A stretch of DNA of 27,277 nucleotides, taken from a virus. Each line of letters starts with the position of its first letter. Within the stretch, counting starts at the first letter, position 1. The position numbers and the translations under genes were made by a program. The stretch spans positions 1 to 27,277 of the IMG/VR virus record IMGVR_UViG_3300035698_020350; one strand, 5' to 3'. This document shows positions 1-27,277 of this stretch, piece after piece. The notes beneath the pieces are model-generated. The model did no database searches and was not told the origin of the DNA. It was given only the letters and a program-made list of their open reading frames with translations.

Positions 1-494
1 CCCATCCCCTGAACAGCTTCATATTGAAGAACTTGAATACCAGTATGGCACCGCATAAATTGACAACCAACAACACTAACACGATCACAGTTGACACCAC
101 CTGGCTTACCTACCTTTAGACCTATCCCTAGATTTAAGAAATCTAAACACATAGCATCAATATCACTGGTTCCTGATGCATCTTTGATCCAAATGCCTGT
201 GGTGTCTGTATCACCATGTTCACCATGTACACCAAAATCCTGCATGACACTGGACTTGCCTTCATGAATTAACATACTTGATGGCCGCAAACCTCCATGG
301 TATTTGATACGTGTGCCATCACTTGTGGAACCATGACTTGCTGGTTTTCCATCGCCAATAAATTCTGTGTTGTGTAATCCCAAACGTGTTCCAGAACTTG
401 AAACATAGTACACCCCTTTGTTTAATCTTTCATGTCTGCGTAGATAAGTGGGCAGTTCATCGGATAACGCATTAGGTAGTTCTTGATAGACCAT
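1..494 (-). CDS. Beta-helix (pectate-lyase-like) tail protein, N-terminal part
   Basis: This gene runs off the left edge of the window, so only its first 164 residues are visible. It starts at the ATG at 494, preceded by a weak purine-rich stretch. After about 35 residues the protein becomes a series of short hydrophobic beta strands and Gly/Asn/Asp turns, with phrases such as LGLHNTEFIGDG, GIWIKDASG and NCDRVSVVGCQF. That texture fits a right-handed parallel beta-helix of the pectate lyase type, the usual fold of phage tailspikes and depolymerases. The place at the end of a late operon, after the tail and sugar genes, agrees with a receptor-binding or polysaccharide-degrading role. No catalytic residues can be assigned from the fragment. 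It could also be a structural fibre without enzyme activity. Confidence 0.5.
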   Translation of the reverse strand, partial: MVYQELPNALSDELPTYLRRHERLNKGVYYVSSSGTRLGLHNTEFIGDGKPASHGSTSDGTRIKYHGGLRPSSMLIHEGKSSVMQDFGVHGEHGDTDTTGIWIKDASGTSDIDAMCLDFLNLGIGLKVGKPGGVNCDRVSVVGCQFMRCHTGIQVLQYEAVQGM

Positions 495-504
495 TTTGAT
501 TTCT

Positions 505-624
505 TTATTTGTGAAACATAGTGACAACACAGATCGCAAACAACCAAAAAGCTATTGCTTTTAATGTTCCTGCTATTGCTATTAAAGCGTTTGCTATCTC
601 TAAAAGAGATCCTTCAGTACTCAT
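505..624 (-). CDS. 39-residue single-pass membrane peptide
   Basis: A very short gene of 39 codons and a TAA stop. It has one of the best ribosome binding sites in the window: AAAAGGAGAAAT directly before the ATG at 624. The peptide has an acidic N-terminus (MSTEGSLLE), then a hydrophobic stretch from about residue 9 to 36 broken by one Lys (ANALIAIAGTLKAIAFWLF), and ends FHK. This predicts one membrane span with the short C-terminus inside or outside. It lies 14 bases after the sigma-like gene and just before the beta-helix tail gene. Such peptides are common in phage lysis modules, but no endolysin or spanin is visible here, so a holin role is only a guess. The RBS and tight spacing make translation likely. 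Confidence 0.6.
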   Translation of the reverse strand: MSTEGSLLEIANALIAIAGTLKAIAFWLFAICVVTMFHK

Positions 625-638
625 ATTTCTCCTTTTGA

Positions 639-1202
639 TTAAGTGTACAATACATCTTTAATTTCCCGCAATGCTTTTTGAAAACGATTGTAGGAAAGCT
701 TGCTTCTTTTACGCAAAGTCTTCTTGGGATCTTGATCATTGTTTGATCTGAACACACACCAGAATGCTTTTGGATCTTCTGTTAGACAAGCTACGATAGA
801 ACGGGCATCTTCTCCGATCTCTCTGATCAGGTTTTCAACCCAAGAGCCTGGGTGACATGGATCTTCCTGGAGAGAATATGTCTCTTTGTTTTCTACATTA
901 TGCTCATTCAGAATGAACCCCATACGATACCTGTTTCGATTCATAGAAATCGCATCTTTACATGCCCATGAAATCAGCCTACGAGCAAAAGTTGAAAACT
1001 TACACCCTATTTCAGGATCATAACTCTCATAGGCTTGCATAAAACCTATGTGAGCAGCAGACATGATAATATCCCTATCAACTCCTGGATTAATGGCTTT
1101 ACTTCTGTTTACCTGATATTCTATGTTTTGTTTTACTTGTGCGAAGGCTTCATCCTTGGACAAACGAACTAAAGGTTGGGCAGCTTCCATTTGTGCAATC
1201 AT
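639..1202 (-). CDS. Phage sigma-70-like transcription factor (region 2)
   Basis: A 187-residue protein resembling a small RNA polymerase sigma factor. Residues 42-86 match sigma region 2: an Asp-rich helix leads to HIGFMQAYESYDPEIGCKFS, followed by TFARRLISWACKDAI. This parallels the family pattern of a Gly-Leu helix, F/YDP-x-x-G-x-x-FSTFA and a WxxxxI DNA-melting helix. The C-terminal 40 residues are basic and helical (RKRSKLSYNRFQKALREI) and may stand for a reduced region 4. The start is taken as the ATG at 1202 because GGAG lies six to seven bases upstream; a TTG at 1214 is in frame but overlaps that site. A sigma70 promoter lies about 45 bases upstream. Its likely job is to direct host polymerase to phage promoters. 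The family call is good; its target promoters are unknown. Confidence 0.68.
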   Translation of the reverse strand: MIAQMEAAQPLVRLSKDEAFAQVKQNIEYQVNRSKAINPGVDRDIIMSAAHIGFMQAYESYDPEIGCKFSTFARRLISWACKDAISMNRNRYRMGFILNEHNVENKETYSLQEDPCHPGSWVENLIREIGEDARSIVACLTEDPKAFWCVFRSNNDQDPKKTLRKRSKLSYNRFQKALREIKDVLYT

Positions 1203-1246
1203 GCTTTTCTCCAATTGGTTAATGATTTTTCCCTCAATCTGAAACC

Positions 1247-1274
1247 ATTATCGTTCAGAAAGCTATATTGTCAA
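1247..1274 (-). promoter_or_regulatory. Sigma70-type promoter for the sigma-like gene
   Basis: On the minus strand a perfect -35 box TTGACA (1269-1274) is followed after 16 bases by GATAAT (1247-1252), five of six bases of the consensus -10. The start point would fall near 1240, giving a leader of about 38 bases to the ATG at 1202. It sits in the 120-base gap between the 1323-1835 gene and the sigma-like gene, one of the few real gaps in the operon. Host sigma70 polymerase should be able to read it. Confidence 0.7.
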
Positions 1275-1322
1275 GGGCAGATCCAGACAAAATCTAAAAA
1301 ATGTGAAAGAAATTCAGAAAGA

Positions 1323-1835
1323 CTAGTATTTGAGTATGGTGATCTTGTTATTCGAGACAACTATGTCCCCAGAATTTGTTGCAAAATCATTAAACCAACT
1401 CAGTGTCCCATTCAACAAGTATCCCCAAGGCACGAAGAAATGCCTGATAAGATACTGCAACCATTCAAAATGCTTGGTGGCTTTTCCGTCCCATGTCCAC
1501 ACCAAGATACTCCTGGTTACAGTCCATCCACAGCATAAGCTGGGTTGCCCCTTTGGTGGCCGGTCGTAATCAAGCACTCCCGCCGAATATCTGGCTCCCA
1601 TTTTTCCATCCTTGTTATTTGGGTTATTCACGTAGTAAGATCCTTCTTCTCCTAAAGGCAGGCCCACAGCTTCACGTAGAGGATCTGGTCGATTCTGTAT
1701 GGCTTCTCCTTTGAAAGCCATTCTACGTGTGCCACTGAATTTCCTAAGGTATACTCTATGCTTAGGTCGTATTCTAAAAAAGAAGGCAGATTCATCTACA
1801 GATGTTATCTTTAAGAAACCTTCAAAAATAGTCAT
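1323..1835 (-). CDS. Conserved hypothetical protein with EWLxYLI-PWGYxLNG motif
   Basis: A 170-residue protein whose ATG at 1835 overlaps the stop of the XRE gene (ATGA), so the two are probably translationally coupled. No enzyme motif is visible. The middle has a Gly/Pro-rich stretch (residues about 50-95) and the C-terminus reads EWLQYLIRHFFVPWGYLLNG, then short beta strands ending GDIVVSNNKITIL. This end recalls widespread small hypothetical proteins of phages and plasmids in which a helix, a PWGYxLNG turn and a terminal I-V-V-x-N-x-V strand are conserved; that resemblance is from memory and not tested. Function unknown. It is the last gene before the sigma promoter. Confidence 0.6.
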   Translation of the reverse strand: MTIFEGFLKITSVDESAFFFRIRPKHRVYLRKFSGTRRMAFKGEAIQNRPDPLREAVGLPLGEEGSYYVNNPNNKDGKMGARYSAGVLDYDRPPKGQPSLCCGWTVTRSILVWTWDGKATKHFEWLQYLIRHFFVPWGYLLNGTLSWFNDFATNSGDIVVSNNKITILKY

Positions 1836-2104
1836 GCCTTTTGTTTCTGTCTCTTTTTCTTAGATGGAATTTTAGTACCACGAAAGATATCCATTGGTTC
1901 AATCTCCAATGCTTCGGCAATATTATCTATGGTTGCATCTGAGGGCAGCACCAATCCTGCTTCAATTTCGGATAGATTGGGTTGATGTGTGCCTGACATT
2001 TCGGCCAACTCACTTTGGGTCATCTCTCTAAAGATTCTCCATGCATTAATAGTCACACCTATTTTATGCTGTTCTTTTTGCCTGATTTCTTTTGCTGTTC
2101 TCAT
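1832..2104 (-). CDS. XRE/Cro-CI family helix-turn-helix regulator
   Basis: A 90-residue DNA-binding protein. Residues 18-74 form a full HTH_3 (lambda Cro/CI type) domain: INAWRIFREMTQSELAEMSG is the first helix pair, THQPNLSEIEAG holds the recognition helix, and PSDATIDNIAEALEIEPMDI closes the five-helix bundle. The tail is strongly basic (PSKKKRQKQKA). There is no ligand or cleavage domain, so it resembles a small Cro-like or antitoxin-like repressor more than a CI protein. It overlaps the next gene by four bases and follows the 2112-2426 gene. Being inside the late minus-strand array and close to the sigma-like gene, it may set the timing of that module. Its operator could not be identified. 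Confidence 0.82.
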   Translation of the reverse strand: MRTAKEIRQKEQHKIGVTINAWRIFREMTQSELAEMSGTHQPNLSEIEAGLVLPSDATIDNIAEALEIEPMDIFRGTKIPSKKKRQKQKA

Positions 2105-2111
2105 AGTAGTC

Positions 2112-2426
2112 TCAACTTTTCAAAAAGGGGGTGCCATCTTCCCAAGTAAATTCTTCAGATTCTATATTGAATCGCCTGTATAGTTCATTAAATCTATCTT
2201 GGTCCGAACAATCAGTGCTATGCACCAGGGTTATGAAGTTAGAAAAAGGTCTATCAGAAACGACTTTTACTTCTAGACCAAATCCAAAAAATCGCCCAGT
2301 AGCTATGCATTTCGACAGCTTGACTGGTTCTCCTTTAGCAAATCTGATATAGCATTGTATACTATGCTCATCCGCATTACTAGTCTTTTTTATGAATTTG
2401 CTGAAGAATTTTCTAATACTAAGCAT
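2112..2426 (-). CDS. Hypothetical protein
   Basis: A 104-residue protein with a basic, amphipathic N-terminus (MLSIRKFFSKFIKKTSN) followed by alternating short strands and an acidic C-terminus (FNIESEEFTWEDGTPF). I recognise no family. The ATG at 2426 lies four bases after the stop of the glycosyltransferase gene and has no clear ribosome binding site, so translation probably depends on ribosomes ending the upstream gene. It is followed after seven bases by the XRE regulator. The sequence is not low in complexity and fits the tiling of the operon, which supports it as a real gene, but no role can be given. Confidence 0.55.
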   Translation of the reverse strand: MLSIRKFFSKFIKKTSNADEHSIQCYIRFAKGEPVKLSKCIATGRFFGFGLEVKVVSDRPFSNFITLVHSTDCSDQDRFNELYRRFNIESEEFTWEDGTPFLKS

Positions 2427-2430
2427 TTAA

Positions 2431-3150
2431 TTACTTATATGAAGTTTCAGAGTGCCTGATCCTGTATACACCTGGAAGACTGATTCGTTTTATAGTCCCA
2501 TATTTTTGGCAGAATTTTCGATAAGCGATGTCATCTCGAAAATCACCAAATGGTTTCACAGCAGGTTTTTGCCATTTATCAAAACTATCTAAGTATCCGT
2601 GTTCATACACAAAATCACCCAGCGTTATCTGTACACCACCTATGGCTCTGTGATACACATGATTTTGGAATTCTTTTTTCTTTAAAGAAAGAAGAGAAGG
2701 CTGATCTAAACAAGCTTCCTTTATTGCAGCATCACCATGTTTATGTTTACTATGTATCTGGATAACTTCAGGGAAAATCATCAACACATTATCGGGCCAT
2801 GTGTAATCTGCCAATCTTTCAAAAATCCCTTCACAAAAATAGTAGTCGGCATCACAGAACCAGACGATATCTGCCTTGGATTGCTTGGCTGCTATATTTC
2901 TTCCTATGCTCCTACGTCCTAATTTATTCACAGGAAGTTCAATAGTGGTTAATATGTGGTGGGGCAATTTGTTTGCCTCATACCAACGAATTACTTCTAC
3001 TGTGTCTTTATCATCCTTATTGAAGCACACAACCATTTCTATTTTATGATCTGTGCCACTATGAATGATGGAACTAAGATGAAAATTTAAACAAGTAGCA
3101 AAATGAGGAAGTTCAGTGGCATAGCAATGGGAAACAATCTTTATATGCAT
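2431..3150 (-). CDS. GT-A fold glycosyltransferase (family 2-like)
   Basis: A 239-residue protein with the layout of a family 2 glycosyltransferase: an N-terminal strand (MHIKIVSHCY), a nucleotide-binding half with KIEMVVCFNKDDKDT, a conserved GRRSIGRNIAAKQSKADIVW helix-strand unit, and the metal-binding DAD motif at residues 100-102 (WFCDADYYF). A later RAIGG segment (about residues 168-172) and a GDFRDD acidic motif (about 202-207) fit the acceptor and catalytic parts. The C-terminus has YRKFCQKYG and LPGVYRIRHSE, which recur in the remnant at 4931-5059. The ATG at 3150 overlaps the end of the cytidylyltransferase gene by ten bases. It should transfer a nucleotide-activated sugar in the cytoplasm; donor and acceptor are unknown. 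Confidence 0.75.
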   Translation of the reverse strand: MHIKIVSHCYATELPHFATCLNFHLSSIIHSGTDHKIEMVVCFNKDDKDTVEVIRWYEANKLPHHILTTIELPVNKLGRRSIGRNIAAKQSKADIVWFCDADYYFCEGIFERLADYTWPDNVLMIFPEVIQIHSKHKHGDAAIKEACLDQPSLLSLKKKEFQNHVYHRAIGGVQITLGDFVYEHGYLDSFDKWQKPAVKPFGDFRDDIAYRKFCQKYGTIKRISLPGVYRIRHSETSYK

Positions 3151-3887
3151 TTTTTCATCTCACAAAATTTGACCCAATCGTCCTCAGTGTCGATAGACAG
3201 AGGAAGAGAATTAGTTGCCTTTATGCCATTTATTTGTATGCCTTCTTCTATCCAAGCTAACTGTTCCAAGCTTTCAGCCTCACTGCACGCTGTAGGCTCA
3301 CAGCTACCGGCATTGAACAGACTACGGGCATTGAATCCATAGATCCCACAATGCCCGTAAGGAGTAGCCATAGGGGCTTTTGAAAACCACATCAATGCCC
3401 GTTGAGCATAACCTGAAATTGGTTCTACTTTTTCATTTACAGCAACTTTGGTTATGTTTGAATCAAATCTTTGTTCTACACTTATGTCTGCATAAAGAGT
3501 AATCACATTGGAAGGGTATACTTTACTCAGACTACTGATGATATAAGTTACATCACCCGGACTAACCAAAGGCTCATCTACTTGCCAATTGATTATTATA
3601 TCATGACGAGCACCCATTTGAGCATAAACGGATAAGCACCTTTGTGTCCCGTTCATGATAGTGTTAGGGGTGCCATGGCAGGGTATCTTTTTTTCAGTAC
3701 AAAGGTGGGCAACTTTTATACTATCTGTAGCTACAACAACTTCATGTTGGTGTAAGGCAGATGCCTGTAAGTAGGTCCATTCAAGAAGAGTAAGCCCATC
3801 ACATACTTTGAGGGCTTTGCCAGGAAATCTGCTGCTTCCTTCTCGTACAGGAATCACAATGAGTGCTTTCGAAGAACCCGTAATCAT
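3141..3887 (-). CDS. CMP-Kdo synthetase-like cytidylyltransferase
   Basis: A 248-residue homologue of 3-deoxy-manno-octulosonate cytidylyltransferase (KdsB, Pfam CTP_transf_3), the enzyme that joins CTP and Kdo to make CMP-Kdo. Visible motifs: IPVREGSSRFPGKAL (residues 12-26, CTP loop), VVVATDS (50-56), NGTQR (79-83), NWQVDEPLV (100-108, with the metal-binding Asp104), HCGIYGF, an EAESLEQLAW stretch, and IDTEDDW near the end. The full length matches KdsB. Two motif positions differ from the E. coli enzyme: QGDEP is QVDEP, and SGTER is NGTQR; the segment before HCGIYGF is also shorter. The sugar may therefore not be Kdo. The ATG at 3887 is chosen because AGGA lies six bases before it; a GTG at 3890 is possible. 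It overlaps the upstream gene by 89 bases. Confidence 0.8.
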   Translation of the reverse strand: MITGSSKALIVIPVREGSSRFPGKALKVCDGLTLLEWTYLQASALHQHEVVVATDSIKVAHLCTEKKIPCHGTPNTIMNGTQRCLSVYAQMGARHDIIINWQVDEPLVSPGDVTYIISSLSKVYPSNVITLYADISVEQRFDSNITKVAVNEKVEPISGYAQRALMWFSKAPMATPYGHCGIYGFNARSLFNAGSCEPTACSEAESLEQLAWIEEGIQINGIKATNSLPLSIDTEDDWVKFCEMKKCI

Positions 3888-4395
3888 CACACATCCTTTC
3901 TTCTGATTGTAAGACTAATCTTCTCAAATCATCGTTCCACTCTACGTCATCGTCATGTATTATTTTTGGTATCTTTTTTGTGTGATAGATTTCTCCAGTT
4001 ATCATTTCTATAATCTCATGCAAACAATAAGGCATGTCATTTGAACGGATAACAGTGTCACTTTCATATTGCCGAAACAATCTGCCATAAACATCTGTTG
4101 AATAATTGTAGATGGATTCTACAAATCCAATAAAACTACTCATATCCAAACAAGCAGGAGGAACAACGATAGACATCCTTGGTAAATTGAAAGAAGAATA
4201 CCTCCAACAATTTTCTAGCCATTCACAAGGATGCACCGCTATGGATACTTTGAGGAGATCAGTCTTAGTAAAAAAAGTATATGCATCAAGACAAGGATGC
4301 CATGGATACCCCAATCTCTCCAACATGCTTTTGAAATAAAAAACATCTGAACCAGGAGGAGAGGCAAAGGCAAACAAGTCTTGATAAATTATCAT
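3799..4395 (-). CDS. Unknown protein, possibly sulfotransferase-like
   Basis: A 198-residue protein with no secure family. Faint traits of a sulfotransferase can be read: an N-terminal strand and loop FASPPGSDVFYFKSMLERLG in the place of the PAPS-binding loop, then VSIAVHPCEWLENCWRYSS in the place of the second PAPS motif (normally RxPxxRxxSxY), and a late NDDLRRLVLQSEERMCDDYG like the closing helix of that family. Key Lys/Arg residues are missing, so this is a weak call. The last 28 or so residues lie in the 89 bases shared with the cytidylyltransferase gene, in another frame, and look like added tail. The ATG at 4395 overlaps the methyltransferase stop (ATGA). A short-chain modifying enzyme would fit the cassette. 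Confidence 0.5.
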   Translation of the reverse strand: MIIYQDLFAFASPPGSDVFYFKSMLERLGYPWHPCLDAYTFFTKTDLLKVSIAVHPCEWLENCWRYSSFNLPRMSIVVPPACLDMSSFIGFVESIYNYSTDVYGRLFRQYESDTVIRSNDMPYCLHEIIEMITGEIYHTKKIPKIIHDDDVEWNDDLRRLVLQSEERMCDDYGFFESTHCDSCTRRKQQISWQSPQSM

Positions 4396-4931
4396 GCTTT
4401 TTTCCGAAATACCATTAGGTTATTCTTGATCCCTGATACTTCTCTAAGCTCATTCTCTAAGTCCAGATCATTTACATAACCTAGTTTAGTGAATATACCT
4501 TTGATGTAATCATTGTTACGGCAATTGATGTGCCCTGTTCCCCGTTGTCCTTCAATAGCCCAGGTAAGAATAATCCCTTTAGAATTGTGTATATGAAGAT
4601 TGTTTATGAACGTTGATTCAAATTCTTTTGGAATATGCTCACCAACTTCTATAGACATAACCCAATCAAACACTTCTCCCAAATCAACTGGAACAGACAA
4701 ATCAACAACTTCACAGACTTCGTAATATTTAGATGTATATGGATTACCATCACATCCACGGCAATGCAATCCATTTTTTATGAAGTGTCTTACATAATCT
4801 CCAGCACCGCATCCCATGTCAACAATTGTGCAGCCCTGAAAAAGAACTGATAAATATTCAGCTAAAACTTCGTTGAATCTTTTCTTCCTGTCTTTTGTGG
4901 TTTTCCAATAACCTCTATCAGATATCTTCAT
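4392..4931 (-). CDS. Class I SAM-dependent methyltransferase
   Basis: A 179-residue protein with a Rossmann-type methyltransferase core. Motif I is VDMGCGAGDY (residues 37-46), followed by an acidic strand end at GCDGNPY and a motif IV-like FDWVMSIEVGEHIP (88-101), where the Glu-His pair is typical of Methyltransf_11/23 proteins. Later strands carry GIILTWAIEGQRG and HINCRN. It should transfer a methyl group from S-adenosylmethionine, probably to a sugar given the neighbours. The ATG at 4931 is chosen over a TTG at 4958 because it forms a TGATG overlap with the remnant frame upstream and has GGA eight bases before it. It overlaps the next gene by four bases. Confidence 0.75.
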   Translation of the reverse strand: MKISDRGYWKTTKDRKKRFNEVLAEYLSVLFQGCTIVDMGCGAGDYVRHFIKNGLHCRGCDGNPYTSKYYEVCEVVDLSVPVDLGEVFDWVMSIEVGEHIPKEFESTFINNLHIHNSKGIILTWAIEGQRGTGHINCRNNDYIKGIFTKLGYVNDLDLENELREVSGIKNNLMVFRKKA

Positions 4932-5059
4932 CAATCTATCCACTTTCCTTTTTTCCAATGATCATGAGTAGCTTCAGTATGCCTCAACCGAAACATACCA
5001 GGAAGATCCACAGGCACAATGTTTCCTAGTCTTCCACAATATCTGCGGTAAAAGGTTTT
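4931..5059 (-). pseudogene. C-terminal remnant of a family 2-like glycosyltransferase
   Basis: The 129 bases between two methyltransferase genes hold an open frame of 42 codons without a good start. It lies in the same frame as the preceding methyltransferase, directly after its TGA, and ends in a TGA that overlaps the next ATG (TGATG). The translation carries FYRRYCGRLGNIVPVDLPGM and FRLRHTEATHDHW. It lines up with the C-terminus of the glycosyltransferase at 2431-3150 (AYRKFCQKYG, then LPGVYRIRHSE), sharing 12 of 31 positions by eye. The simplest reading is that a second glycosyltransferase gene once stood here, coupled to the downstream methyltransferase, and lost its front to a deletion. 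Stop-codon readthrough giving an extended methyltransferase is a less likely alternative. Confidence 0.72.
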
Positions 5060-5689
5060 TCATAATTTTTTGTAGCACTCCATATACTTGTGTTTCCAAA
5101 GCAGTTCTATGCTATTTTCTTCATCAAGAAACATATCAATGCCATCACGCACATGGTCCTTCTTAGGAATATCATTTTCCACATCATCAAAAAGCATCCA
5201 GCCTCCTGGCTTTAATAATGGTAGAACTTGTTTAGCATCATCCAAAACAGCAAGGGCTGTGTGATCCCCGTCAATCATGCACACATCGACACTGTTGGCC
5301 CCTCTGATCCCATTGAACCCATGCTTGTGCTGCATGTTACGAAGACCAGTGGCACTGGTGCATTGTTCAAGGAAGCATTTTCCTTGAACAATCCAAGGGG
5401 CCAGATTACTGAAAGCTCTTTTTCTAACATCATCCATGAATCCACTGGTTAATTTTTCGGTTTGTAGCCAAGGATCAATTCCTGCCCCCCTACTGCCATT
5501 GACTTTCAGTACATTCTGAAGCATCCATGTCATAGACATGCCTTCAAACACACCTATTTCAAGGTAAGTGATTTGCTTGGAAGACCATTCAGGATAAATG
5601 TATTCACGAAAAGTTCCCAAATTTCGTTTGCGGAACCATCCTCTTGTGAATTCTTTTCCTTTGGCATCCACATCCATTAATCTAGCCAT
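5060..5689 (-). CDS. SAM-dependent methyltransferase (Methyltransf_24-like)
   Basis: A 209-residue methyltransferase of the type often found with sugar and cephamycin-like modification (Methyltransf_24/CmcI-like). Motif I is YLEIGVFEGMS (residues 42-52), the acidic end of strand 2 is GIDPW (70-74), the conserved VCMIDGDHT is at 136-144, and LKPGGWMLFDDV at 159-170 carries the late-strand DD motif that in this family can bind a metal. The start at 5689 has AAGGA six bases upstream. The gene overlaps the preceding glycosyltransferase gene by eight bases. Its stop is followed in frame by the glycosyltransferase remnant. O-methylation of a glycan is the likely role, with the substrate unknown. 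Confidence 0.75.
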   Translation of the reverse strand: MARLMDVDAKGKEFTRGWFRKRNLGTFREYIYPEWSSKQITYLEIGVFEGMSMTWMLQNVLKVNGSRGAGIDPWLQTEKLTSGFMDDVRKRAFSNLAPWIVQGKCFLEQCTSATGLRNMQHKHGFNGIRGANSVDVCMIDGDHTALAVLDDAKQVLPLLKPGGWMLFDDVENDIPKKDHVRDGIDMFLDEENSIELLWKHKYMECYKKL

Positions 5690-6575
5690 GGTTATTCCTT
5701 TTCGGTTTTTTCAAAAGGGCAGTCAGTTTATGTATACGTCTATTGGGAATTGATTGATGCCATTCTCCAAGACCACCTACATTTTCAGCAATACATTTTT
5801 GATAGATGGGCCACCACAAATCAACTCCTTTTTGTGTTTTTTCAGGACGAACATTGCTGTCTCCGTGATAATGCCTTACCACCACATCGTCATCTAACAA
5901 ATTTGATGGCTGGTACTTTGGTACTGGTGAGCAATTGTAATTGCCATTCCTTCCAAAAACTGACATTGCATAAGGAAACAACACTTGCAGAATATTGAGA
6001 ACCACTTCATCTGCTATGAACAGATCTTTTTTTATACGAAAAGTAGTGTCATACCATTTTTCTAATACAGGAGAATCAGGCAATGCTGACCATACTCCCC
6101 CATTCAAAGAAGGGAAAGAAACCGATAAGGCTTTGTTTACCATATCTTTTGGTATGAAGTCAAACTCCAGCAATCCCTTTATCCTTTTAGCAGTCAATCC
6201 ATTATTGGTAAGCCAATCATTGAATTGTGTGGCAACAAATGTAGAATTGTTCAAAGCACCAAACAATACCTCCAATGAACCATGGATTGTGGTATCAGCA
6301 TCTAAGTAAATCAACTTGTCTACTGTTTGTTCACGAGCGAGATCTATCTTATCCAAAAACTGTGAATTCTTACCACGGTATTTGGGATTTCTAGGAAGAA
6401 CCGTGACAGACAATCTCCCATCTTCTGCAATTCTTTTTGCAATAGGATATGACTCTTCCCAAGCGTAAACAAATACTTCTCCATCGTAATGCTGGCGAAG
6501 GGTGTGTAATGAACAAACTAGATAAGGCAAATGGGCTGATCCACTCATCAAGTACATGATTCTATTTTTTGACAT
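5682..6575 (-). CDS. GT-A glycosyltransferase (family 8-like)
   Basis: A 297-residue nucleotide-sugar transferase. The DxD motif is LIYLDADTTIHGSLEVLF (Asp92 and Asp94), with the pattern of family 8 and related retaining enzymes in which the donor metal is held by DAD. Upstream are KNSQFLDKIDLA, a typical lid helix, and downstream are SLNGGVWSA (the family's FNxG-like acceptor loop) and a C-terminal HYHGD that parallels the HxxGxxKPW-type metal ligand. The C-terminus is basic (KLTALLKKPKRNNHG). Two ATGs stand side by side; 6575 is preferred since AGGAG is six bases upstream. It overlaps the FkbM-type gene before it by 14 bases and the next gene by eight. Confidence 0.75.
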   Translation of the reverse strand: MSKNRIMYLMSGSAHLPYLVCSLHTLRQHYDGEVFVYAWEESYPIAKRIAEDGRLSVTVLPRNPKYRGKNSQFLDKIDLAREQTVDKLIYLDADTTIHGSLEVLFGALNNSTFVATQFNDWLTNNGLTAKRIKGLLEFDFIPKDMVNKALSVSFPSLNGGVWSALPDSPVLEKWYDTTFRIKKDLFIADEVVLNILQVLFPYAMSVFGRNGNYNCSPVPKYQPSNLLDDDVVVRHYHGDSNVRPEKTQKGVDLWWPIYQKCIAENVGGLGEWHQSIPNRRIHKLTALLKKPKRNNHG

Positions 6576-7272
6576 CATATTCTCCTAAAGATTTTTCCCA
6601 TCGTGCAGGCTCATACAAACAAGAGCAAAAATTTGGTCTGAATAAATTAGAGCGTACATAGATAGCATCATACTGCCCAGCACCACTACGCATTGTGTGA
6701 ATCCATTGTCGGAAAAATCCAAAGCCAGCCAAAAGATCATGGACTTCTAATGGACTGCCCCATTTACTACTTGGTGGATTTGATGTCATTTCAACATTAA
6801 CCACATCGACATGCTTCATGTAGGATTCAGCACCCTTTAAAACTAGAGCTTCTGCTCCTTCACAATCTAGCCATAAAAGCTGTCTTTTTCTCACATGTGC
6901 CCAAGGGTATTCCTTCATCAATGAATCCAATGTATCTATGGGAACATCAATAGGAGTAGATTTTCTTGCCTCATGTGAAAACAATGATGAGCCATCCTTG
7001 TGATTTCTTTTGGAGTATAGTGGAATCACACCCTTATGATCACCAACGGCTGTTTGAACTAAACAGCCAGGATAACGGCTTTTGATTGCTTTGAATATAA
7101 CTGGATGAGGCTCAAATCCAATAAAAGAAACCCCTTTCCAATCTTCTTTGAGAACATCTACTTCATGGAATTTTTCCCCTACACCAACTTGTACTATCAG
7201 GTCAGCTTCCCAGCCAATACGATCTGCCATAAAGCTAACACTAACTCCACTTCTCCGTAATATTCTACTCAT
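6562..7272 (-). CDS. FkbM-family methyltransferase
   Basis: A 236-residue protein with the hallmarks of FkbM methyltransferases: VQVGVG (residues 27-32) as a modified motif I, FEPHPVIF (53-60) ending strand 2, TAVGDHKG (74-81), PIDTLDSLM (111-119), and the signature LLWLDCEGAEALVLKGAE (132-149) followed by a VVNVEM strand. FkbM proteins O-methylate sugars and polyketides and are common in phage and surface-polysaccharide gene clusters. The motif I Gly pattern is GVG rather than the usual DIGAN, which may matter for cofactor binding. The ATG at 7272 follows the previous stop by one base, so coupling is expected. Confidence 0.82.
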   Translation of the reverse strand: MSRILRRSGVSVSFMADRIGWEADLIVQVGVGEKFHEVDVLKEDWKGVSFIGFEPHPVIFKAIKSRYPGCLVQTAVGDHKGVIPLYSKRNHKDGSSLFSHEARKSTPIDVPIDTLDSLMKEYPWAHVRKRQLLWLDCEGAEALVLKGAESYMKHVDVVNVEMTSNPPSSKWGSPLEVHDLLAGFGFFRQWIHTMRSGAGQYDAIYVRSNLFRPNFCSCLYEPARWEKSLGEYDVKK

Positions 7273-7273
7273 A

Positions 7274-8056
7274 TCAACCTTCCATCACTAATTTAGAATG
7301 CTTTCGAATGTTATGCATGGTTCCCCAGTGTTCCCACGACTTGTCTTTCATGCTGGTGCGAACCACTGGATATCCTAGTCTCTTAGCAACATAGAACATG
7401 TACCCATCTTGTGAAGCACATGGCATATGGAACCTACCGTCTGATTGTCTAGCTAATCGAACACACAATTGGGTAAACTCAGTTTGAAAAAACCCACACC
7501 AAGATATGATCCGTTTGTGTTTTAGTCTTCCTGATTCTGGATCAGGGACAAGATTCAAAGGATCACTTTTTGGGAACACAGGATTGTTATTGGCCCATTC
7601 ATCCAAATTTAGCATTTGGTCTTTGGGTTTTGTGAATCCCCAAGGTTGGGATATTATTGCAGGATTACCCTCAAACCATTTATCTTCTATCCAATTATCG
7701 TTTCCTGTGGCAATAGTATCTGTGTCAATCTTTAACCAATAATCTGTGTACACATATTCTGCTGCCATATAAACAAAACCAGAAAGCATTTTGCATCTTT
7801 GGGGAGCAGTGAATTTTCCCTCATCATCCTTGTAAGTGTGATTGATAGCTGTTTCTGAATAAACACCAATACGCAAATCTGGATGATCTATTGCTTTGTG
7901 TACATCTTCGTATGTCACTTGTGTTGGATCATAAAAAATCAACATAGGGTGATCAAGGAGAGATGGTTTGTGTTTCTTCCATGTTGGCCAAGTGTGTGTC
8001 AATTGTTCTAAATGCTTTTTATCAACACCTACTACTAAAGTGTAATCAACCTTCAT
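7274..8056 (-). CDS. GT-A fold glycosyltransferase, unclassified
   Basis: A 260-residue protein that reads as a glycosyltransferase: an N-terminal strand (DYTLVVGVD), a helix with a hydrophobic strand (PMLIFYDP), then YWLKIDTDTIATGND with the DTD metal motif at residues 111-113. An invariant-looking RCKMLSGFVYMAAEYV helix precedes it. The second half has IISWCGFFQTEF and HMPCASQDGYMFYVAKRLG, suited to an acceptor pocket, and a WEHWGTMHNIRKH end. It is not a clear match to a single CAZy family; GT8- or GT2-like are both possible. The start at 8056 has AGGAGGATTAATAA before it, an excellent site. It overlaps the cupin gene by 11 bases. Confidence 0.65.
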   Translation of the reverse strand: MKVDYTLVVGVDKKHLEQLTHTWPTWKKHKPSLLDHPMLIFYDPTQVTYEDVHKAIDHPDLRIGVYSETAINHTYKDDEGKFTAPQRCKMLSGFVYMAAEYVYTDYWLKIDTDTIATGNDNWIEDKWFEGNPAIISQPWGFTKPKDQMLNLDEWANNNPVFPKSDPLNLVPDPESGRLKHKRIISWCGFFQTEFTQLCVRLARQSDGRFHMPCASQDGYMFYVAKRLGYPVVRTSMKDKSWEHWGTMHNIRKHSKLVMEG

Positions 8057-8429
8057 TTATTAATCCTCCTATTGAATATCGTTCTATGTCCTCATCCAAT
8101 TCCGTCCAATAAAATTCTAGAATTTCACATGGATATAATGCTTTGAATTGATGCATGATATTAGGAGGCACATCACAAATCTGCCCTTCTTCAAGAGTAG
8201 TAGTATCAATATCGCCACCGACCGTTGCCCATTGGTGTACTTCCAGTGTTCCATTTATGACTAAAAACCGATTCCATTTATTGCAATGAGTATGCTTACT
8301 TGAGTACCCTCCTTTTTTGATGTGCAAAAGGTGGGCTTCTGTGTTATTCAAAGCAAAAATCAATTGGGTCTTTCCCCATAATTTGCCTTGAACAGTTCCT
8401 ATGGTTGGATGAACGTTATCGTACAACAT
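8046..8429 (-). CDS. Cupin-fold protein
   Basis: A 127-residue single-domain cupin. Motif 1 is GGYSSKHTHCNKWNRFLVIN plus Gly60, which has the G-x5-H-x-H spacing with His46 and His48, but the usual metal-binding Glu is replaced by Asn53. Motif 2 is GQICDVPPNIMHQF (82-95) with His93. So three of four usual metal ligands remain. Small cupins in surface-sugar clusters often act as mannose-6-phosphate isomerase or sugar epimerase relatives, and this one's neighbours point to a nucleotide-sugar or sugar-phosphate step, but the fold alone does not tell the reaction. The ATG at 8429 has AGGAG five bases upstream. Confidence 0.75.
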   Translation of the reverse strand: MLYDNVHPTIGTVQGKLWGKTQLIFALNNTEAHLLHIKKGGYSSKHTHCNKWNRFLVINGTLEVHQWATVGGDIDTTTLEEGQICDVPPNIMHQFKALYPCEILEFYWTELDEDIERYSIGGLINEG

Positions 8430-8437
8430 CTCATCTC

Positions 8438-9487
8438 CTAGTAATATTCAGAATCTTCTTGTTTTGCTTGTTTGCTTCCTTCATACCATCCTTCAAGATT
8501 AGGATGTTTTTCTACAATCCCTTGAGAAAAATCCAGAGCATCTGCAAAGGGGACATAATCAAAAGCCTTTAAAGAAGAACCTTCATAACAATTGAAAATC
8601 TCCACACCAAACTTGTCAAATACCCCTGCTTGACGCATTGTGCAAAGCCATTCATCTACAACTGCAAATTGACTGTTGTTTCCATTGGATGCTCCTTTGT
8701 CCCTGGACTGTGCAAATGAATATCCTTTTTCAGGACTCATCTTGAAATCAACACCAACAAGAAATATGGTTCTGGCACCAAGGTAATAAAGTAACCGTAA
8801 CCCAAGGAGCATGGTGCAAACTGTCTTTTTTTCTCCAGTCTTTTTTACACCAGCATTGTGATTTCCCCAACAAGCTCCATTTGCTAAGAAGAACCCATTA
8901 TCTGGTGTCAACCATGACTCTCTGGAGAATCCCCAAACATTAGGACATTCAAAGGTTTTACGCTTCATCTTCACAAATTCTTTATTCCTTGTGATCCTGT
9001 GTAAATTGGCCCTACCTCCAGACAATTTTGGGGATGGGGCAAACTTCATGATCCCAGGATCAAGCCAAATAGAATGGCTAAATTTACAGGGAGGATCAGA
9101 GCAGACGAACGCCTGTGGCTTTAATCTTGGATGCCCACCCATGTTATTGATGGCTAGGCTGAAATGACCACGCTCTGAGAGTCGTTCTAAGGGCATTCCG
9201 TTAGTAGAGGGACCACCAGCCAGTAAAAAGGCTGTGCCGCCTGCCAGAAGGCCACGGAGGCTGTCTGTGGGGACTTTACGCCCAGTGGTCACATAGAGAG
9301 GATCAGCCCATTTTGAACTGAAATCTGGATCAGTTATTTCTAACCTTGTTTTGCAAGTCTCACATACAAGTATTTTTTTACCCTTACCTGTAAGCTTGCA
9401 ATTTTTACTATGATGATTACATAAGTAAATTACTTCATTTTCAGATGTGACGCCTTCTTCTTCCTTTGACCTGTAAACACATTCCAT
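8438..9487 (-). CDS. DUF115/Maf-like glycosyltransferase with N-terminal zinc ribbon
   Basis: A 349-residue protein of two parts. Residues 20-48 hold Cys23, Cys30, Cys42 and Cys45 with nearby His, a likely zinc ribbon. From residue 86 it reads AFLLAGGPSTNGMPLERL and then FSLAINN, the Rossmann-like entry of DUF115 proteins and of CMP-sialic-acid transferases, whose signature is G-x-GPS. A later strand TIFLVGVDF (about residue 240) is the second conserved block of that fold. In bacterial flagellin systems DUF115 (Maf) proteins transfer CMP-activated nonulosonic acids to Ser/Thr. That matters since a CMP-sugar synthetase homologue lies downstream. The ATG at 9487 is used because GGAG is seven bases upstream; GTG at 9493 is possible. 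Family assignment is by motif only. Confidence 0.58.
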   Translation of the reverse strand: MECVYRSKEEEGVTSENEVIYLCNHHSKNCKLTGKGKKILVCETCKTRLEITDPDFSSKWADPLYVTTGRKVPTDSLRGLLAGGTAFLLAGGPSTNGMPLERLSERGHFSLAINNMGGHPRLKPQAFVCSDPPCKFSHSIWLDPGIMKFAPSPKLSGGRANLHRITRNKEFVKMKRKTFECPNVWGFSRESWLTPDNGFFLANGACWGNHNAGVKKTGEKKTVCTMLLGLRLLYYLGARTIFLVGVDFKMSPEKGYSFAQSRDKGASNGNNSQFAVVDEWLCTMRQAGVFDKFGVEIFNCYEGSSLKAFDYVPFADALDFSQGIVEKHPNLEGWYEGSKQAKQEDSEYY

Positions 9488-9518
9488 TCCCACTCTCCCA
9501 TTGCACTGCCTTGGCAGA

Positions 9519-10286
9519 CTACCATTTATTCAGGGGACAATCCTCGGTTCCCATTTTAGCTTTGTTGAAAACAGCCCAGCCTGACAAATTAACATTACAT
9601 CCACAAATACTGGATACCCCTTTTTCTTTATTGAATTTTGTGCAAGCATTAGTTTTGCATATTTCGTATACCCTGGCAACCTCAGCAGAAGACCGGGTTG
9701 GCCATCCTTTTTTGGCCCATTTCAATAATGCTACTGCATAATGTCCTGATTTATCCACAAAGGAAGGTTGCTCAGTCAAATCAGCTAATTTCTTTGCCGA
9801 TTTCAATACAAGCTCTTTTTCTTCATCGGTAAGAGGTAACTTATTAGTGGTACTCTCATTAGCCAATTTTGTGATTATTATCAGCCCTATTTTGAAAGAT
9901 GCTTTTACATGTTCTATGGATGTGTTCTTTATGTTTTTTCGACAAGAGATAAGGCATTTAATTCTACCATTTGATATCCGACCAATTATTTCATCTGCTA
10001 CTTCTCTTAAATGTTCCTGCTTTTCTTTTTTCTCTGTATCAATTTGAAAGGTTTCTATCAAAAGCAATAAACCAGATGGAACAACTATTAATTGTTGTGT
10101 GTCTGTTAATTTTTCTTCTATCTCTTGTGTAAAATCCACAATCCATCTTTGTAGGACGGCTTTTGAATAAGGGCGTTTACTTGTAGCTGTAAAAGCTATG
10201 TAGTAACTAAGTACATTTTCATGGACTTTGCATAATCCATGCACCAGTGCATGAGGTTCTTCTGTTGTTTTTAAATTTGTATTCAT
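9519..10286 (-). CDS. Unknown protein with C-terminal Cys motif (CxGC...CPxxKW)
   Basis: A 255-residue protein of two parts. The first 190 residues are helical and hydrophilic with one hydrophobic stretch (LIVVPSGLLLLIETF, about residue 65-79), which looks buried rather than membrane-spanning. The last 55 residues contain CKTNAC, then ICGC, then TEDCPLNKW. The spacing of five cysteines and the terminal CPxxKW recall a small cysteine-rich module (DUF6171-like) seen in phage and bacterial proteins, probably metal-binding; this is from memory. The ATG at 10286 lies three bases after the stop of the serine-rich gene and has no clear ribosome binding site. It bridges the tail genes and the sugar cassette. 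Its function is unknown. Confidence 0.55.
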   Translation of the reverse strand: MNTNLKTTEEPHALVHGLCKVHENVLSYYIAFTATSKRPYSKAVLQRWIVDFTQEIEEKLTDTQQLIVVPSGLLLLIETFQIDTEKKEKQEHLREVADEIIGRISNGRIKCLISCRKNIKNTSIEHVKASFKIGLIIITKLANESTTNKLPLTDEEKELVLKSAKKLADLTEQPSFVDKSGHYAVALLKWAKKGWPTRSSAEVARVYEICKTNACTKFNKEKGVSSICGCNVNLSGWAVFNKAKMGTEDCPLNKW

Positions 10287-10289
10287 TTT

Positions 10290-11789
10290 CTATACAGAGC
10301 AAGGTTCATCAGGTGGAAAAAATTCTACTCCCCAAATAAGACCAGGGCCACAATCAATGGTCGCCCAGTTGCCTTGTCCACCGATTTCATATCCTAGTGT
10401 TATTAGGATCGCAACTTCTAATTCAGTGGGACAGTCGCAATTTGGTACATGAGAACAATTCTCAGAATCAAAAATATACTTTCCTAAAGCCTCAATCCAT
10501 TCATAACAACAAACACCTCCACAGTAAATAACAAAGCTACTGTCTGGTGATGAATCGCTTGAAAGACTTTGGGATGAATAACTTGAAGCACTTGAGATAC
10601 TTGAGCGACTCGAAGAACTATCAGATGAAGAACTCGTAGAACTGACAGAACTTGCAGAACTTAAAGAACTCGTAGAACTGACAGATGAAGAACTCGTAGA
10701 ACTGACAGATGAAGAACTCGACCGGCTTGACCAGCTTGACCAACTTGAATCACTTGACATCTCATGGGAACTATTAGAGCCTATGCTTTCTATATCAGGA
10801 GGGTTCCAACCTGATGTGCAACCACACTTATCAGAAGTATTGATTTGGATGTAAGCCCGGAACAAATCTACCATTGTCACACCAAAACCAAATGCTGGAG
10901 AGGTCATTAATACTTGGGATATACTATACCCACCACCAGGAATGGTTGCTTGTAATTCTTGGGTTCCTTCTACGTGAAAAAGAAAATGGAACCAACTTAT
11001 TTCTGGTCCATAACTTATATTTATACTGTCGCCATGTACAAAGATAACTTCACGATCCATACAATCAGAAACTACACCACCAACAGATGACTCACCATCT
11101 GGTGTATAATACAGTCCACTATATGGTCTTCCTTTCCAGTCTCTTGCCTTGCTTGGTCCTGGAAATCCACGATAACTATTACTGCCGTGATAAAATACTC
11201 CTGTATTATAGGAGACAACATGTGGAAACATGTGTCCATGCCATATATCACCTGTGTATATTATAGGCCAATATCCAGTTGAACCACTGACAGGATGTGT
11301 TTCCCATACAGAAATCCTTAATACTGGTGTATGTACTTCAAGAGATAATGCTGAAGGAAGATAGAATTCAAGCTTGATTTTTTTTGTCATGTCAAATCCA
11401 ATATAGATGCAACCTTTTCTATTATGGTAATTGACAGGATTTTCTATGTGGGAATTTGTCGAAGGATCATAGTAATAGCTATCCCCTTTACAAACCGCTT
11501 TCTCAAGTTTGTACTGCCCATATAAATCTGGTCCTTTTTCTGACATAAATCCATTTAATGATATCCATATGGATTCAGGCTCACACCCTATACAAAAAGT
11601 CGATCTTCCTGGATTATCATCCATCACTGAATGCAGACAACCATATCCACTCTTTGTAAGAGTATGCCCATACGGCCAAGGATCTACTTCTAAATCACAA
11701 TCACCTATGGGTGTAATGGTAGCAGTAGCTGGATCTCCGGGTTGTGAGCCATGTAAGATATGAGTTTGATCACAATATAATGGGGGCAT
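10290..11789 (-). CDS. Virion protein with central serine-rich tract
   Basis: A 499-residue protein in three parts. Residues 1-330 are beta-rich with many Gly, Tyr, Trp and Pro and look like an extracellular or virion domain. Residues about 335-415 are almost all Ser with Thr, Val, Ala, Asp and Trp inserted (for example SSDSSWSSWSSRSS). The last 80 residues are cysteine-rich (CGGVCCYEW, CSHVPNCDCP) and may be cross-linked or bind metal. There is no signal peptide, so export as part of a particle is more likely than secretion. It sits after the tape measure and tail genes and before the sugar cassette, which suits a tail tip, fibre or baseplate role. The serine tract is a candidate for O-glycosylation by the enzymes downstream. 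Confidence 0.6.
   Translation of the reverse strand: MPPLYCDQTHILHGSQPGDPATATITPIGDCDLEVDPWPYGHTLTKSGYGCLHSVMDDNPGRSTFCIGCEPESIWISLNGFMSEKGPDLYGQYKLEKAVCKGDSYYYDPSTNSHIENPVNYHNRKGCIYIGFDMTKKIKLEFYLPSALSLEVHTPVLRISVWETHPVSGSTGYWPIIYTGDIWHGHMFPHVVSYNTGVFYHGSNSYRGFPGPSKARDWKGRPYSGLYYTPDGESSVGGVVSDCMDREVIFVHGDSINISYGPEISWFHFLFHVEGTQELQATIPGGGYSISQVLMTSPAFGFGVTMVDLFRAYIQINTSDKCGCTSGWNPPDIESIGSNSSHEMSSDSSWSSWSSRSSSSSVSSTSSSSVSSTSSLSSASSVSSTSSSSDSSSSRSSISSASSYSSQSLSSDSSPDSSFVIYCGGVCCYEWIEALGKYIFDSENCSHVPNCDCPTELEVAILITLGYEIGGQGNWATIDCGPGLIWGVEFFPPDEPCSV
10622..10720. repeat. 24-bp direct repeat inside the serine tract
   Basis: On the plus strand a 24-base unit beginning cagatgaagaactcgtagaa occurs at 10622-10645 and again at 10682-10705, and its first 15 bases follow at once at 10706-10720. 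The intervening 36 bases are diverged copies of the same theme. The unit is eight codons long, so gain or loss keeps the frame. It encodes Ser-Ser-Val-Ser-Ser-Thr-type repeats on the minus strand. A second short tandem array of nine-base units (cttgaccgg, cttgaccag, cttgaccaa) follows at about 10725-10755. Confidence 0.85.
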
Positions 11790-11804
11790 TACACAGCCTT
11801 ATTT

Positions 11805-12386
11805 TTATGTTTGACTACTTCTGCTACTGGTACTAGTAGAGGAACTGCTACTTAGACTAGATGTACTACTACTTGTTGAAATATTACTGGAACTACTTGT
11901 AGTAATACTAGAACTAGTGGAACTTGAACTTGAACTTGATTCTGCATCCAAAGAAAATCGCTGATAAGCACCGTAACGAGTGTCGTACATTCCTCCCACT
12001 GATCCCATTTCCTCAAAACCTACATTGTAATCATAATCACTATCGTTTTCTGTTATGACTAACCATATTCTTATACAAACATGGTTTTCTCCCCCAGCAT
12101 CTTCATGAACACAAGTTGGCGAAGAAACCCAAACACAGGCATACTTTGTCAGTATTCCAAATGGATCATACACCCAAGGAAAATAAGATACATATGGTCC
12201 TGTTACAAAATAAGTGCCGTTGACGGATGCCCCTTGAGTAGTTTTTACTAGGGAACCAGCTATGTCTATCTGAAAACATTTACTAGGTGGAGTATCCCCC
12301 TCTCCACAATACATACAATCACCGTGGGGAATGACAGAACAACAATTATTTACACAAAAACCAAATTTACCAAGGGTGTTTACCAT
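11805..12386 (-). CDS. Virion-region protein with C-terminal serine tract
   Basis: A 193-residue protein. The first 145 residues are beta-rich with cysteine clusters near the N-terminus (CVNNCCSV, CMYCGEG) and a Trp/Tyr-rich middle. From about residue 147 the chain is Ser/Thr only apart from a few residues, ending SSRSSQT. The same last four residues, SSQT, close the serine tract of the protein at 18375-19157. The start is uncertain: the ATG at 12386 comes two bases after the upstream stop and is chosen on position, while an ATG at 12422 would overlap the upstream gene by 35 bases. It lies in the tail-protein block and is probably a minor tail or surface protein. Confidence 0.58.
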   Translation of the reverse strand: MVNTLGKFGFCVNNCCSVIPHGDCMYCGEGDTPPSKCFQIDIAGSLVKTTQGASVNGTYFVTGPYVSYFPWVYDPFGILTKYACVWVSSPTCVHEDAGGENHVCIRIWLVITENDSDYDYNVGFEEMGSVGGMYDTRYGAYQRFSLDAESSSSSSSTSSSITTSSSSNISTSSSTSSLSSSSSTSTSSRSSQT

Positions 12387-12387
12387 T

Positions 12388-13176
12388 TTAACAAGAAGCC
12401 CATGTAATATACCAAAAACCATCCCCAAATAAAGTGATACCTACTACGGTTCCCTCTCCTATTAAGCCTTGATGATATGAAGGGGATTTTACTTCAAAAG
12501 TATTCCCCCCAACACTTACTGTGGAATCAAGGCTTCCTATAGCATTTGACAACATAGTTCCCCAATAATGTGTTGGAAATTGTGTAGGCACCCATATATC
12601 ATTTACTTTTTGTACTATGCAAAAAGTATCTTCACAAATACCTCCAGTCTCCATTGATGGAGGAGGAACTACATAATCAATAGTGCCTGTTATCTCCCAC
12701 TTAAAATTGCTTCCTTCATATTCGTTTCTATGGTGAATATTGAAACCACCATATTCAGCAGAAACAGACAAGAAGTTTGAAAATTTTCCACAGTAAGAAG
12801 TGACTCCTGTGGAAAGAGGAATCAAAACACCACGCTGGGGATCATACCTAGCCACAACCCTTTGGTCAATTTCAAATGTGGTTTTGATGGACCTAGCATC
12901 TAAAGTATATTCTGTTGAACTGAAAGCCCAGCCATCATTTAGTCTGGTGTCATCATCCAAGTCGGAATTGTGATACATCAATTTGCAGAGATAAAGGCCA
13001 TTTTCTCCTTCATCATCTGTATTGATTTTTTTATTAGTTATTACAGCCAAGCAAATCACGCCTGCTGGATTGACTCCTTTCATATCTGTGAGAAAAGCTC
13101 GGTGTCCTAATTTATTTAGGTGCTTTTCAGCAGAAAGTATATCACCAGCTTTAACATCTTCCCAACGGCTTTTCAT
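12388..13176 (-). CDS. Hypothetical tail-region protein
   Basis: A 262-residue protein that I cannot place in a family. It opens with a helix (WEDVKAGDILSAEKHLNKLG) and then becomes beta-rich, with many Gly, Asn and Asp turns, which is common among phage tail and baseplate proteins. There is a proline cluster (DYVVPPPSMETGG) near residue 170, and a repeated-looking C-terminal strand region that ends FWYITWASC. Its ATG overlaps the stop of the previous gene (TAATG), so the pair is coupled. Position two genes after the tape measure suggests a distal tail, baseplate or fibre-linked part, but nothing in the sequence proves it. Confidence 0.55.
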   Translation of the reverse strand: MKSRWEDVKAGDILSAEKHLNKLGHRAFLTDMKGVNPAGVICLAVITNKKINTDDEGENGLYLCKLMYHNSDLDDDTRLNDGWAFSSTEYTLDARSIKTTFEIDQRVVARYDPQRGVLIPLSTGVTSYCGKFSNFLSVSAEYGGFNIHHRNEYEGSNFKWEITGTIDYVVPPPSMETGGICEDTFCIVQKVNDIWVPTQFPTHYWGTMLSNAIGSLDSTVSVGGNTFEVKSPSYHQGLIGEGTVVGITLFGDGFWYITWASC

Positions 13177-14069
13177 TATACAAACAGGTTGTTGAGGTTT
13201 GTTTCTGGATAAATAGTTTCACCACTTTTACGCAGTACCCTTTGGTACAGTCCCGTATCTTTGTTGTACATGTAGTTATGCCCATAAACCCGAACCCCAC
13301 TCCCTGGTCCTTTTGCGGCTATACGTTGTTCCAAAAGTTTCATCTCAAAAGAGCCACCTGACCCAGAAGATTCCCCATACACATAAGACTCTTGAAAACT
13401 GACACCTGTAAACAATATGGTTCCTGGTTCTCCTCCAAAAACGGAAGGCATTTGTTCAGTGTTTACAGTACCCATATAATCCCTACTACGGGCAGCTATT
13501 GCGGGTAATTGGGCTTTGGTTACATTGGGCCAACGAGCCGTCCATTCTGTTCTGGAAACTAATTGACCAATGGGCAAATCAAGTTCTGTAATAGGTGTTC
13601 CATCATCAGTGCCGTCTTCCCATCGCATTTGGCCTACACTGGTGATAAGCTGCTCTGTCTTGGCATCAGCGGCTATTTCCACAAAAGTAAGGGGATCATT
13701 TTCATCTTGTTCTTTTCCATACTCATACTGAATGGTAATCTTCAAGTATGGGCTGTATGTGCCATCTTCTGCATTTGTATGTGCTCCAAAAGGATCAGCC
13801 GGTAGTCCATCTATGAAAGGCTCAAATTCTACTGTTTTTGTGTATAGATAACTATTCCCTGGCATGTGCCTGGATGGTGTGTAGTAATTTGTAGGGAATG
13901 ATTCCATAACAAAATCATCTAGATGACATGATCGAATTATGTAACACTCAGTAGTGGTAGCCTTCCCTTCACTTGTAAAATTCCCCGTTGGATAACCTTC
14001 CAACAATCTATAGGGAATACCACCACTTGTTTTTCTTTCCCATTGATTGTGTTCTAAGAGTCCAGCCAT
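13176..14069 (-). CDS. Hypothetical tail protein following the tape measure
   Basis: A 297-residue protein directly after the tape measure gene, the place usually held by a distal tail or baseplate hub protein. It is beta-rich with no transmembrane or signal segments. Noticeable segments are PYLKITIQYEYGKEQDENDP, a long acidic middle (MRWEDGTDDGTPITELDLP), and FTGVSFQESYVYGESSGSGG, then MKLLEQRIAAKG near the end. None matches a family that I can name. Translation is coupled to the next gene by TAATG. It begins 13 bases after the tape measure stop. Tail assignment is by position alone. Confidence 0.58.
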   Translation of the reverse strand: MAGLLEHNQWERKTSGGIPYRLLEGYPTGNFTSEGKATTTECYIIRSCHLDDFVMESFPTNYYTPSRHMPGNSYLYTKTVEFEPFIDGLPADPFGAHTNAEDGTYSPYLKITIQYEYGKEQDENDPLTFVEIAADAKTEQLITSVGQMRWEDGTDDGTPITELDLPIGQLVSRTEWTARWPNVTKAQLPAIAARSRDYMGTVNTEQMPSVFGGEPGTILFTGVSFQESYVYGESSGSGGSFEMKLLEQRIAAKGPGSGVRVYGHNYMYNKDTGLYQRVLRKSGETIYPETNLNNLFV

Positions 14070-14081
14070 TTTATGTTTCCT

Positions 14082-16772
14082 TTATGGGCCAATACCCACT
14101 CCATTTGGTTTTTTGAGTATGTCTCTAAGCAATGAGTTTCTTGTTTCACTTAATTGCTTATCGCCATTGCCTAACAAAGCCTCTTGAATCTGTCTTCCAT
14201 AATCAGCCATGCCTGTAAAGCCTGTTCTGACATTAGAAGTTTTATCTGAATCTTTTTCAATGTCTAACAAAGCTTGTTCTTTGGTGATAAAACCAGCTTT
14301 GATCATTTGATTGTATTCTTTAGCTTTATCAACTGCTTGCTGCATTGGTGTTCGGATATTCTTTTTGATCTCATCTGCTTTGCCTCTAAGGGTGTTTAAT
14401 TTTTGTGCATCTTCTCTATCCTTTAATGCTTTAACAGCAGCATTCATTTCAGCAATTGTTTTTGGCTGATTACCAGATGAGGTAAATTCACGAAGAGCTT
14501 TTTGTGCATCAGTCAAATTATTCTTTAATGCAAAAGCTTCTTCATTCCAACCTTTAATGGTTTCTCTTGCAGCAGCCGCCTCTTGTAACTTTTCAATACG
14601 TTTCATACCATTATAGATTTGATTAGCACCCTGCACAGATCCCTTTTGGGTTACCTGATACCTATAAGCAGCTATCCTAGCTTCATCCCATCCAAGAGAT
14701 GCGAACATGACTTCTTCATTGAGATCTTTGATTTGATCTTTGTTTTCTTGTAAATGAGGGTTCATCTCATTCACTTTTTTATTGAGCAAAGTCTGTGTTT
14801 GTGCTCCTGTGATGGCTCCATTTTTTATAGCTAAATTCAGACTGTTTCTGTATTCAATCAGCTTTTGCATATCTGTAAGAGCATCAGCTTTTGCACCCTT
14901 TTCAAATGCAGCTTGTTTTTCCTGGGCTGCTTCTATTTTTTCAACCGCTCTCAGTGTGTCTGCTTTATCCTTCAAGCGTTTCTTTTTTTCGTCTTGTGTC
15001 TCTTGTTTAATGGGGTCAGCAGGTTTGTATTTTTCAGCAAGTACCTTGGGTAATTTCAAGTCTCTAAGATTTTTATCAAAAACAGCCGGAGCATATTCCT
15101 TTAATTGAAGAACCATTTCTTCTAGTTTTCTTACTTTTTTGGTATACTCCTCATTCTCTTTTTGAGATTTTGGTCCCCCTGCTTCATCAATGGCTTTGAT
15201 TTCAGCAATCAAAGGTTTCATTTGACCAAAATGTTTAGTTGCTTTTTTACCTTCTGCTTGTTTTTTTGCATCTTCTAATTGTTTGTAACCTTTAGTTGCC
15301 ATTTTTATATAAGCAAGCAAAGGCTTCCATGGCTTAAGAACAGCATCACTCACTGATGGTATCTCAACATCACCCATAGTCACCCCTGTTCTTTTTTTCT
15401 TACTTCCTTCTTTTTTATCTCCTGTTTCTTTTCCTTGAAATGTGTCTAATAGATCTTTGAAGTTTTGTAGTGTTTTGACAGCAGTGCTAACACCACTAAC
15501 AAGCGTTGAAATTACTTCCAATGTTGATCCCAATGCTGGTCCTAGAGAATCCATCAAAGAGCGAGAAACATCGGTTATGCTAGAAGAAAATTTAGCCATC
15601 CCCTCTTGTAATGGTGTCAATTGCTTATTAGCTAATTTCTCTGAATAACCCCCTGCTTCTTTTGTGATTTCAGCATAACGTTTCATTAACTCTTCTGATT
15701 TGCCCAATAAAGGCATCAAGGCAACAAGACTTCTAGCAGGCATACCAAGACTGACCATTTTAGCTGTCATCTCTTCTACAGATAATCCTTCAAAAGCTTT
15801 ATCAAAATCTTTGATAATATCGGCTGTATGCCTCATTGCACCACCAGCATCATATATAGAAATGCCTGCTGCATTGAAAGCATCTGCATTTTTTAATGCT
15901 TTGATAGATAATTCACGCCAAGTCATATCAAGATAAGTACCTGCTTCTTCAGCAAGCTTTCCTTGATCTGCATAAACAGACAATGCGGCAGCCGTTTCTT
16001 CCACACTCTTGCCCAAGAAACGTGCTCTAGCAGCAGCCTTATTGGCCATTGCTCTAGATAATTGTTCAACTGTTGACTGGCATCTTGTGTTGGTAAAAGA
16101 AAGTACGTCTGTTACCCTTGTTAGATTTTCAGCATACTGGGCCGCGTCTGCGGCTTTCAAACCAAATGCAGCTACTGTCTGTGTAGCTAAAGAAGTAGCT
16201 GTTGCTAGATTCATATTTCCAGATTGAGCGAATTTAGCTACTTGGTCGATTGACTTTAAAGCTTGCCCTGCTTTTAAACCGGCAGATGCTAAGAAAAAGT
16301 AAGCATTAGCCACTTCTGTAGCAGAGTACTTTACTGTACTAGCTGTTCTGATAGCAGTGGATGCCAAATTCTTTCTCATTGATGCTGACACTTCTCCCAT
16401 GATGGCAGTACTTTGCTGCATTTTTCGGTTGAATTCTTCTCCCATTGTCAAAGCTTTGCCAATGGCAGCAGTCCCTACCATTATGCCCATTCCTGCCGCC
16501 ATTCCTTTGACACCGCCCATCCCCATCCCCATCCCCATCCCCATTCCTCCACCTCTGCCTCCTTTTTTGCCTTTGGGCTGTCCAAAATTCCCACCTCTAC
16601 GTGCTGGAGGTAAACCAAATCCTTTATTGGACCAATCTAGTTTTTTTACATCCCTCTGCATTTGGGCAACAGCTTTTTTCGTCTGTGCCTTTGCTTTTGT
16701 TAATGATCTGCTCAAAGGAGAAATATTGGCCCCTACCACTACAACTGTATTGCCTAAGATTGGTAATCCCAT
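14082..16772 (-). CDS. Phage tail tape measure protein (TP901 family)
   Basis: The longest gene in the window, encoding 896 residues. Its core (about residues 95-330) is a TP901-type tape measure domain, with SATEVANAYFFLASAGLKAG, a long Ala-rich helical run, and a VEETAAALSVYADQG helix. The N-terminus is basic and has a Gly-Met repeat (GMGMGMGMGG, about residues 75-86). The second half is long charged coiled coil with many Lys, Glu and Gln, as expected for a protein that sets tail length. At roughly 0.15 nm per residue it would suit a tail of about 130 nm; this is an estimate from the general rule. No lysozyme or peptidase domain is evident. It follows the chaperone pair by one base. Confidence 0.9.
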   Translation of the reverse strand: MGLPILGNTVVVVGANISPLSRSLTKAKAQTKKAVAQMQRDVKKLDWSNKGFGLPPARRGGNFGQPKGKKGGRGGGMGMGMGMGMGGVKGMAAGMGIMVGTAAIGKALTMGEEFNRKMQQSTAIMGEVSASMRKNLASTAIRTASTVKYSATEVANAYFFLASAGLKAGQALKSIDQVAKFAQSGNMNLATATSLATQTVAAFGLKAADAAQYAENLTRVTDVLSFTNTRCQSTVEQLSRAMANKAAARARFLGKSVEETAAALSVYADQGKLAEEAGTYLDMTWRELSIKALKNADAFNAAGISIYDAGGAMRHTADIIKDFDKAFEGLSVEEMTAKMVSLGMPARSLVALMPLLGKSEELMKRYAEITKEAGGYSEKLANKQLTPLQEGMAKFSSSITDVSRSLMDSLGPALGSTLEVISTLVSGVSTAVKTLQNFKDLLDTFQGKETGDKKEGSKKKRTGVTMGDVEIPSVSDAVLKPWKPLLAYIKMATKGYKQLEDAKKQAEGKKATKHFGQMKPLIAEIKAIDEAGGPKSQKENEEYTKKVRKLEEMVLQLKEYAPAVFDKNLRDLKLPKVLAEKYKPADPIKQETQDEKKKRLKDKADTLRAVEKIEAAQEKQAAFEKGAKADALTDMQKLIEYRNSLNLAIKNGAITGAQTQTLLNKKVNEMNPHLQENKDQIKDLNEEVMFASLGWDEARIAAYRYQVTQKGSVQGANQIYNGMKRIEKLQEAAAARETIKGWNEEAFALKNNLTDAQKALREFTSSGNQPKTIAEMNAAVKALKDREDAQKLNTLRGKADEIKKNIRTPMQQAVDKAKEYNQMIKAGFITKEQALLDIEKDSDKTSNVRTGFTGMADYGRQIQEALLGNGDKQLSETRNSLLRDILKKPNGVGIGP
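16516..16544. repeat. Tandem CCCCAT hexamer encoding Gly-Met repeats
   Basis: About five copies of ccccat in tandem on the plus strand. On the minus strand each reads ATGGGG, giving Met-Gly dipeptides in the N-terminal part of the tape measure protein. Two codons per unit means length changes keep the frame. Such a short perfect repeat is prone to slippage and should vary between relatives. Confidence 0.85.
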
Positions 16773-16773
16773 T

Positions 16774-17804
16774 TTATTTATTCCTTCTTCTGCCCTTCTT
16801 TTTTTGTTTTTTCTCTCTGGCTATTTTTCTTTCATGCAATCTAGCAGCAACTGATTTGCCTTTGCTGACTGCCATCTCAATGGTTTCACCGTCACTTGTT
16901 CGTACTTTTACTTTTCCATCCTTGGCTATGTGTGAAAGATTTTTCACTTGTGTATGCTTTGATATCTTGGCTTTTCTCTCTAACCATTTGATATCTGCCA
17001 CACACACAAAAAATTGATCTGGAGTCATGTCCCCAACCTCATTGGGCAGATGTCCTCCACCACCATTAAATGAATTTTCACATAAAATTCTTACCAAATA
17101 TGGTGTTACGTAAGGTACTAATCCTGCTCGTTTGTTTATGCCCTCGCTGACATCCTGTTCAACGAGGTTTATCCATTTCCCACTGCTGGGGATGAAAGGG
17201 CTTCAATTTCACGACTAAGTTCAATCAATTTTTTAGGATCACCACTCAATGCATCTACAACTTGTTCTCGTGTAACTCCTTTTACACGGATGCAGAGCCA
17301 TACCAAGGTTGTCATCCCCTCATAGTTTCCAGTGATCCACCATGACACATAATCGGATCTTATTTTTGGAGGAAAAGTACCTACCATTTTTTTATACTGT
17401 TCTTCTGTGATAATATCCTGATCAAGCAGGGTAGCCACAATTCCTCTGATAGTTAAATCATTGTCTAATTCAGTAGGAAAATAAGTCACAGCACATTTAC
17501 GCAACTCATCCGTCAATACAAGGGTGTATGGATCATGATTAAATTTAGCAGGGAGATCATCCACATCCCATTTTGCTGCTTCGTTCATCTTTTCTGAAAT
17601 GACTCTGCTTCTTTCAGAACGAGGCAATAAATCAGCATTTTCTGAAAAGGTTCTGATGTATTCTCTCTTATACCGTTGTAAGCAGTCTCTCTCTGCTTCT
17701 AATAGCTCTTTGATAGTCAAAGGACGCAAAGCACACTCTTTGCCATCAATCGTCAAGGTGGTGGTACTACCGGCTCCTACAGCCCTTGCTGTGTCATCAG
17801 ACAT
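16774..17804 (-). CDS. Tail assembly chaperone, long form made by -1 frameshift
   Basis: The long product of the chaperone locus. Ribosomes that slip back one base at GGGAAAT (17175-17181) leave the short frame after residue 210 and read on from TGG at 17175 to the stop at 16774, adding 133 residues for a total of 343. The added part begins WINLVEQDVSEGINK and ends in a very basic tail (KIAREKKQKKKGRRRNK). The downstream frame has no convincing start of its own: only a TTG at 17097 that would discard 26 well-formed codons. This copies the G/G-T arrangement of lambda and most long-tailed phages, where the fusion binds the tape measure protein during tail assembly; the tape measure gene follows directly. 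Coordinates include the slip. Confidence 0.83.
17142..17181 (-). promoter_or_regulatory. Programmed -1 ribosomal frameshift signal
   Basis: The heptamer G GGA AAT (17175-17181) fits X XXY YYZ in the right frame and differs from lambda's GGGAAAG only in the last base. Slippage moves both tRNAs from GGA AAT to GGG AAA. Seven bases farther on, CCTCGTTGA (17159-17167) pairs with TCAGCGAGG (17142-17150), a nine-base stem with one G-U pair and the eight-base loop ACAGGATG. That spacing is standard for -1 frameshifting. The zero-frame stop TAA lies between the heptamer and the stem. Confidence 0.85.
17169..17804 (-). CDS. Tail assembly chaperone, short form
   Basis: The unshifted product of 211 residues. 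It begins MSDDTARAVGAG; the ATG at 17804 is preferred because GGGAG lies eight bases upstream, and upstream in-frame ATGs lead into the terminator. The fold looks like a typical small chaperone of the tail tube/tape measure region: TLTIDGKECALRPLTIKELL, a standard opening in this family, then charged helices and an EEQYKKMVGTFPP segment. The role is to keep the tape measure protein soluble while the tube grows on it. The gene follows a strong terminator, so its amount is likely to be kept below that of the tail tube. Confidence 0.78.
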   Translation of the reverse strand: MSDDTARAVGAGSTTTLTIDGKECALRPLTIKELLEAERDCLQRYKREYIRTFSENADLLPRSERSRVISEKMNEAAKWDVDDLPAKFNHDPYTLVLTDELRKCAVTYFPTELDNDLTIRGIVATLLDQDIITEEQYKKMVGTFPPKIRSDYVSWWITGNYEGMTTLVWLCIRVKGVTREQVVDALSGDPKKLIELSREIEALSSPAVGNG

Positions 17805-17830
17805 TTTCAAATCTCCCATTGCAAAATGAA

Positions 17831-17873
17831 ATAAAAAAAAATAGCAGGGCAAGGTACAGACCCAGCCCTGCCA
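17831..17873 (-). terminator. Rho-independent terminator after the tail tube gene
   Basis: On the minus strand GCAGGGC (17865-17871) pairs perfectly with GCCCTGC (17844-17850) and is followed almost at once by a run of nine T residues (17833-17841). Outer bases lengthen the stem slightly. It is a classic intrinsic terminator lying between the tail tube gene and the chaperone gene. Its position should cut expression of the chaperone and tape measure genes relative to the tube, with the rest made by readthrough. Confidence 0.88.
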
Positions 17874-17921
17874 GTGAAGTGTTAAACAAGGTAATCCCGT
17901 TACAGATTGCTTGATTACATA

Positions 17922-18326
17922 TTAGCCTGCTGTGTGTGTATATTCTCCATCAGATCCAAAGTTGGAAGACCAACCAAGGACTTCTTCCGTATCAATATTC
18001 ACAGTGATACTGAAATCGGAACACAACGCCCTTGCGAACGAGTAAGAAGGGCCACCATTGGACAAACAAATCAAGGGAGAAGCCATGTCTCCAGGACTGA
18101 ATAGATCACAGGCATCAGTAGCACCTGTGTCATACTTCCCTTCTACATCGGCTGTAGCACCTCGTCTGCCTGCTGCTCGATTTGTGTACCCAGCACCATC
18201 GCTGTCTCCCCACTCACTGGACGAATCCAGGGTTTCGTTTACAGCCCATTGGGTAATACGTGAAATAGTAATACCATCATAAGAAACTGTGCCGCCACGA
18301 CCTGTTACTGCTGTAGCCGAACTCAT
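17922..18326 (-). CDS. Major tail tube protein
   Basis: A 134-residue protein with the features of a short tail tube subunit: a Gly-rich opening (TGRGGTVSYDG), the ISRITQWAVNET strand, a central GRRGATADVEGKYDTGAT loop segment, the hydrophobic PLICLSNGG, and a closing FSITVNIDTEEVLGWSSNFG strand pair. Size and strand pattern agree with small tube proteins of siphophages. It lies directly before the chaperone pair and the tape measure gene, the standard place. The start at 18326 has AGGAGG eight bases upstream. The terminator after it fits a gene expressed more strongly than its followers. Confidence 0.78.
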   Translation of the reverse strand: MSSATAVTGRGGTVSYDGITISRITQWAVNETLDSSSEWGDSDGAGYTNRAAGRRGATADVEGKYDTGATDACDLFSPGDMASPLICLSNGGPSYSFARALCSDFSITVNIDTEEVLGWSSNFGSDGEYTHTAG

Positions 18327-18374
18327 TTATACATCCTCCTGAGAATAGGAATCTTTGGCATTTGTTACTGAAAA

Positions 18375-19157
18375 TTAAGTCTGCGAACTGGCTGAACTAG
18401 AAGACAGGCTACTAGAACTTGCACTACTAGTTGAATTGAATGAACTCCAGGAACTAACAGAACTGGAACTGGGTGAGCTACTGGAACTAGTACTGATCGA
18501 ACTAGAGGAAACAGAGGAAGAGGAACTAGAACTCACCGAACTAGAACTGAAAGAGCTACTGGAACTAGTACTACTTGAATAAGAACTACTTGATGATTCA
18601 TCCGAATCATCTCTTGCCAACAAGTACATGGAGTAAACAACATCTCCACCATTTGCTGTCAATTTAACGGTATGGCTAGAAGCATCGGTAACCACAAAAC
18701 CTGTTTCAGCCAATTGGGTCTTTGTCATCATTCCTTGACCAAGTAACCCTCCTCCATTACTGGCTGTATGTGTTCCTATGGGAGCCCATCCATTGGCAGC
18801 CCCTGGTTCAATTTCAAGTGTGCCATCGGCTGTAACAGCGTTCTCATTAACAAAAACAATTGATACTATTTCTGCTATGGTGATCAGTTCGCCTAGACCA
18901 TCTCGTCCAACACCAACACCAATATCTTCACCAGCTAAATCATACAGATCAATCGTATCAGAAGCACCACTTAAGATAGTGGCTGATTTTCTCTGCCATG
19001 CTCTGTTTGCTTTGTTGGCACTAACCCCATTAGACAGTGTTTTGGAATAAGATAGATTGGGATGAGTGATACTAGAAATAGAAGCATCATCCAAAGTGTT
19101 TTGATATGTGCCTGTTATCGTTAATTTGATTTTAGGACTTGACAATGATTGAGACAT
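18375..19157 (-). CDS. Virion protein with C-terminal serine tract
   Basis: A 260-residue protein with a beta-rich domain of about 185 residues followed by a 75-residue Ser-rich tail that ends SSSSASSQT. The front half has NKANRAWQRKSATILSGASD, IDLYDLAGEDIG and EPGAANGWAPIG. This order (an NxxW-x-x-R segment, a ..LDLYDLAG.. segment, a long Val/Ile strand, then a Gly-Ala-Ala-x-x-W/F loop) is typical of a phage structural family usually found beside the tail tube, whose exact place in the particle is not known to me. The tail shows no cysteine and no membrane span. It is one of four such serine-tagged proteins here. It starts 18 bases after the tail completion gene. Confidence 0.68.
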   Translation of the reverse strand: MSQSLSSPKIKLTITGTYQNTLDDASISSITHPNLSYSKTLSNGVSANKANRAWQRKSATILSGASDTIDLYDLAGEDIGVGVGRDGLGELITIAEIVSIVFVNENAVTADGTLEIEPGAANGWAPIGTHTASNGGGLLGQGMMTKTQLAETGFVVTDASSHTVKLTANGGDVVYSMYLLARDDSDESSSSSYSSSTSSSSSFSSSSVSSSSSSSVSSSSISTSSSSSPSSSSVSSWSSFNSTSSASSSSLSSSSASSQT

Positions 19158-19174
19158 ATTTGTTTTCCTTTTAG

Positions 19175-19672
19175 CTAGTTAGCTACAGGCACATCTGTTT
19201 TTATTGAATACACGATTGTCCATTTGTATTCTTCGTCGCCTTCTCGTAACCCATAATCATTTATGTATTGGGTGATTAAGTGATTACCATTATCCAATGT
19301 GATTGTTGAAGGAGCTATTGTTGGGTGTCCCCCAAATATTTTTATCACTTCTTCTGAAAGGTAAACAGCTATTCCTTTTGCTGTTCTGACATCATCACTT
19401 ATTTCAGCCGCATAAATATTTAAGGTAAGTGTTGTTTGTCTTACCTCTGATCTGTTTGCTCCATTCGACATTCGATCAACAACAGTCACCGCCATTGCAT
19501 CGAACACTACATAAGGCATTGGGTTTTTTGGTGAAGCCTCTTGTTCACAAAACGCATTAAATTGAGAACTGGTTACTGTACTAGGCCATAAAGCTTTAAA
19601 AGTGGCATCCAGTCCACTACTATTCCAAAGGGCCACCAATGCTTTTTGTATGTCAGCAGTATTAATTGCCAT
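19175..19672 (-). CDS. Putative tail completion/terminator protein
   Basis: A 165-residue protein in the usual slot between the HK97 gp10-like connector and the tail tube genes, where phages keep a tail terminator (DUF3168-like or minor tail protein U type). It opens with a helix (ADIQKALVALWNSSGL), has PYVVFDAMAVTVVD and a strand RQTTLTLNIYAAEISD, and ends with EEYKWTIVYSIKTDVP. The alternating helix and three long strands fit that fold. There are no specific catalytic motifs. The start has no strong ribosome binding site, only a purine run. The assignment depends mostly on gene order. Confidence 0.55.
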   Translation of the reverse strand: MAINTADIQKALVALWNSSGLDATFKALWPSTVTSSQFNAFCEQEASPKNPMPYVVFDAMAVTVVDRMSNGANRSEVRQTTLTLNIYAAEISDDVRTAKGIAVYLSEEVIKIFGGHPTIAPSTITLDNGNHLITQYINDYGLREGDEEYKWTIVYSIKTDVPVAN

Positions 19673-19684
19673 TGAAATAAACCG

Positions 19685-20215
19685 TTAAGGCCCAATACCT
19701 GTACTAACAAAAGCTGTTGTTTTTCCCCATCCTGCCATTGGTCCCATCAGCATTCTTAAAATGTATGCTTCATTTTGATAATGGGAACGCTTCATGTAAT
19801 TGCGATCAAGCTTTTTCCACAATTCTAAGTATGCCCCATACTTTCTTCCGGTGCCTTCTATGATCAAAGGCACCCATACATATCCCATCACAACAGTTCT
19901 TGACTTGATATCAACCGACATTTTTATCGAATCAATCAAATTCCCTTCTTCAGTACGTGGGAATTCTCCTGGTTTAGAACGTATGACTACTTTTCCCCCT
20001 CTTGGTCCTTCTGTAATTTGCACAGGAACACTTATGTTTTTCACAATTTTTGATTTAAGGTAAAGAGTAGCAGTTCTTACCCGTTGGGCCATTGTTGCAT
20101 TTACAGCATTAGCAACCTGTTTTACAAACCACCTCTCTTTACCAAATCTAACTGCTGATCTGGCACCAACCCTATCAAAAGTTAAACCACTTTTTGATGA
20201 GTAATTTGAAGCCAT
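19685..20215 (-). CDS. HK97 gp10-like head-tail connector protein
   Basis: A 176-residue basic protein resembling the HK97 gp10 family of head-tail joining proteins. The signature is a helix of membrane-free basic residues (RVRTATLYLKSKIVKNI), then SKPGEFPRTEEGNLIDSI, a strand TVVMGYVWVP, and YGAYLELWKK, where a [Y/H]-x-x-x-[L/V]E-[L/F]G-like loop is usual. The gene lies between the upstream head gene and the tail completion gene, as in HK97-like phages. The C-terminus (GKTTAFVSTGIGP) is longer than a minimal gp10. Start at 20215 follows the upstream stop by three bases. Confidence 0.68.
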   Translation of the reverse strand: MASNYSSKSGLTFDRVGARSAVRFGKERWFVKQVANAVNATMAQRVRTATLYLKSKIVKNISVPVQITEGPRGGKVVIRSKPGEFPRTEEGNLIDSIKMSVDIKSRTVVMGYVWVPLIIEGTGRKYGAYLELWKKLDRNYMKRSHYQNEAYILRMLMGPMAGWGKTTAFVSTGIGP

Positions 20216-20218
20216 TGT

Positions 20219-20830
20219 TTATCCCAAACGATTCAACTTTTGACGCCAATCTTCAAGGTCTTTTTCATACCTAGGCATCGAAAGATCCACAGAACGTGTA
20301 CCTGGATTAAGCAAATAATCGCCATCCAATTCATCAATATCTTTTAGTTCTGGAATAAGGCCCTTGTGGGGAATAATTTCCTTTGCATCATACAGTTGAC
20401 GCAACTCTCTAAGGAGTGTCTTGAATTCATCTATTCCCAACTCACCCCTGTATCCAGAAACACCACGGGCTTTGTCCTGTTTGGTTCCCTGTGCTTGGCT
20501 AAGAGCATTTCCAATGATCACACACATATCATCATCATCAATCAGAGGATCGTACACACTATACGTACAAGTCTTAGGATCAAGGGTCAGATGCATACCA
20601 GGAATAGATCCAGGCAATCCAGGAATCAACTTGGCAGAATCAATTCTTTCCACTTGCATTCCAGTGGAAGGGTCTTTCACAAAGAGCCTTTTAACTGGTT
20701 TGATTGTGCTACGTAGACGGCAATTAGGAATACCACGCAAAAGCAAATCACCATTACTGGGATGGTCTGCTTGAATGGTAAATTTACGCAAGGACGTTTT
20801 TTGCTTTACTTCAGTTACATCTGTACTCAT
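20219..20830 (-). CDS. Putative head-tail connection protein
   Basis: A 203-residue protein between the capsid region and the gp10-like connector. The start is taken at the ATG at 20830, because AAGGA lies seven bases before it; 24 further codons are open upstream but run into the AT-rich end of the gap. The middle reads FTIQADHPSNGDLLLRGIPN and then a run of Asp (PLIDDDDMCVIIG). The second half is charged and helical (IDEFKTLLRELRQLYDAK). No enzyme motif is present and I do not recognise a family. Position suggests a head completion or adaptor protein. A terminator precedes it, so it needs readthrough or a promoter that I did not find. Confidence 0.55.
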   Translation of the reverse strand: MSTDVTEVKQKTSLRKFTIQADHPSNGDLLLRGIPNCRLRSTIKPVKRLFVKDPSTGMQVERIDSAKLIPGLPGSIPGMHLTLDPKTCTYSVYDPLIDDDDMCVIIGNALSQAQGTKQDKARGVSGYRGELGIDEFKTLLRELRQLYDAKEIIPHKGLIPELKDIDELDGDYLLNPGTRSVDLSMPRYEKDLEDWRQKLNRLG

Positions 20831-20884
20831 TTTCAAATCCTTTGGTTCTTCATGTTCTTCATGTATTGTAGGCTCTTCGGAAAA

Positions 20885-20943
20885 ATTTAAGAGAAAAAGC
20901 ACGTCCCACTACCACCCGAAGAACCTAGAGTGGTAGTGGAACG
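20885..20943 (-). terminator. Rho-independent terminator between capsid and connector genes
   Basis: On the minus strand CGTTCCACTACCAC (20930-20943) pairs along 14 bases, with one G-U pair, with GTGGTAGTGGGACG (20902-20915). The loop has 14 bases, and a T-rich tract TGCTTTTTC follows. This should stop most transcription from the capsid gene before the connector genes. The stem is also long enough to act on the plus strand, but there is no T run on that side. Confidence 0.72.
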
Positions 20944-20999
20944 CTTGCAACGGGAATGGTTACGTAGATAGCAAACATTCTACGTGATTTGTAATCCTA

Positions 21000-21028
21000 T
21001 TGCACAAGGCAACGGGATGTGGTATAGT
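21000..21028 (+). promoter_or_regulatory. Extended -10 promoter for the homing endonuclease
   Basis: On the plus strand TTGCAC (21000-21005) is followed after exactly 17 bases by TATAGT (21023-21028), five of six bases of the -10 consensus, preceded by TGG as in an extended -10 promoter. The start point would be near 21035, about 40 bases before the ATG at 21074. The -35 match is poor (three of six), which extended -10 promoters tolerate. Confidence 0.5.
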
Positions 21029-21073
21029 CCTAGTGAAGGGGCATTCAGCACCATTCAATGGAAAGTGCAAATC

Positions 21074-21877
21074 ATGGATAAGCGATTCACCCACGGTCTT
21101 TCTAAACGACTTGAATATTTTGTTTGGAAAGGAATCAAAAAACGATGTAATAATCCTAATGCATCGAATTATTCCTTTTACGGAGGTAGAGGAATCAAAG
21201 TTTGTCAAGGATTTAGTGAGTCCTTTAAACTCTTTTTTGACACTATTGGTGAACGTCCCACAAAACTCCATCGGGTTGATCGTATTGACAATGATGCCCA
21301 TTATTCGTGTGGTTTTTGTCCTGAATGTGTTAAACAAGGATGGCCCATGAATGTCCGTTGGATTACTCACAAAGAAAATTGCCGTAATGCTAGGCATAAC
21401 CGTTCCATTACTTTTAAAGAAGAAACTAAGACCCTTGCTGAATGGGCAGAAATTACTGGTATGTCTCATTATACTATTCACAACAGACTCAAATCTGGAT
21501 GGTCTATTGAACGTGCTTTGACTACAGAAGTAAATGCTGGGCAAAATCAACCTAAACGTCTTCCTGATTCTTTGCATGAAACTATTGTTTCTAGATATAA
21601 ACAAGGGGAATCCTTGACTAGTTTGGGACGTGATATTGGTTACAACCGAGATGCAATTCGTAAAGTTGTATCAAAACATAACTGTGAAATACGTAGCTAT
21701 GTGGAACAACAAAAACTTGATAAAGAAAAATTGTCTCATTTGTTTACTTATCAAGAAAAAACACAAACGATTGAACAATGGTGTTTTAGTTTACATATAA
21801 ACATAAATACTATACTCATGCGTCTAGGAAGGGGGTGGTCAGTTGAAAAATCACTAACCACCCCATTGTTTTCCTAA
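21074..21877 (+). CDS. HNH-type homing endonuclease, free-standing
   Basis: The only plus-strand gene, 267 residues. Residues 11-110 form the HNH-like catalytic domain common in phage homing endonucleases: EYFVWKGIKKRCNNPNASNY, FYGGRGIKVCQGF, LHRVDRIDNDAHY (65-77), a Cys triad (CGFCPEC, 79-85), and NVRWITHKENCRNARHN. Two NUMOD-like DNA-binding repeats follow: TLAEWAEITGM to GWSIERALTT (120-151) and TIEQWCFSLHI to GWSVEKSLTT (232-263). A helix-turn-helix (SLTSLGRDIGYNRDAIRKVV, 180-199) lies between. The ATG at 21074 is chosen because family homology starts there. It stands between head genes on the opposite strand, with its own promoter and terminator, as an intergenic mobile element. It would cut a related phage lacking the insertion to spread itself. 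Confidence 0.8.
   Translation: MDKRFTHGLSKRLEYFVWKGIKKRCNNPNASNYSFYGGRGIKVCQGFSESFKLFFDTIGERPTKLHRVDRIDNDAHYSCGFCPECVKQGWPMNVRWITHKENCRNARHNRSITFKEETKTLAEWAEITGMSHYTIHNRLKSGWSIERALTTEVNAGQNQPKRLPDSLHETIVSRYKQGESLTSLGRDIGYNRDAIRKVVSKHNCEIRSYVEQQKLDKEKLSHLFTYQEKTQTIEQWCFSLHININTILMRLGRGWSVEKSLTTPLFS
21832..21874 (+). terminator. Terminator-like hairpin at the end of the endonuclease gene
   Basis: GGGGTGGT (21832-21839) pairs perfectly with ACCACCCC (21857-21864) and the stem can go on with AGT/ACT inside. A short T-rich stretch ATTGTTTTCC follows. The hairpin overlaps the last codons of the endonuclease gene. On the minus strand there is no T run, so it mainly serves plus-strand transcription. 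It would protect the capsid gene from antisense reading. Confidence 0.55.
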
Positions 21878-21890
21878 ACTATGTAAACTA

Positions 21891-23504
21891 CTAGGCTGGT
21901 GCGGTAGTACTTACGGATGCCACCGCAGCTCTTTCAAGTTGCCCACCCCAACGGGAAGTGACCGAGCAGAGCATTTCATTGTTACGGATCAGCGTATCGC
22001 CTTCAGTCGATGCACGAACAACCATGTCCTTGCGACGATACATGCGATAACGTCCCATAACACAGTAGAAGATCTGTGCATTGGTAAGGGACTCATTGAT
22101 TTTATAAGGACGCTGCAAGAGGGAATAACCATCCCAATCCGGTCCAGACGATGTGCCAAACACACGACGGGCATCCGAAGTACCGACCGGAATACCAATG
22201 GCACGCGAGTAACTGGTTTCTGTTCCACAGAAAACAGCAGTCTTACCAATGGGGCCTTTGTGCTCAGGCTTGGCTACACTGAAACGCAGAGATTCATAAG
22301 CACTAATCGTAGTAGCACCACCAAATGCAACACTGGTGACACCGCTCTTATTCATAATACCTTCCGGCTGGGTAGTGCCATTACCAATAGCAATGACATC
22401 ATCCAGGTCTTCCAGAAGACGCTCACCATACTGACGGGTGAAGATCTCAGCGAAACCAATCGGGGTATCACTCAAGAAATCCAAACCGATGCGAACAGCA
22501 CCTTGCCAACGGTAGATGGTCGTATCAAATGCAGCAACATACGATGCCGTATTGAACAGAGAGATAGCAGTGTCATCGACACCACCCCAGCTACCAGTGA
22601 CCGTACCAATCGTGACACCTTCGATACGTCGTCCACGATTGATCGGAACAGTATTCACCAACGGATACAGTTCACCGTAGAGCAACGGAGTTTCAATAAC
22701 CATATCGTCAAAAACGATAGGAGCAGCTTCCGTACCACCACTGGTAGAATCGTCGATGAGGGCTTTCAGGCCACTATTTCCAGAGTTACGATAACCCTTG
22801 GTCTTAGTTTCCTTGTCACCTTCATACTGATACCATTCACCAGAATCAGCGAGACTAGCGAGAAGACTCTTCTCATGTTCCGAGAAGTTTTCCCATGTGC
22901 GTCGTGCTCCCTGAGCACCCTTGATATCCGAGCATCCAAGCTGGAACTTGAGCCATGCACCTACCTGGGCCTTATCTCGTTCCGAAACGGACGAGAAAGA
23001 TTCACCATTATAGTAAACAGGCTCACCAGCCAAAGGATGGGCACCATCCGACATGGTTTTCTCAGGGAAGACCATTCGCTTACGAGAGCCATCATAGCTT
23101 TCGACTGCTTCCTTGACACGAATAGAAACACTCTTCTCTTCATCCCCTTCGGAGAAATTACCCAACGATGACAAATCCTTTTCCATCTTCGTCATGGGCT
23201 TTTCGATCTTTTTCTCTTCCTTGGTTTCCTTCTTTTCTTCCTTGACTTCTTCCTTGGTTTCTGTCTGAGTTTCCAGAGCCTTCACGATTCCATCTACCTT
23301 GGCAGACATATCGTTGAACTTTTTGGCAAACTCATCAGCTTCTTTTTCTTCGGGCTCAGTCGTCAACTCAACAAGCTTTTCAGCCGTCAAATCGCCACTG
23401 GTCAAAGCTTCGGCAGCCTTGGTCTTAAACTCAGCATCGGTGGCATCCTTCGCCATCCCATACTTGTCAATGAGCCAAGTCTTAAGCATAGCAGTTAATC
23501 GCAT
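21891..23504 (-). CDS. HK97-fold major capsid protein
   Basis: A 537-residue major capsid protein. The first 125 residues are charged and helical, with a Lys/Glu run (KEEVKEEKKETKEEKK), and correspond to the scaffolding delta domain that the prohead protease removes. The mature part holds typical HK97 elements: a strand and E-loop region around GGTEAAPIVFDDMVIETPLL, then RIEGVTIGTVTGSWG, a spine-helix segment with ERLLEDLDDVIAIGNGTTQP-type wording (the family G-N-G-T-x-x-P-x-G-I loop), and RRKDMVVRASTEGD near the end. The start at 23504 has GAGGAAA four bases upstream. It is GC-richer than its neighbours. It should be the most abundant virion protein. Confidence 0.9.
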   Translation of the reverse strand: MRLTAMLKTWLIDKYGMAKDATDAEFKTKAAEALTSGDLTAEKLVELTTEPEEKEADEFAKKFNDMSAKVDGIVKALETQTETKEEVKEEKKETKEEKKIEKPMTKMEKDLSSLGNFSEGDEEKSVSIRVKEAVESYDGSRKRMVFPEKTMSDGAHPLAGEPVYYNGESFSSVSERDKAQVGAWLKFQLGCSDIKGAQGARRTWENFSEHEKSLLASLADSGEWYQYEGDKETKTKGYRNSGNSGLKALIDDSTSGGTEAAPIVFDDMVIETPLLYGELYPLVNTVPINRGRRIEGVTIGTVTGSWGGVDDTAISLFNTASYVAAFDTTIYRWQGAVRIGLDFLSDTPIGFAEIFTRQYGERLLEDLDDVIAIGNGTTQPEGIMNKSGVTSVAFGGATTISAYESLRFSVAKPEHKGPIGKTAVFCGTETSYSRAIGIPVGTSDARRVFGTSSGPDWDGYSLLQRPYKINESLTNAQIFYCVMGRYRMYRRKDMVVRASTEGDTLIRNNEMLCSVTSRWGGQLERAAVASVSTTAPA

Positions 23505-23538
23505 AACGTTTCCTCAAAAAATAAACAATAATCAAAAC

Positions 23539-23560
23539 CATCATAGAACAAACTATGATG
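23539..23560 (-). terminator. Hairpin at the protease stop codon, capsid leader
   Basis: On the minus strand CATCATAG pairs perfectly with CTATGATG around a six-base loop (TTTGTT), overlapping the TAG stop of the protease gene. A T-rich stretch with GTTTTGATTATTGTTTATTTTTT follows up to the capsid ribosome binding site. The stem is AT-rich, so it may be a weak terminator, or a hairpin that marks or protects the 5' end of capsid mRNA after cleavage. Confidence 0.4.
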
Positions 23561-25067
23561 CGTTCTTATGCCTGGAGGCAAAAAACCTCCGAGCCAATAT
23601 TTTCTTTTCTTCCACAGACTTCATGGCAGAAAGTATTTCGTACAGCTTATTTATTTGAGCCATGTCGGCCTCGGCAAGAATAACTTCAATTGCTTTATCA
23701 ATTGAAATAGTTTCGCCGGATTTGTCTGTTTCACCAGACACTGTACCTTCGTCATTATCATCAAGAAGCTGCATCACCCATCCAGGTGTATCATCTTCTT
23801 TCCAAATAGTCACTTCCAGCTTCCTTGCAAGTGATTTTTCTCGAATGACAGGAACCACATCAATCTCTTTAGCCTGACTGGTGAGAACACATTCACCCTC
23901 TTGCATCTCCCAATCAAACTGAAGGTATTTTTCAGTACGCACATCATCCTCATCATAATGGGTATGGCAGACAACTACTTGATCAGAAAAAGTAGCTTCT
24001 ACATAAACCCAATCATAACTCTTGTTGGTCACCAAATGCTTTTTGGCAGCCTCACGTAGTTTGCAAATTCTTTCTTCCCAGCAATCTTCAATGAAACCAA
24101 AGTTCTTAACTTCACTGGTTTTCATTTCCTTGTCACTGGTTTGTCCTTTTCCTTTTTCTCCATCTTCTTCGTCAGAAACATTTTTGGTTTCTTTTGATGG
24201 GGAGACTCCGTTTTTTTGTCCTCTTTCATTGTCTTCATAGTCCTTCAACTCCTGTCCATTAACTGTCAGTTTCAAATCAAGTTTGACTGGAACAGTCGTG
24301 GGAATGCTTTCACGAATTTGTTTCCCGTATTCAACCATAATGCTACTAGTCAATTTCTTCTCATCGACCAGAGACAAAATAACCTCTTGCGTTTGAGCAT
24401 CAATGTTAGCAGGAACACTAACAAGAGATTCTTCCATGATCTCTGCTTTGAGAACTTCAAATCCAGCTTCACAACCGTCTTCAGCCTTCATTTTTTGGAA
24501 ATCAATAGCACGAAAACCATGGGAAAATCGGCCCATATCATTATCAACCATAACGGCAGCATCATGGCATAGCTTGTTCATGTCAACAATGCATGAATAG
24601 ACCGTTAAGTTTTTGGTATTCTGCTCATGGGTTCCTAGATATTTACCAATAGGCATGGTGTGACAATGTTGCCACAACAGAAGCATGTTGGGATCAACTT
24701 CCATCCCTTCACTATGCAGCACATCCCCATCACGATCCTTGTTACTGCTAGTGAGCACATGCTTAAATACCAGCAAGGTATTTTTAGGAAGTTCTATTCC
24801 ATCAGGCACTTCAGAAGCATCAACTTCCATCTTCTCCTGAAGCACCATATCTGAATTGTTGTATACCAAAGTACTTCCAGCTTTAACTAACACATCATTG
24901 AAAGATGTATTGCCTTCACTGAATTCCTGATAACATTTATCCAATCCAATGCTATCAGACATGGTACGAACAAATTTATCAGCAGTCCAAATGCCATATC
25001 CAAATGCTGACTTACGCTTTTGTCTAACACGTACTGCATTTAGCAGAGAATTATTAGTATCAGCCAT
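23553..25067 (-). CDS. Prohead (HK97-type, U35/S78) protease with long C-terminal extension
   Basis: A 504-residue protein. Residues 95-225 carry the caudovirus prohead protease domain: a strand with KDRDGDVLHSEGMEV, the catalytic His in LLWQHCHTMPIGK (134 or 136), the nucleophile Ser182 in RFSHGFRA, and the EIMEESLVSVPAN strand (209-221) with the Glu and Pro-Ala-Asn typical of the family. It cuts the capsid delta domain and other head proteins. Beyond residue 240 there is an extra 260-residue part: a low-complexity charged stretch (EDGEKGKGQTSDKEMK), then an unrecognised globular domain (DWVYVEATFSDQVVVCHTHY) and an acidic tail. That part may act as an internal scaffold. The start at 25067 has GGAG nine bases upstream. 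Confidence 0.85.
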   Translation of the reverse strand: MADTNNSLLNAVRVRQKRKSAFGYGIWTADKFVRTMSDSIGLDKCYQEFSEGNTSFNDVLVKAGSTLVYNNSDMVLQEKMEVDASEVPDGIELPKNTLLVFKHVLTSSNKDRDGDVLHSEGMEVDPNMLLLWQHCHTMPIGKYLGTHEQNTKNLTVYSCIVDMNKLCHDAAVMVDNDMGRFSHGFRAIDFQKMKAEDGCEAGFEVLKAEIMEESLVSVPANIDAQTQEVILSLVDEKKLTSSIMVEYGKQIRESIPTTVPVKLDLKLTVNGQELKDYEDNERGQKNGVSPSKETKNVSDEEDGEKGKGQTSDKEMKTSEVKNFGFIEDCWEERICKLREAAKKHLVTNKSYDWVYVEATFSDQVVVCHTHYDEDDVRTEKYLQFDWEMQEGECVLTSQAKEIDVVPVIREKSLARKLEVTIWKEDDTPGWVMQLLDDNDEGTVSGETDKSGETISIDKAIEVILAEADMAQINKLYEILSAMKSVEEKKILARRFFASRHKNAS

Positions 25068-25128
25068 GCGTCTTTACTCCACGGATATAACAAATAGTTT
25101 TAATTGTACTGCTTTCAATAAAAACAAA

Positions 25129-25428
25129 TTAGCTCATTCTTGCACACAGGGTAGCGTCAATCACACGTACTTGCTTAACTGCTTTTTTGTGCTCAGGCTT
25201 TACCTTGTTCAACCAAGTGATCAAAGAACCTGTGTCCCACTGATCACTCCCTGAAGGAAGCTTTTTTTTGGCCAATTTCACATCACGTTTAACACCCAGC
25301 TTTTTCATAACTGTAAACGTGACATGTTTGATCTGTGTTACTTTGCTGACATCAGCCAGTTTGATCATCCGAATAACATTATCCAGTTGATTTTTTGGCA
25401 TCTCATGAACGATTAAACTTGTGTCCAT
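25129..25428 (-). CDS. Hypothetical small basic protein
   Basis: A 99-residue protein, rich in Lys and Val, lying between a serine-tailed protein and the protease. It is mostly helical: MPKNQLDNVIRMIKLADVSK, a strand HVTFTVMKKLG, then a basic patch VKRDVKLAKKKLPSG and the helix ITWLNKVKPEHKKAVKQVRV. No family is recognised; a head assembly or DNA-binding role is possible because of its charge and place. The ATG at 25428 has AAAGGAT six bases before it, a good ribosome binding site. The downstream gap of 61 bases holds the protease leader. Confidence 0.58.
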   Translation of the reverse strand: MDTSLIVHEMPKNQLDNVIRMIKLADVSKVTQIKHVTFTVMKKLGVKRDVKLAKKKLPSGSDQWDTGSLITWLNKVKPEHKKAVKQVRVIDATLCARMS

Positions 25429-25467
25429 TTTTTATCCTTTTAGGCACTTATAGCAAAGTAAACTGAA

Positions 25468-26019
25468 TTACATTTCATCAATAAACGAACTGCTACTGGT
25501 GGATACACTGGAACTAGAAGTAGAACTGGGAGATGAACTAGAAGTACTCTTAGAATAACTAGAAGGACTTGAACTAGAAGTACTATTAGAATGACTAGAA
25601 CTAGAATCGCTCATAGAAGGACTCGAACTACTTGAAGTGCTTTCTGATGCAGAACTGGCACTAGAAGTAGAACTAGATTGAGAAGAACTGGAAGCAGAAC
25701 TAGAACTAGAAAGATCTTCCATTGCATAAACGGAAAGACGATCACCAGTCTTGGGACCAGGGAATTGCAGTGATCCTGTATTGAAGTTCAAGATATCAGG
25801 AACACTTGATTCTCCTGTAGACTTGTAATCGGTGAGCACAGCTTGGTACAAAACATTGTCAGCAAGAGTTACTACATAACTCTCTACAGTACCAACATCT
25901 CTAGCAAAAGTAGCACTCAAAGGAAGGCTGTCATCACCAGCCCTTGCATGACGTGTGACCACTAGAGCACGATTAGACAAACCAACACTAGGACCAAAAT
26001 GGAAAGTTACTTTTTTCAT
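25468..26019 (-). CDS. Virion protein with C-terminal serine tract (head region)
   Basis: A 183-residue protein of which the first 100 residues form a beta-rich domain (ALVVTRHARAGDDS, ESYVVTLADNVLYQAVLTDY, FPGPKTGDRLSVYAMED). The strand pattern could be an Ig-like or fibronectin-like fold. The next 75 residues are about two-thirds Ser with Thr, Ala, Pro, Asp and Asn, and the chain ends FIDEM. It lies upstream of the protease, so it is likely a head decoration protein or a head fibre. The ATG at 26019 is chosen because GGAG lies six bases before it; a TTG at 26031 overlaps that site. Codons for Ser alternate between TCN and AGY kinds. Confidence 0.65.
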   Translation of the reverse strand: MKKVTFHFGPSVGLSNRALVVTRHARAGDDSLPLSATFARDVGTVESYVVTLADNVLYQAVLTDYKSTGESSVPDILNFNTGSLQFPGPKTGDRLSVYAMEDLSSSSSASSSSQSSSTSSASSASESTSSSSSPSMSDSSSSHSNSTSSSSPSSYSKSTSSSSPSSTSSSSVSTSSSSFIDEM

Positions 26020-26176
26020 ATCAAACTCCAAAAGAAAACTGCGTATAAATCGACAACCTGAAATAGGTCACGACTTACCGCAGTTCACTAAGGACACCTA
26101 GATAAGCTTTTACAACGAATGTCACTGATTAAACAGTTTACCTCACTACTCATTGCCTGAAAATAGTGATTTTCGA

Positions 26177-26410
26177 TTATGTTCTTTTTTGCCCTCCTTG
26201 TGAGGGACGTTCAAACCCATCATTGTACACCCTACAATGTAATACACGTCCTTTGCATCCATGTATTTCCAATCTCAAAGTAAAATCAGTACCTTCTACC
26301 ATTGCTTCACAAAAAGCTGCATCAAACTTCTTCATGCATTTTTGGTAAATTCCCAAGGATTCCTTGTCGTCCCTCAATGCCTCCTGGTATCCATTCAAAA
26401 CTTCGCTCAT
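26177..26410 (-). CDS. Hypothetical small protein
   Basis: A 77-residue protein starting MSEVLNGYQEALRDDKESLG, a charged amphipathic helix, followed by a Cys-containing alpha/beta part (KFDAAFCEAMVEGTDFTLRL, EIHGCKGRVLHCRVYNDG). No family is recognised. The ATG at 26410 forms an ATGA overlap with the preceding gene, which favours it over more distant upstream codons in the same frame that lie inside that gene. After it comes a 157-base gap without a convincing promoter or hairpin, the longest gap in this part of the window. Confidence 0.55.
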   Translation of the reverse strand: MSEVLNGYQEALRDDKESLGIYQKCMKKFDAAFCEAMVEGTDFTLRLEIHGCKGRVLHCRVYNDGFERPSQGGQKRT

Positions 26411-26631
26411 GTTGGTTCTTCTTTTCTTATTGTGTACAAGTAAGTGGGTACAAATAAAACCTCTATTTCTACTCCAGCCCATTTGATTAGTGATTTTCTC
26501 AGTTTTTTTATCTGCTCATCATCCATAGGGGCATGTACGTCAACTAGCAACCTGTCCCCTGGCAGAAATCTCATTGCTTGACAACGAACATCTGCAATTC
26601 TAGGTTTATTTTGACGTAAAACATTAGACAT
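26407..26631 (-). CDS. Hypothetical small phage protein (GDxLLVDVxAP motif)
   Basis: A 74-residue protein. Its core reads LPGDRLLVDVHAPMDDEQIK, then a helix LRKSLIKWAG and a strand EIEVLFVP. The strand-helix-strand order, with a G-D-x-L-x-V start, is a common theme of very small proteins in phage head and neck modules whose function I do not know. The ATG at 26631 gives a TGATG overlap with the upstream gene and has GGGGA eight bases before it; an ATG at 26646 in the same frame lies inside that gene. It ends in an ATGA overlap with the following gene. Confidence 0.55.
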   Translation of the reverse strand: MSNVLRQNKPRIADVRCQAMRFLPGDRLLVDVHAPMDDEQIKKLRKSLIKWAGVEIEVLFVPTYLYTIRKEEPT

Positions 26632-26852
26632 CAGTTGCGTCCCCATCCATAACTATTTGAAGATGGATCATAATCTTCATCAAAATCACATTCTTCCATA
26701 ACACTGAAAAACCCTTTCAATGTTTCAGTTTTTTCTTCATTTTGTTTTTGTAATGCTTTATTGGTTCCTGACAAAAACCCGATGACTACTCCTATATACA
26801 GAGAAACTACAAAAACAAATACAATCAAACAAAATAGCAATAACCCAGTCAT
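26631..26852 (-). CDS. Small N-terminally anchored membrane protein
   Basis: A 73-residue protein with a strongly hydrophobic N-terminal span (LLLFCLIVFVFVVSLYIGVV, about residues 4-23) and a charged cytoplasmic or periplasmic part of 45 residues ending in an acidic, Gly/Asn-rich tail (ECDFDEDYDPSSNSYGWG). The layout resembles small membrane proteins of phages such as a spanin or holin accessory, but the structural-gene context gives no direct support for lysis. It is coupled to the next gene by TGATG and starts 10 bases after the preceding gene. Confidence 0.6.
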   Translation of the reverse strand: MTGLLLFCLIVFVFVVSLYIGVVIGFLSGTNKALQKQNEEKTETLKGFFSVMEECDFDEDYDPSSNSYGWGRN

Positions 26853-26862
26853 GCTATTCCTT

Positions 26863-27192
26863 TCAATTCTTCCATTTGATTTTTTGAGTTGGCTGTTTAC
26901 AGATACTGCATTTTATATCCAATGACCATTGAGCAATGGTCTTTACAGACTCATACTCATCATTGGTGTGACGGTAATCTCCCCTTTTATATCTGACAGC
27001 CATTTGACGCCATCGGAATATGTCATTGTCCAGAGATCTTGGTGGCACTAGATTAGTGCCTGTTGCTCTTTCGTATGTAGCACATAGCTCAATAAACCGA
27101 TTTTCTAACACAGCACATAATTGCACATGATCTTGTGTGCTAGGAAACAATTTCCCTACTTGATTCTGATTCGGTTTCCTCTTCATCCCCAT
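26863..27192 (-). CDS. Hypothetical protein with C-terminal CxxC motif
   Basis: A 109-residue basic protein. The middle reads LENRFIELCATYERATGTNL and PRSLDNDIFRWRQMAVRYKRG, both helical. The C-terminus holds CSICKQPTQKIKW, a CxxC that could be half of a zinc site. No family is recognised. The ATG at 27192 has AGGAGG nine bases before it, which supports translation, yet it lies 53 bases inside the end of the upstream gene in another frame. A second in-frame ATG at 27186 is possible. Confidence 0.58.
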   Translation of the reverse strand: MGMKRKPNQNQVGKLFPSTQDHVQLCAVLENRFIELCATYERATGTNLVPPRSLDNDIFRWRQMAVRYKRGDYRHTNDEYESVKTIAQWSLDIKCSICKQPTQKIKWKN

Positions 27193-27277
27193 TTTTAGGT
27201 TCCTCCTGTTCTATAACGATTTTCCCATTGCCAGCAATTTGCTTTGCTAATTTATCAGACACCCCTAAAGCCTTAAG
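27140..27277 (-). CDS. C-terminal end of an unidentified protein (possibly portal)
   Basis: Only the last 45 residues are in the window. They read LGVSDKLAKQIAGNGKIVIE and then an acidic, disordered tail (EEPKNGDEEETESESS) ending IVS before a TAG at 27140-27142. The gene lies at the start of a head module (small genes, protease, capsid), where a portal gene is expected, and portal proteins often end in such acidic tails. That is a guess from gene order only. The last 53 bases are shared with the next gene in another frame. Confidence 0.6.
   Translation of the reverse strand, partial: LKALGVSDKLAKQIAGNGKIVIEQEEPKNGDEEETESESSREIVS

Follow-up and report, generated by a model that had tools for sequence, protein, structure and literature searches.

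The window, that is, the whole 27,277-nucleotide stretch of viral DNA analysed here, carries at the end of its tail genes a sugar-enzyme cassette that probably forms a phage-encoded cytoplasmic O-glycosylation system for polyserine tails on virion proteins of the same phage. As the first-pass annotation had claimed, four proteins of the morphogenesis operon bear serine tracts (49–80 residues), and all ORFs named in it were confirmed in place on the minus strand. Since these polyserine tails adjoin conserved sugar genes, the particle is probably covered by a dense sugar coat of the phage's own making. The tract-bearing genes and the tail-tube gene, which serves as the lineage marker, are:

25468–26031, minus strand: serine-tail protein 1, on the head side of the operon, with an 80-residue tract (residues 106–185; window 25477–25716)
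18375–19157, minus strand: serine-tail protein 2, its gene flanked by those of the probable tail terminator and the tail tube, with a 77-residue tract (residues 184–260; window 18378–18608)
17922–18326, minus strand: probable major tail (tube) protein, its identity suggested by gene order relative to Bacillus phage Silence
11805–12428, minus strand: serine-tail protein 3, at the tail end of the operon, with a 49-residue tract (residues 159–207)
10290–11789, minus strand: serine-tract protein 4, with a 62-residue tract (residues 345–406) followed by a Cys-rich C-terminal part

The serine-tract proteins are probably components of the virion particle. No serine tract occurs in the remaining ORFs of the window, and 200 shuffles of this remaining proteome produced none. 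The window tracts draw on both serine codon boxes (96 TCN and 90 AGY codons) and are therefore not a nucleotide microsatellite; across 125 distinct proteins, the tracts likewise contain 4977 TCN and 4632 AGY codons. Because the tracts are retained despite lengths ranging from 26 to several hundred residues and despite this mixed codon usage, selection seems to act on serine itself. Additionally, a protein encoded at L192:7185-9212 resembles serine-tract protein 4 in layout, with a serine tract and a Cys-rich part after it. An Rfam search of the window gave no matches, and a tRNA search found none.

The cassette is co-directional with the morphogenesis operon and lies at its tail end. It comprises:

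8438–9493, minus strand: Maf/DUF115-like glycosyltransferase by predicted fold, the proposed initiator of the serine O-glycan
8046–8429, minus strand: cupin-fold protein (Cupin_2 2.3e-5, weak; phrog_7851 2.5e-12; WbuC-family cupin 1.3e-5)
7274–8056, minus strand: GT-A-like glycosyltransferase, core gene, with D111-x-D113 invariant across relatives
6562–7272, minus strand: FkbM-family O-methyltransferase (PF05050 6.2e-14; TIGR01444 1.1e-15)
5682–6578, minus strand: GT8-like glycosyltransferase, core gene (PF01501 0.012, very weak; invariant DAD at 93–95)
5060–5689, minus strand: methyltransferase (Methyltransf_24, 1.5e-16)
4392–4958, minus strand: Methyltransf_23-like methyltransferase, a variable part of the cassette (2.4e-5, under the curated cut-off)
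3799–4395, minus strand: sulfotransferase-fold protein (predicted model, pLDDT 80.7)
3141–3890, minus strand: KdsB-family CMP-sugar synthetase of the CMP-Kdo type (PF02348, CTP_transf_3, 2e-26)
2431–3150, minus strand: GT2-family glycosyltransferase, core gene (PF00535 1.5e-6; invariant D100-x-D102)

The first-pass annotation had listed the KdsB-like and DUF115-like proteins, three glycosyltransferases, three methyltransferases and the cupin, all of which stand, and had overlooked the sulfotransferase-fold protein. Across 20 long cassettes, the three glycosyltransferases encoded at 7274, 5682 and 2431 are each present in every one, the cupin and the sulfotransferase-fold protein in 19 each, the 5060 methyltransferase in 18, KdsB in 16, the FkbM-family enzyme in 15 and the 4392 methyltransferase in eight.

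The Maf-like protein is marginally DUF115/MptE-like by sequence and clearly so by predicted fold. Its model, of moderate confidence (pLDDT 74.6, pTM 0.81), shows the fold of the Maf catalytic domain: the best match in a VIA structure comparison is Maf itself (5mu5, Z 13.6, 208 residues, rmsd 4.6), which agrees with the original suggestion of a DUF115/Maf or sialyltransferase relationship. The next matches are MptE (8sd5, Z 10.6) and CstII (1ro8, Z 10.5), so that after Maf the model resembles MptE/HPPK and the GT42/GT29 sialyltransferases; a Foldseek search with it gave no match below E 0.001. At the sequence level, phrog_4603, annotated as sialyltransferase, matches at 2.8e-6, and PF01973 (MptE-like) at E 0.11 with 12.7 bits, below its cut-off of 34.6 bits, for which reason the protein is named Maf-like rather than a Maf member. 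GGPS and G-x-D motifs are invariant in its family. A sequence-profile search of the PDB returned GT42 sialyltransferases only (E 0.26–1.2), in short, non-significant alignments around the G-x-D motif.

The synthetase at 3141–3890 appears from its sequence to be of the KdsB (Kdo) type rather than the nonulosonic-acid (PseF/NeuA) type. It matches the best NCBIfam KdsB subfamily at 4.5e-46 (157 bits, below the cut-off of 193) and solved KdsB structures in the PDB at 1.9e-22, and PseF at only 0.0026. The sulfotransferase-fold model earns its name from the structure comparison, in which all 50 of the 50 VIA matches listed are sulfotransferases or contain that domain (Z 9.0–10.1), and proteins of relatives linked to it by profile match Sulfotransfer_2 at 2.5e-7 to 2.7e-17. 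Its 5'-phosphosulfate loop is degenerate, reading PPGSDVFYF instead of the PRTGTTW type, so its activity is uncertain and it is named by fold only; some relatives retain an intact PPRTGTTWF loop. The 7274–8056 protein matches no Pfam or other library entry, and nothing in the PDB by sequence profile. The 2431–3150 enzyme matches a GtrB-like phrog only at 5.5e-4.

Serine tract and cassette are conserved together across a diverse uncultured lineage. Linkage was counted on the 25 contigs in which 12.5 kb or more follows the tail-tube gene; G008, L061, L020 and others without a cassette were left out because they end before or near its expected place. The Maf-like gene is present on 24 of the 25, and wherever a homologue of serine-tail protein 2 is visible on these (22 contigs) it has a tract of at least 40 residues (22/22), which fits the O-glycosylation proposal of the first-pass annotation. 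More broadly, 61 of 63 relatives have a homologue of this protein with a tract of at least 26 residues, the median length being 78, and a tract-bearing homologue of serine-tail protein 1 is found in 43 of the 43 relatives tabulated; the serine-tail protein 1 type in L127 and L128 has stubs of 8–9 serines. Two deep relatives extend the pairing: L201 keeps the core cassette together with a tract of 82 residues, and in G043 the homologues of serine-tail protein 2 are tailless and a different protein, encoded directly upstream of the cassette, carries a 91-residue tract. The relatives share ancestry and two contig pairs are near-identical, so the contigs are not independent trials.

The negative side of this co-occurrence consists of one genome, G019, the sole contig of the 25 without the Maf-like gene. 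It has a serine stub only, and such stubs of 8–9 residues are present in G019 and its kin. Its sugar genes, one GT4 and three GT2 by Pfam, form a different glycosyltransferase set, so that it is negative for the Maf-like cassette only. On jumbo contigs, a related Maf-like domain occurs in proteins of about 810 residues, uncoupled from serine tracts and cassette (neither is present on the one checked, of 171 kb); the Maf-like fold alone thus does not imply serine tails.

Beyond the lineage, a tblastn comparison with 50,697 phage records found nothing for the Maf-like, 7274 or 5682 protein. The KdsB protein matched six records; in one of these, an Acinetobacter record, the neighbouring genes look like bacterial chromosome. 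When 84,980 prokaryote genomes were scanned with alignments of the tail-tube and Maf-like proteins, no relative was confirmed, and hence no prophage and no host was found.

The O-glycosylation reading would run as follows. The Maf-like protein would attach the first sugar to serine. The likeliest donor would be a CMP-activated 3-deoxy-keto acid, plausibly Kdo, which either the KdsB-family enzyme or the host would provide. The three DXD glycosyltransferases would then extend the chain, to be decorated by the methyltransferases and the sulfotransferase-fold protein. The particle would then bear a dense, mucin-like sugar coat, varying by lineage, that might serve shielding, solubility or adhesion. 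This reading is favoured because the initiator candidate matches Maf best in structure and the Maf of C. botulinum (CbMaf) transfers Neu5Ac and Kdo onto flagellin Ser/Thr (PMC11339370), because Maf-like gene and tract are linked in relatives including G043 and L201, and because of the gene arrangement. Specifically, in the compared loci that show tail genes, these are followed by the cassette on the same strand, the coding strand from 10290 to 8438 shows no terminator-like site, and no flippase or polymerase is recognised. Counting against it are the moderate-confidence Maf-like model, its marginal sequence support and the lack of KdsB in 4 of the 20 long cassettes. Moreover, the Maf enzymes known to us work on folded flagellin, not on polyserine. 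The interpretation offered by the first-pass annotation is therefore partly supported, through the Maf-like fold and the co-occurrence, while the synthetase suits Kdo rather than a nonulosonic acid and G019, with stubs only, has another glycosyltransferase set. A more specific picture would have the lineage's own Maf-like transferase start, with Kdo, a mucin-like O-glycan brush on the polyserine tails of head and tail proteins, to which methyl and sulfate groups are added; it is tentative and may well not hold in full.

Surface polysaccharide loci, too, typically contain glycosyltransferase, KdsB, methyltransferase and sulfotransferase genes, and GT42 enzymes, of which 9c08 and CstII are among the matches of the Maf-like protein, sialylate lipooligosaccharide. 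The cassette could accordingly remodel host surface sugars (LPS core or capsule, for example), so as to exclude superinfection or alter the receptor, with the serine tails as unrelated spacers. This is unlikely, since hydropathy reveals single hydrophobic segments only, at a lax threshold, and no flippase, polymerase, polyprenyl-phosphate transferase or multi-pass membrane protein is recognised in the cassettes; the membrane flippase and polyprenyl-phosphate glucosyltransferase of Gtr-type systems are thus not recognised in the core set. The cassette genes also share the direction of the tail operon and lie at its end, and the pairing of tract and cassette persists when the tract moves to another protein.

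That same switch of the tract-bearing protein, together with the long tracts in 22 of 22 contigs, makes it quite improbable that the enzymes glycosylate virion proteins at residues outside the tracts, leaving these as unmodified flexible spacers or adhesive brushes, even though polyserine is by itself a flexible linker and G019, which lacks the Maf-like gene, shares its short stubs with its kin. Some phage glycosyltransferases are known to decorate DNA (work cited in PMC12619734), but synthesis of hypermodified (glycosylated or methylated) bases to evade restriction is very improbable here, as the core set lacks a base hydroxylase or any other enzyme that primes bases and its Maf-like, KdsB-like and sulfotransferase-fold proteins better suit sugar-on-protein chemistry.

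The preferred reading, polyserine tails glycosylated by the phage's own enzymes, joins a conserved enzyme set to an obvious acceptor, co-inherited across an uncultured lineage. To our knowledge, glycosylated virions have been shown for only a few cultured phages, and we know of no general rule to spot them. If the reading is true, virion glycosylation would become predictable from sequence, the cassette would offer a compact serine O-glycosylation toolkit, and some environmental phages would be sugar-coated, with possible changes in adsorption, stability and recognition. For viruses, no earlier description of a cytoplasmic protein glycosylation system of the Maf type was found; phage virion glycosylation as such is already known, and the polyserine/Maf-like form is the variant here.

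Streptococcal serine-rich repeat adhesins carry very long serine tracts that are glycosylated in the cytoplasm by a neighbouring glycosyltransferase cluster, using GtfA/GtfB and accessory Sec export. The phage locus resembles them in its long tracts and adjoining glycosyltransferase cluster and differs in that no GtfA/GtfB or accessory Sec gene is among the families found. The GT42 sialyltransferase CstII, alike in fold, acts on lipooligosaccharide and not on protein. Mycobacteriophages, a different phage lineage, make their virion glycans with phage-encoded glycosyltransferases. These glycans are attached C-terminally to capsid and tail-tube subunits, and capsid glycosylation can impair antibody recognition (Freeman et al. 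2023, as cited in PMC12619734 and PMC12691614); the accessible text of the two citing papers does not mention a Maf-like initiator, KdsB, a sulfotransferase or polyserine tails. Compared with the Maf (DUF115) flagellin O-glycosyltransferases, the phage protein is about 350 residues long, lies far under the Pfam cut-off, is accompanied in most cassettes by a KdsB-family enzyme and has polyserine virion tails as its putative acceptors; it shares with them its predicted fold and, as proposed, a serine acceptor and a CMP-sugar donor, Kdo being a sugar that CbMaf accepts.

The window, 27,277 bases long, spans an entire IMG/VR virus record, in which the genes of interest form one long minus-strand run, with a single HNH gene as the plus-strand exception.

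Morphogenesis and tail genes of the window, named by lower coordinate
23553, minus strand: capsid protease, in a run of morphogenesis genes
21891, minus strand: major capsid protein, in the same run
19685, minus strand: tail completion protein, in the same run
17922, minus strand: probable tail tube, from gene order compared with Bacillus phage Silence
14082, minus strand: tape measure, followed 3′ by Ser-tract proteins and then the sugar cassette

The HNH endonuclease gene (20984–21877, plus strand; phrog_3377, 2e-51), likely a homing endonuclease, adjoins the capsid gene on the opposite strand and has a homologue at 3008 in L198, a contig of an uncultured relative. Sigma-factor-like and HTH repressor-like genes (639–1214 and 1832–2104, minus strand) lie shortly past the cassette. 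A 255-residue protein (9519–10286, minus strand) sits between a Ser-tract protein and the Maf-like gene, and in L001, L003, L204, and L109 its C-terminal 70–80 residues are found again ahead of the cassette.

As the first-pass annotation had proposed, four structural-operon proteins carry long Ser tracts, spanning 49–80 residues; all window ORFs were checked, and no other contains one. Tracts are likewise absent from shuffled proteomes and from 174 kb of control sequence, made up of four stretches from phage-collection records, of which one is probably bacterial chromosome. The two serine codon boxes contribute in roughly equal measure to the window's tracts, and across 125 distinct proteins the tracts comprise 75% Ser and 5% Thr, with 4977 TCN versus 4632 AGY codons. 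Scans with tail-tube, Maf-like, capsid, and glycosyltransferase alignments place the phage in a diverse uncultured lineage and found no close relatives among named phages or prokaryote genomes. Among its relatives, L108:17019–19613 encodes an 864-residue protein with a giant tract of 682 residues, L038 and L039:13938–16604 hold a second 18375-family copy with a 493-residue tract, and L050:8451–9983 and L040:8010–9898 present this family in tandem, with a Ser tail on each copy.

The pairing of cassette and serine tails extends to relatives. Twenty-four of the 25 contigs that continue for 12.5 kb or more past the tail-tube gene have the Maf-like gene, and all 22 of those 24 with a visible 18375 homologue bear a tract of at least 40 residues on it, the contigs sharing kinship and the negative class being a single genome, G019. 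In G019, which lacks the Maf-like gene, the 18375 homologue ends in nine serines, and one GT4 and three GT2 genes occupy the cassette position; its kin L127 and L128 also have an eight- or nine-serine stub on the 25468 homologue. The deep relative G043, whose capsid protein shares 37% identity with the query, has 18375 homologues without tails, but the protein encoded immediately ahead of its cassette carries a 91-residue tract. The also remote L201 has an 82-residue tract just before the tail-tube homologue, followed by the core cassette.

Cassette order is conserved as Maf-like, cupin, 7274, FkbM, 5682, variable methyltransferases and others, sulfotransferase fold, KdsB, and 2431. Across 20 long cassettes, in which the Maf-like gene is present by selection, 7274, 5682, and 2431 each occur in 20/20, cupin and sulfotransferase fold each in 19, 5060 in 18, KdsB in 16, FkbM in 15, and 4392 in eight. 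Such a constant core with shifting decorating enzymes is the pattern that would be expected of a diversifying surface glycan. In G018 (95,123 bases), the tail-tube gene and its cassette lie close to opposite contig ends, so it probably represents a nearly complete genome, circularly permuted and about 95 kb in size.

Profile libraries back a GT2 assignment, as well as the cytidylyltransferase, three methyltransferases, and cupin named earlier; the cytidylyltransferase resembles KdsB more closely than PseF or NeuA. Of the three suggested GT-A glycosyltransferases, 5682 and 7274 gain little or no family support from these libraries but share with 2431 a DXD motif, the metal-binding signature of GT-A enzymes, that is invariant across relatives. 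Modeling points to an additional cassette part, 3799–4395, with a predicted sulfotransferase fold (pLDDT 80.7); every VIA match listed is a sulfotransferase, profile-linked proteins of relatives match Sulfotransfer_2 significantly, and the window protein itself has no Pfam or NCBIfam match. The canonical PRTGTTW loop is missing here, so it is uncertain whether this copy is itself active. Within the tail module, extra sulfotransferase-family genes separate the tail-tube gene from the 17169 homologue in L028:4409–5137, L059:1709–3141, L060:10751–12183, L069:11360–12214, and L119:11574–12347, accompanied by a methyltransferase in L059 and L060.

The DUF115 assignment of 8438–9493 is weak by sequence but favored by predicted fold, as the AlphaFold2 model (pLDDT 74.6, pTM 0.81) has Maf of Magnetospirillum as its top VIA-align match (Z 13.6), with MptE, GT42, and GT29 enzymes next (Z about 8–10.6). 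SteA (9.5) and thiamine pyrophosphokinase (6.9) also match, with other folds below 5; Foldseek gave no significant E-values, mammalian sialyltransferases heading its list. A second, more distant Maf-like gene lies about 15–18 kb upstream of the tail-tube gene in G016:C1:15801–16607 and G017:C1:24791–25609. In jumbo contigs the Maf-like domain is uncoupled from Ser tracts, occurring in proteins of about 810 residues (L099:9860–12304, L100:9863–12292, L101:1945–4374) near which neither Ser tracts nor a cassette were found.

Known Maf enzymes transfer CMP-activated nonulosonic acids to Ser/Thr of flagellin, and CbMaf also transfers Kdo (PMC11339370). No export or lipid-carrier function was recognized in the cassettes. 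Phage heads and tails are assembled in the cytoplasm, so none would be needed. Given this and the known Maf chemistry, the best reading is that the Maf-like enzyme would initiate a glycan on tract serines, the DXD transferases would extend it, and methylation, perhaps with sulfation, would follow. Kdo is a plausible first sugar; in cassettes without KdsB, the donor would have to be host-made.

Full-text literature, mostly outside subscription papers, yielded no account of such a system of poly-Ser or serine-rich phage glycoproteins. Capsid glycosylation can impair antibody recognition, according to work cited in PMC12691614. Virion glycosylation is already known in mycobacteriophages, whose capsid and tail-tube subunits carry glycans at their C-termini (work cited in PMC12619734).
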